Shown here: piece by piece, positions 1 through 62,853 of the stretch | Layout of the letters: every line of letters begins with the position of its first letter | Position numbering within the stretch: position 1 is the first letter of the stretch | The notes under the pieces: generated by a model | Told to the model about the DNA's origin: nothing | Database searches by the model: none | What the model saw: the letters and a program-made list of their open reading frames with translations, nothing else | NCBI GenBank assembly: GCA_018303845.1 | Contig: JAGVXH010000002.1 | Location: 91,532-154,384, forward strand | DNA length: 62,853 bases | DNA from: Candidatus Pacearchaeota archaeon | GTDB lineage: Archaea > Nanobdellota > Nanobdellia > Pacearchaeales > GW2011-AR1 | Direction: 5' to 3' | Program-made: the position numbers and the translations under genes

Positions 1-458
1 CTCTGCACCAACTCTCCACCACACTTATCGCAAACACCTTCAACCTTTGGTCTAGGCGAACTATTCACATTAAAAATCGCACCACATTTAACACAATTCC
101 TTCTCCCGCTAATCCTCTTAATCGACTCCTCATCACTAATCGAAATCTCAACGACCTTATCGATATCAGTAATCTTCGCCAACTCTTTAACCTGAGAAAC
201 ATTCCGCGGAAACCCATCCAAAATAAAACCCTTCTTGCAATCCACCTTCTTCAGCCTCTCCTTCAAAATACGAACAATCAACTCGTCTGGGACCAAATCT
301 CCTTTATTCATAAATTTATCAACCTCCAACTTCAAGTCTCCAGTCACTTCACGCAACAAATCCCCACTTGAAATATGACAAAACCCAAACCTCTTCGCAA
401 TCCTCTTCGCCTGCGTCCCTTTCCCAGAACCCTGCGGGCCAACAAAAATCAACCTCAT
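1..458 (-). CDS. adk: adenylate kinase, 3' part cut by the window edge
   Basis: Adenylate kinase makes two ADP from ATP and AMP in the cytoplasm. The frame is open from an ATG at 458 to the left edge, about 152 codons. It begins MRLIFVGPQGSGKGTQAKRI, with the P-loop GPQGSGKGT. NMP-binding features follow (SSGDLLR, then GFILDGFPR). A LID domain carries two CxxC pairs (CVKCG and CDKCG), so this is the zinc-binding long form. The C-terminus lies outside the window. It follows the endonuclease IV gene by 16 nt on the same strand and is probably in that operon. The family is certain; full length cannot be judged. Confidence 0.93.
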   Translation of the reverse strand, partial: MRLIFVGPQGSGKGTQAKRIAKRFGFCHISSGDLLREVTGDLKLEVDKFMNKGDLVPDELIVRILKERLKKVDCKKGFILDGFPRNVSQVKELAKITDIDKVVEISISDEESIKRISGRRNCVKCGAIFNVNSSPRPKVEGVCDKCGGELVQ

Positions 459-474
459 AACATTTCAAACTTCT

Positions 475-1260
475 TCATTTTTTTAAACCTTCCCAAATCT
501 TCGCCCCAGCAACAGCATCTCCAACCGGATCCGGCGATTCACAAATCAAAACCACATCCTTATCCAGCTTAAGCAACCATCCTAAAATCTTCTCCCACTC
601 ATCAACAGACACAACCAAATGCTTCTTCTCACCCTTATCCCCAAACTCAATCCCAGAAAAATGCACATGCCACTTCTTCATCGGGAAAGCCTCTTCAATC
701 CGCGCAAACTCATGCCGACCATATCTCGCCAAAACATGCGCAACATCAATACAAAAAGAGCACCCAGTATCCGCAACCAATCCAGCAACCTCGCTCAAAG
801 ACCCAAACACATTCTTCTTCCCCATCACCTCCGGACAAATCTCAACGTCCCATCCTTCTTTCTTACAAGTTCCGATAATTTCAACAATCCCCTCCTTAAT
901 CCTAGCCCCAGCCTCATCCGAAGACATTCCACTATAAAACCCAGGATGAAAAACAATCCTCTTCGCTCCAAGCCAACTTGCAACCTCACAACATTTCAAA
1001 ATCCTCTTCTTGCTCATCGCAATCTTCTCCTCTTCCTTACTATTCAAATTAACAAAATAAGGTGCATGAATAGACAATACAATCCCAAGCTCCTTTGCCC
1101 TATTGCCAATCTTCCGTCCATCATCCTCACTTTTGATATACGGCCCATAAGTAAACTCAATCTCACAAGCCCGAAGTCCCAATTTATAAAACATTTCCAA
1201 ATTAGAAACAGCTTCGTCCACCGGACCCAACCCTCCAGGCCCGAATCTAATGATACTCAT
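475..1260 (-). CDS. nfo: endonuclease IV-like AP endonuclease (TIM barrel)
   Basis: Endonuclease IV enzymes cut DNA 5' of abasic sites in base-excision repair. This 261-residue protein has the expected metal-ligand pattern in order: IHAPYF (about 65), FHPGFY (about 105), CPEVMGK (about 143), CIDVAH (about 171), HVHFSG (about 198) and a late CESPDP (about 241). Length fits the family. It lies 4 nt after the small membrane protein gene and just before adk, so it is probably cotranscribed with both. A related xylose-isomerase-like TIM barrel without nuclease activity is possible, but the spacing of His, Glu and Asp favours endonuclease IV. Confidence 0.85.
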   Translation of the reverse strand: MSIIRFGPGGLGPVDEAVSNLEMFYKLGLRACEIEFTYGPYIKSEDDGRKIGNRAKELGIVLSIHAPYFVNLNSKEEEKIAMSKKRILKCCEVASWLGAKRIVFHPGFYSGMSSDEAGARIKEGIVEIIGTCKKEGWDVEICPEVMGKKNVFGSLSEVAGLVADTGCSFCIDVAHVLARYGRHEFARIEEAFPMKKWHVHFSGIEFGDKGEKKHLVVSVDEWEKILGWLLKLDKDVVLICESPDPVGDAVAGAKIWEGLKK

Positions 1261-1264
1261 AAGA

Positions 1265-1741
1265 CTAAACTCCTTTTGGCAATCCCGCCATCTCTAAATT
1301 CAATCGTCCTAAATTCTGAACTAAATAAGTATGCAACTTCCGAATCACTAAATCCTGCAATCCCTCTTTCAACAACCCATGACAAACACTAATATCACTC
1401 TCAGGCGCAACAACTACCCCAAAAGGTAACCTGCATTCCATCGTATGACCTTCAAGCCTCATAGAATCTGCATTATTCAATTCACCCCGCAACAATTCAA
1501 CCTCAACCAAACAATCGCCATCCCTTTCCCCTCTAATCACATACCTAAAAATCATATCATCTCCACTAACAAACAAAGCGTTGTCGCAATCTTTCAAATT
1601 ATCCTCGAAACAAACTTTATCCGCACATTTCTCATAACTAAAAAACATAAACCAAATAGACAAAAAAAAACCAACCAAAATAATTCCCGCAATCAACTTC
1701 CACCAAGAAAAACCACTATTCTCAATCTCCTCACCTTTCAT
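1265..1741 (-). CDS. unrecognised single-pass membrane protein
   Basis: I do not recognise this family. I start it at the ATG at 1741 rather than at the upstream ATG at 1780, because a TATATAAA box (1763-1770) lies exactly 21 nt upstream of 1741, the spacing used across this window for leaderless genes. The 158-residue product has one hydrophobic segment near residues 13-33, then a domain with scattered cysteines (CADKVC, DCDN, MECR, VCHG) and charged stretches. It heads the probable operon membrane protein - endonuclease IV - adenylate kinase. Nothing in the sequence gives a function. Confidence 0.75.
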   Translation of the reverse strand: MKGEEIENSGFSWWKLIAGIILVGFFLSIWFMFFSYEKCADKVCFEDNLKDCDNALFVSGDDMIFRYVIRGERDGDCLVEVELLRGELNNADSMRLEGHTMECRLPFGVVVAPESDISVCHGLLKEGLQDLVIRKLHTYLVQNLGRLNLEMAGLPKGV

Positions 1742-1784
1742 TCCAATAAAAACAGAATTAACTATATAAAACTTACCCAATCAA

Positions 1785-2192
1785 TTAATTATTATCAAAT
1801 TTTGAAGCATTATATGCACCAATAACGCTAGACACTATATCCTCTTCCCGAGTAGTATTTTCGGTTAAACAAGCATAAGCATTCCATCCCAATAATTCTT
1901 GCAATTCAAACTTATCGCCGTTCCAACCAGGAATAGTAGATATTACCTTAGTTTTATTAGCTAGTTCAGAAAGTAACCTATTGTCCTCATCCGACCTATT
2001 ACTTAAAAAAACAACATCTGCTTCCCTAATCTTATCTCTACAAACATAAGAACACATACTTAAAGAAAATTCATAGTCCTTAACATTTGCTGAAAATAAA
2101 GCCGATTTCACCTTCCCGAGAAAAGAAGTATCTTCATTAATAGCACACACTTTAACAAAATTCTTAGTATGTCTTGCTTGAATATTCCCCAT
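1785..2192 (-). CDS. unrecognised protein with receiver-like fold pattern
   Basis: Start 2192 is chosen over an ATG nine bases upstream because TATATAAA at 2214-2221 is exactly 21 nt from it. The 135-residue protein alternates hydrophobic strands and helices like a CheY receiver: FVKVCAINED early, ADVVFLSNRSDED in the middle, KVISTIPGW and a final LTENTTREEDIVSSVIGAY. The phosphoacceptor Asp expected after the third strand is not evident (Asn/Ser there), so it would be a pseudo-receiver. That comparison is weak. No sensor kinase is adjacent. Confidence 0.6.
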   Translation of the reverse strand: MGNIQARHTKNFVKVCAINEDTSFLGKVKSALFSANVKDYEFSLSMCSYVCRDKIREADVVFLSNRSDEDNRLLSELANKTKVISTIPGWNGDKFELQELLGWNAYACLTENTTREEDIVSSVIGAYNASKFDNN

Positions 2193-2390
2193 AATACTCA
2201 TAAAAAATATCTCTATATAAAATTAACTAAAAAAGGCTTTGATAAATTCCTTATTTTTGTTACACAAGTTATTAAAAATAAAATTTCAGAAAACGATACT
2301 TTGCCCCATGATGGGTACTAATCTAATATAAAATATTTCTTTAATGCGTCAAAATTTGGATATTTGAAAATCGAAGACTTCAGTTTTTGG

Positions 2391-2414
2391 TGAAATCAAT
2401 TTGCATTTCACCAG
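2391..2414. repeat. inverted repeat in the dnaG 3' spacer
   Basis: GGTGAAAT and ATTTCACC form a perfect 8-bp inverted repeat around an 8-nt loop. It lies beyond the T-tract of the dnaG terminator. The spacer 2222-2473 holds no convincing gene and lacks the strong C-over-G skew of neighbouring DNA, so it may have arrived more recently. Confidence 0.5.
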
Positions 2415-2419
2415 AACCC

Positions 2420-2455
2420 AAAAAAATAAAAAATAAAAAAAGCCCCAAATGGGGC
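2420..2455 (-). terminator. terminator downstream of dnaG
   Basis: On the minus strand GCCCCATTTGGGGC (2442-2455, 5-bp stem) is followed by interrupted T-runs (2420-2441). It starts 18 nt after the dnaG stop codon. Archaeal termination relies mainly on the T-tract; the hairpin is an extra feature here. Confidence 0.75.
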
Positions 2456-2473
2456 ACGAAATTAAATCAGCTT

Positions 2474-3637
2474 TTACAAAGATACTAATTGAACTTGGGT
2501 TACAATAGTCTTACCAAACGTCTTCGCCGCAACTGCACGAGAACCAAGTTTCTCAGCAGCCTGAACAACAACATCAGTGGCTTCCGCAACCATTAAAACA
2601 AATGCATCCTTAGCGTCAATCGAACTAAGCCTTAAAACCGAAACGTTCTTAACAACTTCCAAATCATCATTGATAACTAGGACATTCTTTCCCTTGATTT
2701 CTCCACCAAGACTTCGAAGCTTTGAAATATCGTCATCAGTCAACTCTCGCCTAGCAACGTCTTCCACGGATGCCGAAACCCTATTAGAATAATTCCTAAC
2801 AGGAGGAGAACTATTCTGATTCAAGAAAACCGCAGCCGGAACTTTCTTCCGCAAAGCCTGCAATAATTCCTTACCAGTCAATTCTTCAACTTCCTTGCCG
2901 TCAGGCGCAGTCGCAATGTAAACAATTCGTGCATTATTACAAACGTTTTGAGCAATCAACTTACCACCCCGATCTCCATCAACAAACAAAGTTAATTCCT
3001 TTGTCTGCCCAAGAGTAGCAATAGTCTTCGGGAAACGAGTTCCTTCCATGCCAATAACATTCTTAATGCCATACTTCAAACAGTTAACAACATCAGCTCG
3101 ACCTTCACAAACAATCAATTCTTTCTCAGCGTCAATATTAGGACCAGCAGCTAAACCCTCAGGACCATACTCAACAGCCTTCGAAACACGAGTAGACTCA
3201 CGAAGTTCAGTTCCCATTTCAGTGGAATCCATCCCTTCATTAGATATACCAGCCAGAAGTGCCTTTGCCCTCTCCATGATATAATCTCGCTTACTTCCAC
3301 GAACATCCGAAATTTCCATTATCTGAATCTTCGCATCAGTCGGACCAATCTTATCAATCGTCTCTAAGCTAGCCGCAATAATCGTAGTCTCCGTTCTATC
3401 AAGTGCAGTCGGAATAGTAATCTCTCCAGTTGTCTTACCATTTTCAGTATGTAAATCAACTTCAATCCTACCAATCTTTCCTTCTTTTTGAAGTTCACGA
3501 AGTTCCATGTCAGCACCGAGCAAACCTTCTGTCTGCCCGAACAAAGCCCCAATCACATCAGGTTTTTGAAACGGCCCGTCAGCACTAAACTTAGCTATAA
3601 TCTGATACTTTATCGACGTTGGACTTATTTTTGCCAT
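2474..3637 (-). CDS. dnaG: archaeal DnaG primase-like protein (TOPRIM)
   Basis: This 387-residue protein begins MAKISPTSIKYQI, the usual start of archaeal DnaG. A TOPRIM domain occupies roughly residues 170-250 with IVCEGRADV (catalytic Glu) and FVDGDRGG (metal-binding Asp pair). Archaeal DnaG is found with the exosome and has weak primase activity; its main role may be RNA processing. A C-terminal domain with basic and aliphatic stretches follows a low-complexity linker near 275-300. The start is supported by GGAGAAAA 5-10 nt upstream. The gene has a long leader, with the nearest TATA-like sequence (TTTTTAAAT) around 3760, unlike the leaderless genes nearby. Confidence 0.92.
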   Translation of the reverse strand: MAKISPTSIKYQIIAKFSADGPFQKPDVIGALFGQTEGLLGADMELRELQKEGKIGRIEVDLHTENGKTTGEITIPTALDRTETTIIAASLETIDKIGPTDAKIQIMEISDVRGSKRDYIMERAKALLAGISNEGMDSTEMGTELRESTRVSKAVEYGPEGLAAGPNIDAEKELIVCEGRADVVNCLKYGIKNVIGMEGTRFPKTIATLGQTKELTLFVDGDRGGKLIAQNVCNNARIVYIATAPDGKEVEELTGKELLQALRKKVPAAVFLNQNSSPPVRNYSNRVSASVEDVARRELTDDDISKLRSLGGEIKGKNVLVINDDLEVVKNVSVLRLSSIDAKDAFVLMVAEATDVVVQAAEKLGSRAVAAKTFGKTIVTQVQLVSL

Positions 3638-3858
3638 ATTTTTTCTCCATTTAGTTACAAATTATTAGAAATACTTTCTCTTCCCTACCCTCAAACGTGA
3701 ATGTGATGATGATAATAACCTTCAAAGCTATCTCTAACAACCAAGAAAAACCTTAACCATTTAAAAACTTTTGCACACCAAAAAATACATGAATTTCAAG
3801 AAATTCTTTCTTTAAATCATTTTATATTTTCAAAAAAACAAAAAATTCCGCACAAATA

Positions 3859-3866
3859 TTTATAAA
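3859..3866 (+). promoter_or_regulatory. TATA box for the acidic micro-ORF pair
   Basis: TTTATAAA followed by G lies 39 nt before the ATG at 3906, so this transcript should have a short leader, which carries AGAGGG as a Shine-Dalgarno-like site. The rest of 3640-3900 contains no gene that I can support. Confidence 0.6.
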
Positions 3867-3905
3867 GATTTTAACTCAACAAATTTTAAATAAAAAGAGG
3901 GCAAA

Positions 3906-3989
3906 ATGAAACTCGAAAAACAAGATGATGATGACTTCGAAGACGAAGAAGAATTCGATGACGAAGAAGAACTTGAAGACGAAGATTAG
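3906..3989 (+). CDS. 27-residue hyperacidic micro-ORF
   Basis: ATG at 3906 opens 27 codons ending in TAG. Apart from the first six residues nearly everything is Asp or Glu, broken only by Phe, Phe and Leu at regular distances (DDDDFEDEEEF then DDEEEL). AGAGGG stands just upstream, a TATA box lies at 3859, and a second acidic micro-ORF follows 12 nt later. I do not recognise a family. Acidic tails of this sort mimic nucleic acid or bind basic proteins, but that is inference. Short length is the main reason for doubt. Confidence 0.55.
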   Translation: MKLEKQDDDDFEDEEEFDDEEELEDED

Positions 3990-4001
3990 CCCATAAATAA
4001 A

Positions 4002-4085
4002 ATGCCAAAAAGAGAGAGCCTAAACGACGAATACGACGAAGAAAGTCTCGGAGAAAACGCACTAGATCTCGAAGAAGACCTTTAA
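4002..4085 (+). CDS. second acidic 27-residue micro-ORF
   Basis: ATG at 4002 opens 27 codons: MPKRESLNDEYDEESLGENA, then LDLEEDL. It has the same length as the preceding ORF and is also acidic, though with a basic N-terminus and several leucines. It ends directly at a long T-tract (4086 onward), so the pair makes a self-contained transcription unit: promoter, two micro-ORFs, terminator. Function unknown. Confidence 0.5.
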   Translation: MPKRESLNDEYDEESLGENALDLEEDL

Positions 4086-4113
4086 TTTTTTTTATTTTTT
4101 TATTTTTTTTAAA
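4086..4113 (+). terminator. poly-T terminator after the micro-ORFs
   Basis: The plus strand runs T9-A-T7-A-T8 or similar immediately after the second stop codon. Long T-tracts are the intrinsic terminators of archaea. The opposing gene at 4119-4676 ends just beyond, so the units converge here. Confidence 0.7.
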
Positions 4114-4118
4114 ATTCT

Positions 4119-4676
4119 TTACCCTAATAATCGAGCTTCACGAAACATTCCCAAAGCCATATAAGAAGTTCTCAATTTCTCAGTAACATCCGCCTTTTCA
4201 GATTCATCCAACTTCATCTTAATCAACTTCTCATAAAATTTAACCGCACTTGCCCTTTTGCCTTTCTTATCAAAATCATTTGCAAAACTAAAAAAAACAT
4301 TCTTCCGAGCCAAAGAAATCTTCTTCTTATCTATCTCCCCAGCATCCCTAGCAACACGATTAAACATCTCGTCTGCATCATCCAATCTCCCAACACGACA
4401 AAACATCTCGGCCGCCATTACACAAGAATCCATTCTATCCTTAAACATCGGCTCAACTCCCGCCAAATTACAAAGCGCCCGAGCCGCCCTCTCAAACATC
4501 ATCCGCTCCTCATAAAGCCGAGCAAGCTCACTCCAAATAAATCGTTTAATCTCAAACCCCCCACCGACAACTTTCAACGCACTTTCCAAATAAACAATCT
4601 TATTCAACGCCGTAGCCATAGAACTCAGTTTAACCTTCATATCCTCAATATTTCGCTCTCTAACTTGAACTGCCAT
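4119..4676 (-). CDS. unrecognised alpha-helical repeat protein
   Basis: The 185-residue product is almost wholly helical, with TPR-like pairs such as WSELARLYEERMMFERAARA (about 49-68), MAAEMFCRVGRLDDADEMFN (about 87-106) and a closing LRTSYMALGMFREARLLG. TPR-type scaffolds bind partner proteins; none is indicated here. A TTAAAAAG box about 21 nt upstream supports the ATG at 4676. The adjacent gene 4727-5272 is also helical and has its own promoter. Confidence 0.7.
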   Translation of the reverse strand: MAVQVRERNIEDMKVKLSSMATALNKIVYLESALKVVGGGFEIKRFIWSELARLYEERMMFERAARALCNLAGVEPMFKDRMDSCVMAAEMFCRVGRLDDADEMFNRVARDAGEIDKKKISLARKNVFFSFANDFDKKGKRASAVKFYEKLIKMKLDESEKADVTEKLRTSYMALGMFREARLLG

Positions 4677-4726
4677 AACTAAATCTAAATTAGAACCTTT
4701 TTAAGAATTTATATGTTTCTAATAAT

Positions 4727-5272
4727 CTAAAATAATCTCTTCCCCTTCAAGACATCCATCACAACAGCGTCACAATCCATACCCAATTCCCCAGAACAAG
4801 AAAAAACACATTCCAAAATCAAATCCCGAACATCATAAAAACCTTTTTCATGAAACAATTCCGCATCAGCAAGTTCACAAGGAATTGCAACTAGATATGC
4901 AAGATTTTCAATGTGCTTCAACTCAGAAATCATCGCACCAACATTCCCCCCATTAATGGCTCCAACATAATCTATCCCATTCACAATATCAACAATACCT
5001 CGAACACAATCAGCGAGCTCTTCAAGTCTACCCTTACCAGCAACAAGCTCAGCATCCAAAAAAAGACCAGACAATTTAACCATCCTCGTCAAACTATACT
5101 CCTTACACTTTCTCCCAATTTCGAAAACATCTCTCCTAACCACGAAATTCCCCTGCACAAAATTCGACAACGTATCCCTAAAACACAAATCCGCAAACTC
5201 AAAAGCGTCCGCCCTTAAACAAACATTCGCAACATCAATTCCGTCACTAATACCCCGCAATCCATCTCCCAT
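4727..5272 (-). CDS. unrecognised helical protein
   Basis: Start 5272 is preferred over the longer frame starting at 5326 because CTTATAAA at 5294-5301 is exactly 21 nt upstream. The 181-residue protein is rich in Ala, Val, Cys and acidic residues and appears helical (VANVCLRADAFEFADLCFRD, then KHIENLAYLVAIPCELADAE). It may be a degenerate repeat protein like its neighbour at 4119, but I see no clear repeat unit. Confidence 0.68.
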   Translation of the reverse strand: MGDGLRGISDGIDVANVCLRADAFEFADLCFRDTLSNFVQGNFVVRRDVFEIGRKCKEYSLTRMVKLSGLFLDAELVAGKGRLEELADCVRGIVDIVNGIDYVGAINGGNVGAMISELKHIENLAYLVAIPCELADAELFHEKGFYDVRDLILECVFSCSGELGMDCDAVVMDVLKGKRLF

Positions 5273-5344
5273 TAATATAAAACAAATCCATGGCTTATAA
5301 AAACATACCCTACCCCAATCAAACAAATAAAAATTTTAAACCCA

Positions 5345-5401
5345 AGGGGAAAATTCCCCAAGGGAGATATTATAAAAATAAAAAATAGGTCTTTTCGACC
5401 T
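5345..5401 (-). terminator. double hairpin terminator of the EF-1A gene
   Basis: Directly at the stop codon the minus strand forms AGGTC-GAAAA-GACCT (5387-5401) followed by T-rich sequence (5373-5386). A second perfect palindrome, GGGGAATTTTCCCC, lies at 5346-5359. The tandem arrangement suits a very highly transcribed gene. Confidence 0.75.
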
Positions 5402-6687
5402 TAAAGTTTCTTAGCAACAAGAGATTTACAAACCCCAGCAGCAACTGTAACACCAGCGTCACGGATTGCAAATCGAGCCATATGTGGATTTTCTCCAGCA
5501 GTCTCCATTACAAGGTTTCCGATCGGTTTGATCCTAACAATAGCGATATCTCCATTTTTCAGGAAGTCCGGGTGTTCTTCAGCAACTTGTCCAGTAGCAG
5601 GATCCAACTTAGCCTTAATTTCCACGAATTGACATGGAACTTGAGCTGTGTGAACGTGGAAAACTGGTGTGTATCCCTTAGCAATAACTGTTGGGTGATT
5701 GATAACAGCAACTTGTGCCTCAAATTCCTCAACAATCTTAGCCGGATAAGCAGCGTCACAGATAACATCGCCTCGAGCCATATCTTTCTTACCAACACCT
5801 CTGATGTTGATACCGACATTGTCTCCAGCTCCAGCTTCTTTCAACTGCTCGTGATGAGCTTCGATAGATCTAACTTCACCTGGGATTCCAGTTCCAGATC
5901 GTCCAGGTAATACAATAACCTTTTGACCGACTTTCATAATACCTGTTTCAATCTTTCCTACCGGAACAGTTCCAATACCAGTAATTTCGTAAACATCCTG
6001 GATTGGCATACGCATTGGTAAATTTGTTGGTTTCTCTGGCATAGGGAACTTATCAATCTGTTCTAAAACAGTTGGTCCTTTATACCAAGGCATATTCGCA
6101 GTCTTCTTAGCCATATTATCTCCCATCAAAGCAGAACCTGCTATGAAAGTAGTTTCATCTGGTTTGTAACCAGCTTGCTTGATAACAGCTTTAACTTCCT
6201 CAACAGTTTTGTTAAACCGAGCTTCGTCGTATTTCACAACATCCATCTTGTTAATAAGAACTGCCAAGTGTTTAACACCCATAGTTCGAAGTAACCAAAC
6301 GTGCTCTTTTGTTTGAGGTTGAACACTGTCTTCACATCCAACAACTAAGAAAGCCGCGTCCGCTTGAGAAGCACCTGTAATCATGTTCTTAACAAAATCC
6401 TTGTGCCCTGGAGCGTCAATAATTGTAACTTCATAATTCTGAGTCAAAAGCTTCTTATAAGATAAGTTAATAGTAACTCCTCTCTCTCGCTCTTCCTTCA
6501 GGTTATCCATTACATACGCAAACTCAAAACCTGCTTTACCATGCTTTGCTGCTTCTTCCTTAAGCTTTTTCAAGTCTTGTTCAGAGACTGCGCCTCCCTC
6601 GTAGAACATTCTACCAACTGCGGTAGACTTCCCTTGGTCAACGTGCCCAACGAAAACAACATTCATTCCTGGTTTTTCTTTAGCCAT
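5401..6687 (-). CDS. tuf: translation elongation factor 1-alpha
   Basis: Delivers aminoacyl-tRNA to the ribosome A site with GTP. The 428-residue protein shows G1 GHVDQGKST (about 14-22), the switch region RERGVTIN (about 68), G3 DAPGH (about 91), G4 NKMD (about 147) and beta-barrel domains 2 and 3 ending in CKSLVAKKL. Length and motifs are standard for aEF1A. It stands alone between two terminated units and has a long structured 5' leader. It is followed upstream by EF-2, so the elongation factors lie next to the ribosomal and polymerase operons, an arrangement common in archaea. Confidence 0.98.
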   Translation of the reverse strand: MAKEKPGMNVVFVGHVDQGKSTAVGRMFYEGGAVSEQDLKKLKEEAAKHGKAGFEFAYVMDNLKEERERGVTINLSYKKLLTQNYEVTIIDAPGHKDFVKNMITGASQADAAFLVVGCEDSVQPQTKEHVWLLRTMGVKHLAVLINKMDVVKYDEARFNKTVEEVKAVIKQAGYKPDETTFIAGSALMGDNMAKKTANMPWYKGPTVLEQIDKFPMPEKPTNLPMRMPIQDVYEITGIGTVPVGKIETGIMKVGQKVIVLPGRSGTGIPGEVRSIEAHHEQLKEAGAGDNVGINIRGVGKKDMARGDVICDAAYPAKIVEEFEAQVAVINHPTVIAKGYTPVFHVHTAQVPCQFVEIKAKLDPATGQVAEEHPDFLKNGDIAIVRIKPIGNLVMETAGENPHMARFAIRDAGVTVAAGVCKSLVAKKL

Positions 6688-6721
6688 TTTTTCTATTTTT
6701 TAATTTAGTTAGTTTAATTAT

Positions 6722-6771
6722 ACCGAAGAGATTTCATCCCAAACGATACAAAATAGAATATCGACTTCGGT
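6722..6771 (-). promoter_or_regulatory. leader hairpin upstream of EF-1A
   Basis: ACCGAAG and CTTCGGT (7 bp) enclose about 36 nt between a TTTAAAAA TATA-like box (around 6772-6779) and the start codon. The stem could be extended imperfectly by GAT/ATC. A structured leader contrasts with the leaderless genes around it. A regulatory role is inference. Confidence 0.5.
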
Positions 6772-6789
6772 TTTTAAAGTTAGTGGTCT

Positions 6790-7281
6790 TCAAAAAACTT
6801 TCCCATAGCCCCTGCCAAAAATCTCATAAGCACGACTACCCTTTTCCCATGTCATCTTACCTCTAAAAATATTTTCAACATCCACACAACCAAATCCTCT
6901 CAAAATATCCGCACAATCTTTTAACCAAGTCTCCATCAAGTAAGACCTTCCATCTTTCTCCTCATCATACCAAATACTTATCGTCTTCCAATTTTCAACC
7001 ATAGGCAAAAAAACATCTCCCATTGCCCTCAAACTACTCACGGGCATTTTACTTCTAAAAAAAGAAAAATCCCTAGAATTAATATGTGCAGTCAAATCAT
7101 GACAAACAGAAAAAAATGTAGCATACTCAAGTCTATCAAAAAACGAAACTTCTTTCCTGACTCCAACCAAATTCAAATATTCTTTCCCATCAGAAGAAGG
7201 CAATTTGTATATAGCACCCCTTTCAAACTCTACGCCATCCACAACCTTGGGCAAATCAAAAACAGGGACCAAGCCAGCCAT
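6790..7281 (-). CDS. unrecognised 163-residue protein
   Basis: The start at 7281 (MAGLVPVFDLPK) replaces an in-frame ATG at 7296 because TTTATAAA at 7303-7310 is exactly 21 nt upstream. The protein is mixed alpha/beta with many aromatic residues (FFDRLEYATFFSVCHDLTAH, and SIWYDEEKDGRSYLMETWLK). No signal peptide or transmembrane segment. It belongs to the group of small genes that share the extended promoter motif described at 7303. No family recognised. Confidence 0.65.
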   Translation of the reverse strand: MAGLVPVFDLPKVVDGVEFERGAIYKLPSSDGKEYLNLVGVRKEVSFFDRLEYATFFSVCHDLTAHINSRDFSFFRSKMPVSSLRAMGDVFLPMVENWKTISIWYDEEKDGRSYLMETWLKDCADILRGFGCVDVENIFRGKMTWEKGSRAYEIFGRGYGKVF

Positions 7282-7302
7282 AGAACAATAAATCATCTAC
7301 AC

Positions 7303-7324
7303 TTTATAAAAATAATTACACTCC
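7303..7324 (-). promoter_or_regulatory. extended-consensus promoter, gene 6790-7281
   Basis: Minus strand GTGTAATTATTTTTATAAAG: TATA box plus a conserved upstream part also found before the genes ending at 9804, 10798, 24717, 26935 and 28555. Confidence 0.75.
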
Positions 7325-7340
7325 AGTAAAAAACTTCAAC

Positions 7341-9512
7341 CTACTGATTCTCACTCAAACCCTTTCTCTCTCTAATTCGCACAATAATCTTCGCCTGCAT
7401 TTCCGTAGGCAACTTCTTAAAACTCTGCGAAACCAAACTAGAAACCCCTCGCCCTTCAGTCGCAGACCGCAAAGCGCTAGTCCAACCAATCATCTCCGAA
7501 ACCGGCAACTCGGCCCTAATCGTAACCCCACTCTCATCCTGCTCGACATCAACCAAGTTCCCCCTCTTAGTAGAAACAAGCGAAGTAACGGCACCCATAA
7601 AACTAGTAGGAGCTTCAATCTGATGAATCTGGACAGGCTCAAAAATAACCGGAACAGCTTTAGCAAAAGCCTCCTTAATAGCATCACGAACAGCTGGATA
7701 AACCTGCGCAGGTCCTCGATGAATAGCATCTTCATGCAACTTCATGTCAACAATCGAAACTTTCATTTTATGACAAGGTTCCCGCGCCAAAGGCCCAGCA
7801 TCCATAACCTGCTCAAATGCATCAATCAACAATTCAATAACTTCACCAATCTGAACAATACCTTTTGTCTTATCAAGAAAAACCGAACCCTTGTAAATAT
7901 CTCTATACTGTTGTGCCTCTTCTCGAGCAATCCCCATTCCAACCAAAACCTCATCTAAAGTTTTATCTTTCTTCTTAATCCTGCCAGAAGGAAGCGTCCC
8001 ATCAGCAATAGCTTCAACAACAGTATCTTCAAGCGGCTCAACTGTAACAAAAAAATCATTATGCTTGTTCGGAGTTCTACCAACGGCAATATCACTAGCC
8101 TTCGCAACTGACTCACGATAAACAATAATAGGAGGACCCATAGTAACTTCCAAGCCCTTCTCAGTCTTAATCCTATTCTCAATAATTTCCAAATGCAATT
8201 CGCCCATCCCTGACATCAAAGATTCTCCAGTCTCCTCATTAATTTCAATTCTTAAACTAGGATCTTCCTTTCCAACCTGCCTCAAAATCTCAATCAACTT
8301 AGGCAAATCGGCAGTCTTCTTCGCACTAATCGACTTCGTAACAACAGGCTCAAACAAATGACTAATAGCCTCGAACGGAACAATCGGATTTCTAGAAACA
8401 GTCTCACCAACAACAACATCTCTAAGGCCAACAATACCAACAATATTCCCAGCAACAACTTGATCAAGCTGAACTCTACTAGCTCCCTTGTAAATAGAAA
8501 CCTGTTGAACCCTAACCTTATGCTTAGCAATATTCATATAAAGTTCATCTCCCTGCCTAATCGTCCCACCAAATAAACGACCACAAGCAACCTCTCCAGC
8601 ATGAGGATCAACAACAATTTTAATCGGAACAAACGCAACCTCACCCTCAATATTACAACTCATAAAATCCTTCGCAGCAGAACTTTCCAAATCACCATGC
8701 CAAATCTTCGGAATTCTATAAGCCTGCGCAGTCACAGGATTAGGATGATTAGCGATAACCATACCCAAAATAACTTCATGGATCGGAGCCTTCTTGGCCA
8801 AAACTTTATATTCTTCTCCCCCAGCATTATAGGCATCAATAATTTCCTTAAAACTAATTCCCTTTTCTTTCATATATGGAATACTCAAAGCCCAATTATG
8901 AAACGCACTACCAAATGCGACAGTCCCATCCCCAACAGCGACCTGCCACTTCTGTTTATACTCAGGCTCAGCAATCTCAGCAATCAACCTATTAACAGAA
9001 TCAATAATCTTGATAAATCTCTTCTGCATTTCCTCAGGAGTAAGTTTTACTTCCCTAATCAAACGATCAACCTTATTGATAAAAAGAATCGGCCTAACTC
9101 GCTCCTTCAAAGCCTGACGAAGAACAGTCTCAGTCTGAGGCATAATCCCTTCCGAAGCACAAGATAAAACAATGGCCCCATCAACTGCCCTCATAGCCCG
9201 AGTAACATCTCCACCAAAATCAACATGCCCAGGAGTATCAATTAAATTAATCAAAAAGTCTTGACCCTTAACAGAATGAACCATAGAAACCGAAGCCGAA
9301 TCAATTGTAATACCTCTCTCCGCTTCATCCGCATGAAAATCAAGCGTCCTAGCCTTCCCTGCCAAGTTCTCGCTCATCATCCCAGCACCAGCCAAAAGAT
9401 TATCACTAAAAGTCGTCTTCCCATGATCAATATGAGCACAAATAGCAATGTTACGAATATGCGTCGGATCCCTCTGCAACTCCTTAACCTTTGCCGTCAA
9501 ATCAACTGCCAT
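7341..9512 (-). CDS. fusA: translation elongation factor 2
   Basis: EF-2 drives ribosomal translocation with GTP. The 723-residue protein carries G1 AHIDHGKTT (about 26), DEAERGITI (about 65), G3 DTPGHVDFGG and G4 NKVDR. The domain IV loop LHEDAIHRGPAQ contains the histidine normally modified to diphthamide. The start at 9512 (MAVDLTAKV) is preferred over an in-frame ATG at 9521: TTTATAAA at 9534-9541 lies exactly 21 nt upstream of 9512. Its promoter resembles that of uS12. Complete and ordinary in length. Confidence 0.98.
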   Translation of the reverse strand: MAVDLTAKVKELQRDPTHIRNIAICAHIDHGKTTFSDNLLAGAGMMSENLAGKARTLDFHADEAERGITIDSASVSMVHSVKGQDFLINLIDTPGHVDFGGDVTRAMRAVDGAIVLSCASEGIMPQTETVLRQALKERVRPILFINKVDRLIREVKLTPEEMQKRFIKIIDSVNRLIAEIAEPEYKQKWQVAVGDGTVAFGSAFHNWALSIPYMKEKGISFKEIIDAYNAGGEEYKVLAKKAPIHEVILGMVIANHPNPVTAQAYRIPKIWHGDLESSAAKDFMSCNIEGEVAFVPIKIVVDPHAGEVACGRLFGGTIRQGDELYMNIAKHKVRVQQVSIYKGASRVQLDQVVAGNIVGIVGLRDVVVGETVSRNPIVPFEAISHLFEPVVTKSISAKKTADLPKLIEILRQVGKEDPSLRIEINEETGESLMSGMGELHLEIIENRIKTEKGLEVTMGPPIIVYRESVAKASDIAVGRTPNKHNDFFVTVEPLEDTVVEAIADGTLPSGRIKKKDKTLDEVLVGMGIAREEAQQYRDIYKGSVFLDKTKGIVQIGEVIELLIDAFEQVMDAGPLAREPCHKMKVSIVDMKLHEDAIHRGPAQVYPAVRDAIKEAFAKAVPVIFEPVQIHQIEAPTSFMGAVTSLVSTKRGNLVDVEQDESGVTIRAELPVSEMIGWTSALRSATEGRGVSSLVSQSFKKLPTEMQAKIIVRIRERKGLSENQ

Positions 9513-9533
9513 CCCAAGCAATCGAAAAAACTA

Positions 9534-9560
9534 TTTATAAAACTTTGCCCTATCAAAAAT
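9534..9560 (-). promoter_or_regulatory. strong promoter of EF-2
   Basis: The minus strand reads GGGCAAAGTTTTATAAA, preceded by TTTTTGAT. The uS12 promoter at 12390 shares GGGCAAAGTTTTATAAA exactly, and the TTTTTGA upstream of it. The identity extends beyond the TATA box, suggesting a common strong promoter class for translation genes. Confidence 0.7.
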
Positions 9561-9585
9561 TATTTTTCCGACGAGAATAACACAA

Positions 9586-9804
9586 TTAAGAAAGCACAGA
9601 AGAAAGATCAATCTCTCGTCTAAGATAATAGCTACCATCACCGGCAGGAGCATAAATAAGCTTCTTGTCACCTTCAATCTTGTAAACATATCGGCTGAAA
9701 CCTTCCTCACTAAGAAGACAACATCCTTCTTCAATCAGACCTAGCATAGTCTCTTTTTCCAACTCCAAAACTATCTTATCTCTTTCACTAGTAAAGGCAC
9801 ACAT
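9586..9804 (-). CDS. unrecognised 72-residue protein
   Basis: Start 9804 (MCAFTSERDKIVLELEKE) is set by TTTATAAA at 9826-9833, exactly 21 nt upstream. The product is soluble and ends in a strand-rich region (RYVYKIEGDKKLIYAPAGDG). I see no motif that identifies it. It lies tail-first toward the EF-2 promoter and shares the extended promoter motif with several other small genes. Confidence 0.6.
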   Translation of the reverse strand: MCAFTSERDKIVLELEKETMLGLIEEGCCLLSEEGFSRYVYKIEGDKKLIYAPAGDGSYYLRREIDLSSVLS

Positions 9805-9825
9805 ATAAAACAAAATAGCTCATAC

Positions 9826-9847
9826 TTTATAAAAATAATTACAATCC
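9826..9847 (-). promoter_or_regulatory. extended-consensus promoter, gene 9586-9804
   Basis: Minus strand ATTGTAATTATTTTTATAAAG, nearly identical to the promoter at 7303-7324. Confidence 0.75.
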
Positions 9848-9851
9848 AGTT

Positions 9852-9903
9852 ATATTAGACCAAAAACCATACTGCCTAAAAAACTAACAACACTAAGTCT
9901 CCA
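9852..9903 (-). pseudogene. degraded copy of part of the 10140-10427 gene
   Basis: About 50 bp here closely match about 10254-10310 inside the membrane-protein gene (shared runs GACCAAAAA, CATACT, AAAAAACTA, CAACACT). No frame is preserved. The region 9852-10139 otherwise contains no gene; it holds this remnant, the 40-bp block at 9991-10030 and the hairpin at 10069-10112. Confidence 0.6.
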
Positions 9904-10068
9904 ACATCTACAAAGACCAAACCGCAATAATCGTATGGGCAACCGAACCCCTAGCCATCCTAATAAAAAACCAAGAGATAACTTCTTCATTCAGAAAATA
10001 CTTCGAAATAATTTGGAACTTCTCAAAATCTTCTTAATCTATTTTTAATAAAAACATATTAGACAAAC

Positions 10069-10112
10069 TTCCATAAGAAATTATGCGGCAAAACCCATAG
10101 TTTTTTATGGAA
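10069..10112. repeat. dispersed hairpin, copy 1
   Basis: Arms of 17 nt (TTCCATAAGAAATTATG and CATAGTTTTTTATGGAA) pair with two mismatches around a 10-nt loop, flanked by AATTAACC. A near-perfect relative is at 59966-60010. It lies 3' of the membrane-protein gene. Confidence 0.65.
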
Positions 10113-10139
10113 TTAACCAGCAAGAATAAAATCAAAATT

Positions 10140-10427
10140 TTATCTTTTCCTCTTCTGCACATAAACCAAAAACCCAGTAATCGCAAGCAAAAACAAAACT
10201 GCCCCGACCCAATTCGCACTCGCCTTCCCAAAATCTAAAACCGCATTCCCAGTAATATTCTGCGACCAAAAAATCATACTTCCCAAAAAACTAGCAACAC
10301 TTAATGTCAGCGTCATCCGCCTGCTCACAATTTCTTCGCCACTCTCGACAATAACAACATCTTTAACCGACCCAGAGTCATCTTTCTCCTCTCCAATACT
10401 CTTAATCTCACCTTGCCACCTAACCAT
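10140..10427 (-). CDS. small membrane protein with two hydrophobic segments
   Basis: The 95-residue product starts MVRWQGEIKSIGEEKDDSGS; a TTTAAATA-type box about 21-22 nt upstream supports 10427 over the ATG at 10436. A soluble acidic N-terminus (1-45) precedes two hydrophobic segments: about TLTLSVASFLGSMIFWS (46-62) and NWVGAVLFLLAITGFLVYV (72-91), with a basic tail QKRKR. Two-helix hairpin topology is likely. No family recognised. A decayed partial copy lies downstream at 9852. Confidence 0.68.
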   Translation of the reverse strand: MVRWQGEIKSIGEEKDDSGSVKDVVIVESGEEIVSRRMTLTLSVASFLGSMIFWSQNITGNAVLDFGKASANWVGAVLFLLAITGFLVYVQKRKR

Positions 10428-10486
10428 CAACAACAAAACAGCAATTCACTTTAAATAAGTTTTGAGCACAAAATCATTAACAATAA

Positions 10487-10798
10487 CTACGCTTTAATAT
10501 ATTTCTCACGTCCATCATAACCACCATAAAACTTCCCGCAAACCATATCCAGCATCATCTCTCCCTCATTAACATCAAGATCACAAACACCTCGAATAAT
10601 CACATTCTGGTATCTAACAATATCATTTAATAACCTCTCATTATCAAAATCTTCCAAATGCTTCAACAGTGTAACAGCGAAACCTCCCTCGCTAGTTTCC
10701 GCCTTTCTATTTTGAACAATACAATAACCAGGAAGACGCATTGTCCTAAACTTAGGGTTAGCCTTAATATCAATAATCTTGCACAAATCTTCTCCCAT
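10487..10798 (-). CDS. unrecognised 103-residue protein
   Basis: Start 10798 (MGEDLCKIIDIKANPKFRTM) is fixed by TTTATAAA at 10820-10827, exactly 21 nt upstream; the longer frame would translate the promoter itself. The protein looks alpha/beta and ends GGYDGREKYIKA. No recognisable motif. It shares the extended promoter motif and lies between the membrane-protein gene and the ribosomal uS7 unit. Confidence 0.65.
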   Translation of the reverse strand: MGEDLCKIIDIKANPKFRTMRLPGYCIVQNRKAETSEGGFAVTLLKHLEDFDNERLLNDIVRYQNVIIRGVCDLDVNEGEMMLDMVCGKFYGGYDGREKYIKA

Positions 10799-10819
10799 TC
10801 GAAACAAAACCATCCAATC

Positions 10820-10840
10820 TTTATAAAAATAATTATACTT
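10820..10840 (-). promoter_or_regulatory. extended-consensus promoter, gene 10487-10798
   Basis: Minus strand AGTATAATTATTTTTATAAA, matching the motif at 7303. Confidence 0.75.
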
Positions 10841-10924
10841 AGACGTTATCTGAAAAGAAATAAATCTTAATTTCAAAAAACACTTTGAAATAATCTGGAA
10901 TTTCTCAGAATAACAACCAATAAC

Positions 10925-11029
10925 AATTTTAATTTTTAACAGATAATTTCGCAGTGTAAAAAAATGCGCAGCGTATCGAAATACGTAAGCATTTTTTTAC
11001 CAAGAAATTAGCGTTAAAAATTAAAATTA
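10925..11029. repeat. 105-bp near-complete inverted repeat after uS7
   Basis: The whole segment folds on itself. Outer arms AATTTTAATTTTTAAC / GTTAAAAATTAAAATT pair perfectly, TAATTTC/GAAATTA continues the stem, GTAAAAAAATGC / GCATTTTTTTAC is perfect, and CGTAT-CGAA-ATACG closes it. Only short internal loops interrupt. The right arm includes the uS7 stop codon (11027-11029). It could be a terminator or processing hairpin, or a MITE-like insertion. Confidence 0.8.
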
Positions 11030-11623
11030 CCGAGCCGCGTCAGCCTGTTTTTCAGTATCAATTCTCTTCCTAACAGCATAAGACTCACCAGAATTATCAG
11101 CCGCAAGCATAATCTCTTTCGCCAAAGCTTCAACAATACTAGCCTTCTTATTGAAAGCCTTATCATAAGATCCGTTAACAAAATATCTCAAAACTAAATT
11201 CAACCTTCGTCGTGGAGAAACATCCACAGCCTGAGGATACTTTGAACCACCCATAACAATAGTAGTCGTCTCATCTCGTGGAGCAGAATTCTCAATCGCC
11301 TTAACAAAAACCTTCAACGGATTTTCCCCAGTTTTAGCCTCAATAATCTTAAACGCATCAATAACAATCCCAGTACAACGAGTATGCTTTCCAGTAATCC
11401 AGCCAGTAACAATCCTATGCTTCTTCCCTCGACTTCCAGGGACTTGCAACAAATTGACGAGTCTCTCAATAACATTAACCTTAGTCCTAGCCGGATCCCA
11501 TTTAATCCTACCATGCGACTTCAGCATCAACTTAGCATTCAAATTAATAACCTTCTTTAATCCAGGGTCTTCAACTCTAACTTCACTAGCATCAAACAAA
11601 CCAAAAACCTTCATCTCTACCAT
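11027..11623 (-). CDS. rps7: ribosomal protein uS7
   Basis: Small-subunit protein that binds the 3' domain of 16S rRNA. I start it at 11623 (MVEMKVFGLFDASEV), giving 198 residues, because the 38 residues before it are not uS7-like and belong to the overlapping frame of the preceding gene. Family signatures: NLLQVPGSRGKKH, FVKAIENSAPRDETT, GGSKYPQAVDVSPRRRLNLV. It begins one base after the stop codon of the 105-residue ORF, in the unit uS12 - orf - uS7. The archaeal str order is kept apart from that inserted ORF. Confidence 0.95.
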   Translation of the reverse strand: MVEMKVFGLFDASEVRVEDPGLKKVINLNAKLMLKSHGRIKWDPARTKVNVIERLVNLLQVPGSRGKKHRIVTGWITGKHTRCTGIVIDAFKIIEAKTGENPLKVFVKAIENSAPRDETTTIVMGGSKYPQAVDVSPRRRLNLVLRYFVNGSYDKAFNKKASIVEALAKEIMLAADNSGESYAVRKRIDTEKQADAAR

Positions 11624-11624
11624 A

Positions 11625-11942
11625 TTAACAAATATACCTCCTAAAAGCCTGCTTAAATTTATCCATTTGATTAGGCATACCTTCAAGAACATACTTTTCC
11701 ACAACCTCACCATTTTTTTGAATATCAGCTTCAACAATCATTCCAATTCCTGAATTTATCCCACCAGCTGAAGTCCCTACTTTATATTGCGCAAAAGTAA
11801 CAACTCCACTTTCATAATCAATATTCCAATCCACCAATTTAAAACCAGCATACTTGGGAACAATCTTCTTTTCAGAAACATCTTTGCTACAATCACGGGC
11901 CTCAAAAAATCCTCCTCCGATATTCCTAAATTCAACTCCCAT
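11625..11942 (-). CDS. unrecognised ORF inserted between uS12 and uS7
   Basis: The start is taken at 11942 (MGVEFRNIGGGFFEARDCSK), one base after the uS12 stop, not at the longer frame that overlaps rps12. It ends one base before rps7, so the gene is tightly fitted into the operon. The 105-residue protein appears beta-rich in the middle (GFKLVDWNIDYESGVVTFAQ) with a helical C-terminus. uS12 and uS7 are normally adjacent in archaea. I recognise no family; the perfect spacing suggests a stable insertion that is cotranslated with the ribosomal proteins. Confidence 0.75.
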   Translation of the reverse strand: MGVEFRNIGGGFFEARDCSKDVSEKKIVPKYAGFKLVDWNIDYESGVVTFAQYKVGTSAGGINSGIGMIVEADIQKNGEVVEKYVLEGMPNQMDKFKQAFRRYIC

Positions 11943-11943
11943 C

Positions 11944-12366
11944 TTATCTTCGTCCCTTCTCAATCTTACCCATCCAAAGTCTTGGCAAAGGTTGGTCATT
12001 TACTTTAATAAGTTGAAATCGAACACCAGACAAATCCCCCTTCGTCCTTCCCTGCTTTCCACCAATTCTCTCAATCATAACTTCGTCATGCTCATCAACA
12101 AACTTCTGTGCCAAATTCCCAGGAATAAAAGCCGTAATCTCTTTCCCGTTTTTAATCAACTGAACCCTACAACATTTTCTCATCGCTGAGTTAGGCTGCT
12201 TAGCTTCCTTCTGAACTTTCTTAATAACAATTCCTTTCGCCTGCGCAGCACGGCCAATCGGATCAAATTTCAAACTAATACCAAGTCGCTTCTTTTTATC
12301 AGGCAACTTATTATCACGAAACTGTTTCCGCTTATTCTTCATCTTACGCCCATTCATCAATCCCAT
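11944..12366 (-). CDS. rps12: ribosomal protein uS12
   Basis: Decoding-centre protein of the small subunit. The 140 residues include KQPNSAMRKCCRVQL (the conserved PNSA region), FIPGNLAQ, HDEVMIERIGGKQGRTKGDL and RFQLIKVN near the end, typical of archaeal uS12. TTTATAAA at 12390-12397 lies 23 nt before the ATG, so the message is leaderless or nearly so. First gene of a unit separate from the rpo-nusA genes. The spacer 12367-12535 shows nothing but this promoter. Confidence 0.97.
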   Translation of the reverse strand: MGLMNGRKMKNKRKQFRDNKLPDKKKRLGISLKFDPIGRAAQAKGIVIKKVQKEAKQPNSAMRKCCRVQLIKNGKEITAFIPGNLAQKFVDEHDEVMIERIGGKQGRTKGDLSGVRFQLIKVNDQPLPRLWMGKIEKGRR

Positions 12367-12389
12367 TGTAGTATTAAGTGAAAAATCCG

Positions 12390-12415
12390 TTTATAAAACT
12401 TTGCCCCTCAAAAAT
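12390..12415 (-). promoter_or_regulatory. promoter of the uS12 unit
   Basis: Minus strand GGGCAAAGTTTTATAAA, the same 17 bases as at the EF-2 promoter, preceded by TTTTTGA. Confidence 0.7.
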
Positions 12416-12535
12416 TAATACCACCCAAAACCACCGTCGGCAAAAGCAAACTACTCAATAACCGACTACAAAATATCAAACAAAAATAATAGAATTCACA
12501 AGGTCAAATCTACAATTCAAATAAACAAAATAAAA

Positions 12536-12961
12536 TCACGCAATTCTTAAATTATTAATCCCAAAAAAACTCTTCAAAACATCCGCCAATTCTTTCTCTC
12601 TAATACGATTCCTTCCAATCAAAGCCGCCTTACTCTGTCGACCAGCATTAACAACAGCACTTCCGCCCTTCAACTCAACTCCATTAAATTCAATCGGAGA
12701 AACAACGTCCCCAATAAACTTCTTAATCCCTTCAACATCATCAACAGCCGGCATAGCAACAACCCGAATTTTTCGTCGAAGCGTCTCACTCATTTTTTTA
12801 ATATTACAAGCGCCTTTCCCAATCGCAGTCGAGACTTTAGACTTCGGAACTGCAAAAATAATCTGGTTATTATAATAAAAAACCTTCGTAGTAGAAACAG
12901 TCGTGGTACGCGCAAACAAATTAATATACCTCATAAATTGCATATCAATTACTTCAGCCAT
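12536..12961 (-). CDS. nusA: archaeal NusA-like KH-domain protein
   Basis: Archaeal NusA consists of two KH domains and lacks the bacterial polymerase-binding domain; it is thought to act in transcription termination or antitermination. This 141-residue protein has FAVPKSKVSTAIGKGACNIK (first KH, GKGACNIK loop) and a second segment AALIGRNRIREKELADVLKS with a GRNR loop. It starts one base after the eL30 stop and is last in the rpo operon, as in other archaea. Confidence 0.93.
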   Translation of the reverse strand: MAEVIDMQFMRYINLFARTTTVSTTKVFYYNNQIIFAVPKSKVSTAIGKGACNIKKMSETLRRKIRVVAMPAVDDVEGIKKFIGDVVSPIEFNGVELKGGSAVVNAGRQSKAALIGRNRIREKELADVLKSFFGINNLRIA

Positions 12962-12962
12962 T

Positions 12963-13199
12963 CTACTTTAAGCAAAAAACCTCAGCGCTAAAATCAAGAT
13001 TTAGTTCCTTAGTCAATTCCGCCTTAGACTTCAAAACATCAAACTCAATTCCGGCCCCCTCTAATTTCTCAACAGTAGAATCCCTTGTATCCTTCGCAAT
13101 AAAAACGCCCTTAGCCTTCTTACCTAATTTCAACGCCTGCTTAATCCCGAACAAAACTCGTCCCTCTTCAATGCCTTCCTTTAAATCTTTAACACTCAT
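12963..13199 (-). CDS. rpl30e: ribosomal protein eL30 (L7Ae family)
   Basis: A 78-residue L30e/L7Ae-type RNA-binding protein. Features: an N-terminal helix with GRVLFGIKQALKLGKKAKGV and the strand VFIAKDTRDST, as expected for eL30. It is shorter than the usual 95-100 residues because the C-terminal part is trimmed. Its ATG overlaps the rpoA stop codon (ATGA), and nusA follows after one base, matching the conserved archaeal order rpoA - eL30 - nusA. Confidence 0.9.
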   Translation of the reverse strand: MSVKDLKEGIEEGRVLFGIKQALKLGKKAKGVFIAKDTRDSTVEKLEGAGIEFDVLKSKAELTKELNLDFSAEVFCLK

Positions 13200-16100
13200 T
13201 TTTTCTTCTCCTTTTTACCAGATGCTAAACTTCCAGTAACCTTAACAAGCAAACCAGGAAGACCAGTTCCAACAGGTACAGGCTGATTCAAAATAATATT
13301 TTCGATAACCGACTTCAATTCATCTTTCTTTCCAGTCTTAGTCGCCTGAACAAACTGCTTAACTGGAGTCTCAAAAGAAGCACGAGCAAGAATCGAACTC
13401 TTGTCCCCAATAATTCCCATACGAGTAATCCCCTTAACTGTCCCAGCAGCAGTCATAGTATCAGCAACAAGCATCGCATGCTTAGCATCAATAGCCAAAC
13501 CTTGAGAATTAATAACCTTGTTAATCTCATTAATAATCAACTGTCGAGCAGCTTCAATCCCTAAAATCTTACAAGTCTCATGCAAATCATTACTAACAAT
13601 CTTATCGGCATCAACTCCCTTAACTTTCATAACATCTTTCAAATTCGAACCAGCGGTTAGGATAACAAAATCCTTCTCTCGCTTTACAACCAAAACCTGC
13701 GAAACACCCTTGACGCCAGTCAAGATAACTTCCTTAATCTTTTCCTTCGTCTTGTAAATTGATTTGTAATCTTCCTTGCCCATATCCAAAACCAAACCAT
13801 CACTAAGCTTCTTCGCATCAAATCCTTTCTCGCCCAAAACTTCAAGAGTCTTGTCCAAAGTTATATGGGCAGCCTTCAAAGCCTTCATATCAATCCCAAT
13901 CTTAATCTTCTTAGACCCAAAATCAATCGCAATATCTGACATAACTTCCTTCAATTTAATCTCTTTAATTTTCTCAGCAACAACTCGAGCATCACTTTCA
14001 TTATTATGATCTTTACTCAAATAAATTTCCATAGCAGGAGTCTTAGGTAATTTTCTAGCATCTAAAATTTCAATAATCCTCGGAAGACCAGTAGTAACCT
14101 GAACCTCGGCTACACCAGCGGAATGGAAAGTATTCAAAACCATTTGTGTCGAAGACTCACCAAAACTCTGAGCAGTCACAACACCAATGGCTTCACCAGG
14201 TGCAACCTTTTTTCCCAAATGTCTAGCCGAAATATCAACACCGTCCATCCCATAAGTAAATTGCACAATGTGACCAGAAGCATCTCGAACAGTTCCATCA
14301 TAGGCCATAATCAAATCTTGCAAAGCATTAGCCAACCTTCGATACAAATAACCAGACTTCGGCGTCCTAAGCGCAGTATCCATCAGACCATCTCGTCCAG
14401 TCATAGCACCAAAGAAAAATTCCTGAGGAGTTACTCCCTTCATAAAAGAACTATAAATAAAACCGCCAGCACTAGGAGACAAATCGCCCTTCTTGAAAAA
14501 CGACAAAGTCCTACCGGTATACCCAAAATCAATTCGCCCACCATTAAGTACCTGCTGTCCAACCGAACCAGCAATCTGCGAAATATTCAAAATACTACCC
14601 TTAGCTCCAGAAGTAATCATCTTGCTTGCCATACTAGTTCGAGAAAATCCATCCTTAACACTCTGCCCAATATCAGTTCTAACGCCGTTCAAAACCTGCA
14701 AAATCTTCGTCTCACGAGTAGCCGCAGGACTAAGCCCAGGAATCAATTCCAAACTCTTATCATAATAACTCTCAATAATCTTCTGCGACTTTCCTTCAGC
14801 AACATCAATAATCTTTTTGTTCTTATCTTTAACTGCCTGAGGAACATCCAAGTCTTCTAAAGAAATAGAAAATCCAGTCTTAGATAAGAAAGTAGCACCC
14901 AAAGCAAAAACCTTTCCAATTAATTCCATAGTCTCATCTCTGCCCAAAACCTCGTCGCTCTTTTTAATCAAAGTTCCCTTCCCACTCTTAAACCCAGCAT
15001 AAGTCATGTCTTCAGTAGCAACTTCCTTAGGAACAATTCTCTTCAAAATATCCGAACCCTTATTCATCTTATTCAAACTAAACCCGCTAGCACCAATTTG
15101 CCAAAGCAATTGCGAAGCATCTTCTTTGCTAATCTCAGACTCATTCAACATATAATTACCAGAAACAGCATCCTGAATACAACCAAAATAATTCATATTA
15201 TTCTTGGGAGAAAACAAATTAGTATTAACATTCAACAAAACTTTAGCCTCAGCTCGAGCCTCTTCAGTTTGAGGCGCATGAATATTCATTTCATCACCAT
15301 CAAAATCAGCGTTATAAGGACCACAAACAGCAGGATGAACTCTAAATGTTCTACCAGGAATTACCTTAACAAAATGAGCCATCAAATTCGCCCTATGCAA
15401 AGACGGATGTCGATTAAACAAAACAATATCTCCATCAACAAGCTGTCTTTCAACGGTATACCCAACTTCCAACTCTGCAACCAACTCAGCCCGAAGCTCA
15501 TCAACAATTCTCTTCCTCTTTCCATCTCCCCTCAAAATATAATTAGCAGCAGGATATTCAGTTCGAGCAACAATCTCTTTCATTCTCTTCAAATTAATAG
15601 TATTAACTTTCTCAGCAACAGTCAGCATTTTAGCAATTTCGAATGGTATACCAACTTCATTCAACTTCAAACTAGGGTCCGGCGAAATCACAGTTCTAGC
15701 AGAATAATTAACTCGCTTACCAGCCAAGTTCTTCCTAATCCTACCTTCCTTACCCTTAATCCTTTCTTCAATAGTTTTCAAAGGTTGACCACTTCGGTGT
15801 CGAGCAGGCGGAATCTTCGCAATCGAATTATCAAAGAAAGTCGTAATATGATATTGCATCAAATCCCACAAATCCTCGATAATAACTTCAGGAGCACCAG
15901 CATTCAAATTCTCCCAAAGTCTCTGATTAGACCTAATAATATCCGACAACTTATGAGTCAAATCATCTTCACTTCGCTCTCCAGATTCCAAAGTAATCGA
16001 AGGGCGAACAGTCACAGGTGGAACAAGAAGCGATGTCATAATCGCACATTCAGGCCTAAGCGTGTTCGCATTAATTCCCAAAACTCTCAAATCAGCATCC

Positions 16101-16606
16101 CCAACCTTCACAAGCCTCTCACGAATCTCCGACGGAAACAATCTCCTTCGTCCACTTCTAAAAGAAGTCGGCTTCTCGAGTCTAACTCTTTCCTGAATAA
16201 TTCCACAGTGCGGGCATTTCTTTCCATCCTTAGCCTTCTTAATTCTATCAACTAACCCCTTAGCCAACTCCTTCTCATCCTTAATCAAAACCTTACCACA
16301 AGCCTCACAAGTAGATCTCAAAACCAAATCAATAATTGGCAAATACTTAATATGAACAACAGGTCGAGCAAGCTCAATAATACCGGGATGACCAAGACAT
16401 TCTTTAAGTCGTCCACCACAAGTTCGACATCTTACCCCAGGGTCAACGGCACCAAGTCTCAAATCCATCAAACCACCATCCACTGGATAACCATCAACAT
16501 CATAAAGTTCAGGCGTAACAATCTTCGCAACCGATAACTTCTTTATCTGCTCAGGACTAAGTAAACTAAACTGCATTGCCTTAACTTGCTTCTTAACAGG
16601 TCTCAT
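13196..16606 (-). CDS. rpoA: RNA polymerase subunit A, fused A' and A''
   Basis: Largest subunit of archaeal RNA polymerase, here one 1136-residue chain. The A' part has the zinc-binding CRTCGGRLKECLGHPG, a second CEACG...CPHCG site, and the catalytic NADFDGDEMNIH near residue 430. The A'' part begins after the bridge-helix region and contains GEAIGVVTAQSFGESSTQM and the C-terminal GIEAARQLIINEIN. Most euryarchaea and many DPANN split these; a single gene is found in some other archaeal phyla. The chain is shorter than A' plus A'' usually sum to. Overlaps: ATGA with the preceding ORF and with eL30. Confidence 0.97.
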   Translation of the reverse strand: MRPVKKQVKAMQFSLLSPEQIKKLSVAKIVTPELYDVDGYPVDGGLMDLRLGAVDPGVRCRTCGGRLKECLGHPGIIELARPVVHIKYLPIIDLVLRSTCEACGKVLIKDEKELAKGLVDRIKKAKDGKKCPHCGIIQERVRLEKPTSFRSGRRRLFPSEIRERLVKVGDADLRVLGINANTLRPECAIMTSLLVPPVTVRPSITLESGERSEDDLTHKLSDIIRSNQRLWENLNAGAPEVIIEDLWDLMQYHITTFFDNSIAKIPPARHRSGQPLKTIEERIKGKEGRIRKNLAGKRVNYSARTVISPDPSLKLNEVGIPFEIAKMLTVAEKVNTINLKRMKEIVARTEYPAANYILRGDGKRKRIVDELRAELVAELEVGYTVERQLVDGDIVLFNRHPSLHRANLMAHFVKVIPGRTFRVHPAVCGPYNADFDGDEMNIHAPQTEEARAEAKVLLNVNTNLFSPKNNMNYFGCIQDAVSGNYMLNESEISKEDASQLLWQIGASGFSLNKMNKGSDILKRIVPKEVATEDMTYAGFKSGKGTLIKKSDEVLGRDETMELIGKVFALGATFLSKTGFSISLEDLDVPQAVKDKNKKIIDVAEGKSQKIIESYYDKSLELIPGLSPAATRETKILQVLNGVRTDIGQSVKDGFSRTSMASKMITSGAKGSILNISQIAGSVGQQVLNGGRIDFGYTGRTLSFFKKGDLSPSAGGFIYSSFMKGVTPQEFFFGAMTGRDGLMDTALRTPKSGYLYRRLANALQDLIMAYDGTVRDASGHIVQFTYGMDGVDISARHLGKKVAPGEAIGVVTAQSFGESSTQMVLNTFHSAGVAEVQVTTGLPRIIEILDARKLPKTPAMEIYLSKDHNNESDARVVAEKIKEIKLKEVMSDIAIDFGSKKIKIGIDMKALKAAHITLDKTLEVLGEKGFDAKKLSDGLVLDMGKEDYKSIYKTKEKIKEVILTGVKGVSQVLVVKREKDFVILTAGSNLKDVMKVKGVDADKIVSNDLHETCKILGIEAARQLIINEINKVINSQGLAIDAKHAMLVADTMTAAGTVKGITRMGIIGDKSSILARASFETPVKQFVQATKTGKKDELKSVIENIILNQPVPVGTGLPGLLVKVTGSLASGKKEKKK

Positions 16607-16887
16607 CTACTCCCTCCATAATCACGCATACATTTTGTTTCACACGAATTATAATCAGCAGAACAAGTATTGAGAAATATGTCTCCGATTAGAGCAGCAA
16701 GGCAACCATAATCAGCATATTCACAAACATCCCATCCATGAGACATATTACTATTCTGGACTTCACCAAAAACTTTACTATAAGCAATATTTGTCCTACT
16801 TCCCCAAGTTGGCAAAGTTCTAAAATCCTTAGCACTATTACCCTTAATTTCTCCGCCTTCAATCAAAAAATCAATTGCTTCTACCAT
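16603..16887 (-). CDS. unrecognised cysteine-containing ORF between rpoB and rpoA
   Basis: A 94-residue ORF starts 1 nt after the rpoB stop codon and ends in an ATGA overlap with rpoA, so it must be translated as part of the polymerase operon. The N-terminal half includes GNSAKDFRTLPTWGSRTNIA; the C-terminal half holds five cysteines (DVCEYADYGCLAALIG, then NTCSADYNSCETKCMRDY). No known polymerase subunit normally occupies this place. A metal-binding or disulfide role is possible. No family recognised. Confidence 0.78.
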   Translation of the reverse strand: MVEAIDFLIEGGEIKGNSAKDFRTLPTWGSRTNIAYSKVFGEVQNSNMSHGWDVCEYADYGCLAALIGDIFLNTCSADYNSCETKCMRDYGGSR

Positions 16888-16888
16888 A

Positions 16889-19800
16889 TTATTCGTATTT
16901 GTTCTTCAGTTCGAATTTAGTTAATAAATGTAATCCCTGCAACTCTTCAATCAACAACTTAAACGCGTACGAAACCTCAACCGGCTCAACTTGGTTACTA
17001 TGGCAAAGCGAACAAACTCTCTTATTGTGAATCTGGTCGTCGATAACAATAGCACCACACTTACTACAAATACTAATCACAACCTTGTCTGAATCATATC
17101 TTTCCTTCAATAATAACGAAGCCCCATGTCCAACCAAAGCTTCCTGCTCCATCTCACCAAGTCTCAAAGCTCCACCACGTGCTCGACCAGCAATAGGTTG
17201 TCTCGTAAGCAAAGCAATCTTACCAGAAGCTCGCGCGTGCATCTTGTCCGCAACCATATATTTCAATTTCAAATAAAACATATTCCCAACAAAAATCTTA
17301 ACAGGCATTCTCTCTCCAGTCACAGCATTATACATAATCTCTTTCCCATTCGCCCTGAATCCAAGCTTCTTCAAACCATCTTCCAAGCTATCAATAGTCT
17401 CACTAGCAAAAGCAGAAGCATCCACAATAGAACCTCTCAAAGCCGCAAGCTTACCAGCCAAAACATCCATCAAATAAGCAACAGTCATACGAGAAGGAAT
17501 ACCATGCGGGTTAAACATAATATTAGGTTTTATTCCACTAACACTAAACGGAACATTCTGCTCTTCAGCAACAAGACCAACAATACCTTTCTGCCCATGA
17601 GGAACCGAAAACTTATCACCAACTTCAGGAATTCGAAGCTCCCTCATCCTAATCTGCATAATTCTATTTCCTTCTTTATCGTGTGTAATAAAAACAGCAT
17701 CAACAGTTCCACTTTCTTCCTGATGAAGAGCCGAACTATTTTCCTTCTTGGTCTGAATCGAAATCTCACGAGCCTCACTCAAAAACTTAGGTGGCGAAAT
17801 CTTTCCAATAACAACCTCGCCCTCATTCATCTCAGCCTCAGGATAAACAATACCATCATCCTCCAAAAACCTATAACTTTCCTCAGTTCTATAACCAGAA
17901 ACATCTTTATCTGGAATACAAACCTCATCCTTCAATCCACCTGCATAATTCAACTCAACCGAAACATAAGGTCTAAGCCTACTACTTCGTCCAAAGCCAC
18001 GGTCAACAGAACCCTTATTCAAAACAACAGCATCGTCAACGTTATAACCCTCATGCGGCATAACCGCCAAAACAACATTCTGCCCAACAGGATGAACATT
18101 CAGCGTATCATAAGTAAAACTTCTAACTAGAGGCTTCTGTGCATAATGCAACAAGGAAACATCAGTATCAATTCTCACCGGAAAATTCGCAGCATAAAGA
18201 CCAAGTCCTTGACGATAAGCCCTCGAACCACCCTTAACCATACGAGCAGGCGGATCGTGCTGTCCAAATGGAATAAGCGAAACACTAGCACCAAAAATAT
18301 CAATCTTATCAACCTCCAGATGCGTATGCTCATCAGTCAAATCCGCCTCATCCATACAAATATAACAATCGTCCTCTTCAGCCGCATCCAAATATTCCAA
18401 GATCCCTTTCTCAAACAAATTCTTCCAAGTCAAAACACCCTGCTTAATTAATTCGATATGTTCTTCCTTCAACCTGGATTCCCCATTCTCAACAATAATC
18501 GCAGGACGGATAACTCTACCAATTTCTGAACTAATAAAAATCGCATCTAAAAATTTCTCAAACCTAATAGAAATCTCAGCCGGCAAATTATTCTGCCTTC
18601 TTTCATTTCGAATAGCCTTCACAAACTTCTCAGCATTCTCAGTCGCACCAACAAATCTACCATTATAAAAAACATCCGTAGCACCCTCTTCCTTCATACC
18701 AGCGCCATCCAAAACTTTAATCACATCATCATATTCCATCGTAGTCCTAGTCGACACACGAGCAAGCAAAGCCAAATTCTTCCTTAGACCAATCTCAGTT
18801 CCCTCAGGAGTTTCAATCGGACAAAATCTTCCGTAATGAGTTGGATGAACAGTTCTCGCAGCCAAATTCTCTTGCTCTCCAGGCAAAGTCGAAGTCACTC
18901 TTTGAAGTTGCGACATAATCGCAAACGTATTATTCTTATCAATATTTTGAGTAACACCCTTTCTCTCTCCAATCCACGAACCAGTCGCAATCGCAGATTC
19001 AACACGATGCGTAAACAAAGTCGACTTCGCAATCGTCTTAATAGAATAAAATTTCCTACGCTTAACCGTCTTCTGCAAAGTATGCTGAACTTCACGCAAC
19101 AAAATATTAATATTAACTCTGAACAAATCTGCCAACAAATCTCCACTCAGCCTAACTCTCTTATTTGCATAATGATCCTTGTCAGTCATAGCCTGGTCAG
19201 GATTATCCTTAGCCATGTAAAACTGTTTAATAAATTTACAAAGTGTACGCGCCTTTTCCTTCCGATCCTTTTTATCAAGACCAATATGCGGCAAAAAGTA
19301 AGAATCAATTCTCTGCTTAACACGATCCAACATTTCCTTATTAGTCCCTTGCAAACTACTTTTCTCAGCAATCCACATCAAAGCATCATTATTATTATTG
19401 ATATTAGCATACTCATACAAATTAACAATCAAAGAATCAGTCTGCTTCCCAACCAACTTCGCAATCTCAGCATCACTAGAAATTCCCAAAGCCTTCAACA
19501 AAACAACAGCTGGAATATCTCTAAATCTAGAAAACGAAATCTCTAAAATCCCCTCGCTGCTTTCAACTAAAGAAACGGGAATCTTATAAGCCCCTCGCTG
19601 AGAAAACAATCTCAAAATCAAACGGTTCCTAATTTTTTGCCACTCAACAAAAGTCTGATTACTAGCAAGCTCTTCAGCCATAATCATAATCCTTTCATTT
19701 CCATTAATTAAAAAATAACCTCCTTGGTCCTTAGGGTCAATATAATTCTTAATCAACTCGTCCTCGCTCATCCCGTCCAAATTACAACTTCTACTCTTAA

Positions 19801-20140
19801 CCATAACCGGAATTCGTCCTAATTCAACTTCTTCAGTTTCAACCTGTCCAGCATAATTAATCATCATCTCCATCCAAATCGGAGAAGAATAAGTCAGTTT
19901 CCGAAGCCTAATCTCAGCAGGAGTAACTGGTCGAGAAGAACCATCACTCTCAACAATATTTGGCTTACCAACACGAACCCTACCAAGCTTAATTTCAAAA
20001 TCCTCACTCGGCAAAGCATCAGACAATTCCTGAACAATTTCCTGCATTCGCTTCTCAATAAAATTATTAAACGACGTAATATTAGACTCAACCAAAGAAT
20101 GATTTTTCAAAAATTCCTTAACAAGTACATGTTCCGCCAT
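16889..20140 (-). CDS. rpoB: RNA polymerase subunit B, single chain
   Basis: Second largest polymerase subunit, 1083 residues, unsplit. Signatures: RVTSTLPGEQENLAARTVHPTHYGRFCPIETPEG split across two conserved blocks, GYNVDDAVVLNKGSVDRG, KFSVPHGQKGIVGL, and MEQEALVGHGASLLLKERYD. A C-terminal zinc finger CSKCG...CSLC precedes the end. The start overlaps the rpoH stop (TAATG). Methanogens and halophiles split B; this is the fused form. Confidence 0.97.
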   Translation of the reverse strand: MAEHVLVKEFLKNHSLVESNITSFNNFIEKRMQEIVQELSDALPSEDFEIKLGRVRVGKPNIVESDGSSRPVTPAEIRLRKLTYSSPIWMEMMINYAGQVETEEVELGRIPVMVKSRSCNLDGMSEDELIKNYIDPKDQGGYFLINGNERIMIMAEELASNQTFVEWQKIRNRLILRLFSQRGAYKIPVSLVESSEGILEISFSRFRDIPAVVLLKALGISSDAEIAKLVGKQTDSLIVNLYEYANINNNNDALMWIAEKSSLQGTNKEMLDRVKQRIDSYFLPHIGLDKKDRKEKARTLCKFIKQFYMAKDNPDQAMTDKDHYANKRVRLSGDLLADLFRVNINILLREVQHTLQKTVKRRKFYSIKTIAKSTLFTHRVESAIATGSWIGERKGVTQNIDKNNTFAIMSQLQRVTSTLPGEQENLAARTVHPTHYGRFCPIETPEGTEIGLRKNLALLARVSTRTTMEYDDVIKVLDGAGMKEEGATDVFYNGRFVGATENAEKFVKAIRNERRQNNLPAEISIRFEKFLDAIFISSEIGRVIRPAIIVENGESRLKEEHIELIKQGVLTWKNLFEKGILEYLDAAEEDDCYICMDEADLTDEHTHLEVDKIDIFGASVSLIPFGQHDPPARMVKGGSRAYRQGLGLYAANFPVRIDTDVSLLHYAQKPLVRSFTYDTLNVHPVGQNVVLAVMPHEGYNVDDAVVLNKGSVDRGFGRSSRLRPYVSVELNYAGGLKDEVCIPDKDVSGYRTEESYRFLEDDGIVYPEAEMNEGEVVIGKISPPKFLSEAREISIQTKKENSSALHQEESGTVDAVFITHDKEGNRIMQIRMRELRIPEVGDKFSVPHGQKGIVGLVAEEQNVPFSVSGIKPNIMFNPHGIPSRMTVAYLMDVLAGKLAALRGSIVDASAFASETIDSLEDGLKKLGFRANGKEIMYNAVTGERMPVKIFVGNMFYLKLKYMVADKMHARASGKIALLTRQPIAGRARGGALRLGEMEQEALVGHGASLLLKERYDSDKVVISICSKCGAIVIDDQIHNKRVCSLCHSNQVEPVEVSYAFKLLIEELQGLHLLTKFELKNKYE

Positions 20141-20334
20141 TAAATCACAACCCTATAATACTCTTCATTTTTTCTAAGAACCTTCACCACGTCCCCAGTA
20201 TTACAACCTTCTGGACAAGCAGGATCCTTTTTAGAAATCTTAGGCAATTGAGCCAAAGCAATATTAAGCCGCTCAAGAAGTACTCCAACTTCTTTTTCGG
20301 TCAATTTCTCGTGCTTCGGTTGTAATGCGTGCAT
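20140..20334 (-). CDS. rpoH: RNA polymerase subunit H
   Basis: The 64-residue protein shows the archaeal RpoH (eukaryotic Rpb5 C-terminal domain) motif HALQPKHEKLTEKEVGVLLE and QLPKISKKDPA. It is a little shorter than usual. It heads the operon rpoH - rpoB - orf94 - rpoA - eL30 - nusA. AAAGGAAAA directly precedes the ATG, and a TTTTTAAAGG box lies around 20386-20395, so this operon has a leader of about 35 nt with a ribosome binding site. Confidence 0.93.
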   Translation of the reverse strand: MHALQPKHEKLTEKEVGVLLERLNIALAQLPKISKKDPACPEGCNTGDVVKVLRKNEEYYRVVI

Positions 20335-20451
20335 TTTTCCTTTTAGAATATCCCTTTAGATAACAAAAATATCAAAACTCCCTTTAAAAACCTTTCGACT
20401 TATCACCCTTCTAAAGTAGTCCGCGTCAAAACATCCATAAAATAAAAACAT

Positions 20452-20525
20452 GGCCCCGAGGGGATTTGAACCCCCGACACCTGGATTAAAAGTCCAGTGC
20501 TCTGACCAGACTGAGCTACGGAGCC
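20452..20525 (-). tRNA. tRNA-Lys (TTT)
   Basis: A 74-nt cloverleaf: acceptor GGCTCCG/CGGGGCC, D-arm GCTC...GAGC, anticodon stem CTGGA/TCCAG with loop CTTTTAA giving TTT, T-arm GGGGGTTCAAATCCCC. No CCA is encoded. It lies downstream of the deaminase gene and has a TTTTTTAAA box about 25-30 nt upstream. Confidence 0.97.
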
Positions 20526-20567
20526 AATAAAACTAAATCGAAAGTCAGTTTAAAAAACTTATTGCTT

Positions 20568-21620
20568 CTAATATTTTTCAATTTCATTAACCAACACTTC
20601 AACCGAAACCCCAGCTTCCTCAAGTAAGCTCTGTGCCCCACTCTGATATCGCTTCTCACAAACCACTCGCAAAATCCCAGAATTAATAATCATTTTAGCA
20701 CAAACAGGACATGGCTCCATCTTACAATAAAGAGTAGCACCGTCGATAGAAATCCCAAGTTTTGCCGCCTGACAAATCGCGTTCTGCTCAGCATGCGTAG
20801 TCCTAATACAATGCGTCCTCTTAACCCCATCCTCATGAATCGTATCTTCAAACTGATGCCCAACTTCATCACAATGAGGCAGTCCAATTGGCGACCCAAC
20901 ATAACCACTAACCAAAATCTGCTTATTTCGAACAATCACACAACCGCTTCGTCCTCTGTCACAAGTTCCCCTCTTAGCAACCGCTCGACAAATCTCCATA
21001 AAATACTCATCCCAAGTCGGTCGAACATATCCTTCTACTTTCTGATTTCTACTTTCTACTTTCCGAAAATTCTGATTAAGAATCTTCTCAACTTTTCCTT
21101 TCAATTCTTGTATGGTCCAATCATTCCGAAAAACAACATCCGCCATCTCAATACACGCCCCCAAATTCTGCATAGTCGGATCCCGATTTCCCATTTGAAA
21201 CTGCTCTTTTTCAACAAACTCTTGGAAAGAATAATTCTTCTCTGCCTGGGTACTACTCTTTCTCTCAATAATCCGAGTATATCTATTTTCAACATCAGCA
21301 TCAACCGCCCACAACACAAAATCCTTCTTGCCCCTCAAAGCCTCAATCTCGCCCGGACACCTCAAGCTTTCAATAACAACATTTCCACCCTTCTCAAATG
21401 CTCTTTTATACATCGCTTCAACAATATAACTAGCTCCAAACTTCGCTCTCAAATCATTCGCAACCAAAGCCATATTATGCTGAGCAACCTCCATCCCTCT
21501 CTTCTTTAACTCCTCAGTCAAAAAATCCCGAACAGAAAAATGCGAAAAACCCCTCTCCTTCAAAATCTCAACAACCGTCCCTTTCCCAGCACCAAGCGTC
21601 CCAGTAATTCCAATAATCAT
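20568..21620 (-). CDS. P-loop kinase domain fused to dCMP deaminase
   Basis: Residues 1-175 form a P-loop nucleoside/nucleotide-kinase-like domain (ITGTLGAGKGTVVEIL at the start, SLRCPGEIEAL near 100). Residues 200-350 are a zinc-dependent deoxycytidylate deaminase: RGTCDRGRSGCVIV, TTHAEQNAI with catalytic His and Glu, and MEPCPVCAKMI with zinc cysteines. dCMP deaminase makes dUMP for thymidylate synthesis; the dUTPase gene lies 0.4 kb away. A similar N-terminal kinase-like domain occurs in yeast DCD1. The linker (about 188-199, FRKVESRNQKVEG) is encoded by a low-complexity GAAAGTAGAA repeat. The kinase substrate is unknown. Confidence 0.9.
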   Translation of the reverse strand: MIIGITGTLGAGKGTVVEILKERGFSHFSVRDFLTEELKKRGMEVAQHNMALVANDLRAKFGASYIVEAMYKRAFEKGGNVVIESLRCPGEIEALRGKKDFVLWAVDADVENRYTRIIERKSSTQAEKNYSFQEFVEKEQFQMGNRDPTMQNLGACIEMADVVFRNDWTIQELKGKVEKILNQNFRKVESRNQKVEGYVRPTWDEYFMEICRAVAKRGTCDRGRSGCVIVRNKQILVSGYVGSPIGLPHCDEVGHQFEDTIHEDGVKRTHCIRTTHAEQNAICQAAKLGISIDGATLYCKMEPCPVCAKMIINSGILRVVCEKRYQSGAQSLLEEAGVSVEVLVNEIEKY

Positions 21621-21678
21621 AATTAAAAAAAATATTAAAAATATATAAAGACTACTATAATAAACTAGCTACAATAAA

Positions 21679-21978
21679 TTAACCACGGTTAGGGTTAATA
21701 ACATAATTATAGTCCCCACAACTAAACGCAATCTTACCTCGCATCCCTTGTCCTTCAGGAGAATACACTTCTATCTTATCCAACCCAGCAGGTAAAGACA
21801 ATGGATTAGAAAAATGTATATTACCAGGATATAAAGTACATCTTTTTTTATCAGGATCATAATTAACCATCATATGGTCTGTCCCTAAAAGATTTTCAGG
21901 AAGACAATCAATAGCATCCTTAGCATCATCTATCAAATGCCCAGGGACATGAAAAGTAATTCTTTCTAAATCTTCCAT
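21679..21978 (-). CDS. unrecognised 99-residue protein
   Basis: TTTATATT at 22000-22007 is exactly 21 nt upstream of the ATG, which supports both the gene and its start. The product begins MEDLERITFHVPGHLIDDAK and is strand-rich, with KKRCTLYPGNIHFSNPLSLP and a final YNYVINPNRG. No signal peptide, no known motif. Confidence 0.62.
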   Translation of the reverse strand: MEDLERITFHVPGHLIDDAKDAIDCLPENLLGTDHMMVNYDPDKKRCTLYPGNIHFSNPLSLPAGLDKIEVYSPEGQGMRGKIAFSCGDYNYVINPNRG

Positions 21979-22024
21979 AATAAATTAAAACATATTCTCT
22001 TTATATTATTTATTGCAATTCAAC

Positions 22025-22462
22025 CTATATATTGCTCCCACCACTCGACCCAAACCTCTTATCCCCTCTCACACTTTCCCCCAACTCTTCAACCTCGACA
22101 ACATCCGCCGTAGCAACCGGAGCCACAACAACCTGAGCAACCTTATCCCCAGCATTAACAACAAAATCTTCACTCCCAGTATTCAAAACAATAACCCCAT
22201 AATCTCCTCGATAAGTCCACTCAATCACTCCCCCCAAAATACAAATCCCTTTCTTATACGCAAGTCCACTCTTCCCCCGAATCGAAGCAAAATATCCTTC
22301 AGGCAACTCCATCGAAATTCCAGTCGCAATAAGCTTCCTCTTTCCCGCACCAACAACACAAGAATCAAGCGCACACAAATCCATCCCGGCATCCCCCTCA
22401 CGAGCATAAGACGGCAAAACCGCATCCTCTCGAAGCTTCTTCACCTTAACCTTAATATTCAT
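22025..22462 (-). CDS. dut: dUTPase (dUTP diphosphatase)
   Basis: Hydrolyses dUTP to dUMP, preventing uracil in DNA and feeding dTMP synthesis. The 145-residue trimeric-type enzyme shows all five motifs: DAGMDL (I), GKSGLA (II), GGVIEWTYRGDYGVIV (III, with Glu-Trp in place of the usual Asp), GDKVAQVVV (IV) and the C-terminal RFGSSGG (V). I use the ATG at 22462 (MNIKVKVKKL) because TTTATCAA lies 21 nt upstream; the ATG at 22477 would precede the expected transcript start. Confidence 0.95.
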   Translation of the reverse strand: MNIKVKVKKLREDAVLPSYAREGDAGMDLCALDSCVVGAGKRKLIATGISMELPEGYFASIRGKSGLAYKKGICILGGVIEWTYRGDYGVIVLNTGSEDFVVNAGDKVAQVVVAPVATADVVEVEELGESVRGDKRFGSSGGSNI

Positions 22463-22500
22463 AACAAAATCAAACACTCACCTTTTATCAATCTTTTTAA

Positions 22501-22857
22501 TCAATCCAACAAATCCCCAGTAGTAATACCATACTTATGGGAAAAGGACTGTATACTCTCCCTAATCTTCTTACCATCGCTAGAAGAAATAAATCCGTCC
22601 AATCCATCTCGAGAAGGATTGGCATGAATTATCGCAATAACCGGAAGTCCCTTGCTAGAAATTTCTTCAGCCCTAGAACTATAAGTTACAATAATATCCT
22701 CACGAAGACAAACAAAATCATCATAACTCTTCTTATTAATCTCATACTCAACACCTTTAACAAAACCAATCAAACCCCTCTCATCATTCATCTTCCTAAC
22801 AGTTAAAGACAGCCCGTCAGACAAATCCTTATACGCTATCTCACTCATCTCAACCAT
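22501..22857 (-). CDS. unrecognised 118-residue protein
   Basis: A TTATAATC box 21 nt upstream supports the ATG at 22857. The central part alternates strands (FVCLREDIIVTYSSRAEE, then LPVIAIIHANPSRDGLDGFI) and ends with a helical segment. The HANP...SSSD region faintly recalls a JAB/MPN metalloprotease motif, but the second His is Asn, so I do not assign it. No known partners in the neighbourhood. Confidence 0.6.
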   Translation of the reverse strand: MVEMSEIAYKDLSDGLSLTVRKMNDERGLIGFVKGVEYEINKKSYDDFVCLREDIIVTYSSRAEEISSKGLPVIAIIHANPSRDGLDGFISSSDGKKIRESIQSFSHKYGITTGDLLD

Positions 22858-22912
22858 AAAACAAAAAAAAATCTTACCTTATAATCTTTTATATAATAAA
22901 AAATACTATTTT

Positions 22913-23155
22913 CTAATCTTCATCTTCAACAAACTCAAACTTCTTAACCTTTCTCCCATCATCTAAAATTTTAAACCCACAAAAATCCTCAACATCGCGA
23001 ATCCAAATCTGTCCAAATCTAAAATCATCGCTATCCCAAAGTTGCCGATAAACAACAAACTCACGAGCAGGATTCTCACAATCCCGAGCAACCCCAATCA
23101 CCTCATAAAATTTATTTTTATAATGCCGATACTTTCCCCTCTTCAATTCGCTCAT
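22913..23155 (-). CDS. DUF1653-like small protein
   Basis: The 80-residue protein follows the DUF1653 pattern: [20 protein letters not shown], then REFVVYRQLW and WIRDVEDFCG (tyrosine-rich N-terminus, central VVYR). The start codon lies inside the 3' end of the malic enzyme gene with a 38-nt overlap in another frame; the sequence GAAGAGGGG within the overlap may aid initiation. The family is common in bacteria and of unknown function. Confidence 0.75.
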   Translation of the reverse strand: MSELKRGKYRHYKNKFYEVIGVARDCENPAREFVVYRQLWDSDDFRFGQIWIRDVEDFCGFKILDDGRKVKKFEFVEDED

Positions 23156-24362
23156 CCAAAAACTCTCTCTTTAATTTATCAAAATACCCGTCCAAATCAA
23201 ATCCTTCAATAGCAACACCACTTTTAACAGCAGCAGAAACCACAGCCAAAGCAACCCCAACAACAACCTCCTCCTCAAAAGGACTCACAATAAAAACATC
23301 CCTAGTCGGTTCCTCAACCAAACCAGCCAAAGCATGAACGGCCGCAACCTTCATCTCCTCATTGATACAAGAAGCCCGACAATCAAGCGCCCCACGAAAA
23401 ATCCCAGGAAACGCCAAAACATTATTCACCTGATTGGGAAAGTCGCTTCTCCCCGTAGCCATAATCAAATCATCTCGAACCTTATGTGCAACATCCCAAT
23501 CAATCTCAGGATTAGGATTAGCCAAAGCAAACACAATCGGATTCTTATTCATAGATTTAAGCATCTCGCAAGTCAAAAGCAAAGCCTTAGAAACTCCAAT
23601 AAAAACATCACTACCTCTAACTGCATCAACCAAATCGCCATCACCATCGACAGCAAACTCTTTTTTTGACTCATGCAAATCCTTACGACTAAAAGAAATA
23701 ATCCCTAAAGAATCACACATAATAATTTTCCTAACTCCTAAATTCTTCAACATCTTACCAACAGCAATCCCAGCAGCGCCAGCTCCATTAATCGCAACCT
23801 TAACCTCACCAATCTCCTTTCCAGCAATCTTCAAAGCATTAAGCAACCCAGCCCCGACAACAACAGCCGTCCCATGTTGATCATCGTGAAAAACTGGTAT
23901 ACCAAGTTTCGCCTTCAACCGAGCTTCAATTTCAAAACACTCCGGCGCCTTAAAGTCCTCCAAATTAATCCCACCATAAGTCCCGCTAATCAATTCGATA
24001 GTCCGCACAACCTCGTCGACATTTTCCGAATCAATCTCAACATCAACCGCATCAATCCCTGCAAAATATTTGAACAACAAAGCCTTCCCCTCCATCACAG
24101 GCTTCCCAGCGAGACTCCCAATATTACCAAGCCCCAAAACCGCAGTCCCATTACTAATCACAGCAACACGATTTCCTTTCCCTGTATACTCATAAACCTT
24201 CTCAGAATCTTTCGCAATTTCAAGACATGGAACCGCAACGCCAGGAGAATACGCCAAACTCAAATCCCTCTTCCCAGAAACCTTAGTCAAAATAGAAGTC
24301 CCAATCTTCCCAGGTCGCTTCTCACCCCGATGATACTCCAAAGCCTCTTCATTAAAATCCAT
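23118..24362 (-). CDS. malic enzyme (NAD(P)-dependent, small bacterial/archaeal type)
   Basis: Oxidatively decarboxylates malate to pyruvate. The 414-residue length fits the short form. Visible features: [15 protein letters not shown] with the catalytic Tyr, [19 protein letters not shown], the metal site FHDDQHGTA, nucleotide-binding [18 protein letters not shown] and [27 protein letters not shown] at 24384-24391 is exactly 21 nt upstream. Its promoter region is duplicated 574 bp upstream (24950-24977). One of the few central-metabolism enzymes in the window. Confidence 0.96.
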
Positions 24363-24375
24363 AACAACCCAGAAC

Positions 24376-24403
24376 CAATTTCATTTTAATATCTTTGTAA
24401 TCA
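24376..24403. repeat. direct repeat (malic enzyme promoter copy)
   Basis: A 28-bp sequence (CAATTTCATTTTAATATC followed by TTTGTAATCA) is repeated exactly at 24950-24977, and similarity continues into GAAAACA. The two copies flank the 97-residue gene 24424-24717 and about 230 bp of empty DNA. Confidence 0.85.
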
Positions 24404-24423
24404 TTGAAAACAACAAAATAGTT

Positions 24424-24717
24424 TTACACTCCAAGGTATTCAGAATTATCCCTAGTATTCCGAATGTCTTTCAACGCAACCGTCACACATCCAATATTAT
24501 CAACCAACTTATCATAACTTTTTCCTTCTAAATTGCCAAAACTTTTAATTTTTAACATTCTAGAAAGAATTCGCCAAGTTCTTTTGGATTCCCCCACATA
24601 AAAATTATACAATGGGAACAAATCATCTTCATGTTCTGTACAATACTTCTCAGCACGCTCATCCGCTTTCTGAATAATCCTGTCTCTTAAAATTCTACTT
24701 AAACCGCCATCTTGCAT
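24424..24717 (-). CDS. unrecognised 97-residue protein
   Basis: TTTATAAA at 24739-24746, exactly 21 nt upstream, fixes the start at 24717 (MQDGGLSRILRDRIIQKADE); the longer frame begins inside the promoter. The protein is mainly helical and basic in the middle (YVGESKRTWRILSRMLKIKS). The gene is enclosed by the two 28-bp direct repeats at 24376 and 24950. No family recognised. Confidence 0.65.
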   Translation of the reverse strand: MQDGGLSRILRDRIIQKADERAEKYCTEHEDDLFPLYNFYVGESKRTWRILSRMLKIKSFGNLEGKSYDKLVDNIGCVTVALKDIRNTRDNSEYLGV

Positions 24718-24738
24718 AAAATAAAACCGCCTCATCAC

Positions 24739-24760
24739 TTTATAAAAATTATTATACTCT
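24739..24760 (-). promoter_or_regulatory. extended-consensus promoter, gene 24424-24717
   Basis: Minus strand TATAATAATTTTTATAAAG preceded by GAG. Nearly identical to the promoters at 26957 and 28577. The DNA between it and 24949 contains no gene that I can support. Confidence 0.75.
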
Positions 24761-24949
24761 AACCCCACAAAACAACATCCAGCCCAAAATCGCCAAGTCA
24801 ATACGTCTTTTCTATTGGGCTCCAAGAACAACCCTAATAGCTAATGCAAATAACAATCTGTCTTTAGGTATTGCCAAATTTTCGATTTAACGCCGTAGCG
24901 ACTCTCTGGAAAAGGCAAACGCGCCAAAGAGCAAACCAAAAATCAAAAA

Positions 24950-24977
24950 CAATTTCATTTTAATATCTTTGTAATCA
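24950..24977. repeat. direct repeat, second copy
   Basis: Exact copy of 24376-24403. It begins 10 nt below the TldD stop codon, as the first copy begins just below the 24424 stop codon; the copy has no ATG 21 nt downstream, so it drives no obvious gene. Confidence 0.85.
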
Positions 24978-24986
24978 CCGAAAACA

Positions 24987-26552
24987 TCACAACAACTCTT
25001 TCTTAAACTTCACACCGTCAATAGCCTGAATATTAACCTGGGGAATAAACATACTAGGAGAAACATTCTGCGTAGGAACCCAACCACTATTAGAACCACA
25101 TGTTCCATTCCCAACCTCATATTTGTTCCCAGTAACCGCAATCTGTCCAAGCAACTCATAAGCATTAGCAACCATTACAAAATTATGAGCAGGTTCCCGT
25201 CTACCATCTGGAAAAATTTTATAAGCCCGACTAGGAACCATAGCAAATTCACTAGTCCCAATATTAACTTCTCCAATTCCAGAATCAATATACAAAACAC
25301 ATTCCTTCCCAAGTTCCACGCAACTCTTCTTCGCAATTTCTTCAAGCTCAACCTCGCTAACACAATTTTTACTAGAAACACTCAAATTACTAACGCGTGG
25401 CTCAGGAGCAACAATGCCGTCATATCCAGTAACCCATTCCATTCGCGACCGACCATTAGAACGCATTTTAAAATAACCAGCAGAACCTCTATCTAAAAGA
25501 TAATTCCTAAGTATACCATTCTCAATCAAAACAACCCGCTCCGAAGCAATTCCCTCATCGTCAAATAAATAAGAACCCGAAGCCCCCTTTAATCTAGGAT
25601 CATCAACAATACTAAGAAACTCAGGCAAAACTAAGCTCCCAATTCTACCTTTAAACACAGTAGAAATTCCATCTTTAATATATTTCCCAGAAAGCAAATG
25701 CCCTCCAAGCGCTTCATGAATCATCGTCCCAGCCGCTCCTCCACTTAAGATAACAGGATAATAATCACTAGTAGGAGTAACCGCATTTTTCAATTCACCA
25801 ACAGTAGCACAAAAATTATTCTTGATCCTATCAAGTTCATTCACATTAACTCCATCCACAAAAACCATACTTTCCAAATGGCTAATCACCTGCCCGTTAT
25901 TATGAGCAAACTTTCCCTCCAAATAAATCTTGCCAAGTCTCAAGTCCTCACGAATCCGTCTACCATCACTATCCACAAATCTCTGCCTAGACAAATTAGT
26001 ACTAATAGTAGCATCAGCCTCACGAACAACACCATCTTCATACATTTCCCTAGTAAAATCAGCAAGAGATTTCCTAATATTTTTACAAACAGAAAGCTCT
26101 CTTATTTTTTTCCCAGAACAAGAATCAACCTTCTCACTAGACAATCTAGAAAACAAATCTTTTTCATAAACAATATCGCCAGAAATAAAACCAAGATAAG
26201 AAGAAACTGCACTTTTAACAGCCAAATCTAAATTAGGATCCATTAACTTTTCAAGCAACGCAGGACTCCTAGGAATTCCATCTCTAGCCGACCAAGCCTG
26301 CCCATAGCCCTGAGCCTCATCCCCGATAACAGCACGAACAGAATAACCCGAATTAGTAGATTTCTCCTTAACCGCATCTTCGACCCCATTCAAAAAAGTC
26401 CAAAAAGCCTCATCTTTTTCCTTATACAGAATAGAAACATAGTCAGGATTCTTACCGACAATACTCCCAAAAACATTAACTTCAGGTCTAGCCCTCACCC
26501 ACTTATCAACACTTTTACTCATCACCTCCAAAAACTCATCCCTCTCTCCCAT
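24987..26552 (-). CDS. tldD: TldD/PmbA family zinc metalloprotease
   Basis: TldD proteins form heterodimeric proteases that process small peptides. This 521-residue protein has the HExxxH zinc motif in GTMIHEALGGHLLSG near residue 286, the N-terminal SGYSVRAVIGDEAQGYGQAW pattern and the C-terminal EVGNGTCGSNSGWVPTQNVS. Start 26552 (MGERDEFLEV) is set by TTTAAAAC at 26574-26581, exactly 21 nt upstream; the longer frame would read through the promoter. The usual partner (TldE/PmbA) is not in the window. Confidence 0.9.
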   Translation of the reverse strand: MGERDEFLEVMSKSVDKWVRARPEVNVFGSIVGKNPDYVSILYKEKDEAFWTFLNGVEDAVKEKSTNSGYSVRAVIGDEAQGYGQAWSARDGIPRSPALLEKLMDPNLDLAVKSAVSSYLGFISGDIVYEKDLFSRLSSEKVDSCSGKKIRELSVCKNIRKSLADFTREMYEDGVVREADATISTNLSRQRFVDSDGRRIREDLRLGKIYLEGKFAHNNGQVISHLESMVFVDGVNVNELDRIKNNFCATVGELKNAVTPTSDYYPVILSGGAAGTMIHEALGGHLLSGKYIKDGISTVFKGRIGSLVLPEFLSIVDDPRLKGASGSYLFDDEGIASERVVLIENGILRNYLLDRGSAGYFKMRSNGRSRMEWVTGYDGIVAPEPRVSNLSVSSKNCVSEVELEEIAKKSCVELGKECVLYIDSGIGEVNIGTSEFAMVPSRAYKIFPDGRREPAHNFVMVANAYELLGQIAVTGNKYEVGNGTCGSNSGWVPTQNVSPSMFIPQVNIQAIDGVKFKKELL

Positions 26553-26626
26553 GCAAAAAATAACACCCTCGCCTTTAAAACAAAGTATATTCTGTAATAT
26601 ATATTTTAAAAAATTACTATACTCTA

Positions 26627-26935
26627 TCACCAATCTCCAAAATTCTCAGGCTCTCCATATTCGCCCCCACCCGTAAGAGTATCAAAATTATCAGCATAAA
26701 AACGCTCTTTCCTTTCTTTAGCAACAATTTTCATCATCTTCATCTCAAACATAGAAGCTCCTTCAATAACTTGATTCAAACAAAAAACATCTAGACCTCT
26801 TTCAAACCTACGACAAAAAACATCAAAAGCCTTCTCGGTATAACTGATAATCCTATTGCGTTCTGCTTCAATAGCCTCATAGGGCTTACCATACACTCTA
26901 AGACAAAGAGTTCTAGCAACGTCTTCTTTTCTCAT
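26627..26935 (-). CDS. unrecognised 102-residue helical protein
   Basis: CTTATAAA at 26957-26964 lies exactly 21 nt from the ATG at 26935 (MRKEDVARTLCLRVYGKPYE). The product is helical and charged, with FDVFCRRFERGLDVFCLNQV in the middle and a Gly/Glu-rich end GGGEYGEPENFGDW. Its promoter overlaps the 3' end of nrdG. No family recognised; no link to its neighbours other than the shared promoter motif. Confidence 0.63.
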   Translation of the reverse strand: MRKEDVARTLCLRVYGKPYEAIEAERNRIISYTEKAFDVFCRRFERGLDVFCLNQVIEGASMFEMKMMKIVAKERKERFYADNFDTLTGGGEYGEPENFGDW

Positions 26936-26956
26936 ACAACATAAACAAAAATCCAC

Positions 26957-26978
26957 CTTATAAAAATTATTATACTCT
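26957..26978 (-). promoter_or_regulatory. extended-consensus promoter, gene 26627-26935
   Basis: Minus strand TATAATAATTTTTATAAGG preceded by GAG. It sits inside the last codons of nrdG. Confidence 0.75.
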
Positions 26979-27767
26979 AACACAGATCTCTCCAAACAAT
27001 TCACTCAACAATTTTTTCAACCTAATCAATTCCCCTTCCAAAACCTCATCCTTCTCCATAAAAGAAATATCAATCATACTCTCTCCATGTTTAAATCCCT
27101 GCAAAAAAATCTTTGACGGTTTCTCCCCACAAACACCTCCCATCCATTCTCCCATCTTAATCAACTTCTCGCCATCATGTAAACCAGGAACAACCGTAGT
27201 CCGAAACTCCGAACAACCTTGTCTGTGCTCGTCTGTGCTCGTCCGTGGATTATTTTCCTTCCCATTAAATTCGCGCCCATTCACGCAAATTCGCGGACTA
27301 ATGTTCCCTCTCCCAAAATCATCCACAATCTTAATAGACCTCTCGATATTCCCTAAATCAATCTCCATATTCACAATCTTATAATAATCCTCTCGCGCAC
27401 CCTTAACATCCATCGCGATATAATCAACAAGTCCCTCACTCACCAACTCCAAAAGCCTCTCAGGAAAACTCCCATTCGTATCAATCTTAATCTTAAACCC
27501 CATCTCCTTAATTCTCCTCACAAAATCAAAATCCAAACTCATTAAAGGCTCACCACCAGAAATACAAACCGCATCCAACTTTCCAATCCTCTTTTTCAAA
27601 AAACTCAAAACCTCTTCAGAAGAAAACTCTATTTTACTTTCACTAACAACCAAGCCCGAATTATAACAAAACCCACACCTAAAATTACATCCCCATAAAA
27701 AAATCACACAACATATCTCCCCAGGATAATCAATCGTCGAAACTTTCTGTAATCCAGCAATCTTCAT
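26970..27767 (-). CDS. nrdG: radical SAM activase of anaerobic ribonucleotide reductase (NrdG-like)
   Basis: NrdG-type enzymes use a 4Fe-4S cluster and S-adenosylmethionine to make the glycyl radical of NrdD. The 265-residue protein starts MKIAGLQKVSTIDYPGEICC and has the cluster motif WGCNFRCGFCYN and the SAM-binding ISGGEP. About residues 156-185 (SPRICVNGREF...NPRTSTDEHRQG) look like a translated intergenic repeat inserted before SEFRTTVVPGL. The start overlaps the stop of an upstream ORF (ATGA), with GAGGTGAT ahead as ribosome binding site. No TATA box lies at the usual distance, because an insertion separates the gene from its promoter. Confidence 0.92.
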   Translation of the reverse strand: MKIAGLQKVSTIDYPGEICCVIFLWGCNFRCGFCYNSGLVVSESKIEFSSEEVLSFLKKRIGKLDAVCISGGEPLMSLDFDFVRRIKEMGFKIKIDTNGSFPERLLELVSEGLVDYIAMDVKGAREDYYKIVNMEIDLGNIERSIKIVDDFGRGNISPRICVNGREFNGKENNPRTSTDEHRQGCSEFRTTVVPGLHDGEKLIKMGEWMGGVCGEKPSKIFLQGFKHGESMIDISFMEKDEVLEGELIRLKKLLSELFGEICVRV

Positions 27768-27913
27768 ACATAATCACCTCTACTTCCAAGTACCCAAGAG
27801 AAATCATACATGCAAAAGACATCTTGATTTTGCATAAAACCCAAGCCACCAAACCACCAAACCACCAAACCACCAAAAAAATTTTCAATTTTTTCCAATC
27901 CAGCAATCTTCAT
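27764..27913 (-). CDS. 49-residue upstream ORF coupled to nrdG
   Basis: TTTATAAC at 27935-27942 lies exactly 21 nt before the ATG at 27913. The ORF begins MKIAGLEKIENFFGG: its first six codons copy the nrdG start (MKIAGL), because they lie in the 18-bp duplication. It then translates the inserted DNA (LVVWWFGGLGFMQNQDVF...) and ends TATGTATGA, where TGA overlaps the nrdG ATG. GAGGTGAT precedes that junction. It is probably an accidental product of the insertion that now carries ribosomes to nrdG. Confidence 0.65.
   Translation of the reverse strand: MKIAGLEKIENFFGGLVVWWFGGLGFMQNQDVFCMYDFSWVLGSRGDYV
27769..27896. mobile_element. insertion between 18-bp direct repeats upstream of nrdG
   Basis: AATCCAGCAATCTTCATA occurs at 27751-27768 and again at 27897-27914. 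The 128 bp between them include ATGCAAAA/TTTTGCAT arms (27829-27854), four tandem CCACCAAA units and an AAAATTTTCAATTTT segment. This is the composition of the elements at 48005 and 60013. I treat it as an inserted non-autonomous element with target duplication; no transposase is present. Confidence 0.65.
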
Positions 27914-27934
27914 AACAAAAAAAACCAGTCAACC

Positions 27935-27956
27935 TTTATAACAATTATTACACCAA
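27935..27956 (-). promoter_or_regulatory. original nrdG promoter, now 5' of the insertion
   Basis: Minus strand GTGTAATAATTGTTATAAAG followed 21 nt later by the duplicated start codon. It belongs to the extended-consensus group. Confidence 0.7.
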
Positions 27957-27975
27957 ACAACCAAGCATCCACAAA

Positions 27976-28107
27976 TCTAATCTCTAATTTCTAATCTCTA
28001 ATCTCTAATCTCTAATCTCTAATCTCTAATCTCTAATCTCTAATCTCTAATTTCTAATTTCTAATTTCTAATTTCTAATTTCTAATTTCTAATTTCTAAT
28101 TTCTAAT
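27976..28107. repeat. heptanucleotide tandem repeat, about 19 units
   Basis: A 7-bp unit is repeated about 19 times in two blocks: mainly TCTAATC at first, then only TCTAATT. It starts immediately at the stop codon of the isomerase gene; the TAG belongs to the first unit on the minus strand. Slippage repeats of this length are rarely stable. Confidence 0.95.
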
Positions 28108-28555
28108 CCTCTTCTCCACAACCTTCTCCAGCACAAAACTCCTCTTCTCCAAAATCAACCCGATCAAAATCATCATCAAATCTCTCGACATCGTCCTCTC
28201 CCAAATACTCTCCCACCTGAACTTCAATAACTTCCAAAGGAATCCTCCCCATATTTTCCAACCTATGAATAACCCCAACAGAAACATACGTCGATTGCCC
28301 CGACCTCAAAACAATCTCATCATCATCCAGCACAACTCTCGCAATTCCACCAACAACAACCCAATGCTCCGACCTATGCAAATGCTTCTGCAAAGAAATC
28401 CTTTTACCAACATCCAAAGTCAACCTCTTAACATGATAACCCTTACCACTCTCAATAGAAACAAACCGCCCCCAAAACCTTTCAACGCAATTCCGCTTAA
28501 GCTCTTTCGAGAACAAAGCAAATTCACCCTTTTCTCCCACCACTCTCTCTTCCAT
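28103..28555 (-). CDS. mannose-6-phosphate isomerase, cupin (type II) domain
   Basis: Interconverts mannose-6-phosphate and fructose-6-phosphate, supplying sugar for glycans. The 150-residue protein is the free-standing C-terminal cupin of type II PMIs: RFWGRFVSIESGKGYHVKRL, SLQKHLHRSEHWVVVGGIAR (metal-binding His-x-His region), VGVIHRLENMGRIPLEVIEV and GEYLGEDDVERFDDDFDR. The start at 28555 is fixed by CTTATAAT, 21 nt upstream. The acidic tail (FGEEEFCAGEGCGEED) is extra. It may serve glycosylation of the sequon-rich surface proteins at 50-63 kb. Confidence 0.92.
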   Translation of the reverse strand: MEERVVGEKGEFALFSKELKRNCVERFWGRFVSIESGKGYHVKRLTLDVGKRISLQKHLHRSEHWVVVGGIARVVLDDDEIVLRSGQSTYVSVGVIHRLENMGRIPLEVIEVQVGEYLGEDDVERFDDDFDRVDFGEEEFCAGEGCGEED

Positions 28556-28576
28556 AGAAGAAATAAAACTCTTCTC

Positions 28577-28598
28577 CTTATAATTATTATTATACTCA
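28577..28598 (-). promoter_or_regulatory. extended-consensus promoter of the isomerase gene
   Basis: Minus strand TATAATAATAATTATAAGG preceded by GAG; TATA box to ATG 21 nt. Confidence 0.7.
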
Positions 28599-28678
28599 AA
28601 AACCACTTTTCAAAAACAAACAATCCCAACTTTCAGCAAGCAAATTCTAAACATAAAATTTACTATGAAAATTAAAAA

Positions 28679-28801
28679 TCAACACTTGCTTTTGAACATG
28701 GATCTATCCCCGAACTCAGCCAACTTCCCGTCATTCCATCGAGCAGTTGGTCGTAAATACCCAACAACACGACTCCAGACTTCACACTTAGTCCTAGCCA
28801 T
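28679..28801 (-). CDS. separate glycyl-radical domain of anaerobic ribonucleotide reductase
   Basis: This 40-residue ORF reads MARTKCEVWSRVVGYLRPTA followed by RWNDGKLAEFGDRSMFKSKC. It is the C-terminal glycyl-radical segment of class III NrdD, with the radical glycine in RVVGY. It overlaps the end of nrdD by 8 nt in another frame and has its own ribosome binding site, AGAGGTGAT, 4 nt before the ATG. In other organisms this segment is part of NrdD. A small spare-part glycyl-radical protein (YfiD/GrcA) is known for pyruvate formate-lyase, so a separate peptide is biochemically plausible. A frameshift error in the assembly must be excluded. Confidence 0.85.
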   Translation of the reverse strand: MARTKCEVWSRVVGYLRPTARWNDGKLAEFGDRSMFKSKC

Positions 28802-31088
28802 CAATATCACCTCTTGATTTTATTTTAGATTCTTCAACAACTTCAAAACTTTCAACATCATCTTCACTCTCTCTCCTGGTCTCAAGAACCTCGCCTCGCC
28901 CCTTCCCTCTATCATCAAACGCACTAACAATCTTTCTACTGCTCGTCTCCCGCCTAACAACATCTTTCAACTCCATAACCTTAGCCTTAGCATCCGAAGA
29001 AATCTTCCCAGCTAAAGCAATCTCCTCCTCACTAACTTCCAACTTATCTTCCTCGACCAAAACATCTTCTGCCTCCCGCTTCCCCTCAGCAACTTCCAAA
29101 TCGCACTTCGGACAATACTCATGTTCACCCGACAAATACCCATGAATCGGACAAATCGAAAATGTCGGAGAAATAGTAAAATAAGGCAAGTGATAACCAA
29201 ACGCAATTTTCTTCACCATTCTTTTAACAGCGTCAACAGTCATCCTCTCGCCAACAAAAGTATGGAACACAGTCCCACCAGTATACTTACACTGCAACTC
29301 ATCCTGCAAATCAAGCGCCTCGAAAACATCGTCAGTAAAATCAACTGGCAACTGGCTCGAATTAGTATAATAAGGCTTAGCTCCTAAATTCTGCACAGCC
29401 TCTTCATTCGCAACAATAATCCGCCCAAATCTCTTCTTGTCCATCCGGGCAAAACGATATGTCGTCCCTTCTCCTGGCGTCGCCTCCAAATTATAAATGC
29501 TTCCCGTCTCTTCTTGATAGCCGCCAAGCTTATCCCTCATAAAATCCAAAACCCTCAAGGCAAAGACCCGCCCCTTCTCCGTCGTAATATCTTCACCAGG
29601 CATAAAATTCTTCACCGCCTCATTCATCCCAAGCAAACCAATAGTCCCAAAATGATTCTTCCAATACTGCCCGAATCTATCATAAACCGCCCTTAAATAA
29701 AACTTAGAATAAGGATAAAGCCCCATCTCAGTAAACTTCTCAATCGATTTACGCTTAATCTCCAAACTCTCCTTAGACAATTCCATCAGACTCTCAAGCC
29801 GCGCAAAAAAATCATCCTCGCCCGTCGACACATAACCAAGTCGCGCCATATTAATCGTCACAACTCCAATCGAACCAGTCAAAGGATTCGCACCAAAAAG
29901 CCCACCGCCCCTCTTCTTTAATTCAGTATTGTCAATTCGCAACCTACAACACATAGACCGAGAATCCTCTGGCTTCATATCACTATTAACAAAATTAGAA
30001 AAATAGGGAATCCCATATTTCGCCGTCATCTCCCAAATCAAATCATACTCAGGCTTCTCAAAATCAAAATCCTTCGTAATATTATAAGTCGGAATCGGGA
30101 AAGTAAAAACCTGTCCACTCGCGTCCCCTTCAAGCATACACTCCGCAAAAGCCCGATTAATCATATCCATCTCCTTCTGAAAATCCCCATACTTATCCAT
30201 CTTCAACTCACCACCAATCACAACATACTCATTCGCCATATAACTCGGAACCTCCAAATCCATTGTTATATTTGTAAACGGTGTTTGAAACCCAACCCGT
30301 GTCGGCACCGCCATATTAAAAACAAACTCCTGCATCGACTGCTTCACCTGCTTATAATCAAGTCCATCATAACGAATAAACGGAGCAAGCAAAGTATCAA
30401 AATTACTAAACGCCTGCGCCCCCGCCGATTCACCCTGCAAAGTATAAAAGAAATTAACCATCTGCCCGAGTGCCGTCCTCAAATGTTTAGCAGGCTTCGA
30501 CTCAACCTTCCCCTTAACTCCCTTAAACCCAACCATCAACAAATCCTTCAAATCCCATCCAACACAATAAGCTCCAAGCGTCCCCAAATCATGAACATGC
30601 AAATCCCCAGACTCATGAACCTTCCGAACAGCCTCGGGATAAATCCGCCTCATCCAATAATTCGAAACAATTTTCGTAGCTATATAATTATTCAAACCTT
30701 GCAGAGAATAACCCATATTAGAATTCTCCTTAACCATCCAATCATTCAGTCCAATATAATCTTCGACAGCCTCAATCGTATCAAACAAACCTTTAACATC
30801 CCGAAGGTCTTCCCTGGATTTCCTATACAAAATAAAAGCCTTACCAACCTTCGCATGCCCCTCTTCAATTAAAACCTTTTCAATTAAATCCTGAACGTCT
30901 TCAACGTCGGCAATCCCATGCTCTCCATGAATCCTATCCAACTTCTCAACAACCTTATTCGCAATAACCTTAACCCTTTCCCTATCCTTCCCGCCGACAG
31001 CCCGAACCGCCTTCCAAATCGCGTCCTCAATCTTATCAGCCTGGAAAAACACAACACTTCCATCTCTCTTCCTGATCTTTTTTACCAT
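28794..31088 (-). CDS. nrdD: anaerobic ribonucleoside-triphosphate reductase, catalytic part
   Basis: Class III reductase makes deoxynucleotides without oxygen. The 764-residue protein has an ATP-cone regulatory domain (about 1-90: VKKIRKRDGSVVFFQADKIE), then the catalytic barrel with SMCCRLRIDNTEL (active-site Cys region), GSIGVVTINMARLGY, GLLGMNEAVKNF and a late zinc site SICPIHGYLSG...YCPKCD (about 655-677). After this come about 90 hydrophilic residues (VEEDKLEVSEEEIALAGKIS and beyond) in place of the glycyl-radical end, which is encoded separately at 28679-28801. The ATG overlaps the nrdR stop (TAATG). Confidence 0.95.
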   Translation of the reverse strand: MVKKIRKRDGSVVFFQADKIEDAIWKAVRAVGGKDRERVKVIANKVVEKLDRIHGEHGIADVEDVQDLIEKVLIEEGHAKVGKAFILYRKSREDLRDVKGLFDTIEAVEDYIGLNDWMVKENSNMGYSLQGLNNYIATKIVSNYWMRRIYPEAVRKVHESGDLHVHDLGTLGAYCVGWDLKDLLMVGFKGVKGKVESKPAKHLRTALGQMVNFFYTLQGESAGAQAFSNFDTLLAPFIRYDGLDYKQVKQSMQEFVFNMAVPTRVGFQTPFTNITMDLEVPSYMANEYVVIGGELKMDKYGDFQKEMDMINRAFAECMLEGDASGQVFTFPIPTYNITKDFDFEKPEYDLIWEMTAKYGIPYFSNFVNSDMKPEDSRSMCCRLRIDNTELKKRGGGLFGANPLTGSIGVVTINMARLGYVSTGEDDFFARLESLMELSKESLEIKRKSIEKFTEMGLYPYSKFYLRAVYDRFGQYWKNHFGTIGLLGMNEAVKNFMPGEDITTEKGRVFALRVLDFMRDKLGGYQEETGSIYNLEATPGEGTTYRFARMDKKRFGRIIVANEEAVQNLGAKPYYTNSSQLPVDFTDDVFEALDLQDELQCKYTGGTVFHTFVGERMTVDAVKRMVKKIAFGYHLPYFTISPTFSICPIHGYLSGEHEYCPKCDLEVAEGKREAEDVLVEEDKLEVSEEEIALAGKISSDAKAKVMELKDVVRRETSSRKIVSAFDDRGKGRGEVLETRRESEDDVESFEVVEESKIKSRGDIDG

Positions 31089-31528
31089 TATTTCAAATTT
31101 TTTATCTCCTCCCTAAAATCATCAATGTCCGCAAACTCTCTGTAAACCGCCGCAAACCGAATGTAAGCAACCTTGTCCACTTTCTTCAACTTCTTCATCA
31201 CAAGTTCCCCAATCTTCGAACTCAAAACATCCTTATCCTTCGCAGCCCGATAAATCTGCGCCTCAACATCACTAACAATTTCATCAACCTCCGCACTCGA
31301 AAACGGCCTCTTCTGCAAATTCTTGGCAATCCCAGCAGAAAGTTTATCCCGCGAAAACTTCTCCCGCTTCCCATCCTTCTTAACAACATTCAAATCCAGC
31401 TCAACCCGCTCATAAGTCGTAAACCTCTTCTCGCACTTCAAGCACTCACGCCTCCTCCGAGTCTCTGACCCAGAATCTCGCTTATCAGTAACCTTCGTCT
31501 CAAGCGTATTACAGTACGGACATTGCAT
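31088..31528 (-). CDS. nrdR: NrdR transcriptional repressor of ribonucleotide reductase
   Basis: NrdR senses ATP/dATP and represses ribonucleotide reductase genes. Start 31528 (MQCPYCNTLETKVTDKRDSG) gives 146 residues, the usual length; the extra 18 residues of the longest frame are not NrdR-like. Zinc ribbon CPYC...CLKC, RRRRECLKCEKRFTTYERVE, then an ATP-cone (KKDGKREKFSRDKLSAGIAK). NrdR is common in bacteria and found in only some archaea. Cotranscribed with nrdD (TAATG overlap), with palindromes upstream that fit autoregulation. Confidence 0.95.
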   Translation of the reverse strand: MQCPYCNTLETKVTDKRDSGSETRRRRECLKCEKRFTTYERVELDLNVVKKDGKREKFSRDKLSAGIAKNLQKRPFSSAEVDEIVSDVEAQIYRAAKDKDVLSSKIGELVMKKLKKVDKVAYIRFAAVYREFADIDDFREEIKNLK

Positions 31529-31544
31529 TGTTATTTTATAGTGA

Positions 31545-31560
31545 ATACAAGATATTGTAT
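31545..31560. promoter_or_regulatory. NrdR-box-like palindrome
   Basis: ATACAAGATATTGTAT has perfect 6-bp arms (ATACAA/TTGTAT) and resembles the bacterial NrdR box (ACACWATATMTWGT-like). It lies in the nrdR leader, 17-32 nt before the start codon. Confidence 0.7.
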
Positions 31561-31585
31561 CTGGCATCACCAATAACCACAATTT

Positions 31586-31599
31586 CTTGTAGCTACAAG
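31586..31599. promoter_or_regulatory. second palindrome upstream of nrdR
   Basis: CTTGTAGCTACAAG is a perfect 14-bp palindrome centred 40 bp from the first box. It lies where transcription would start from the TTTAAATAG box at 31618-31627. Paired boxes a whole number of turns apart are typical of NrdR operators. The remaining spacer 31628-31804 shows no gene. Confidence 0.6.
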
Positions 31600-31804
31600 G
31601 CGAAACTACCGCCCAACCTATTTAAAGATTATTATATTACAGAGCACACTTTAGTTTGCAATAGTTAACAAACAAAACGACCAGTTACTTTTTCAGAGTA
31701 ATCGCGCATCTTTAAGAAGAGGAAAACTCGCAAAACAAATTTAACAAAATCAGCAAGGATATTCTTTAAATTAAAAGAAACCTTATCTTCTATAAATTTA
31801 TACT

Positions 31805-32626
31805 TCAAACACACCTAACAATCTCACAAAACTTACAAACTTTCCCTCTACAAACCTCTCCACAAACCTCGCACTTCATAATCTCTCTAACATCTAAATT
31901 CTTATCTCTAATTCCTGCACTCCGTGCCATAAAACCATCAACAACATCCCGCTTCGCCTCATCCGTCATATTTTCCCTCATCCATCCCCGCGTATCAACA
32001 CGATAAGTCCCAAGCGCACAAGGACACCGGTCATACAAAATATCAAAATTCTTCTCCTGAGCATATTTCCTGACCTCTCCCTCCGGAACAAAAAACAAAG
32101 GCTTAACTCTCTGAATAAAACCTTCAACCTTGCCATGTCCAGTCGCCGGCCCCATTCCAATCCCAAGCTCGACATTCCCCTTCAAATAATTCATCAAAAC
32201 ATTCTGCGCCTCATCATCCAAATTATGTCCAGTCACAATAACATCCGCTTTCAACTTCCGCGCCCATCGATTCAAAACCCACTTCTTAATAACCCCACAA
32301 ACCGTACACCCAGTCAACCCCTTCTTTTTAGCCAAAACAGCCTTAACAAAACAAATCCCCTGCCCAATCTCTTTCTTCAAATCCACAACAGTCAAAGGAA
32401 CCTCATTCTCCAAACAAAACCTCTCCATATTTCGCCGATGAATCTCACTCCATTCACCCAAATACAAATCAATCATCAACCCTTCAACATTATACCCCAA
32501 CTTCTTCAGTATATATAAGACAGAAGTCGAATCCTTCCCTCCAGACAAAGCCACCACAACCTTATCCGTTTTTTTCATCAAAGAATATTTTTTAATGGTC
32601 CAAACAACTTTCCTTTCAATATCCAT
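31805..32626 (-). CDS. tRNA 2-thiolation enzyme, NcsA/TtuA family, without N-terminal zinc finger
   Basis: These PP-loop ATPases replace a tRNA uridine oxygen by sulfur. The 273-residue protein shows VVALSGGKDSTSVLYIL (PP-loop), GLTGCTVCGVIKKWVLN (catalytic/cluster Cys), VTGHNLDDEAQNVLMNYLKG, DRCPCALGTYR and a C-terminal zinc site CEVCGEVC...CKFC. The start at 32626 (MDIERKVVWTIKKYS) is set by TTTATAAA exactly 21 nt upstream. Family members normally have another CxxC zinc finger before this point; it is absent here. The long frame upstream is only the divergent promoter region. Confidence 0.9.
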   Translation of the reverse strand: MDIERKVVWTIKKYSLMKKTDKVVVALSGGKDSTSVLYILKKLGYNVEGLMIDLYLGEWSEIHRRNMERFCLENEVPLTVVDLKKEIGQGICFVKAVLAKKKGLTGCTVCGVIKKWVLNRWARKLKADVIVTGHNLDDEAQNVLMNYLKGNVELGIGMGPATGHGKVEGFIQRVKPLFFVPEGEVRKYAQEKNFDILYDRCPCALGTYRVDTRGWMRENMTDEAKRDVVDGFMARSAGIRDKNLDVREIMKCEVCGEVCRGKVCKFCEIVRCV

Positions 32627-32676
32627 TAACAGCGATAGCCCAAAACATTTATAAAGAATTGCAATTTCAACAAAAC
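32627..32676. promoter_or_regulatory. symmetric bidirectional promoter with one TATA box
   Basis: The palindromic box TTTATAAA (32648-32655) lies exactly 21 nt from the ATG of the thiolation gene on the left (32626) and exactly 21 nt from the ATG of the DsbA-like gene on the right (32677). One TBP site can therefore serve two leaderless genes. Confidence 0.8.
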
Positions 32677-33684
32677 ATGTCGACAAAAAAAAGTAGCAAA
32701 TTTCTAAAAGCAATTTCACAAAACTACTGGACAATATCAACAATCTTCCTATCTGTTGTAACAATCATATTAGCAGCGGCACTTCTAACAGGCGGAACAA
32801 CAGGAGCAGTATCAGCAGAAGTAGCAGCACAAAACGTTTTAGACTTTGCAAAAGCACAAGGAGCAGACGCAACACTAGTAAGCTCAACAGATGATGGATC
32901 CCTTTACGAAGTCGTTCTATCTATCGAAGGACAAGAAGTACCAGTTTATGTAACAAAAGACGGGAAAACATTAGTCCCTCAACCAATCTCACTAGAAATA
33001 ACAGAAAAAACACCAACAAATTCAGCACCAGAGACAACACCCACTCCTACAAACATTCCAAAATCAAACAAGCCAGTCGTTGAAGCTTTCGTAATGTCAC
33101 ACTGCCCTTATGGAACCCAAATCGAAAAAGGTTTATTGCCAGTAGTTAATGCATTAGGTGACAAAATAGATTTCGAACTAAAATTCGTTTACTACGCAAT
33201 GCACCCAAGCTACGGAGAAGTAGAAGAACAACTTAACCAATACTGTATACAAAAAGAACAAAACGATAAATTCAATGACTATCTAACTTGCTTCCTAGAA
33301 GCAGGAAATGGGGCAGAATGTTTAACCGAAACAAACATCGACAAAACAGCACTAAAAACTTGCACAGATGCAACAGACAAAGAATTCAACGTACGAGCGA
33401 ACCTAGCAGACAAATCTTCATGGTTAAGTGGACAATATCCTAAGTTTGATATCTACAAAGCAGACAATGAAAAATACCAAGTAGGCGGTTCTCCAACTCT
33501 AGTAATCAACGGAGTAAAAGCACAAGTAGGACGAGATTCAATCTCTCTATTAAACGCAATCTGTTCAAGCTTTGAAACAGCGCCAGAAGAATGTAATACT
33601 AAGTTCGAAGCAGCTTCTCCAAGTCCAGGATTCGGCTGGTCAACAACAGAAAACGCTAACAACGCAGCAGCTTGCGGAGCTTAA
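32677..33684 (+). CDS. membrane-anchored DsbA-like thioredoxin-fold protein
   Basis: A 335-residue protein with a signal anchor near 20-45 (STIFLSVVTIILAAALLTGG), a small extracytoplasmic domain (about 45-110), a Thr/Pro-rich linker (TPTNSAPETTPTPTNIPKSN) and a thioredoxin-fold domain beginning VEAFVMSHCPYGTQIEKG. The motif is C-P-Y-G rather than CxxC. Several other cysteines follow (NQYCIQ, LTCFLEAGNGAEC, KTCTD, ICSS, EECN). Likely role: thiol-disulfide chemistry on extracytoplasmic proteins such as the Cys-rich surface proteins here. The start is fixed by the TATA box 21 nt upstream; the ATG at 32659 would precede the transcript. Confidence 0.85.
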   Translation: MSTKKSSKFLKAISQNYWTISTIFLSVVTIILAAALLTGGTTGAVSAEVAAQNVLDFAKAQGADATLVSSTDDGSLYEVVLSIEGQEVPVYVTKDGKTLVPQPISLEITEKTPTNSAPETTPTPTNIPKSNKPVVEAFVMSHCPYGTQIEKGLLPVVNALGDKIDFELKFVYYAMHPSYGEVEEQLNQYCIQKEQNDKFNDYLTCFLEAGNGAECLTETNIDKTALKTCTDATDKEFNVRANLADKSSWLSGQYPKFDIYKADNEKYQVGGSPTLVINGVKAQVGRDSISLLNAICSSFETAPEECNTKFEAASPSPGFGWSTTENANNAAACGA

Positions 33685-33731
33685 ATTTTTTATTACACAA
33701 TTCTTAAAAACTACAAAGAAACTATTTTAAT

Positions 33732-34112
33732 ATGAAAAGGCAAAATCCTTTAGAAAAACTAATGCATGGATACTGTGAAATACACAAACAATTATTGGAT
33801 AATAAAATCCCTTATCAAAAAGCAAAAGAACTTAACGGATATCAAGAAGAGGAGGAATTTAAAGCATATAAAAGTGCAATGGGGAAACTTTCAATGAAAG
33901 GAAATGTACTTTTAAAAAATCCTCATTTTGCAGAATTATGGATATACACAATGAGAAAGATAAAGATGATATCTTACTTAACAAATCCGATATCCCTTAG
34001 AAATAAAAAATTAAGAGATAAAACTGAATTGGAATTAATTAGCGGTATATCTGCATTAGAAAATATAAATTTCTTAAAAGAAGATTTGGAACATCTTGCA
34101 CTACAAGATTAA
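33732..34112 (+). CDS. unrecognised 126-residue protein, atypical composition
   Basis: CTTAAAAA exactly 21 nt upstream supports the start (MKRQNPLEKLMHGYCEIHKQ). The product is helical and basic (HFAELWIYTMRKIKMISYL in the middle). Its codons are AT-rich and not C-biased, unlike the plus-strand genes either side, so it looks recently acquired or inverted. No family recognised. It converges on rfcL with 7 nt between the stop codons. Confidence 0.62.
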   Translation: MKRQNPLEKLMHGYCEIHKQLLDNKIPYQKAKELNGYQEEEEFKAYKSAMGKLSMKGNVLLKNPHFAELWIYTMRKIKMISYLTNPISLRNKKLRDKTELELISGISALENINFLKEDLEHLALQD

Positions 34113-34119
34113 ATTAGGA

Positions 34120-35313
34120 TTAAACCTTATCCAAATAAGCAATCTCATCCACTGACAAATCCAATTCCTTCCTAACTTCACCTCTAGCCAGAATCAACCG
34201 AAGCAACAAGAAATCCTTCATCGCATCCTTAACCGAAATATGAGCCACCCGAGCATACTTCTCACAAATCGACTTCTTCTTCGCCGCCCTCTGATTCTGC
34301 AACCAAATCTTCAAAACCCGACTAGGCTTCTTGTATTGCACCCACCCACTCCTATCATACTTCTTAACACTTGAAATCCCAGCCCCAAGCAAAAAATACT
34401 CATAAACCAGAAACCTATAATGCCTCTGTCTCCGAATTCTCCCCCGATAAACATCTGCCAAACTCAAAAAATCAAGGGCCTTGCATAGTTCCTCACCCTT
34501 ATACGCAATCGGCAAATTCTCTTCAACCCACAAAAACAAATCATCAATAGGCATATTCACATCATCATAAACCTTCAACATTTCCTCGTCAATACCAACC
34601 CCCTGAAACACTTTCTGCAACGCATCAAAAACCGACCTCTCCTTATCCCTGTCCCCGACCTCTTTCATTAAACTCTCCTTATCCATCCCAGACAAAACCT
34701 CCAAATCATTAAGCGCCGCACGAATGTCTCCCCTAGCCCGAATCGCAATCCCACGCAAAACCTCGCCAGAAACAACAACATTCTCACCCTCACAAACTTC
34801 CATCATAATCTTCAAAATCTCTTTATACTCAACCTCCTTTAGTGCAACAACCTCGGCCTTCTTTCGAAGCATACTAAACTTACTGTCCCAAATATCATTG
34901 GCAGTAATTATAATAGGAAAAGCACTTTTCTCCATCAGCCCAAGCAAAGCCGCCAAGCCCCCCTTGTCCTTCATCGCCGAAATCCCATCAACCTCATCAA
35001 TCAAAATAATCTTCCCCTTCCCGAACAAACTCGCCTGCCGAGAAGCCGGTCCAATAATCTCCAAAATCTTATCTTTATTTCGAAAGTCACTCGCATTCAA
35101 CTCCAAAATCTCCGCACCCATCTCTGCACTCACAGCATAAGCAAGACTCGTCTTTCCAACACCCGCAGGCCCATGCAAAATAATCGCCCTCTTCTTCGGG
35201 AAAACCTTCAAAAACATTTTAATCTTATCAACCGCCAAATCCTGTCCACGAACATCCGACAAGTCACGAACTCTGTATTTCTCGCACCAAGGAATATTTT
35301 TAACGTTCATCAT
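34120..35313 (-). CDS. rfcL: replication factor C large subunit
   Basis: Clamp loader subunit that opens PCNA with RfcS. The 397-residue AAA+ protein begins MMNVKNIPWCEKYRVRDLSD and has Walker A HGPAGVGKTS (about 46), Walker B ILIDEVDG (about 100), sensor 1 PIIITANDIW and sensor 2 RARGDIRAALNDLE. It is shorter than many archaeal RfcL, lacking a long Lys-rich C-terminal tail with a PIP box. It follows the Nudix gene by one base, in the operon rfcS - nudix - rfcL. Start could be the second ATG at 35310. Confidence 0.93.
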   Translation of the reverse strand: MMNVKNIPWCEKYRVRDLSDVRGQDLAVDKIKMFLKVFPKKRAIILHGPAGVGKTSLAYAVSAEMGAEILELNASDFRNKDKILEIIGPASRQASLFGKGKIILIDEVDGISAMKDKGGLAALLGLMEKSAFPIIITANDIWDSKFSMLRKKAEVVALKEVEYKEILKIMMEVCEGENVVVSGEVLRGIAIRARGDIRAALNDLEVLSGMDKESLMKEVGDRDKERSVFDALQKVFQGVGIDEEMLKVYDDVNMPIDDLFLWVEENLPIAYKGEELCKALDFLSLADVYRGRIRRQRHYRFLVYEYFLLGAGISSVKKYDRSGWVQYKKPSRVLKIWLQNQRAAKKKSICEKYARVAHISVKDAMKDFLLLRLILARGEVRKELDLSVDEIAYLDKV

Positions 35314-35314
35314 A

Positions 35315-35758
35315 TTAGCCCCTCTTTACATAAAATTTATTTAATTTATAATTTTCCAAAATCCTTTTACTTGGGAAATACAAAGGAAATGGTAAATCAT
35401 TCAAACTAAACCATCTCCACTCCGTAATCTCATCAGGCTCCATAACCTTAGCCTCCCCACTAAAAAACTCACTAAACATGCCAACCGTCACAAAATGCGC
35501 AGTATCAACCTTGCAATTATCAACACAAATAACCCTAACCTTATCTAAGACAATTCCCGTCTCTTCCCTTAGTTCTCGTCTAGCCCCCTCCTCAAAACTC
35601 TCCCCAAATTCAAACTTCCCGCCAGGCATCGTCCAAGTTCCAGCTCCATTCAACTCGCTATCAGCCTTCTCCGGATCATCATGTCTTCTTCCAAGTAAAA
35701 CCTTACCACTTCTCAAAAGCATTATCCCAAAACCAGCACCAACTTTTTTGTCAGCCAT
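35315..35758 (-). CDS. Nudix hydrolase
   Basis: The 147-residue protein has a full Nudix box, GGKFEFGESFEEGARRELREETGI split over residues about 47-69, that binds Mg and cleaves nucleoside diphosphate linkages. The N-terminus (VGAGFGIMLLRSGKVLLGRR) and the C-terminal WRWFSLNDLPFPLYFPSK fit MutT/ADP-ribose-type members. It is sandwiched between rfcS (6 nt) and rfcL (1 nt), which suggests cleaning of the nucleotide pool near the replication machinery; the substrate cannot be told. Confidence 0.92.
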   Translation of the reverse strand: MADKKVGAGFGIMLLRSGKVLLGRRHDDPEKADSELNGAGTWTMPGGKFEFGESFEEGARRELREETGIVLDKVRVICVDNCKVDTAHFVTVGMFSEFFSGEAKVMEPDEITEWRWFSLNDLPFPLYFPSKRILENYKLNKFYVKRG

Positions 35759-35764
35759 AAAAAT

Positions 35765-36760
35765 CTATTTTCCCCCCTTAACTCCACCAACACAACCCTT
35801 CCCTGCTCGAATAAAGCCTGCCAATAACGCCTCCAACTGAATAAACTCGTCAGCTCCCTCAACCAACCTAAACTCGATTTCCCCAATTTTCTCAGTCAAA
35901 GAAACCTTCAACTCATCATCAATCGCCAAATTCCAAATCTCTCGCTGAATTGCCTTAATCACATCCTGCCCAGAAATCGACTCTTTCAACATAATATCCA
36001 ATAGCTTCTCCTTCGCATTCAAAAAATCTCCACTCAAAGCATAATCTAAAACAACCTTTATATCACTAGGCTTAGCTTTAGAAACAATTGTATTAACCAA
36101 GTCCACCGTAATATTCGGACTAATCGAAGCAGTAGCCTGCAGCAAATTAATCACCCGACGACAGTCCCCTTCACTTGACTCATACAACGCACTAAAAGCC
36201 GCATCATTAATCATTAATCCTTCTCTCTCCGCAATCAAATCAATCCTTCTCTTAACATCTTTCTTATCAAGCATCTGAAACCGAAACACAACAGCCCTAG
36301 ACTGAATAGGGTCCAAAATCTTCGAAGAATAATTACAACTCATAATAAACCTACAAGTACTCGTATAATTCTCCATAGTCCTTCGAAGTGCCTGCTGAGC
36401 CTCTCTCGTCAAAGCATCAGCCTCATCCAAAAAAATAACCTTAAACGGAACGTCTCCAAGAGCCTTCGTTCTAGCAAAGTCCTTAACCTTCTGTCGAACA
36501 ACATCAATTCCTCTTTCATCACTCGCATTCAATTCCAAATAATTCTCTCTCCAAGAAGCCCCAAACAACGTCTTAACAACAATCAGCGCAAGTGTCGACT
36601 TCCCAACACCAGCCGGGCCAGCAAACAACAAATGCGGAATATTATTAGAACTTACCATTGCCTTAACCCTCTTAAGAATCTCTTCCTGTCCAACCATATC
36701 ACCAAAAACATGCGGCCGATACTTTTCAGTCCAAACCTCCGAATTATAAATCCCACTCAT
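35765..36760 (-). CDS. rfcS: replication factor C small subunit
   Basis: AAA+ clamp loader subunit, 331 residues, usual length. Begins MSGIYNSEVWTEKYRPHVFG; Walker A FAGPAGVGKSTLAL (about 44), Walker B IFLDEADALT (about 110), arginine-finger SRAVVFRF, sensor 2 EGDCRRVINLLQA. A TTTATAAG box at 36782-36789 lies exactly 21 nt upstream. The promoter and first codons are repeated before the next gene upstream (37262-37322). Confidence 0.97.
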   Translation of the reverse strand: MSGIYNSEVWTEKYRPHVFGDMVGQEEILKRVKAMVSSNNIPHLLFAGPAGVGKSTLALIVVKTLFGASWRENYLELNASDERGIDVVRQKVKDFARTKALGDVPFKVIFLDEADALTREAQQALRRTMENYTSTCRFIMSCNYSSKILDPIQSRAVVFRFQMLDKKDVKRRIDLIAEREGLMINDAAFSALYESSEGDCRRVINLLQATASISPNITVDLVNTIVSKAKPSDIKVVLDYALSGDFLNAKEKLLDIMLKESISGQDVIKAIQREIWNLAIDDELKVSLTEKIGEIEFRLVEGADEFIQLEALLAGFIRAGKGCVGGVKGGK

Positions 36761-36781
36761 AACTCAAAATCACAACTTAAC

Positions 36782-36803
36782 TTTATAAGGATTATTGTGA
36801 TAA
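36782..36803 (-). promoter_or_regulatory. promoter of the rfcS operon
   Basis: Minus strand TATCACAATAATCCTTATAAAG, a diverged member of the extended-consensus group; 21 nt to the ATG. Confidence 0.65.
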
Positions 36804-36817
36804 ATCACATTTCGAAA

Positions 36818-37276
36818 TCAATTGTCATATCTACGAAATTTTTCTCTACGAAATTTTTCCGCAAGGTCTACCGGAAGCTTACTCAAAGAATCCTCAAGCT
36901 TATCGGGAAGATTGTAATCTCCAAGCTCAACAAGACCTATATCCCTGTAATCATTTGGATTTGCCCCTATTCTGTCCGAGAGAAGACATAATAAAGATTT
37001 TTTTTCTAAATAATGCGCCACCGCACGATGATGTCCGCCATCATAAATATTCTTAGAATTAGCTTCGCCTGCGGCCAATCTATAAAAATTATCACAAATC
37101 CTAACAACATATACAGCAGGAAAAATGCTCCCTATCCTAATCCCTTCACGCATCGCAGCAACAACAAATGAGCTCTTATACAATTCCCAAACTTGCAAAG
37201 TATCTTTCTTCCAATCCAAATAAAATTCTTCTCCCATCTTTCGAAAACTAACATCCGAATCATAAATCCCACTCAT
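36818..37276 (-). CDS. ParB-like domain protein, paralogue A
   Basis: The 152-residue protein starts MSGIYDSDVSFRK, copying the rfcS N-terminus MSGIYNSEVWTEK. TTCATAAA at 37298-37305, 21 nt upstream, fixes the start at 37276. The core VVAAMREGIRIGSIFPAVYV and GGHHRAVAHYLEKKSLLCLL resembles the ParB/sulfiredoxin fold (GxHR motif). The next gene is a paralogue. ParB-like domains occur in DNA-binding or CTP-hydrolysing proteins and nucleases; the exact role is unknown. Confidence 0.72.
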   Translation of the reverse strand: MSGIYDSDVSFRKMGEEFYLDWKKDTLQVWELYKSSFVVAAMREGIRIGSIFPAVYVVRICDNFYRLAAGEANSKNIYDGGHHRAVAHYLEKKSLLCLLSDRIGANPNDYRDIGLVELGDYNLPDKLEDSLSKLPVDLAEKFRREKFRRYDN

Positions 37277-37297
37277 AACCAAAAAATCTATCTCAAC

Positions 37298-37319
37298 TTC
37301 ATAAAGATTATTATAATAA
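37298..37319 (-). promoter_or_regulatory. duplicated rfcS-type promoter of the ParB-like gene
   Basis: Minus strand TATTATAATAATCTTTATGAAG; the segment up to and including the first codons is about three-quarters identical to 36736-36806. Confidence 0.65.
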
Positions 37320-37321
37320 AT

Positions 37322-37756
37322 CTACCATCTACAACCCTCAACCTGCGCAGAAATACTATCCAAATACTTAAAAAAATCTCCTTGTCTATTCTTTTCACAA
37401 AAAGCTTCAGCAACATTTCTAGGAAGATAAATCAAAGAATTCGCCAACCTTTGATATTCAACATCTCCCCTTATTTCATCTTTAACATTATAAGACTTAA
37501 CAATGCAATTTCCGAATTCGCCAAGAACAACATACCCCAAAGATTTTTTCTCGAGAAAATGAGCAGAGGTTCTATGATTTCCTTCTAAAATAGTATAACT
37601 ACCATCTTCATTCTTAGAAACTTCCACATCCTTCGCTTTCCACCCTAACTTAATTCCTTCACGCATAGCCGCTACAGTCAAAGGACATCTTGTAATCTGA
37701 GAAATATATATAACATCCTTCCCAAAATCAAATTCTCCTCGCTCATTACTATTCAT
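37322..37756 (-). CDS. ParB-like domain protein, paralogue B
   Basis: The 144-residue protein shares TVAAMREGIKLGW and ILEGNHRTSAHFLEKKSLGY with paralogue A (AAMREGI, HR.(A)H.LEKKSL). GNHR matches the ParB-like GxxR signature well. No TATA box lies 21 nt upstream; instead the gene follows the eL41 remnant by 38 nt with AGGAAATG ahead, so it is probably in the eL41 transcription unit. Function unknown; tandem duplication evident. Confidence 0.75.
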   Translation of the reverse strand: MNSNERGEFDFGKDVIYISQITRCPLTVAAMREGIKLGWKAKDVEVSKNEDGSYTILEGNHRTSAHFLEKKSLGYVVLGEFGNCIVKSYNVKDEIRGDVEYQRLANSLIYLPRNVAEAFCEKNRQGDFFKYLDSISAQVEGCRW

Positions 37757-37794
37757 TTGGCATTTCCTATCAACTCTTCCAGAAAAATCTAGCT

Positions 37795-37915
37795 TTACTT
37801 ATTTCTCTTCAACTTTCTCTTCCGCTTTTCCTTCTTAAGTCTCTTACGTTGCCATTTCCAACGATTTCCAACGCATCTGACCTTTCTTCTTCCATCTTCT
37901 ACTAGATCGCTTCAT
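37795..37915 (-). pseudogene. rpl41e: ribosomal protein eL41, frameshifted by a 10-bp tandem duplication
   Basis: TTTATAAA stands 22 nt before the ATG at 37915. The frame reads MKRSSRRWKKKGQMRWK and then breaks; in another frame it continues WQRKRLKKEKRKRKLKRNK to a stop at 37795. CGTTGGAAAT occurs twice in tandem at the break. Removing one copy restores a single 36-residue frame, with MRWKWQRKRLKKEKRK matching eL41 (MRAKWRKKRMRRLKRK in eukaryotes). As sequenced, only a 22-residue peptide is made unless the ribosome shifts frame. Confidence 0.8.
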
Positions 37916-37938
37916 AACAAACTAATCCAAATTTCACT

Positions 37939-38259
37939 TTATAAAGTTTTAGGCACCCTAAATCCAAGGAACTTATTATCAAAATCAACAACCTTTCCAT
38001 CGACGACTACAACTCCTTCATTCCTAAGCATCTCAATTTTCCTCTTAACCCCAGAAGCGAATCCTCCAATTTTTCCATCGCCCAAAACAACCCGATGGCA
38101 AGGAACCTGAGGAGCATAAGGATTTTTATTCATAGCTTGCCCAACAGCACGAGCCCCGCCAGAACCAAGAGCCAAAGCAATCTCTCCATAAGTCGTGACC
38201 CTCCCCCTAGGAACTTTCCTAAGCAAATCATAACATCTCTCACTAAACGTCGAAACCAT
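37939..38259 (-). CDS. ogt: O6-alkylguanine alkyltransferase (MGMT/Ogt) C-terminal domain protein
   Basis: The 106-residue product has the alkyltransferase signature VPRGRVTTYGEIA, ARAVGQAMNKNPYAPQVPCHRVV with the acceptor cysteine in PCHR, and GGFASGVKRKIEML. It contains only the DNA-binding, active-site domain; the N-terminal domain of full Ogt is absent. Because Cys is present (alkyltransferase-like proteins have Trp there), transfer activity is plausible. Start at MVSTFSERC chosen; two residues more are possible. It lies tail to head with the eL41 promoter. Confidence 0.9.
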   Translation of the reverse strand: MVSTFSERCYDLLRKVPRGRVTTYGEIALALGSGGARAVGQAMNKNPYAPQVPCHRVVLGDGKIGGFASGVKRKIEMLRNEGVVVVDGKVVDFDNKFLGFRVPKTL

Positions 38260-38337
38260 AAACACACAAAATCAACAATCTTCAAAAACATTCCTAAAAA
38301 CATAAATTTAAAACTCAAAAAACTTAAGTGAAATTAA

Positions 38338-38409
38338 AGTCCCATAGTCTAGTGGTCAAGGATACGAGACTCTGACTCTCGTGACCCAGGTTCGAATCCT
38401 GGTGGGGCT
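38338..38409 (+). tRNA. tRNA-Gln (CTG)
   Basis: A 72-nt cloverleaf: acceptor AGTCCCA/TGGGGCT, anticodon stem CGAGA/TCTCG with loop CTCTGAC giving CTG, T-arm CCAGGTTCGAATCCTGG. No encoded CCA. It is followed by a tandem repeat and then by a second copy of its own 3' end (GAATCCTGGTGGGGCT at 38584-38599). Confidence 0.95.
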
Positions 38410-38438
38410 ATGCCACAACAGGTTGAGAACCATAGGTT

Positions 38439-38582
38439 TAAAGAAAATTGCGAAGCAAGTTTTCTTGATAGAATCTTAGATTCCGTGTCCGAGTGTCTTT
38501 GACGCGACGGTAAAGAAAATTGCGAAGCAAGTTTTCTTGATAGAATCTTAGATTCCGTGTCCGAGTGTCTTTGACGCGAAGG
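38439..38582 (+). repeat. two tandem 72-bp units inserted in a tRNA-Gln T-loop remnant
   Basis: Two nearly identical 72-bp units (38439-38510, 38511-38582) lie between CATAGGTTTA and GAATCCTGGTGGGGCT, the halves of a second T-arm. Each unit has three potential hairpins: AAGAAAATTGC/GCAAGTTTTCTT, GAATCT-T-AGATTC and GTGTC-TTT-GACGC. The element beside tRNA-Arg (44958) is a clear relative. The gap between tRNA-Gln and endA contains nothing else. Confidence 0.8.
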
Positions 38583-38616
38583 CGAATCCTGGTGGGGCTA
38601 TCCACCAATAACCAAC

Positions 38617-39138
38617 ATGCAAAAAATCCAAACAACCCTCCTAAAAAACAGCCTAACCTCCAACGCTAGCGAAGCCCACGCCCTTTTCGAAAAATCCAAA
38701 TTCGGAGAAAGGCTCGATCAAAAAATCCTCTATTCCGCCTGCGAAGCATTTTTCCTAGTCAAAGAAAACAAAATGCAAATCCTAAACTTCCAAAACAAAC
38801 CAATATCAGAAAACATCCTCCTAAAAAAACTCTGCCATCTCGACAAAAACTTTCTAACAAAATATCCAGTCTTCGAAGACCTAAGAAAAAAAGGATACAT
38901 AGTAAAAACTGCGTTAAAATTCGGAGCAGATTTCAGAGTATACGAAAAAGAATCCCAGACGAACGACTCCCATTCCAAATGGCTCTGCTACGCCACACAA
39001 GAAAACAAACAAATAACATGGCAAGATTTCGTAGCCAAAAACCGGGTCGCGCATTCAACCAAGAAAAACCTACTCATCGCAATCCTAGACGAAGAAAACC
39101 AAATCTCTTACTACGAAATCAAATGGACTAAACCATAA
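38617..39138 (+). CDS. endA: tRNA-splicing endonuclease
   Basis: Cuts bulge-helix-bulge introns in pre-tRNA. The 173-residue, single-repeat (homotetramer-size) protein has the catalytic triad in order: FRVYEKE (Tyr), SHSKWLCYA (His) and STKKNLLIA (Lys). No TATA box stands 21 nt upstream, in contrast to almost all first genes here. The ATG lies 17 nt after the second copy of the tRNA-Gln 3' end, so endA may be cotranscribed with tRNA-Gln and freed by tRNA processing. Confidence 0.93.
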   Translation: MQKIQTTLLKNSLTSNASEAHALFEKSKFGERLDQKILYSACEAFFLVKENKMQILNFQNKPISENILLKKLCHLDKNFLTKYPVFEDLRKKGYIVKTALKFGADFRVYEKESQTNDSHSKWLCYATQENKQITWQDFVAKNRVAHSTKKNLLIAILDEENQISYYEIKWTKP

Positions 39139-39214
39139 AGTACCCAATCTAATCCAAGAGAATAATACATAGAGACATAAAAACCCTTATAACTCCCACT
39201 AGGCTCTAAAACCA

Positions 39215-40153
39215 ATGATAGATGTACAAGAAAAGAAAAGAAAAATAATAGAATTTCTAAAATCAAACGGGCCCTCTCTCCCAATCCACGTCGCAAGAAT
39301 AATCCAAATGGAACCAATCTTCGCCTCAGCAATACTTTCCGAACTCCTAGGCACAAAGCAAATCAAAACTTCAAACATACGAGTAGGCGCATCCCCCCTC
39401 TATCTACTCCCAGGACAAGAAGAATTACTCGAAGCCAAAACCGAAAACCTAAAATCAATAGAAAGAGAAACGCAAGAAAAACTAAAATCAAAAACAATAC
39501 TTATAGATGAAGAAGAAGAGCCAGCTACAAGAATTGCCCTAAGAAACATAAAAGACTTCGCAATACCTTTCAAATTCAAAGACAAAATAGTATGGAAATA
39601 CGCATTTACACCACAGGAAAAAGTAGATAACATCCTATTCCCAAAGGAAAAAGAAGAGACCAAAAAGGAAGCCCAAAAAGAATCAGCAACTAATAATGAA
39701 GAAGTTCCAAAAGCATGGGAAATAAAAAGAAAAGAAATTCAGGAGGCCAAAAAACAATCAGAGTCTACCCTAATCAAAAATAAAAATGAATCTCTGAAAA
39801 TAAAAAAAACAGAAAACATATTAGAGAAAACAAAGGAAAAAACAAAAACACAAGAAACATTCCTAAAAAAAATAGAACAATTTCTAAGCACAAAAAACAC
39901 AAAAATAAAATCACTAGAAGAAGTAGACAAGAAAAAAGTCGTAGCCATAGTAGAAACAGAAAATTCCACATCAATGCTCTTCGCCTTCAATAAAGCCAAA
40001 ATAGACGAAACCGAACTCCTAAAATGCTACAAAATAGCCGACAAAAAAAACCTTCCATATCAAATAATAATCAACAACGAGCTAACGAAAAAACTTCTCG
40101 AAACAATTTCAGCACATCAAAAACTGATAAAAATAGATAAGCTAGAAAACTAG
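39215..40153 (+). CDS. winged-helix and coiled-coil protein, family not named
   Basis: CTTATAAC exactly 21 nt upstream fixes the start. The 312-residue protein opens with a winged-helix-like domain (about 1-75: KRKIIEFLKSNGPSLPIHVA), a middle domain (about 100-150, RNIKDFAIPFKFKDKIVWKY), a long Lys/Glu-rich coiled coil (about 150-230) and a C-terminal alpha/beta domain (KKVVAIVETENSTSMLFAFN) that resembles restriction-nuclease-like folds. It could be a DNA- or RNA-binding protein; no function can be assigned. Confidence 0.72.
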   Translation: MIDVQEKKRKIIEFLKSNGPSLPIHVARIIQMEPIFASAILSELLGTKQIKTSNIRVGASPLYLLPGQEELLEAKTENLKSIERETQEKLKSKTILIDEEEEPATRIALRNIKDFAIPFKFKDKIVWKYAFTPQEKVDNILFPKEKEETKKEAQKESATNNEEVPKAWEIKRKEIQEAKKQSESTLIKNKNESLKIKKTENILEKTKEKTKTQETFLKKIEQFLSTKNTKIKSLEEVDKKKVVAIVETENSTSMLFAFNKAKIDETELLKCYKIADKKNLPYQIIINNELTKKLLETISAHQKLIKIDKLEN

Positions 40154-40193
40154 CAACCACAATACTTATAAATCAAAATTAGCACCTCTAATT

Positions 40194-40400
40194 ATGGGAA
40201 GAATTAAACCAACACTAGTGAAAAGAACGTCTAGGCAATTAATTGAACAATCAAACGAATCCTTCGGGAAAACATTCGAAGAAAACAAAAAAGCCCTAAA
40301 TCACGCACTTTCAAGCAAAAAAATGCGAAACAAAATCGCAGGCTACATCGCAAGACTTAAGCGAAACACAAAGACAATCATAGACAACAAAGAACAATAA
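40194..40400 (+). CDS. rps17e: ribosomal protein eS17
   Basis: The 68-residue protein matches archaeal eS17: MGRIKPTLVKRTSRQLIEQS, then FEENKKALNHALSSKKMRNK and IAGYIARLKR. CTTATAAA exactly 21 nt upstream; leaderless. It is followed directly by the Alba gene with one base between the stop and start codons. Confidence 0.95.
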   Translation: MGRIKPTLVKRTSRQLIEQSNESFGKTFEENKKALNHALSSKKMRNKIAGYIARLKRNTKTIIDNKEQ

Positions 40401-40401
40401 A

Positions 40402-40704
40402 ATGACAACAGAAGAAACACGGAACACGGAAGAGCATTCTATATTTATAGGTAGCAAACCATTTATGAATTATGTTACAGGCGTAGTAATACAATTCAAC
40501 AACGGCGCAAAAGAAGTAACAATTAAAGCACGAGGAAAATTCATATCAAAAGGAGTTGATGTAGCAGAAGTCGCACGAAGAAAATTCCTAAACGACAAAA
40601 ATGTTTCAGTAAAAGGTATAACCATCGGAAGCGAAGAATTCGAAAACAAGGAAGGAAAAATGGTCAACGTATCCGTCATAGAAATAATCCTAAAAAACAA
40701 CTAA
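40402..40704 (+). CDS. albA: Alba chromatin/RNA-binding protein
   Basis: Alba binds DNA and RNA as a dimer and compacts chromatin. The 100-residue protein has IFIGSKPFMNYVTGVVIQFN with the modifiable lysine, KEVTIKARGKFISKGVDVAE and the C-terminal VSVIEIILKNN. Transcribed with eS17. Its acidic N-terminus (TTEETRNTEEH) is somewhat longer than usual. Confidence 0.96.
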   Translation: MTTEETRNTEEHSIFIGSKPFMNYVTGVVIQFNNGAKEVTIKARGKFISKGVDVAEVARRKFLNDKNVSVKGITIGSEEFENKEGKMVNVSVIEIILKNN

Positions 40705-40950
40705 TCACTTCTTTTTCAACAACCTATTCAACTTCTTATCAATCGCTTCCACCCTCTCCTCGATCAAATCAATCTTCTTCATCTTCCGATAAGTAAATAT
40801 TTTTATAACAATCGCATACAAAAAATAAACAATCGCAATAACTCCTAAAGTCTTCAAAACAAAAATTAAATTCAATATTTTATCCAAAACCTCGACTGGC
40901 AAAACCGAAATCAAATCATTTAAATCCCCCATCACACTTTCTAAAGCCAT
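40705..40950 (-). CDS. small membrane protein with C-terminal coiled coil
   Basis: TATATAAA at 40972-40979, exactly 21 nt upstream, fixes the start at 40950 (MALESVMGDLNDLISVLPVE). The 81-residue product has one hydrophobic segment (about 28-53: LNLIFVLKTLGVIAIVYFLY) and a basic coiled-coil tail (KKIDLIEERVEAIDKKLNRL). It converges on alba without a gap. No family recognised. Confidence 0.7.
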   Translation of the reverse strand: MALESVMGDLNDLISVLPVEVLDKILNLIFVLKTLGVIAIVYFLYAIVIKIFTYRKMKKIDLIEERVEAIDKKLNRLLKKK

Positions 40951-40990
40951 AGAACAAAATAACAAATATCCTATATAAAACTAACTAAAT

Positions 40991-41061
40991 GGCTCTAGGG
41001 AGTGCTGACCTCCCGACCTCCGCCTCATGAGAGCGGCGCTCTACCGCTGAGCTATAGAGCC
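40991..41061 (-). tRNA. tRNA with CAT anticodon (Met elongator or Ile2)
   Basis: A 71-nt cloverleaf: acceptor GGCTCTA/TAGAGCC, D-arm GCTC/GAGC, anticodon stem CCGCT/GGCGG with loop CTCATGA giving CAT, T-stem GGGAG/CTCCC. G1-C72 argues against an initiator, which in archaea has A1-U72. The T-loop GTCAGCA is unusual, lacking T54 and A58. Ile2 with a modified C34 cannot be excluded. Confidence 0.9.
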
Positions 41062-41122
41062 ATATCTAACCCCAAAAATAGAGCCATAAATTAACATCAG
41101 CCAAATCAATTTAAAAGACTTA

Positions 41123-42436
41123 CTATCTAAAAATATAATCCCACCAACTCCTCTCCACAAAAGTATCCGCCTCGCACTTCCTACAACTTCCGCCACAATC
41201 CACATCCTCCTCGTCCCCATTCATCTTTCCATCAAAACAATAATCACAATAAACCCCATCCTGGTCATCAAAATAAATATTCAAATAAGCCTTGTTTTCA
41301 TTTCCTTCTTTCAAAACAGCCAAAGTACTATCGTCCAAAATATTGTAAACCCCAACATAATCTTCACCACATCGCTTAAACCTTTTCGTATAAACGTCCA
41401 CACTAATAGAACAAACTTGATCCTCTCTCTGTGTAGAAATACATCCTTTCTTATCAGCACAAATCCGAGATTTACTTCCACTAAGTTGAGCTAGTCCACT
41501 TACTCCAACCAAATCAACAAAATTATAATCTACCTCACAAGCCGACCAATCACCACAGACCACGTTAGGAACACATTTATCATCTCGTTCTTGACATGCC
41601 AATTTATCAGGAATCTCGTAATTAGTCCCACAGCCACTCAAATCATTGCAACTAGGGAAACTCCATCCGTTCTCACAGCTACCCCACTCGCATTCCCAAT
41701 TCTCAATACAACTCCCATCACATCTCTGCGCACGGATAGGAGAAGAAGTAGGGATAATACAATGATTAGAATCATTACAATCTCGACGCTGAACCCCTTC
41801 CTCACAAGCCTCCCACCTACCACAATCCCAATTGGATTTACATGTCGATTCCCAAATCTTTTCCTTCTCAGCTAAATCCATAGCAATAACATCCGATTCA
41901 AGCTCAGGCAAACTTTTTACCTCAACAAAATCTTTAATTCCCACTCCATCAATCGGACTTATAGAAACATCAACTCCATTTCCAGCAATACCTACTGGAC
42001 AATAATCGACAAAAACACTTCTATCTTCACAAACCGGCTCAACAAAATCCCTAACAACCCCTAACCCAATATTAATATTCTTAGGATTCTTCTTCGCTAA
42101 AATCTTATACGCACCCTTCCCCCCAGCAACAGGAACATCTTTCAAGTCATAAGACTGAGAAGAAAGATCAACAAAAGAAACAGTCAACTTATTAATATGA
42201 TAATTCGCCTTCTCCCGATTCGCCTTCAAAAAAATCATCTCTGAAGCGGCATCATAACAAGCCTCATATTTAAAACCTTCAAGCTCAGCAACATCAACAC
42301 AACTTCCAACTGAAACAATCTCACCATCTCCATTATTTTCACTAATCTGGGGAACTCCTAAAATCATCCAAACTGCGACGAAAGTCACAACAACTAAAAC
42401 GCTCCAATTAATAATCGCCCAAATTTTACTCTCCAT
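41123..42436 (-). CDS. membrane-anchored cysteine-rich surface protein
   Basis: The 437-residue protein has an N-terminal anchor (about 9-28, WSVLVVVTFVAVWMILGV), a beta-rich domain, then Cys repeats of the form W-x-C-G/E-x-W-x-x-C (NWDCGRWEACEEG, NWECEWGSCENGW, NVVCGDWSACEV), and near the end FDGKMNGDEEDVDCGGSCRK. The last motif recurs in the 55170 gene. Such domains are extracellular and disulfide-rich. SD sequence GGAGGATT directly precedes the ATG, and the gene follows the 42471 gene by 34 nt, so they form an operon. Cell-surface structure or adhesion is the likely role. Confidence 0.8.
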   Translation of the reverse strand: MESKIWAIINWSVLVVVTFVAVWMILGVPQISENNGDGEIVSVGSCVDVAELEGFKYEACYDAASEMIFLKANREKANYHINKLTVSFVDLSSQSYDLKDVPVAGGKGAYKILAKKNPKNINIGLGVVRDFVEPVCEDRSVFVDYCPVGIAGNGVDVSISPIDGVGIKDFVEVKSLPELESDVIAMDLAEKEKIWESTCKSNWDCGRWEACEEGVQRRDCNDSNHCIIPTSSPIRAQRCDGSCIENWECEWGSCENGWSFPSCNDLSGCGTNYEIPDKLACQERDDKCVPNVVCGDWSACEVDYNFVDLVGVSGLAQLSGSKSRICADKKGCISTQREDQVCSISVDVYTKRFKRCGEDYVGVYNILDDSTLAVLKEGNENKAYLNIYFDDQDGVYCDYCFDGKMNGDEEDVDCGGSCRKCEADTFVERSWWDYIFR

Positions 42437-42470
42437 AATCCTCCGATAAAAATTTCATTCAACTATCCTA

Positions 42471-43316
42471 TCAACCTTGAGGGCCAAGAGCCTCCGTCCC
42501 CTCAAGCCTATTTTTTTCCTTCTGAATAATCCTCTGAGCAACCCCATCCTTGCCAACATAAATCCGGGACACGGCCTCTTGCCTGGCGGCTTCAATAGCC
42601 TCTTTATCATAAACACTCAAAACTTTCTTCATCTCATACTTACTCCTCCTCCCATCATCAAGCAAATTAAGAATTTTCATCTTATCATATCCCATCTGAA
42701 TCGCCTTCCTAACCCAACTCACCAATTCATATTCCTGCCGCGCCGCAACCCGAGCATCTCGCTCCAGCCTCTCATTTCGAATATTTGCATATTTCTCAAA
42801 TCTATTAATAATCGCATCTCTTACCCCCTCGAAGGCCCCATTTATTCTATCTCCAAAACTAGCGATATTAGAAATATTATTAGAAACTTTTTTCTTACGA
42901 AAAATTTCACTCAGTACATTCCCAAGCGCATCAATATCTTCATCAGTCAATCTGTGATCAGAATAATAAGCCTCAAACATTTCTTCACAAAATTCAACCT
43001 CTGCCTTCTTGTCCATCTGTCCAAGCGCCTTAGCCAACTCGCCATAATCCGACATTTCAGATAATCCATATTCTTCCTTAAAGAAATGCTTAGCGGTCCT
43101 ACCGACAACATCTAATTTTTCCCTAACACTAACATCCTTCGCCAAAAAAATCTTCATCATATCAATTGGAGTCTTCTCTTTTTTAATTGCAGCCTCTAAC
43201 GCCCTCCTCCGGCTTAGCCGAATTTCAACAAAAATAAGAAATACAGCAACGACAATCGCAATAGAAATGAACCAAACTAAAAACGCCACACGTGCGTCAC
43301 TCATTAACGAAACCAT
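42471..43316 (-). CDS. unrecognised membrane-anchored helical protein
   Basis: A single transmembrane helix near residues 10-30 (VAFLVWFISIAIVVAVFLIF) precedes about 250 mostly helical, charged residues facing the cytoplasm. A C-terminal part has LVSWVRKAIQMGYDKMKILN. I start at 43316 (MVSLMSDARVAF) since GAGGTG stands 6 nt before it. A TTTATATT box lies farther upstream. It heads the operon with the Cys-rich surface protein. No family recognised; a role in surface assembly is only positional inference. Confidence 0.7.
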   Translation of the reverse strand: MVSLMSDARVAFLVWFISIAIVVAVFLIFVEIRLSRRRALEAAIKKEKTPIDMMKIFLAKDVSVREKLDVVGRTAKHFFKEEYGLSEMSDYGELAKALGQMDKKAEVEFCEEMFEAYYSDHRLTDEDIDALGNVLSEIFRKKKVSNNISNIASFGDRINGAFEGVRDAIINRFEKYANIRNERLERDARVAARQEYELVSWVRKAIQMGYDKMKILNLLDDGRRSKYEMKKVLSVYDKEAIEAARQEAVSRIYVGKDGVAQRIIQKEKNRLEGTEALGPQG

Positions 43317-43423
43317 AACACACACCTCATAACAACTAAGAGATACCCGAATATAAAAAGCTTACTCCAGAGTAGAAAAATACTCTAGCAAACTTTTAAA
43401 AAGAGGAACAATCACTCATCTTT

Positions 43424-43660
43424 ATGGTAAACGGAATCGATAGACCTTTGGATTTGCTGAATTCAGCAAAAGGTAAAGAGATTTTAGTTCAGCTGAAGTC
43501 TGGCAAACAATTTGTCGGAAAACTTCTAGCTTTCGACATCCACATCAACGTGGTCCTTGAAGGCACTAAGGAAGTAGAGGATGGGGAGCAAAGAAGAAGC
43601 TACGGCTTAACTTTCCTCCGAGGCGACACAATCGTCTTCATTTCACCTTCAGTTAACTAG
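43424..43660 (+). CDS. Sm-like archaeal protein (LSm)
   Basis: Sm-fold RNA-binding protein forming rings. The 78 residues contain Sm1 (PLDLLNSAKGKEILVQLKSG, GKLLAFDIHINVVLEG) and Sm2 (YGLTFLRGDTIVFISPS, with the RGD motif). A TTTAAAAA box 21 nt upstream gives a leaderless message. In many archaea eL37 follows; it does not here, and 43661-43834 holds no gene I can support. Confidence 0.95.
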   Translation: MVNGIDRPLDLLNSAKGKEILVQLKSGKQFVGKLLAFDIHINVVLEGTKEVEDGEQRRSYGLTFLRGDTIVFISPSVN

Positions 43661-43834
43661 ATACGAGCGTTTTGTCCGATTAAATTCGCAGGACAACACT
43701 TCTCAAAAACTCTACGAATAGCAATAGCTCTAAAAAGCAAAAATTATTCGAAACTTTATTTTTTTAATTGTGATTCTAGCTTCCATAAACATTTTTCCGA
43801 TGACCAATCTTTAAACCAACCAAAACAATCCACC

Positions 43835-44767
43835 CTACAACTCAATACTCTCCAAATCCTCAGGCACAACAACATTTTCAAAAACCCCCCTAGCCTCGTC
43901 TCTTATTACCTTCGGAATCCCCTCATATCTCTGTGACAAATGAACCAGGGCCAAGGCCGTTGCCTTAGCCTTCTTCGCAATTCCAGCAGCCTCAACAGAG
44001 CTCAGATGCGCCCTCTTCTCCAACAACTCCTCACTTTCTTGCTTAGAATAAGTAGATTCAATAACCAGTAAATCAGCATTTCTAGAAAGCTCAACAGCAT
44101 TATCACAAACCCGAGTATCCATAACAAAAGAAATTTTCCGCGCATCCTCTACATACAGCAACTTCTTCCCATCAGCTCGTTTACCATTAATCTCAACAGT
44201 TTCCCCCTTAGCGAGCCTAGCCATCAAAGGAGAATTTGGAATATTTAATGCCTTCAACTTTTCAACATCCATTCTCTTCTTCTCCTTAACGACAAACGAA
44301 TACCCAATCGCCGGACAATCATGATCCATCTCGTAAGCCTCTACAAAATATTCGCCTTCATCAAAAACAATCTCTCCTCCCCTCTCCGATTTCCGACCCC
44401 TAACTTCCTTAATCTGAATATCTAATTTCTCAACTCCTCTCCCAACAACATCAAAATATTTCCTAATCCATTCTTTCGTCCCTCGTGGTCCATAAATCTC
44501 AAGCTTCCGATTATATCCATTCAAAATCAAGGTCTGCAAAATTCCAGGCAATCCAAATACATGGTCCCCATGCCAATGCGTAATAAGTATCTTCGTAACC
44601 TTGCAAGGATTAAGTCCCGCTTTACGGAATTGCCTCTGCGTCCCCTCGCCACAATCAACCAAAATATTTTCAGCCTTATACTTCAAAAGCATAGCCATAT
44701 GATTCCGTCGCACAGTAGGAATAGCCGAACCAGTCCCCAAAAAAGTCAATTCAATTCTCTCTGCCAT
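43835..44767 (-). CDS. rnz: ribonuclease Z (tRNA 3' processing endonuclease)
   Basis: Removes 3' trailers from pre-tRNA; a zinc-dependent beta-lactamase-fold enzyme. Start 44767 (MAERIELTFLGTGSAIPTVR) is chosen since a CTTTTTAT-type box lies 21 nt upstream; 310 residues. Motifs: VDCGEGTQRQ, ITHWHGDHVFGLPG (zinc), EAYEMDHDCPAIGY, the FVMDTRVCDNA segment, VIESTYS and LALVHLSQRY. It lies next to three tRNA-type genes without encoded CCA, fitting its role. Confidence 0.95.
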   Translation of the reverse strand: MAERIELTFLGTGSAIPTVRRNHMAMLLKYKAENILVDCGEGTQRQFRKAGLNPCKVTKILITHWHGDHVFGLPGILQTLILNGYNRKLEIYGPRGTKEWIRKYFDVVGRGVEKLDIQIKEVRGRKSERGGEIVFDEGEYFVEAYEMDHDCPAIGYSFVVKEKKRMDVEKLKALNIPNSPLMARLAKGETVEINGKRADGKKLLYVEDARKISFVMDTRVCDNAVELSRNADLLVIESTYSKQESEELLEKRAHLSSVEAAGIAKKAKATALALVHLSQRYEGIPKVIRDEARGVFENVVVPEDLESIEL

Positions 44768-44840
44768 GTATCTACCATCCAAATCATACTTTTTATTCTT
44801 TCCCAACAAACTTAAAAATCAATCCAAACACCTAATATTA

Positions 44841-44914
44841 GGCTCCCGTAACTCAGCCTGGATAGAGTGCTAGCCTTCTAAGCTAGAAGCCGCAGGTTCA
44901 AATCCTGCCGGGAG
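44841..44914 (+). tRNA. tRNA-Arg (TCT)
   Basis: A 74-nt cloverleaf: acceptor GCTCCCG/CGGGAGC, anticodon stem CTAGC/GCTAG with loop CTTCTAA giving TCT, T-arm GCAGGTTCAAATCCTGC. No encoded CCA. A degenerate T-arm copy with an insertion follows at 44944-45044. Confidence 0.96.
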
Positions 44915-44957
44915 CGTACGCGAAAGTAGATTTGGAGCAAGGCTTCAAGCCGTTGGT

Positions 44958-45044
44958 TTAAAGAAAAACTGCTAGTTTTTTCTTTAGGAATCTCCGATTC
45001 CGTGTCCGAGCTTCTTTGAAGCGAAGGCAAATCCTACCGGAAGC
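44958..45044 (+). repeat. T-loop-inserted element beside tRNA-Arg
   Basis: AAGCCGTTGGTTTAA (44946-44960) and CAAATCCTACCGGAAGCG (45027-45044) are the two halves of a second, degenerate tRNA-Arg T-arm. Between them is a 69-bp relative of the tRNA-Gln element, sharing TAAAGAAAA, GATTCCGTGTCCGAG and GCGAAGG. Its hairpins are AAAGAAAAACTG/AGTTTTTTCTTT, GGAATC-TCC-GATTCC and GCTTC-TTT-GAAGC. Confidence 0.78.
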
Positions 45045-45081
45045 GTAGGGTTTATAATAAACTCTCACAAAAAAATACCGT

Positions 45082-45151
45082 GCAGGTATAGCCAAGCAGT
45101 AAGGCAAGCGGCTGCAACCCGCTGATCTCAGGTGCAATTCCTGATACCTGC
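45082..45151 (+). tRNA. tRNA-Cys (GCA)
   Basis: A 70-nt cloverleaf: acceptor GCAGGTA/TACCTGC, anticodon stem AGCGG/CCGCT with loop CTGCAAC giving GCA, T-arm TCAGGTGCAATTCCTGA. The T-loop GTGCAAT is slightly unusual. Followed by TTTTTCTAAT and then by a broken second copy. Confidence 0.94.
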
Positions 45152-45171
45152 TTTTTCTAATTTAATTTTAT

Positions 45172-45302
45172 GCAGATATAGCCAAGCAGTAAGGCCGAAC
45201 GATTCGCTTTGAGTGAAAATAAAAATAACTAAATTTTCACGAGATGCAAATTGTGAGCTAGGCTGCAACCCGCTGATCTCAGGTGCAATTCCTGATACCT
45301 GC
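45172..45302 (+). pseudogene. tRNA-Cys copy interrupted by about 65 bp
   Basis: GCAGATATAGCCAAGCAGTA copies the 5' end (one substitution breaks acceptor pair 5-68), and GGCTGCAACCCGCTGATCTC through TACCTGC copies the anticodon loop to the 3' end, including the flanking TTTTTCTAAT. Between them lie about 65 bp with palindromes CGAA-CGA-TTCG and GTGAAAAT/ATTTTCAC. The 5' side of the anticodon stem is lost, so it is probably not functional unless the insert is an unusual intron. Confidence 0.7.
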
Positions 45303-45424
45303 TTTTTCTAATAATTTCCAATATAAATCGCCCCTTTCTCGTCGACAATCAAACCAAAATCTTTATAAAAGGAAAAACAGCCTCCTTCTAGTCAAAACAA
45401 ATCAAGAAGTGAAGACATTTTATA

Positions 45425-46060
45425 ATGACAACAATGGAAGAAAAATACTACAACAGAAGAGAAGCTCTATGCAAAATCGGAAAAACACTAACAGGATTAG
45501 TCGCGACACTTTCCTTTCCATCAATAGCCACGGCATCTCAAACTCCCTATCCATACAAAACCCCAACATCAAGAGAAGACCTCTACAACATCCCAGAAAA
45601 CCATCTCCTAGCTAGAGCAATTTACGGAGAAGCCGATAGTTGTGTGCCAGACGAACAAATAGCAATAGCTTACACCTCCATAAATAGACTCCACGACAAC
45701 AAATCATACAATGGACAAAATTCCCTAACAGAAGTTCTACTACATATCCAAAACGGGAGACATCAATACGACTGTTTCAAAGACATCTCAACCGATCTAA
45801 ACCTCGTCACAAACTTCCAAAGAACCTTAGACCCAGCAAGATACGATATGAAAAACTGGCTACAATGTCTAAAAATAGCAAATGATGTAATAGTAAACAA
45901 ATATCCAAACCTAAACAAAAAACAAACTAGCTATGTCACCAACTGGAAAATAAAAGAATGGGAAAAACATGGAAGAACACCAAGCTGGTTTAGTAAATCC
46001 ACTCCAGTCTTAATAGACTCCCCCTACGCACACCTATTTGAACACGAATTTATTGAATAG
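45425..46060 (+). CDS. Tat-exported cell-wall hydrolase, SleB-like
   Basis: The 211-residue protein has a twin-arginine signal (YNRREALCKIGKTLTGLVAT, cleavage near SIATASQ) and then a domain resembling SleB/Hydrolase_2 peptidoglycan hydrolases: LLARAIYGEADSCVPDEQIA with the catalytic Glu, IAYTSINRLHD, NSLTEVLLHIQNGRHQYDCF. These bacterial enzymes cleave murein, which archaea lack. Possible targets are a bacterial host, prey or competitor. A TTTATAAA box lies at 45362-45369, so the mRNA has a leader of about 35 nt. Start could be the second ATG at 45437. Next to the tRNA cluster; equilibrated strand skew. Confidence 0.8.
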   Translation: MTTMEEKYYNRREALCKIGKTLTGLVATLSFPSIATASQTPYPYKTPTSREDLYNIPENHLLARAIYGEADSCVPDEQIAIAYTSINRLHDNKSYNGQNSLTEVLLHIQNGRHQYDCFKDISTDLNLVTNFQRTLDPARYDMKNWLQCLKIANDVIVNKYPNLNKKQTSYVTNWKIKEWEKHGRTPSWFSKSTPVLIDSPYAHLFEHEFIE

Positions 46061-46110
46061 CCATAATCCTTAAATATCCAAATATCGTTATTAACAATAG
46101 GTGATAACAG

Positions 46111-46167
46111 ATGAAACTAATTCAAAGGAGGCTACCTGTAGGGAACCTTGGTTCCGTCAGAACATGA
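46111..46167 (+). CDS. 18-residue leader ORF overlapping minD
   Basis: ATG at 46111, with GGTGAT ahead, opens MKLIQRRLPVGNLGSVRT and ends in a TGA overlapping the minD start (ATGA). Inside it lie AAAGGAGG, CTAC-CT-GTAG and the palindrome GGAACCTTGGTTCC. Such an arrangement suggests translational coupling or leader control. Short ORFs arise by chance, but the two overlaps with translation signals favour function. Confidence 0.5.
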   Translation: MKLIQRRLPVGNLGSVRT

Positions 46168-46952
46168 CAAACATTCTAAGTTTCGTATCAATCAAAGGCG
46201 GCGTCGGAAAAACAACCCTAGCCCTAGAAACAGCCACCTCTCTAGCAAAAAACTTCAACAAAAAAGTCCTCCTAGTCGACGCCAATTTCTCCGCACCAAA
46301 CATCGGACTCTATCTAGACCTAACAAGCGACTACAATCTCCAAGATTCTCTAAATGGAAACACAACACTCCAAAACACAATCTACGAAGCCCACGGAATC
46401 GACATAATCCCATCCGCTCTTCACTACCACAAAGAAATAGATCCATATAAATTAAAAAGCCTCTTACAAAAATACAAATCAAGATACGACTTCATCATTT
46501 TAGACACTTCACCAAACTACGAAGAACTTCGTCCAATAATTGCAGCTTCCGACAAAATCTTCTTAGTCTCTTCCCCAGATCACGTCACTCTCCACACAAC
46601 TCTAAAGGCAGCCAAACTAGCTCAAGAACAAAAAACACCAATCCACGGAATCATAGTCAACAAAATAAGATCCCCTAAACACGAATATAATCTCCAAGAA
46701 ATAGAAAAAATATCCAACATCCCAGTCCTAGCAAGAATCCACGAACACAAAGAAATGGCAAGATCCCTCCACAAAAAAACCCCACTCTCAATTCTAGCAC
46801 CAAGACACCAAATATCAAGAGAAATAGAAAACTTCGCTTCAGCAATCGCAGGTCACACAAAAAAAGAAAAATGGTTTTACAAATTTATTCCATATGAACC
46901 CTTCGTCCCGAAAGAAGAAGTCAACCGCCAATTCTACAAAGCTCAACTATAA
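46164..46952 (+). CDS. MinD/ParA-family ATPase
   Basis: Start 46164 (MTNILSFVSIKGGVGKTTLA) places the deviant Walker A KGGVGKTT at the usual position; 262 residues. Also VLLVDANFSAPNIGLYLDL (A'), YDFIILDTSP (Walker B), and GIIVNKIRS (adenine binding). C-terminal end FYKFIPYEPFVPKEEVNRQF may be membrane-associating, though not a classic MinD amphipathic helix. MinD/ParA proteins position proteins or DNA in the cell. It follows the SleB-like gene, from which it is separated by the leader ORF. Confidence 0.92.
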   Translation: MTNILSFVSIKGGVGKTTLALETATSLAKNFNKKVLLVDANFSAPNIGLYLDLTSDYNLQDSLNGNTTLQNTIYEAHGIDIIPSALHYHKEIDPYKLKSLLQKYKSRYDFIILDTSPNYEELRPIIAASDKIFLVSSPDHVTLHTTLKAAKLAQEQKTPIHGIIVNKIRSPKHEYNLQEIEKISNIPVLARIHEHKEMARSLHKKTPLSILAPRHQISREIENFASAIAGHTKKEKWFYKFIPYEPFVPKEEVNRQFYKAQL

Positions 46953-47134
46953 CTCCCTACAAGAAACACTTTCATTTCAACCACATTTCCCATGGAATAA
47001 ATAAAAAATTGCGTTTAATCCATGTTATATCTAATAGAGCTATTTCTCTAAATAGAAAACGCCCCTTCCATGAAAAAATCTAATAAGTCCTAATAGTAAT
47101 AAAGTTTATATTAAAATAACATTTAGATAATTAT

Positions 47135-47794
47135 ATGAATAATGATATTCCCCATGAAAACACTTTAAAATTTATTAAAGACATTCAAGCAAGAGATAAA
47201 AGAATAGCAGATTTTTTAGGAGAAAAAATAATTATAAACAAAAATGTTTTTCCTGTAGATTCATCTTTTTCTTTTTCATCTAAAATAACTGCCAAAAGAA
47301 TTCCAAAAAATCCAGGTGTTGTTTTAGACGTTGGAACAGGGACAGGGGTTCAAGCAATTATTGCTGCAAAAAATGGGGCAAGCAAAGTTTTAGCAATTGA
47401 TATAGACGATAACTCGTTATTAAATGCTCAAGAAAATATTAAATATCATAAATTAGAAAATACAATTGAATTAAGAAAAAGCAATCTGTTTCAAAAAATA
47501 AATTTAAATGAAAAATTTGATTTAATAATATCTCAAATTCCTTTGTCAAATGTGGATTACAAATCTCCTGTTGGACATTTTTTATTTGATGCTGATTTTA
47601 AAATTCATGAAGAGCTTTTAAGAGGAGCAAAAAATCATCTTAATTCAAATGGAAAAATTTTGATTCCTAGTGGAGATGTTGCAGATGAACCAAGATTAAA
47701 TGAATTAATTAGAGTTTTTAATTATAAGATATTAGAAGTCATAGAAGAAAATCAAGGTGATTTGATTTGGAAATTATATATTTTAGGTTTATAA
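47135..47794 (+). CDS. class I SAM methyltransferase, RsmC/PrmC-like
   Basis: The 219-residue protein has motif I VLDVGTGTGVQAIIAAKNGA, an acidic loop LAIDIDDNSLLNAQENIKYH, and the catalytic-loop region LIISQIPLSN where PrmC/RsmC enzymes have NPPY or NPPF, so the target (rRNA, protein or small molecule) is uncertain. A TTTATATT-type box lies 21-22 nt upstream. Its codon use is AT-rich and not C-biased, unlike SleB and minD on the same strand, which suggests recent arrival or inversion. Confidence 0.85.
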   Translation: MNNDIPHENTLKFIKDIQARDKRIADFLGEKIIINKNVFPVDSSFSFSSKITAKRIPKNPGVVLDVGTGTGVQAIIAAKNGASKVLAIDIDDNSLLNAQENIKYHKLENTIELRKSNLFQKINLNEKFDLIISQIPLSNVDYKSPVGHFLFDADFKIHEELLRGAKNHLNSNGKILIPSGDVADEPRLNELIRVFNYKILEVIEENQGDLIWKLYILGL

Positions 47795-47936
47795 AAATTA
47801 ATAGAAAAATAACTAGAAGAAACGGGAAGGGACTTAATTTTAGTCTCACTTCGTTCGGAGAAATAGTTCTATACTTCTTCGTCGCTTCGCTCCTCTACCC
47901 ATGTTGCACTCTCGCAAGCTCGGGGCGCATAACACC

Positions 47937-47999
47937 CGTTTAAAGATTCACTCGCACACTCGTTCATCCAAATCGCACTATGTGCGACTTCTTTAAACG
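47937..47999. repeat. inverted repeat with nested hairpin in the 47.8-48.1 kb spacer
   Basis: CGTTTAAAG and CTTTAAACG (9 bp, perfect) enclose TCGCACTATGTGCGA. The spacer 47795-48095 contains no gene; it is dense in short self-complementary motifs (TCACTTCGTTCGG, CGCTTCGCTC, CTCGCAAGCTCG), followed by a copy of the GGTGGTTT element. Confidence 0.65.
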
Positions 48000-48004
48000 T
48001 GGAA

Positions 48005-48097
48005 TGTCAAACCAAACCACCAAACCACCAAACCCCCATGAAAATTTTCAATTTTCACAACACCAAACCACCAGAAATTTTCTCTTAGAAAATTTCT
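48005..48097 (-). terminator. hairpin plus GGTGGTTT element after the vWA gene
   Basis: On the minus strand the stop codon runs into AGAAATTTTC-TAAGA-GAAAATTTCT, then GGTGGTTTGGTG, a second hairpin TGAAAATT...TTTTCA and GGGGGTTTGGTGGTTTGGTG. The same order, hairpin then G/T-rich repeat, occurs at 60013-60080 and in the nrdG insertion. Confidence 0.6.
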
Positions 48098-49019
48098 ACG
48101 GCACAATCTTAAATCTAAAATTATTCAAAACCCAAAGAACCGTAAGCATCAAAATAGCCGCAATCAAAAAATAAAAACTCAAATCAACCGTCACCTCTCG
48201 ATTCATCGTATTCATCAAAGTATCAAACAACAAATCAAAATCCTGAACATCTCGAACCCTAAAAAATTCGCCTCCAGAATTAAATGCTAAAGACTTCAAA
48301 ATATCCTCGTCAACCTGCGAAATCGTATTAAACCCAGTCAACCCTCCCTCTGCCGTCCCAACCGCAACCGTATGTACAGTAAGCTTATTCCGATTAACAT
48401 ACTTAATCACTCTAGACACATCCCCAACATTCAACTGCCCATCACTAATCAAAATCACCGCTTTCATCTGCCTATCCCCAAACAACTTATCCGCACCAAT
48501 CAAAGCATTGTAAATATTCGTACCTTGAGTCTCCCCATATTTAATCGAATCAAGCGCAATATTCACCTTAAACTTATTACTATCAAGCTCCTGCAAAATA
48601 CTCGCGTCCCCAGAAAACTCCAAAACCCCAACCTCAACTCCAACAGGAAGCAACCCAACAAACTTCTTCGCACCACTTCTAGCAGCATCTAACCGATTAG
48701 GAAAAACATCATCACTAGACATACTCGAAGACGAATCAACCGCAATGACATAAGAAAAAACCGAAGTATCTGCCAAGAAAGAAACACCAGTCCCGGCCAA
48801 AGACAAAACAAGTAAAATCAAAACCGCCAAATTCACATAAAGCGCAAAAAAATTCTTAGAAAAAAATTCAATATCATAAAATCTTTCCATCGCCTCAAAA
48901 TTCGAAAACATAACCGCTTTCTTTTTATTATAAATTAAACTAAAAAAATAAACAAAAACAAAAAGTGGAACTAACAATAAAAAAACCAAAAATTTAGGAT
49001 AAAGAAAAACTAACTGCAT
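48096..49019 (-). CDS. membrane-anchored von Willebrand factor A protein (BatA-like)
   Basis: The 307-residue protein has two N-terminal hydrophobic segments (about 5-30 and 60-82), a vWA domain with MIDAS motif AVDSSSSMSSDD, ILISDG and a TAEGG loop, and a C-terminal transmembrane helix (FYFLIAAILMLTVLWVL). This is the layout of BatA/aerotolerance and MoxR-associated vWA proteins. It is last in the operon AbrB - surface protein - MoxR - DUF58 - vWA. SD GGTGAGG precedes the start. The MoxR ATPase probably acts on it or with it in surface-complex assembly. Confidence 0.9.
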   Translation of the reverse strand: MQLVFLYPKFLVFLLLVPLFVFVYFFSLIYNKKKAVMFSNFEAMERFYDIEFFSKNFFALYVNLAVLILLVLSLAGTGVSFLADTSVFSYVIAVDSSSSMSSDDVFPNRLDAARSGAKKFVGLLPVGVEVGVLEFSGDASILQELDSNKFKVNIALDSIKYGETQGTNIYNALIGADKLFGDRQMKAVILISDGQLNVGDVSRVIKYVNRNKLTVHTVAVGTAEGGLTGFNTISQVDEDILKSLAFNSGGEFFRVRDVQDFDLLFDTLMNTMNREVTVDLSFYFLIAAILMLTVLWVLNNFRFKIVP

Positions 49020-49071
49020 TGGCCCTCACCCCCTAAATCAACTAACCCCACAATAACAAAATTCCCGATCC

Positions 49072-49977
49072 TCATACCCTCCCCTCCATCGCCCTTCCTT
49101 TCAAAAAAGAAGAAACCACAATAACAAAATTTTTATCCGTAACCAATTCCAACATATCAATTCTAGAATGTCTCATCATCTCTCGAATCCGTGCCTTCTG
49201 CCTCAAAACATTTTCATGATATCTCTCCCTAGCCATCTCTGGATCCAAAATCATCTGCCTCCCAGTATATGGATCCTCCACCGCAAACTGATAATTCGAC
49301 TCAGGCAAATCCTCATCCAACTTATCTCGAATCATAACCGCCACACTCTCAAATCTAGTCCCCATCAACTTCAAACTATCAACACTAGTTTGTTTCGTCC
49401 GAATAAAATCCGACACCAAAATAAAAATAGTATAGGGAGACTTAACGGTTCTAATCACATCACGAATAGCCTTATCAATATCAAATCCACCGCCATATAA
49501 ACTAGAATCTTTCAAAAACTTCGTAAACAAAGCAAATTGATTACTGGTCCGAGATGGTCGCAAGAGCTTAACAACTCTATCGCTAAACATCACCAAACCG
49601 ATATTATCTCCACTACTCAAAACCAAATGAGCAAGCGACGCCACAAATTCCGCAGCATATTCAGACTTCAACTTATCCCCACTCCCAAACAACATACTGT
49701 TGGAAACATCAACTAAGAAATAAACGTTCAACTCCCTCTCCTCAATATATTTCCTAGCCATAATATGATTAGACCGCAAAGTAGCCTTCCAATCAATCAA
49801 GCTCGAATCATCATCGGGCAAAAATTCACGATAAGAATCAAACTCCAAGCCCTTCCCCCTAAAAAGATTCTTATACAAAACCTTCTTCACAGGAAACTTC
49901 TGCATCGCATTTTCAAACTCCGCAATCGCTCGAGGAAAATTAACCTTAAGCTTGCCCTTCTCAGAATCATCTGCCAT
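49072..49977 (-). CDS. DUF58/vWA-fold protein of the MoxR system
   Basis: The 301-residue protein has the DUF58 signature GLEFDSYREFLPDDDSSLID with WKATLR following, then a vWA-like part FLVDVSNSMLFG and ILVSDFI. DUF58 proteins nearly always accompany MoxR ATPases. Its ATG overlaps the moxR stop codon (TAATG). Soluble, cytoplasmic. Biochemical role in the family is not settled; chaperone-like maturation of metal-containing or secreted complexes is the common proposal. Confidence 0.93.
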   Translation of the reverse strand: MADDSEKGKLKVNFPRAIAEFENAMQKFPVKKVLYKNLFRGKGLEFDSYREFLPDDDSSLIDWKATLRSNHIMARKYIEERELNVYFLVDVSNSMLFGSGDKLKSEYAAEFVASLAHLVLSSGDNIGLVMFSDRVVKLLRPSRTSNQFALFTKFLKDSSLYGGGFDIDKAIRDVIRTVKSPYTIFILVSDFIRTKQTSVDSLKLMGTRFESVAVMIRDKLDEDLPESNYQFAVEDPYTGRQMILDPEMARERYHENVLRQKARIREMMRHSRIDMLELVTDKNFVIVVSSFLKGRAMEGRV

Positions 49978-50945
49978 TATGGAACACTAACTTTTGACAA
50001 AATTTGTTTAATTACCTTATCCGTAGTAATCCCCTCAGCTTCAGCCTCATAATTCAGAATAATCCTATGCCTCAAAACAGGATAAGCAACTTCCCTAACA
50101 TCTTCCGGAATAACATAATCTCGCCCATGCATCAATGCCTCAGCCTTAGACGCGATATAAAGCGCAATCGAAGCTCGAGGACTACCGCCATAAGAAATAT
50201 ATTTACCCATCTCCCAATCTTTATTTCTACTTTCTCCAACAATCCTAATAATGTACTCTTCAATAATTTCTGAAGTAAAAACTTCCTTCACCTTCTCCTG
50301 CAACTCAACAATTTTTTTCGGATTCAAAACCGCTTTCAAATCATAACTCTCAAAAGTAGAAGTCGTAGTATTCTTCTTCAAAACCCCCTGCTCTTCCTTT
50401 GCACTCGGATACCCAATCAATAACTTAAACAAAAATCTATCAACCTGAGCCTCAGGCAAAGTATAAACTCCGCTATTCTCCAATGGATTCTCAGTAGCCA
50501 TAACAAAAAACGGCTTGGGCAAATCATAAGTATCACTAGCAATAGTAACCGACTTCTCCTGCATTGCTTCCAGAAGAGCTGACTGCGTCTTCGGGGGACT
50601 ACGATTAATCTCATCAGCCAAAACAAAATTCGTAAAAATCGGGCCCTTCTCAACTTTAAACCCCTTCTCAGGACTATAACTCATAATCCCAGTAATATCC
50701 GTCGGCAACAAATCAACCGTAAACTGAATCCTTTTCATATCACAACCAAGAACCGTAGCCATAGACTTAACTATCAAAGTCTTCGCCGTACCAGGGACAC
50801 CCTCAACCAAAACATGCCCATTACAAAGAACGCCTCTCAAAATCCCATGAATAATCTCTTTCTGCCCCACAATAATTCCGGAAACCTCTTTCTCAATTTC
50901 CGTCAAAATTATACTCACATCTACTTCTTTATTTTTATTCACCAT
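49977..50945 (-). CDS. MoxR-family AAA+ ATPase
   Basis: The 322-residue protein begins with a MoxR N-terminal region (VSGIIVGQKEIIHGILRGVL) and has Walker A VEGVPGTAKTLIVKSM, FTVDLLPTDITG, Walker B GPIFTNFVLADEINRSPPKT, ALLEAMQEKSV, ATENPLENSGVYTLPEAQVDR (split motif) and SPRASIAL (sensor 2). Complete. It sits between the giant surface protein and DUF58; SD GAGGAGATG overlaps the preceding stop codon. Confidence 0.96.
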   Translation of the reverse strand: MVNKNKEVDVSIILTEIEKEVSGIIVGQKEIIHGILRGVLCNGHVLVEGVPGTAKTLIVKSMATVLGCDMKRIQFTVDLLPTDITGIMSYSPEKGFKVEKGPIFTNFVLADEINRSPPKTQSALLEAMQEKSVTIASDTYDLPKPFFVMATENPLENSGVYTLPEAQVDRFLFKLLIGYPSAKEEQGVLKKNTTTSTFESYDLKAVLNPKKIVELQEKVKEVFTSEIIEEYIIRIVGESRNKDWEMGKYISYGGSPRASIALYIASKAEALMHGRDYVIPEDVREVAYPVLRHRIILNYEAEAEGITTDKVIKQILSKVSVP

Positions 50946-50949
50946 CTCC

Positions 50950-53900
50950 TCATCTAATATACATATCTTCCTCCGATTTATTAAACCTTATCCTTTTATA
51001 CACATAAACAATAAACCCCACAAAAAACATAACTAAAGTCACAAAAGAAATATAATAAAAGTTTCTCTCAACAAAACCTTCAATCCTATATTTAATCTGT
51101 TCATTGGCGATAATCGCATCCTCACAAGCAGCGCTAACTTCTTCAGCTAGTCTAATGGCCTCAATCTCATCCCCCGCCTCAAACGCCTCACGAGCCCGAC
51201 GAAAAACCTCAGTCAATTCCAAGCACTCAGGGTTATCTGCAATCAACTTCTCCGTAAAAACCAACAACTCCTCAGCCTCACTCTCATTCGTTCTCCTCAA
51301 ATCAATAAAAAAATCCCCCCAGTCCATAAACTTCGGAGAAGTAATGTTAGCAAAAATAGTGGCCTTATATTTTCCGGACCGATCCGTATCCGCCAAAATC
51401 TTCATAGTATAATCCTTCCTTTCCCCAGCCATCAAAGACTCAACATGACTAACACCCAAATCAATCTTGACATCATCAGCAAATTGATTATTATATAAAA
51501 CAGAACTAGACAAATCAATCCCATGCAAATCAATCGCTCCAGTATTTTCCAGTCCAAATGGAATTTCGATATAATCTTCATCACTTATAATTACATCCTC
51601 GGGAACAATAATTCTCAACGAATAAAACTTCAACTTAGTAGAACTGCCACCACCAGATGAAGTAGTAGTCTGGGGCTGGGTAAAGCTAAGCTGAATTCGC
51701 TCTGTCGTGTCTGAAGTAGAATTGTCGTCACCAAGAATAAAAATAGACGCCTCATGCACACTCTTAAGCGTAGTCCCAATCTGAATATTCCATCCACCCG
51801 AATGCGTAACAAAAACATCACCATCACCAGAAGCCTTAGTAAAAGTCACATCCTGCGAATAATAAGGATCGTCAACATCCTCGTCTTCAAAATACCCTTC
51901 AAGCGAAAGTGCGATATTGGTATTATAATCAGCTTGCAAAAGACCAATGTCCGCGACATTTCTCATCGGAGCATTTGAGTGAGTTATATTTAATTTAAAA
52001 CTAAAATTCGAAGCAACCGACCTACTCTGATTTAAACTTAAACCAGAAGCATTAGGATAAACCCTCACGGTCAAATTCTTTTTTATTCCATAACTCTCAT
52101 CTAGAAAGTTAGGCAAAAAACTCCAACGCAAAACGCTCCCATTCCCAAAACCAACTTGCGTTTCTCTCAGGCTCAAATTCCCATAACTACAATTAAGCGT
52201 AGTCCCATTCTCCAACCAACACGACATATTATCAACCCAAAACTGATAAACCAAATCATCCCTAACCGAATGATTAATCGTAAAATTCAAAATACTAGAA
52301 ACATTCTCAATCAAATTAAAAGAAGAATTCGCAGCCGGCAAAAACAAATTAGAAAAACCATAAATAGACAGATTCCATTCCTGCCAATCCGCCATACTAT
52401 CATTATCAACAACACTAATATTATACCTCCACTTCCCACTCAACGACTGGTTAGAACTCATATTAAACAAAACATTCTTTCCCGTAACCGTCAAATTCGG
52501 AGCACCAGCATCAAGTGCCAAAATAAAATAACTCAAATTTAATCCATAATAATCATCCTCATCATCACTACCATTCACACTAAAATTCAAAATATCATGA
52601 ATCGTCAAAGACACATTACTTACAGAAAACAAAATCGGAGGATCCAAATTTTCCGTAACATTCAAATTCCAGGTCCGATTAATTGAATTACCAGCGACAT
52701 CACTAATATTAACAAAAACAACATAATCCCCGACATTCCCGACACTAGGCAAAAAATTCGCAGAATAAGCAGCACTCTTCGCACTTGGATTACCAAATTC
52801 AACAAAAGAAAAATTAAACAAATTAACTCTTCCCCCAGTAGAATTAGTAAATGTCACATTAATGTTCAAAGATTCATTATAATACAAACTTCTCTGCCCA
52901 ACCGGAATCAAAAAATCGTCATCGTCAACAATCAAAGAAAAATTAGCCAATGTCCCCTCCGCAACAATAAAATTAAATCCTTCAATTAAACTACTCTGTG
53001 TCCCGTTATTCCCAGTAAAAGAAAAAACGACAGGGACATCTGCAACGTTAGAAACATTGAAAACAAAACTCCGAGAACTATTCAACTTAGAATCACTTGC
53101 AATAATATTAACCTCATAATATCCCACACCACAATCCGTAGGAGTAAAATTAATAATTCCAGAACTAGAATTAAAATTAGAAGAGTTGAGAGAACAAAAT
53201 TCCGCAGAAACATTTTCATAATAAAAACTGATAGGGTCGTTCTCATCATCCGTTACATTCATACTAACATTATAACTAAAAGCAATCCCTTCAGTTAAAT
53301 TCAAAACAACAGGGCTACCTAAAGAAACATTCCATTCAGGCGCTGACTCATTCAAAATCTCCACAATAAAAATTTTCCAATCCCTATTCCCAGCAGTATC
53401 AACGACACTAACATTAATACTATAATTCCCCTCACCACTTTCCAAAAACTTAGTATGATTAATATTCAAACTAGCAACAGCATAATTTTTAGTGTGGTCC
53501 TCGACGGGAGCAACCACAGAAACCCGAGAAGAATCATTAGTAGAAAAAGTCAAAATCTCTCTCTTAATTCCATAATCCTGAACAAGCAAATCCTCATCAC
53601 TAGCATTAGCATAAATAACTCCATTCTCATAAAGACTAACCGGACTAATCGTAGCCAAAGAAACGTTAGCCTCACTAATATTAACAAAAATCCCAATCCT
53701 CTCAACCTCCAACGTAGACCCATCGCCAACACTAACATTAATCGTCCAATTCCCGACCTGACTTTTGCCAGGCGTTACCGAAACAGGAAGACTATAAAAA
53801 AAATCAGTAGCATTATTTGTCATATTAGCAAAAAACCAACTCTTATTTCCAATATAAGATCTTCCCACCAAATTCGCCAAACTAGAAAAATCCAAACTAC

Positions 53901-54789
53901 CGGTTTCCTCTCGCGCCGTAACATTAATCGTACAATTAAAATTACTCCCCTCAACAATAGAAACCCCGCTACAATTCGACGCATCAATTGAAAGCGACGA
54001 ATAAACATTAAACTTCAAAAGATAAACCGCGCTAGATTTATTACCATTATAACTTGCAGCATCACAATACTGGTGAGGACAAGCCCCATTAAAATCATGC
54101 ACACTAAAATTCGCCCAATAAGTTCCAACATCGTTAAAACCAGAATTATCAAAATCAAAATTAACAGAAGTAGATGTAGCCCCACTTAAATTAAAAATAC
54201 TACAATTCTCCCCAACATTACGGCCAGACCAAGAAGCATGAGTACAATTATTAATAAAAGTCAAATTAAACCCAAGAGGATAATGCGATTCCTCATCAGC
54301 AGCATTAATAGTATAGCTATCACCTCCGCCATAAGAAAAATCATAACTAGAATTCAAATTCAAAAAAACAGGAATATCATTAGTCGCATTAATTTGAAAT
54401 TCAAAACTAGTAATAGTATCGTCCCCCGAAGCATTATTCGCTTGGATTGGAACAATAAAAAAACCAGTCTGATTATCAAAGATAGCATTAATGGTCAAAT
54501 TACCAGTAGTAGAATTACTAATGAATAACCATCCAGCAACATCATCTTCAGTAACTAAATTAGACGTCCCATTACTCCAATTAATATCACTCTGGGTATC
54601 TATAGCAAAAGTAATCTCGGAATTAAAACCAGTAATATTAGCACTTAAATTATGATAATAAATAACATCTTCATTAATATAATAATTAACATTACTCCCA
54701 ACCCATACAACCGCTCCAACCCATACAACCGCTCCAACGAAAACAAGAATAAAAATTAAAACCCCAACAACAAAAAATCTACTCCTCAT
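50950..54789 (-). CDS. giant sequon-rich cell-surface protein
   Basis: The 1279-residue protein has a signal peptide (FFVVGVLIFILVFVGAVVWV) containing a tandem duplicated AVVWVG, a very long extracellular part of Ig/cadherin-like beta repeats (for example SVSDGSTLEV-like and FVFNVSNVADVP segments, with acidic DDxD loops), dozens of N-x-S/T sequons, a Gly/Ser linker SSGGGSSTK, a last beta domain, a helical stalk with four-residue heptads and a C-terminal membrane helix (YISFVTLVMFFVGFIVYVYK). Probably an N-glycosylated adhesin or S-layer-linked protein. The ATG overlaps the abrB stop codon; GGAGGTGA precedes. Confidence 0.85.
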   Translation of the reverse strand: MRSRFFVVGVLIFILVFVGAVVWVGAVVWVGSNVNYYINEDVIYYHNLSANITGFNSEITFAIDTQSDINWSNGTSNLVTEDDVAGWLFISNSTTGNLTINAIFDNQTGFFIVPIQANNASGDDTITSFEFQINATNDIPVFLNLNSSYDFSYGGGDSYTINAADEESHYPLGFNLTFINNCTHASWSGRNVGENCSIFNLSGATSTSVNFDFDNSGFNDVGTYWANFSVHDFNGACPHQYCDAASYNGNKSSAVYLLKFNVYSSLSIDASNCSGVSIVEGSNFNCTINVTAREETGSLDFSSLANLVGRSYIGNKSWFFANMTNNATDFFYSLPVSVTPGKSQVGNWTINVSVGDGSTLEVERIGIFVNISEANVSLATISPVSLYENGVIYANASDEDLLVQDYGIKREILTFSTNDSSRVSVVAPVEDHTKNYAVASLNINHTKFLESGEGNYSINVSVVDTAGNRDWKIFIVEILNESAPEWNVSLGSPVVLNLTEGIAFSYNVSMNVTDDENDPISFYYENVSAEFCSLNSSNFNSSSGIINFTPTDCGVGYYEVNIIASDSKLNSSRSFVFNVSNVADVPVVFSFTGNNGTQSSLIEGFNFIVAEGTLANFSLIVDDDDFLIPVGQRSLYYNESLNINVTFTNSTGGRVNLFNFSFVEFGNPSAKSAAYSANFLPSVGNVGDYVVFVNISDVAGNSINRTWNLNVTENLDPPILFSVSNVSLTIHDILNFSVNGSDDEDDYYGLNLSYFILALDAGAPNLTVTGKNVLFNMSSNQSLSGKWRYNISVVDNDSMADWQEWNLSIYGFSNLFLPAANSSFNLIENVSSILNFTINHSVRDDLVYQFWVDNMSCWLENGTTLNCSYGNLSLRETQVGFGNGSVLRWSFLPNFLDESYGIKKNLTVRVYPNASGLSLNQSRSVASNFSFKLNITHSNAPMRNVADIGLLQADYNTNIALSLEGYFEDEDVDDPYYSQDVTFTKASGDGDVFVTHSGGWNIQIGTTLKSVHEASIFILGDDNSTSDTTERIQLSFTQPQTTTSSGGGSSTKLKFYSLRIIVPEDVIISDEDYIEIPFGLENTGAIDLHGIDLSSSVLYNNQFADDVKIDLGVSHVESLMAGERKDYTMKILADTDRSGKYKATIFANITSPKFMDWGDFFIDLRRTNESEAEELLVFTEKLIADNPECLELTEVFRRAREAFEAGDEIEAIRLAEEVSAACEDAIIANEQIKYRIEGFVERNFYYISFVTLVMFFVGFIVYVYKRIRFNKSEEDMYIR

Positions 54790-54943
54790 CTTTCACCTCC
54801 ACCACCATCGTCCCCTTTGCCGCATCAAACCGAATCTCAATCTTCTGCCCAACCTTCAAATCAAGCGTATCAACAACAGCCTTAGGAATCTTAATTCGAT
54901 GCCCCGTCTGAATACTATTATCCCTAAATATCGTTTCTGCCAT
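54779..54943 (-). CDS. AbrB/SpoVT-type DNA-binding protein heading the surface operon
   Basis: The 54-residue ORF reads MAETIFRDNSIQTGHRIKIP, then KAVVDTLDLKVGQKIEIRFD and a short Val-rich end. This is the swapped-hairpin AbrB/MazE fold: R-x-K-I-P-K, D-x-L-K-V-G-x-K. It overlaps the surface-protein gene by 11 nt, and its last codons contain the ribosome binding site GGAGGTGA. It may be an autoregulator of the operon or an antitoxin-like protein, but no toxin is adjacent. TATAAAAG lies about 28 nt upstream. Confidence 0.8.
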   Translation of the reverse strand: MAETIFRDNSIQTGHRIKIPKAVVDTLDLKVGQKIEIRFDAAKGTMVVEVKDEE

Positions 54944-55023
54944 ATACTTTTAAAACCCCTTATCAACCCCTCTTTTATACCTAAAATATACCTTATAGAG
55001 TATTTAAATTTTCTGATTCAAAA

Positions 55024-55119
55024 CTAATCACCAAATCGAGCCCTATCCCAAGCCCACCACAAACCAACAACCCCAATAAAAACAATCAACACCAAAATAA
55101 AATTATAAACATCTCCCAT
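55024..55119 (-). CDS. 31-residue single-pass membrane micro-protein
   Basis: ATG at 55119 opens MGDVYNFILVLIVFIGVVGL followed by WWAWDRARFGD and a TAG at 55024. Residues 6-23 form one membrane helix; the rest is charged. TTTTAAGT lies about 23 nt upstream, within the range of the window's leaderless promoters. It lies between the AbrB operon and the next surface gene. Its small size leaves doubt, but composition and promoter placement are coherent. Confidence 0.5.
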   Translation of the reverse strand: MGDVYNFILVLIVFIGVVGLWWAWDRARFGD

Positions 55120-55169
55120 CAAAATATAATCCCAAAAAGAATACTTAAAACTTTTCTATTCTCATCATC

Positions 55170-57134
55170 TTATCTCTTCCAAGACAAAAACAATTTCAAC
55201 AAAACTAATAAAATTATTATAATTAAAATAATAGCGATTAAAGTCAAAACAGAACTAATCATAACAAACGGAACTTCAGGCTCGCACATAAACGGACAAG
55301 GCCCGCCACAATCAACGTCTTCTTCCCCCTGATTTTGCTTGCCATCCGAACAAGTTGCACAAGCACTACAAGGACCGCCACAATCAACCAGCAACTCGCA
55401 CGCCCCATCATGACAATTTGTCACTCCATCAAAACATCCAGGATTCTCCGTAAAATAACAAAACCTTTTCTCATAAGGCCTAGCCACAAGCGGTTTAACT
55501 CGACTACAATTATTCAAATCATAACAACTCGTAATCTGAAAACCACAAAATCTTTCATCTTCTTCCTTATTCTGGAAACACGATTCCTTTGCAACAGAAT
55601 AATCCTCTAAAGAAAGAATCTCGGACACAAAAGACCTCTCCACATTCTGACAAACTTTCCAATCTTCACAAAACCAATTTTCAACACAAGACTCACCTCC
55701 ACCACCTCCACCACCGCCGCCAGAAGACGGCAAAGAACATGCAACTTCATTCACACTAACAGACCAACTTTGCGAATCATTAAGCAATCCATCGCTCGTA
55801 ACTATCCTAACACTATGCGCGCCAGAAACCTCGCACCCAAAATTAGAAACAAAACTATCAGTAGAAACATTTTCATTATGCTCTTTCAAAACACCATCAA
55901 CATACCAATCAATATCGGGAATCGTCCCATCTGCATCATAGACTCCAGCAGAATATCCAACATTTAAAGTCCCATTAATCTCAAATACACTGCTCGTCGG
56001 ACTAAAATTCAAAATTTCAGGAGGCCTATTCTGATCTGTCACAGTCAAACTAAAATTATCACAAACAATTTCCGAATCCCCATCTCGAGGAGAACAAAGA
56101 CTAATATTCTGATGAACAAAATCCAAAGCATTATCTTCAACACAAATCTGCAAACTATAAACCCGACCTTCATGCCCTACGACAGGGCTATAATTCATTA
56201 CACCATCATTTAACCCGACACCAAACAAATTTTCATTCCCACTCCAAGTCAAATTAAATTCAAAACTTCCATCCCCCGTAACGCCATCCTCAATATCAGA
56301 AACATTCACAATAAAATAAAACGAAGAATTCTCCCCCATTAGATAAACAGTCTGCGCTCCGATATTCTCCAAAATAGGCACATTGTTTATTTCAATAACT
56401 TCCACGTCCACATCACGACTATCAATCGCGTCCCAAGGATCCACAGCAGAAACACTCTCAACATAACTCCCAACATCATCCTTATCTAAAACCCCAGAAA
56501 CAATATCAAAAAAACTAAAAGTTCCATTTCTCTCATACAAACTCAAATAAAACGGATTCTTCGGAGAAATATCCCCAACCAAATCCTCTTCATCAATATC
56601 TGTAACATTAAACCTATAATCCAAACTCTCCCCTTCACAAACAAAAATAGGTTCCGTTATATTCCCAATTAAAGGAGCCGAATTGTTCACATCAACATAA
56701 AAAACAACACTAGAATTATACCATTCTCCCCCATCAGATAAAGCAAATACCGTCAACAAATTCTCCCATCTCACAGCAGTAATAGAGCTATTCGGACTGA
56801 AAAAAGTATCATTCTCAATATAAACCGAATGCCTCAAATCATAAAGCGAATACTTCCAACCATTCATAGGCTCAAGTGCAAAATCGGCAGAAACATTCAA
56901 TGGAAGAATATATGCATCCCATTTACTAAAATTATAACTCCTATTTTCTGGAGAATAAATATAAACATTATACGTCCCCAAAACAAAAATCTGAACTATC
57001 CCAGTATCATTAACAACATGCCCAGTAATCGCAACAGGCAAAAAGGGCACCCCCATAAAATTGACAAAAACAAAATTCAAAAATATAAATAAAAGCAATG
57101 TTGCAGCAAGCGTCACAATCACCTTCTTCTCCAT
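55170..57134 (-). CDS. secreted Cys-rich, cadherin-like surface protein with C-terminal anchor
   Basis: Start 57134 (MEKKVIVTLAATLLLFIFLN) is used since TTTATATT lies about 21 nt upstream, overlapping the stop of the next gene. The 654 residues comprise a signal anchor, cadherin/Ig-like repeats (about 100-460, with DIDEEDLVGD and SDIEDGV loops), a Gly-rich hinge SSGGGGGGGGG, a Cys-rich region (CVENWFCEDWKVCQ, GCFDGVTNCHDGACELLVDC, then GEEDVDCGGPCPFMCEPE) and a C-terminal helix. Cys modules match those of the 41123 protein. Extracellular; many sequons. Confidence 0.83.
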   Translation of the reverse strand: MEKKVIVTLAATLLLFIFLNFVFVNFMGVPFLPVAITGHVVNDTGIVQIFVLGTYNVYIYSPENRSYNFSKWDAYILPLNVSADFALEPMNGWKYSLYDLRHSVYIENDTFFSPNSSITAVRWENLLTVFALSDGGEWYNSSVVFYVDVNNSAPLIGNITEPIFVCEGESLDYRFNVTDIDEEDLVGDISPKNPFYLSLYERNGTFSFFDIVSGVLDKDDVGSYVESVSAVDPWDAIDSRDVDVEVIEINNVPILENIGAQTVYLMGENSSFYFIVNVSDIEDGVTGDGSFEFNLTWSGNENLFGVGLNDGVMNYSPVVGHEGRVYSLQICVEDNALDFVHQNISLCSPRDGDSEIVCDNFSLTVTDQNRPPEILNFSPTSSVFEINGTLNVGYSAGVYDADGTIPDIDWYVDGVLKEHNENVSTDSFVSNFGCEVSGAHSVRIVTSDGLLNDSQSWSVSVNEVACSLPSSGGGGGGGGGESCVENWFCEDWKVCQNVERSFVSEILSLEDYSVAKESCFQNKEEDERFCGFQITSCYDLNNCSRVKPLVARPYEKRFCYFTENPGCFDGVTNCHDGACELLVDCGGPCSACATCSDGKQNQGEEDVDCGGPCPFMCEPEVPFVMISSVLTLIAIILIIIILLVLLKLFLSWKR

Positions 57135-57152
57135 ACTAAAGTTCAACAATTT

Positions 57153-58232
57153 CTAATATAAAAATCTACTTATCTTTCTCCAGACTCCAAGCCCTAGAAA
57201 AACCAAAACCAATCCACTCAGTCCCCAAATCCACCAACCAATCTTTTTAACAACATCAACCCTTACAACTTCAGACTCAACCTCCCCATCAAAATAAACA
57301 TCAATACTAAGCATAATCTCTCCCTCAATTTCCTCACTATCAAAATACCCAACCAGCCTTTTCTTCTCCCACGCACCCAAAGAAACAATAGAACTATCAA
57401 ACCCAACATCCCTTTCCAAAGAAACCCCATCATCAGACTGCCTTCCAATAACCCGAACCTCAGCATAAACTTCCTCCATATCCTCATCCCACAAACTCTC
57501 AACTTCAATCTCAAACTTCCCCAACCCACCAGACTTAATCTCACGAGTATAATTCGAAATTAAAACCGCCTTTTTCCCCAGCCTAAAACCGTCCTCGACA
57601 ATTTTTTCCTCTCCCCCAGAATCAACAAAAGCCCTAACTGAATAATCTCCAGCAGAATAATTAAAACTATTAAAAACAAAATCATAATCATAAATTTCCG
57701 AAACTCCTAAAAATATTTCCTCTCCCTCAAACTCTTGAGCGACCTCACCATCAAAAACAACCTCTACCCTAGCATCAACCACAGCATCCACTCTGCCAAA
57801 ATTAGAAACCTTCAAATTTATATTAACATCCTTACCAACATTAACATTAGGGGCAGCCAGTTTCGCATCAACATATTTATCAGGATAAGGAACCAAAATC
57901 TTAATCACTCCCCTAGCATTCCCAGCAACAATCCAAATATTATTAACACCAGGATACAAATTAACTTCACTCAATTCAGAAAAATCCTGAGGTAACTTCA
58001 ACCTCACAACAACCCGATTCTCTCCCCAAACATAATCCCTACTCAACTGAACATAATCTCTCAAATCACCTTCAATAACCAAGTCCTGCTTATCATCTAA
58101 AACAAAATCAAAAATAAATTCTCTCTCAAGCCCCAATTCAAAATCAACACTATAACTTCCAGGGCTAACCCCCTCAACTGCCAAAACATTTCCCATTAAA
58201 AAAAATAAAAATAAAATAAAGCCAACTCTCAC
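57153..58232 (-). CDS. secreted NEW3/CARDB-like protein with C-terminal membrane helix
   Basis: The 359-residue protein starts with GTG (overlapping the stop of the next gene upstream as GTGA; GGGAGGGCGG ahead). Signal peptide VGFILFLFFLMGNVLAVEG, beta-sandwich domains typical of NEW3/CARDB (NVGKDVNINLKVSNFGRVDA, ELGLEREFIFDF), and an anchor IGWWIWGLSGLVLVFLGLGV near the end. It is a paralogue of the 58229 product with the same layout (ILVPYPDKYVDAKL versus VPYPGKYANAKM). Likely surface scaffold. Confidence 0.8.
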   Translation of the reverse strand: MRVGFILFLFFLMGNVLAVEGVSPGSYSVDFELGLEREFIFDFVLDDKQDLVIEGDLRDYVQLSRDYVWGENRVVVRLKLPQDFSELSEVNLYPGVNNIWIVAGNARGVIKILVPYPDKYVDAKLAAPNVNVGKDVNINLKVSNFGRVDAVVDARVEVVFDGEVAQEFEGEEIFLGVSEIYDYDFVFNSFNYSAGDYSVRAFVDSGGEEKIVEDGFRLGKKAVLISNYTREIKSGGLGKFEIEVESLWDEDMEEVYAEVRVIGRQSDDGVSLERDVGFDSSIVSLGAWEKKRLVGYFDSEEIEGEIMLSIDVYFDGEVESEVVRVDVVKKIGWWIWGLSGLVLVFLGLGVWRKISRFLY

Positions 58233-59431
58233 TTCCGCCCTCCCATCAATTTCTTCCTAAGCAAAAAGAACCACAAAAGATTAATCAGCACCATAAGCAC
58301 AATTATAACAACCAGAACAATCACAATCGTATCAATTTCACCCGATGAATCTTCAGCAGAAATCACATAGCCCAAGCCAACAATAACCAATTCATTTTGA
58401 CTAACCTTAAATTTCAAGCCCTTCTCACTAACCTTATCAGCATACTTAATAGAAACCTCAGCATCATAATCTCCCTCAAGAACTCCATTCGTATCCCAAT
58501 AAGAAACAAAGACTTGTTTAGATAAGGCATCGATATCATTACTAGACGACTTAAAATCAGAAACAACTCCGCCCTTATCATTCAAAATCTTCGTCTCAAT
58601 ATAAACCTCACTAATCTCCGAGCTCCACTTGTTCTCAACGAGCATTTCAAGTTTAGCAATCTCACCCAAATTAAAATCCTTAACATTAATCTCCTGCAAT
58701 TCCAACTCCTCGCTACCAACACTAAAACTTTCCTCTAAATTAATAATCCCATCATCATAAATCAAACTTGCCTTCGCGACATAATTCCCGATTGGAACAT
58801 TCTTAACCCAGTCATAAACCAATTCTTTCTTTGTGCCACTGGGAACACTAATCGGCCCAATATTAAAACTATCGATCTTCTCCCCGGCCCCACTATAAAT
58901 ATCAACATTCGCACTAACACTAGTTAAATCAAACTCCCCAACCGAAACAACCGGGATAACTATACGAACGGCCTCGCCAACATTCGCACCATAAACATAC
59001 ATCTTTGCATTAGCATATTTGCCAGGATAAGGAACATAAAGGTGAACCTGTGTAACAACAGCCAGAGTAGCAATTATTTGAGACCCAGCACTCGACCCTT
59101 CAGTAGGCAACTGCGAAACAATAATCTCGCCGGTATTAAGCCCAGGCTCAAGAGTAGAGGGTAAATTCAAACTATAGCTAAAACTTTTAGTTTTCTCATT
59201 TCCTAAAATAACACTTTCCCTAACCGGTAAAGAAATATATTCAGCTAAATCACCCTGCGCAGAAAAAACAACTTTAATATCCGTCCCACCAGAATTAATA
59301 ACATCAAAAGAAATATCCTTCTTCGCACCAGATTCAAAATCAATCGTCGTCCTACCAGGCGTAATCCCCAAAGCCAAAACCGAACTCATAATAAAAACCC
59401 CAATTAGCAAAATAAAAAATCTCTTATCCAT
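58229..59431 (-). CDS. secreted NEW3/CARDB-like protein, paralogue
   Basis: Start 59431 (MDKRFFILLIGVFIMSSVLA) is a clear signal peptide; the longer frame is not. The 400 residues contain ITPGRTTIDFESGAKKDISF at the N-terminus, two or three beta-sandwich repeats (VPYPGKYANAKMYVYGANVG) and a C-terminal helix (DTIVIVLVVIIVLMVLINLL). The ATG overlaps the stop of the upstream gene (ATGGATAA). With the genes at 57153 and 59424 it forms a tightly packed operon. Confidence 0.82.
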   Translation of the reverse strand: MDKRFFILLIGVFIMSSVLALGITPGRTTIDFESGAKKDISFDVINSGGTDIKVVFSAQGDLAEYISLPVRESVILGNEKTKSFSYSLNLPSTLEPGLNTGEIIVSQLPTEGSSAGSQIIATLAVVTQVHLYVPYPGKYANAKMYVYGANVGEAVRIVIPVVSVGEFDLTSVSANVDIYSGAGEKIDSFNIGPISVPSGTKKELVYDWVKNVPIGNYVAKASLIYDDGIINLEESFSVGSEELELQEINVKDFNLGEIAKLEMLVENKWSSEISEVYIETKILNDKGGVVSDFKSSSNDIDALSKQVFVSYWDTNGVLEGDYDAEVSIKYADKVSEKGLKFKVSQNELVIVGLGYVISAEDSSGEIDTIVIVLVVIIVLMVLINLLWFFLLRKKLMGGRK

Positions 59432-59906
59432 CTTGCCCTCCCACAAATTTATCCCCACCATCAATATCTCCCCCAATATCCAACTTCTTCTTCTCAACCA
59501 ACTCATTCCCATTATAAACATCAACATTGAGTCGTACATTCCCGGCATTAACAACACTAAATCCATCCGGAGTCTCAACCAACCTCAACTCGACACTAGA
59601 CTTAATCGTCAAAATTCTAATCTCACTTCCCAAAACACCTTTAACTTTCCAATAATAAATTCCAGGCTCCAACCCAACTTTCACTCCCTCAGCAACCCTA
59701 TATTCATCCGGAGTAGTAAAATCCATATTATCATCAATCAACAAAACATCGGCCCGATCAAACTCAAACAAAACCTCACCGTCAACAGACTCATATTCAT
59801 CCAAGGGCGCAATCACTAGAGGTCGAGCATAACCAACAATCCCCATTAAAACAAACACACTAACCAAAACCAAAACCAAATCCACTTTCCAAATATGCTT
59901 ATTCAT
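59424..59906 (-). CDS. small secreted beta-sandwich protein
   Basis: The 160-residue protein has a signal peptide or anchor (VDLVLVLVSVFVLMGIVGYA), then a fibronectin-like domain (EVLFEFDRADVLLID, GLEPGIYYWKVKGVLGSEIR). It ends in a Gly/Asp-rich tail (IGGDIDGGDKFVGGQDG). SD GGGGAGTGAG precedes the ATG. First gene of the three-gene operon 59424 - 58229 - 57153. Role inferred only from context: part of the cell-surface complex. Confidence 0.75.
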   Translation of the reverse strand: MNKHIWKVDLVLVLVSVFVLMGIVGYARPLVIAPLDEYESVDGEVLFEFDRADVLLIDDNMDFTTPDEYRVAEGVKVGLEPGIYYWKVKGVLGSEIRILTIKSSVELRLVETPDGFSVVNAGNVRLNVDVYNGNELVEKKKLDIGGDIDGGDKFVGGQDG

Positions 59907-59965
59907 TTCTCACTCCCCTATTTAACAAACATTTGTTATTTTTCAAACTATGCTCTACATAAGAT

Positions 59966-60010
59966 TTCCATAAGAAATCATGTGACGAAAGCCCGTGATT
60001 TCTTATGGAA
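59966..60010. repeat. dispersed hairpin, copy 2 (perfect 15-bp arms)
   Basis: TTCCATAAGAAATCA and TGATTTCTTATGGAA pair perfectly around a 15-nt loop, flanked by AATAAACC. It matches the hairpin at 10069-10112 in sequence as well as structure. Confidence 0.8.
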
Positions 60011-60012
60011 TA

Positions 60013-60082
60013 AACCAAACAACCAAACCACCAAACCACCAAACCCCCCGCAGAATAATTAAATTTTTCAAATTTCATTATT
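60013..60082 (-). terminator. hairpin plus GGTGGTTT element after the LamG protein gene
   Basis: Minus strand: the stop codon lies inside the hairpin AGAATAAT...ATTATTCT, followed by GGGGGGTTTGGTGGTTTGG and further TTTGG units. Same composition as the elements at 48005 and 27769. Confidence 0.6.
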
Positions 60083-62853
60083 CTGCTAGTCCCCCCGTAA
60101 ACACAATCATAGCATTCTTAACACCAGGTGCTTCATTCGCCGGAACTTCCAACCGAACATCAATCTCAGCACTGTCCTCACCGTCATTATATCTCAACTC
60201 ACCAAGTCCAACAACATCATCAGCAATCGGCATATTAAACCAATCAACAATCGACATCAGCCAAATAAACGCCCCTTCCTCGCTACTAACATTGTCAACT
60301 TTAAACTGATACTCACTACTACTTCCAGATCTCTCATTCCAAATCGCCGTAGAATTCAAACTGACATTTACAACGACATTCCCATCGTTATCCAAAACAA
60401 AAGGACTAGGCGCCCCATCACTACTATTTTCAACGTCTCCTGGCATCATAGAACCAAAATTCATCTCACTAGCAACAAGAGATATAGAAACCTCGGCCGT
60501 CAAATTAAAATGCCAAGGACCTGCCCAATCCCCCCAAATATTACCAGAATCGTCCGTTGCCCGAACCGACCAATTATAATAATCCCCATTGTCATACAAA
60601 CATTCCCAATCGCTAGTCGGAACATAAACCGTAGAAATCAAACTATCATTATTCCTATCATCATCACAAATAGGGCCACTAAACCACTGCTCATGAACGT
60701 CGACCTCATAAATCAAACTATCCCCATCGGCATCAAACCCACTCCAACTCAATTCCTGCGTTCTGTTTGTAGTAGAATTCCAATCTGCAAGGCCAATTAA
60801 AGTCACAACCGGCAAACTATTCAAAATCTCAAGCTCACTAGAATTCTCCCACTCACTCCAAAGGACCCCATCAAAAACTCGCAATGAACAACTCCAATTC
60901 TCTCCCTTGCTAGTATTCGAACTATTTAATATATCTGAGAACACCGTCCCATTCACATAACTATTATTATAATCAACCGACATATTCAAAACCGAATTTT
61001 TATACCATCTTATTGTTACATTTAAAGAATCCCCATCGCTGTCGATAATAACCGAAGAACAATTCAAATCACTCGTAGTCAAATTCAAAGAATCAACAGA
61101 AACAAGATTAAGAGTCATATTTTCAGGAGCAGAATTTCCCACAATCGTAAAATTCCCACTCCTGTTAACAACCGTCCCGCCTGAATTATTTGCAAACACC
61201 GTATAATTAACTTGCCCAAATCCGAATGTAGAATTAGTCCCAAAAGTAACACTCCAAAAAGAACCAATCCAACTTAAGAATCCCTCCCATATCACATTCG
61301 TTATACCAACCGCTCCCTCCCAAACTTTGACCCAAACCTTATCAATACCCTCATTAGAAGCAAGCGTAACATTTATCGTAACATTCTCCCCAATCAAAAC
61401 ATCCCCACCAACAACCCCACTCTGATTAATCGCAACCGCTGAAGTTATATTCGGAAAGTCCACAACAACTAAATCTTCACTAGAGCCTCCACTAAATTCT
61501 CCATAAGTCAAATTCACAACAACAGAATAAGCCCCATTAGAAGACGGCGCAGTTATAGAAAAATTATAATCTCCGTTAGAATCAGTAATTACCTCAGAAA
61601 AATGCGAATTTTCCGAATCAAAATAAATCTTGGTAGAATTGTAAATCTGTAATATCTCCGCTAAGGTTAGCACTTTATTATAAATCCTAACCTCATCCAT
61701 CTTCCCAGTAAGGGGGTAAGTCCCACTAAAATCATCTGATCTCCTACCTAACCGCAAAACACCAACCGAATCAATAGTACTCGCTACAGAAGCCCGCCCG
61801 ATTAAAGAACCATCTTTATACAAACTCAATGTGGACTCATTAGAAATACCAACAAAATGATGCCAGCCAGTGCCAACCGAACTAACACTGTCTCTAACCC
61901 CCGCATTATCTGCTCTTCTTACAATCTCAACTCTTCCAGAATTGTCATACGCACGCATTTCTACATTATTTTGACCATTAGTACCATAAGAAACAAACAT
62001 GGGATAACTTCCCGCTGCATCAAGCCTAGTCCAAAAAGAAAAACTAATATCCGTCCAACCACTTGGATCAAAATCTATTTCTATATAATCACCATCTCCA
62101 CCAAAACTATATCCGCCACCAAATTTTCCACTAACATTCCAGGTCGCACCACTAACAACCCCATCATATCCATTTCCAGAAAAATCATAAACACGTGTAG
62201 AATTCTCCCCATAAACAGAAGAATTATCTAAATGTAAATACATAATTAAATTATCATCCAAATTATCATAATCCGTCTTCAAAGAAACATTAGCATTCCC
62301 ATAATAAGCATAAATCGACTCATTCCCATTTCCAGTCGTATTCATCCAAACCCAAGCAATTGTATTAGAACTATTACAAGTAGAAGTCTCAATCGTAAAC
62401 CCTAACTCATTAGAATCACTATCAGGCTGTCTATAATCCCAAGAATTGTTCCACCAATTACTCTCCCCACTCACCAAACTTCCATTAACATAAACATTCA
62501 CCGAATTATTCGAAACATTAGTCCCATCACTCAAATTAACATGCCCAGAAACATAAACAGTCCCTCCAACACTAACTGGATTAGGATTCAAAGCCTCACT
62601 AATATCCATACCCAAAACATTAATCGTTCTGTTCGAAGAACTAAACGCACAATTGCTAGAACCATCACAAGCTAAGCAAGTCCATTCATAACTTCCTCTA
62701 GATAAACTTCGATTAAAAATATAATTCACTCCATTTAATCCAGAACTATCTGTTCCATTCAAAACTCCATCTACATACAAACTTACATTAACAATATTCA
62801 AATTATCCCTTGCCAAACAACTAAAATTAAATTCCAAAACAGATTGATAAGAA
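60078..62853 (-). CDS. large LamG-domain surface protein, 5' part cut by the window edge
   Basis: The frame is open to the right edge; the gene start lies outside (the first in-frame TTG at 62837 is not a convincing start). More than 920 residues are visible. From the N-side: Ig-like domain, DUF2341-like WWNNSWDYRQP segment, a LamG/concanavalin-like domain (YLHLDNSSVYGENSTRVYDF, GGGYSFGGDGDYIEI, GKMDEVRIYNKVLTLAEI), then several Ig/fibronectin-like repeats and a C-terminal domain ending IVFTGGLAE. Many sequons. No C-terminal membrane helix, so it is secreted or attached non-covalently. Probably binds glycans. Confidence 0.85.
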   Translation of the reverse strand, partial: SYQSVLEFNFSCLARDNLNIVNVSLYVDGVLNGTDSSGLNGVNYIFNRSLSRGSYEWTCLACDGSSNCAFSSSNRTINVLGMDISEALNPNPVSVGGTVYVSGHVNLSDGTNVSNNSVNVYVNGSLVSGESNWWNNSWDYRQPDSDSNELGFTIETSTCNSSNTIAWVWMNTTGNGNESIYAYYGNANVSLKTDYDNLDDNLIMYLHLDNSSVYGENSTRVYDFSGNGYDGVVSGATWNVSGKFGGGYSFGGDGDYIEIDFDPSGWTDISFSFWTRLDAAGSYPMFVSYGTNGQNNVEMRAYDNSGRVEIVRRADNAGVRDSVSSVGTGWHHFVGISNESTLSLYKDGSLIGRASVASTIDSVGVLRLGRRSDDFSGTYPLTGKMDEVRIYNKVLTLAEILQIYNSTKIYFDSENSHFSEVITDSNGDYNFSITAPSSNGAYSVVVNLTYGEFSGGSSEDLVVVDFPNITSAVAINQSGVVGGDVLIGENVTINVTLASNEGIDKVWVKVWEGAVGITNVIWEGFLSWIGSFWSVTFGTNSTFGFGQVNYTVFANNSGGTVVNRSGNFTIVGNSAPENMTLNLVSVDSLNLTTSDLNCSSVIIDSDGDSLNVTIRWYKNSVLNMSVDYNNSYVNGTVFSDILNSSNTSKGENWSCSLRVFDGVLWSEWENSSELEILNSLPVVTLIGLADWNSTTNRTQELSWSGFDADGDSLIYEVDVHEQWFSGPICDDDRNNDSLISTVYVPTSDWECLYDNGDYYNWSVRATDDSGNIWGDWAGPWHFNLTAEVSISLVASEMNFGSMMPGDVENSSDGAPSPFVLDNDGNVVVNVSLNSTAIWNERSGSSSEYQFKVDNVSSEEGAFIWLMSIVDWFNMPIADDVVGLGELRYNDGEDSAEIDVRLEVPANEAPGVKNAMIVFTGGLAE

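Follow-up and report, generated by a model that had tools for sequence, protein, structure and literature searches.

In this study, we analysed a window of 62,853 nucleotides from a Candidatus Pacearchaeota archaeon (contig JAGVXH010000002.1), in which nrdG, the gene for the class III ribonucleotide reductase activase, lies on the minus strand at 26970-27767 (TIGR02495, NrdG2). Upstream of nrdG is a cupin gene of the mannose-6-phosphate isomerase type (PF01050; 28103-28558, minus strand), and the gap of about 340 bp between the two includes a 19-copy array of a 7-bp unit, (ATTAGAA/ATTAGAG)19, which tandem repeat finding placed at 27976-28108 (minus strand), ahead of the nrdG promoter on the cupin side. 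The reductase itself is split. The main nrdD ORF (28794-31088, minus strand) covers residues 1-528 of the NRDD family, and the glycyl-radical tail, MARTKCEVWSRVVGYLRPTARWNDGKLAEFGDRSMFKSKC, is encoded by a separate ORF of 40 residues (28679-28801, minus strand; Pfam NRDD 531-562), which has its own Shine-Dalgarno (SD) motif and overlaps the end of the main ORF. The tail is separate in all nine genomes of the genus that have nrdG, and it was found in 37 of 180 genomes of the family, mostly as a short ORF and in a minority fused. A literature search found no paper describing this split. In one congener (L016, G006), nrdD is apparently interrupted by an intein-like sequence, with ...CLVFVHN standing before TVFHTF.

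The beginning of nrdG is present twice. We found two exact copies of AATCCAGCAATCTTCATA, at 27751-27768 and 27897-27914, which are 146 bp apart, enclose 128 bp and have no further exact counterpart in the 1.09-Mb genome. The inner copy (minus strand) is the present start of the gene, as NrdG homologues align from its ATG. The outer copy (TATGAAGATTGCTGGATT, minus strand) holds five nrdG codons and two bases of the sixth, and would be the older one, judging from promoter geometry and from congeners in which parallel loci are empty. The intervening 128 bp (27769-27896, minus strand) are missing from the nrdG loci of all eight congeners examined, and we refer to them as the insert. The 18-bp repeat at nrdG is of a kind that is rare outside tandem arrays. 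Exact non-tandem direct repeats of at least 14 nt within 300 bp are few in the whole window, and two places where they occur, near 38.5 and 45.2 kb, correspond to repeat elements or duplicated tRNAs.

Many genes of the window have a TTTATA/TTATAA box that starts 28-29 nt from the ATG, which leaves no room for a leader. A position weight matrix trained on 13 other genes of the window gave a score of 14.2 to GTGTAATAATTGTTATAAAGGT (27932-27953, minus strand; TTATAA at 27936-27941), located at -40 and hence in the exact leaderless register relative to the outer ATG. Of about 125,700 positions, no more than 17 score 14.2 or higher. Given this score and register, with TATA/BRE elements spaced as in the leaderless genes of this genome, the outer ATG has the features of a typical leaderless start. 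Such a promoter stands before the outer copy only, and within the insert the best score is -0.8, nothing promoter-like. From the outer ATG, an ORF of 49 codons (27764-27913, minus strand) continues across the insert and closes with an ATGA that it shares with the start of nrdG (overlap at 27764-27767, with the nrdG ATG at 27767), an overlap with a chance of about 0.04; its product has no match in Pfam or NCBIfam. Five nucleotides ahead of the nrdG ATG lies the SD motif GAGGTGAT (27773-27780, minus strand), an 8-nt match to the anti-SD in the 3' end of the genome's own 16S rRNA, GGATCACCTCC, whose gene fits the archaeal model. In composition-matched random sequence, the probability of an 8-nt match at this position is about 5e-4. 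An RNA structure masking the nrdG start was considered and rejected, as the region folds no better than its shuffles (z of only -1.4 for the whole region), and an Rfam search of the nrdG region gave no match. Altogether, the repeated sequence at both ends of a 128-bp insert, the 49-codon ORF with its terminal ATGA and the SD motif just ahead are as the first-pass annotation had described them. The same holds for its promoter at the outer copy, to which it had assigned six nrdG codons instead of five and two bases.

The insert carries a hairpin and a (GGTTTGGN)n module: the A/T hairpin AAAAAATTGAAAATTTTTTT at its left edge (27875-27894, minus strand), which forms in the computed fold, followed by the G-rich (GGTTTGGT)n repeats detected by TRF (27841-27874, minus strand). 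This module belongs to a lineage-specific dispersed family, whose copies often sit at a hairpin close to where a gene ends. The pattern GGTTTGGKGGTTTGGKGG has 45 matches in the genome under study, all 45 on the minus strand of their contigs, but is absent from the 15 congeneric genomes searched. Other copies likewise begin with a hairpin, the arms of which differ between loci, and both the hairpin sequence and the number of repeats vary from copy to copy. The lock on one strand parallels a strong GC skew, which is -0.42 in the window and about -0.2 to -0.5 on most of the stretches taken from several contigs; all the GGTTTGG modules are on the G-rich strand. At the same locus, the skew is about 0.5 in congeners G004 and G008. 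In one coding region (L095, G000:C2:187793), a GGTTTGGT module apparently lies in frame and encodes GGLVVWWFGGLV. We also considered that the whole insert is a dispersed element; this was rejected, as only the hairpin and G-rich part recurs, and for the 3' portion of about 75 bp the genome offers no good match. Similarly, an apparent homology past the 18 bp, between the outer copy and codons 6-9 (GLEKI and GLQKV), was discarded, as it reflects the AAAAATTGAAAATT start of the module that is seen at other loci. We also rejected the idea that every module copy is bordered by a target-site duplication of fixed length: at most of the other copies no exact flanking repeats of at least 10 nt were found, and local alignment of their left and right flanks was not significant.

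Comparison with the congeners bears on the history of the promoter. A leaderless promoter precedes nrdG in none of the eight congeners examined (scores of -17 to -25). In the closest one, G004, the cupin gene ends on the nrdG start with a 4-nt ATGA overlap, its orthologue terminating in ...GEGCGEE* across the nrdG ATG. Judged from these loci, the older state of nrdG in the genus is operon-internal. Because the congeners are not leaderless, any leaderless stage would have existed in this lineage only, before the insertion; if real, it would be recent and lineage-specific. The first-pass annotation had described a leaderless gene converted to coupled translation. This claim is partly supported: the insertion and the duplication of the start are borne out, and an ancestral leaderless state finds no support in the eight congeners or in the ATGA overlap already present in G004. 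In the comparison with sister genomes that it had proposed, the congeners lack the insert, and an empty site with the outer promoter was found in no sister genome examined. Besides the 128 bp, nrdG contains a second lineage-specific insertion of 34 in-frame codons (27210-27311, minus strand), where matches to congener NrdG proteins skip residues ~153-186. This stretch is absent from all congeners, has a single weak partial match elsewhere in the genome and holds GTCTGTGCTC-type tandem repeats, and the reading frame stays open.

nrdG is not the only gene with a duplicated start. A scan for such duplications over about 0.8 of the 1.09 Mb, in which the stop of the outer ORF was left free, placed these loci among its top matches; we count four cases beyond nrdG, which is a lower bound. 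The first is nifS, initially noticed among the module copies and then recovered by the scan. Its outer start, MENIYLDNAAT, is followed by a module and then by MRGLYLDNAATT; about 24 nt are duplicated and have diverged, the outer ORF of 40 codons ends in ATGA on the new start, and the new start has no strong SD. In G003, G010 and G012, the upstream regulator runs straight into nifS without interruption, and the TAATG junction of G003 and G010 is the one retained by the outer nifS copy of the genome under study. In a NYN-domain gene (PF01936), about 30 nt are duplicated with 97% identity and the stop of the outer ORF lies inside the new gene, 11 nt from its start. Since G004 and G008 keep an uninterrupted start preceded by the leader that the outer copy has here, comparison of these sequences settles that the outer copy of this locus is the old one. 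Upstream of the NYN gene (L179-L187), most congeners have a conserved leader with the hairpin CCCCGGTATGACGCAAGGAATGCCGGG; an Rfam search of three of these loci gave no match. A gene for a secreted protein of 1,743 amino acids has 86 nt duplicated (94%) around an insert that contains a hairpin; here the outer ORF stops 8 nt past the probable new start, the placement of which is uncertain. Finally, in a family 4 glycosyltransferase gene (PF00953), the duplicated stretch is about 117 nt long, takes in the promoter and surrounds a different insert, not of the GGTTTGG type; there is a promoter at both starts (8.9 and 8.3), and the outer ORF stops early, after 27 codons. The duplications (18, ~24, ~30, 86 and ~117 nt) have no characteristic fixed length. 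A search for other 18-bp duplications around the same insert had been suggested; the other duplications are longer than 18 bp, and most other module copies lack exact flanking repeats. A tRNA-Cys locus of the window (45082-45312, plus strand) follows the same logic, with an intact copy at 45082-45152 beside a copy split by about 66 nt. At another locus (L160, G-strand 3951-4201), partial extra copies of 41 nt adjoin a tRNA-His gene.

The position at which the outer ORFs stop is relevant to how these genes may be translated. At each of the four loci without a copied promoter, the outer ORF stays open across the insert and its stop falls at the new start, at +1 in nrdG and nifS, +11 in the NYN gene and +8 nt in the secreted protein; the promoter-copied glycosyltransferase locus does not follow this pattern. 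In composition-matched random inserts of similar length, stops at these positions have chances of 0.036 (nrdG), 0.13 (nifS), 0.39 (NYN) and 0.35 (secreted protein), with a joint value of about 6e-4 for the four loci, a post hoc figure that we take as support and not as proof because the test was devised after the cases had been seen. In Haloferax and E. coli, coupling requires overlaps or very short distances between genes (PMC10666635), and SD motifs commonly serve reinitiation (PMC6728339); the stop positions agree with both. At nrdG, an upstream stop overlapping a downstream start is present together with a strong SD, as in known cases of termination-reinitiation (PMC6728339, PMC10666635). 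Unlike in those cases, the upstream ORF is no gene and consists of an old start and an inserted repeat. We infer that translation of nrdG is probably coupled to the 49-codon ORF. The reinitiation put forward in the first-pass annotation is supported to this extent by the ATGA overlap, by the strong SD and by the overlap at four of four comparable loci.

That nrdG underwent an insertion with duplication of its start is strongly supported by the parallel loci, and we assign a probability of roughly 70% to the fuller reading, in which the outer copy is the older one and the old promoter drives an ORF that leads to nrdG. The opposite polarity, with the SD-led inner start as the original and the outer 18 bp as a stray copy placed beside a promoter by template switching, has in its favour that an 8-nt SD at good spacing would rarely arise at the end of random DNA, and that nrdG of the congeners is operon-internal and not leaderless. 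A stray copy, however, would need to land by chance at the exact leaderless distance from a top-scoring promoter, and at nifS and the NYN gene it is clearly the outer copy that is older; we therefore regard this reading as improbable. An assembly artefact at repeats would be conceivable in a metagenome-assembled draft of about 80% completeness and in a repeat-rich region. Yet three contigs show this architecture, each time with other sequences and another duplication length, and the duplicated copies have diverged, which leaves very little room for such an explanation.

A closer contender accepts the insertion and the duplication and leaves the 49-codon ORF without a role: nrdG would be translated by SD-dependent initiation on a transcript that starts at the outer or the cupin promoter, and the ATGA would be coincidental. 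The SD of nrdG is strong, the sequence before the ATGA gives a stop there in one of the three frames regardless, and the module contains few stop codons. Against this, the overlap is found at all four loci without a copied promoter and is missing where the promoter was copied, and nifS shows it without a strong SD. We consider a purely coincidental ATGA unlikely, if less so than a reversed polarity. Several observations count against the preferred reading of insertion with an older outer copy. Random insertion would not be expected to bring a strong SD to the end of the insert, and most module copies have no flanking duplication. In addition, the sister genomes examined offer no empty nrdG site with this promoter, the arrangement in G004 differs, the insert of the glycosyltransferase gene is of another type, and the stop statistic is a post hoc one on four loci.

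According to the preferred reading, a short lineage-specific hairpin with its G-rich repeats would have been inserted a few codons inside nrdG, and the target just 5' of the insertion would have been copied to the far side, restoring an intact start and gene beyond the insert. A working gene would be left only where the duplication includes the start codon. The old promoter and the old start would stay upstream and drive a leaderless ORF of 49 codons, and this ORF ends on the new start, so that nrdG would most likely be reached by termination-reinitiation or by SD-assisted initiation on a two-cistron mRNA. In this sense, our results suggest a selective filter, by which genes would survive an insertion only with a duplicated start and, where the promoter was not copied, the upstream ORF would remain open as far as the new start.

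As for the mechanism of insertion, small dispersed repeats in many copies, with an insert flanked by direct repeats (18 bp at nrdG), recall MITEs or small insertion sequences with target-site duplications. Unlike in those elements, the duplications range from 18 to about 117 nt and are mostly lacking, and we recognised no clear transposon-type terminal inverted repeats. End-joining and template switching during replication leave short duplications with filler DNA. By their pattern, the loci described here resemble such products in the variable length of the duplication and in filler that is local or repetitive; they differ in that a G-rich repeat, specific to the lineage and locked to one strand, often serves as the filler. 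Because the duplication lengths vary, template switching or fill-in repair is favoured over a transposase with a fixed stagger, and either may have produced the insertion. A further proposal is more tentative and, in our view, rather less than evenly probable: a strand-locked process may be active in this lineage, inserting hairpins and G-rich repeats along with copies, of variable length, of the adjacent target, through which genes hit at their starts would repeatedly become a second cistron.

Prokaryotic genomes commonly contain overlapping gene pairs and small upstream ORFs, but the origins of these are rarely visible. Several of the events described here are fresh enough for the insert to be seen together with both the old and the regenerated start, and two of them have empty sites in congeners. 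If this reading is true, the process would make new small ORFs and coupled translation in a single step, and a directly initiated gene would become the second cistron of a mini-operon headed by a small ORF that begins at the old start.

Follow-up and report, generated by a model that had tools for sequence, protein, structure and literature searches.

One palindromic TATA box between two divergent, predicted leaderless genes in a DPANN archaeon

Main finding

The 50-bp spacer between two divergent genes of a Candidatus Pacearchaeota archaeon, one for a TtuA/Ncs6-like PP-loop ATPase and one for a DsbA-like protein, contains a single palindromic TATA box, TTTATAAA, placed exactly 21 nt from the start codon on either side. 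The spacer is very probably a bidirectional archaeal core promoter of the BRE-TATA-BRE type, serving two genes that are both predicted to be leaderless. The window (the whole stretch of DNA analysed, 62,853 nt) comes from an assembly of 1.09 Mb in ten contigs; the organism belongs to the DPANN archaea. Read directly, the site runs from 32624 to 32679 in the order CAT (32624-32626), 21 nt (32627-32647), TTTATAAA (32648-32655), 21 nt (32656-32676), ATG (32677-32679), where the CAT is the ATG of the minus-strand TtuA-like gene and the ATG opens the plus-strand DsbA-like gene. The arrangement given in the earlier note, ATG, 21 nt, box, 21 nt, ATG, is thus exact to the base. Its description as perfectly symmetric holds for TTTATAAA and for both 21-nt distances, but not for the flanking BREs, which score 4.35 and -0.17. 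The features of the site are:

31805-32626, minus strand: TtuA/Ncs6-like tRNA 2-thiolation PP-loop ATPase gene, start codon at 32626, predicted leaderless (family and PDB matches; conserved start)
32627-32676, no strand: entire intergenic spacer, 50 bp (21 + 8 + 21), read directly and aligned without gaps in 8 genomes of 2 genera
32641-32645, plus strand: BRE of the DsbA-like gene, CAAAA followed by 2 nt and the box; strong, BRE score 4.35
32648-32655, no strand: palindromic TATA box TTTATAAA, common to both genes; the sole box-like element correctly spaced for either gene; unchanged in 8 relatives that share the box
32658-32662, minus strand: BRE position of the TtuA-like gene, GCAAT followed by TC and the box; weak, with T rather than A at -32, BRE score -0.17
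32677-33684, plus strand: membrane-anchored DsbA-like thiol oxidoreductase gene, predicted leaderless (CPYG and SPT cis-Pro motif; fold search)

The two genes

The TtuA-like reading frame encodes 273 aa, a PP-loop ATPase related to TtuA/Ncs6, which matches Pfam ATP_bind_3 (1e-13) and, in the PDB, TtuA PH0300 (2e-44). The NCBIfam equivalog for TtuA (tRNA-m5U54 2-sulfurtransferase) is matched at 1e-55 with 188.9 bits, under its cut-off of 450; the protein is therefore named TtuA/Ncs6-like only. It is without the N-terminal ~29 residues of PH0300 and keeps the C-terminal CxxC pair. Its minus-strand start is an invariant Met across 8 aligned sequences. At two related loci, L050 (genome G014) and L053 (G001), the shared-box ATG opens a small reading frame of 25 or 35 codons, in both cases starting ATGATAANTAAATTR, and the aligned TtuA start lies 86 or 110 nt further on in a different frame; this small frame would reflect an insertion immediately following the start codon, or else be a leaderless upstream ORF.

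The DsbA-like reading frame encodes a membrane-anchored protein of 335 aa, for which neither Pfam nor NCBIfam gives a match at threshold, and which matches GILT and Thioredoxin_2 weakly. Among 10 homologues the motif CPYG is invariant and GSPT nearly so. A Foldseek search with the structural model (mean pLDDT 72) returns top matches that are all of DsbA type, the best PDB matches being DsbA proteins (E 5e-6); the product is thus modelled with a DsbA-type thioredoxin fold carrying CxxC and cis-Pro.

Elsewhere in the window, a gene for an NrdR-family regulator (31088-31567, minus strand; 173.5 bits, cut-off 124.65) immediately precedes a gene for an anaerobic ribonucleotide reductase (28794-31088, minus strand); NrdR is known mainly from bacteria. 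Two further genes on the minus strand, at 50950-54789 and 55170-57134, encode large proteins of 1279 and 654 aa that find no Pfam match at E 1e-10.

A spacing rule followed from both sides

Spacing was analysed in the window together with 400 kb of other stretches of this genome, 463 kb in all, in which a simple hexamer gene caller places 486 genes. Here 21 nt is the modal distance from TTTATAAA to a start codon, far above every other distance; counting raw ATGs, an ATG stands exactly 21 nt away on 34 of the 146 flanks of its 73 sites, the background being 1.4% per distance. The promoters of 98 genes of this genome yield the consensus VRAWA-NN-TTTATAAA-N21-ATG, in which the BRE occupies -36 to -32 from the start codon (that is, 3-7 nt outside the box), two free bases follow, the box occupies -29 to -22, and 21 nt remain; A stands at -32 in 83%, and the bases before the start are rich in T, with T at -1. 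Leaderless transcription has just this layout. With a box-to-ATG distance equal to the genome norm on both sides, the proposal that both genes are leaderless holds as a prediction, and since 21 nt is the commonest box-to-start gap of the genome, both genes follow the same rule from opposite sides of one box. The double 21 at this locus is thus the product of a symmetric box, leaderless genes and divergent neighbours.

It is next to inconceivable that the symmetry is a coincidence, an AT-rich 8-mer having fallen by accident halfway between starts that have nothing to do with each other. The AT-richness of the genome (GC 0.36-0.39) and its 143 copies of TTTATAAA would favor such an accident, but two-sided sites number 3 in the 463 kb, where the background predicts 0.014; the genus has 62 exact patterns and none with 26-nt gaps, and the 50-bp spacer is conserved in relatives. 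Chance symmetry is rejected by these spacing controls (background count, reversed pattern, 26-nt gaps). Equally, if flanks carry leaderless starts independently of each other, 3.96 two-sided sites are expected in the 463 kb, so that an excess, which was sought, is absent there and nothing indicates that two-sidedness itself is selected. Of the 53 divergent pairs sampled, two are separated by 50 bp with a single TTTATAAA at the center (this pair, and a LemA-like gene with a gene for a small membrane protein), and one by 51 bp with a single GTTTAAAT-type box; spacers of at least 62 bp mostly contain two boxes.

One box, two unequal flanks

The 150 nt upstream of each start were scanned for BRE and TATA box together. 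The shared box is the top match for both genes. Its score for the DsbA-like gene, 13.9, exceeds the 95th percentile of real promoters, and that for the TtuA-like gene, 9.9, compares with a median of 10.5 for such promoters; the matrix was trained on 98 promoters that include these two (2/98). Neither start has another promoter candidate with the right spacing within these 150 nt, the next-best candidate scoring 3.2 (5th percentile of the training set, 2.9) at a wrong spacing. This bears out the claim of one palindromic box for both genes, to which independent TATA boxes for either gene would have been the counter-evidence.

The flanks differ. The BRE on the DsbA side, CAAAA, scores 4.35, against a median of 2.6 for 98 promoters in this genome; that on the TtuA side, GCAAT, scores -0.17, between the 5th and 25th percentiles of real promoters (random median -2.78), and has at -32 a T that is present in just 6% of this genome's promoters, so that promoter activity towards the TtuA-like gene may be very low or depend on an activator. 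The promoter is thus predicted to be functionally asymmetric, with an excellent BRE on the DsbA side and a weak one on the TtuA side. The earlier note further expected the BRE on each side to overlap the transcribed region of the opposite gene; this is not borne out, as each BRE (32641-32645 or 32658-32662) lies upstream of the other gene, at 15-19 nt from its ATG, and would be untranscribed if the mRNAs are leaderless.

Recurrence in genus, family and phylum

The pattern CAT-21-TTTATAAA-21-ATG occurs 62 times in the genus, in all of its 16 genomes (16/16), where the reversed pattern and the pattern with both gaps set to 26 nt each occur 0 times. It is found in 52 of the 56 genomes of a family sample covering 55 genera, and elsewhere in the phylum in 22 of 99 sampled genomes (this genome excluded), mostly in one copy each. 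Reading frames of at least 50 aa lie on both sides in 17 of the 22 distinct sites examined. Other pairs with a shared box are a LemA-like gene with one for a small membrane protein and a threonyl-tRNA synthetase-like gene with one for a small protein; two zinc-ribbon proteins and one rhodanese-like protein are also encoded at such sites, all these names being read from the translations. The LemA-like pair with its 21-TTTATAAA-21 spacer is seen in different species of the genus (G000:C6:33644-33699, equivalent to L146:13644-13699, and L041). Over the 62 sites, the weaker flank has a BRE signal above random (p = 3e-13) and below that of a typical promoter (p = 6e-12), both p-values being optimistic since the sites are related and kinship is uncorrected. 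As the exact pattern recurs in the genus and the family, the shared site is very probably a recurrent bidirectional core promoter in the family.

One-box and two-box relatives

The 50-bp spacer itself is conserved as the earlier note supposed it might be: it aligns without gaps in 8 genomes of 2 genera (G000, G015, G008, G014, G001, G011 and G004, with G069 from the other genus), and the box and both ATGs are invariant. Four relatives (G003, G005, G012 and the L051 record) retain the box with its 21-nt distance to the DsbA-like gene, and in them the TtuA-like gene, which starts 56-77 nt from this first box, has a CTTAAAAA/TTTAAAAA-type box of its own at the right distance; in G009 and G021 the two genes are apart. 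Across these relatives, the box is the predicted promoter of the DsbA-like gene in the genus, kept wherever the two genes adjoin, and the TtuA-like gene is predicted to use its back side in several lineages and its own box in others. The TtuA-facing BRE scores -2.24 to 0.81 in the 8 one-box genomes and -3.62 to -2.43 in the 4 two-box genomes, every one-box value exceeding every two-box value, as expected if the flank is kept only where it is used, although the independent events behind this comparison are few.

On the Rpo2 tree, in which the position of G007 is an artefact of joined fragments, at least 3 changes separate the one-box state from the rest; the TtuA protein tree is too poorly resolved to order the promoter changes, and the Rpo2 tree is the better of the two. 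The spacer of G000 ends in GTTA immediately before the ATG and resembles GTGTTAACC of the two-box species, which suggests that a deletion may have fused two promoters into one; AGTTAC-like ends common to G014, G015 and G003 could argue the opposite way.

Proposed mechanism and alternatives

In the mechanism that we favor, TBP would bind the palindromic TTTATAAA and TFB would bind either flank, so setting the direction; RNA polymerase would start ~22 nt from the box, at the A of the ATG or 1-2 bases from it. We thus infer transcription from this locus in both directions, yielding two leaderless mRNAs. Their predicted starts lie 51 bp apart if each is at the A of its ATG, in agreement with the distance of some 50 bp that had been proposed and with the ~50 bp of Pyrococcus furiosus (PMC6640164). 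Since the 50 bp would be needed by both initiation complexes and should have room for one at a time, the two would be mutually exclusive on the spacer; the DsbA-like direction would be the stronger and the TtuA-like the weaker, as a good BRE is present on the DsbA side alone. That both directions compete for one TBP site, as the earlier note held, is a fair inference. In bidirectional promoters of Escherichia coli, competition arises only with strong activation of one direction (PMC12825309), so that competition here may be physically true and yet matter little at the basal level.

The box might instead be a one-way promoter of the DsbA-like gene, the TtuA-like gene being transcribed only when the box fires backwards, weakly and spuriously, or from a promoter that escaped recognition farther upstream, within the DsbA-like gene. 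The unequal BREs fit such a reading, as do the retention of the box in relatives whose TtuA-like gene has its own and the opinion that back-firing in P. furiosus mostly makes non-functional antisense RNA (PMC6640164). It is nevertheless unlikely, given that the distance to the TtuA-like start is exactly 21 nt without gaps in 8 genomes of 2 genera, that the best rival candidate within 150 nt (3.2) is wrongly spaced, and that the combined score in the TtuA direction (9.9) is near the genome's promoter median (10.5).

A stronger claim, which adds to a shared promoter rather than replacing it, is that the TBP site is deliberately shared as an evolved regulatory switch, by which the thiol oxidoreductase and the tRNA thiolase would be expressed in mutual exclusion or in balance. 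The persistence of the gene pair and its 50-bp spacer in two genera is compatible with a switch, and E. coli bidirectional promoters do compete once one direction is strongly activated, but at basal activity, which is too low, they do not (PMC12825309); relatives freely separate the two promoters or the two genes, unrelated gene pairs have the same architecture, and two-sided boxes are not in excess, all of which makes a switch quite improbable. More speculatively, and with rather little expectation on our part, shared palindromic boxes could represent a systematic, partly selected pairing of leaderless genes in this DPANN family, in which exclusive initiation would couple the genes, BRE strengths would set their ratio, and promoters would repeatedly fuse and split.

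Comparison with known systems

A literature search for promoter or leaderless studies in DPANN found nothing direct. In the leaderless promoters of Haloferax volcanii, too, the start codon lies at a fixed distance from TATA box and BRE, and there is no leader (PMC4983044); the words 'bidirectional' and 'divergent' are both absent from that paper. Divergent promoters of bacteria and archaea (Warman et al. 2021, Nat Microbiol 6:746), as they are presented in PMC10268837 and PMC12825309, likewise fire both ways through symmetry of core elements; in the bacterial cases, according to the same accounts, a -10 element is shared and the starts are usually 18 bp apart, whereas here the element is an archaeal TATA box and the predicted distance is 51 bp.

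The nearest parallel is P. furiosus (all following details: PMC6640164), in which bidirectional transcription from one TATA box in a BRE-TATA-BRE arrangement has been mapped, with starts ~50 bp apart, and in which two-way firing has been reproduced in vitro at PF1918, where 49 bp separate the starts; the proposal there is that TBP binds symmetrically and TFB gives the direction. Common to both systems are one near-symmetric TATA box, BREs on both flanks of which the second, here a candidate BRE, is weaker, and starts ~50 bp apart (predicted here). They differ in that the second product in P. furiosus is mostly presumed to be non-functional antisense RNA, whereas two leaderless mRNAs of conserved protein genes are predicted here; in that 5' UTRs there are short (median 13 nt), whereas here both start codons are locked at 21 nt; and in that head-to-head gene pairs could not be resolved in that study. 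With an identical box and identical spacings on both sides, a bias could be set only by the BRE flanks and the initiation region, which makes the present spacer a minimal symmetric test case for the archaeal choice of transcription direction; its recurrence across the family provides many further examples, and the 21-8-21 pattern can fix both start codons together in genome annotation. The mechanism is already known from P. furiosus, and this locus appears to fit it; added here are the recurrence throughout the genus and the family and a natural comparison between relatives in which this gene pair has one box and relatives in which it has two.
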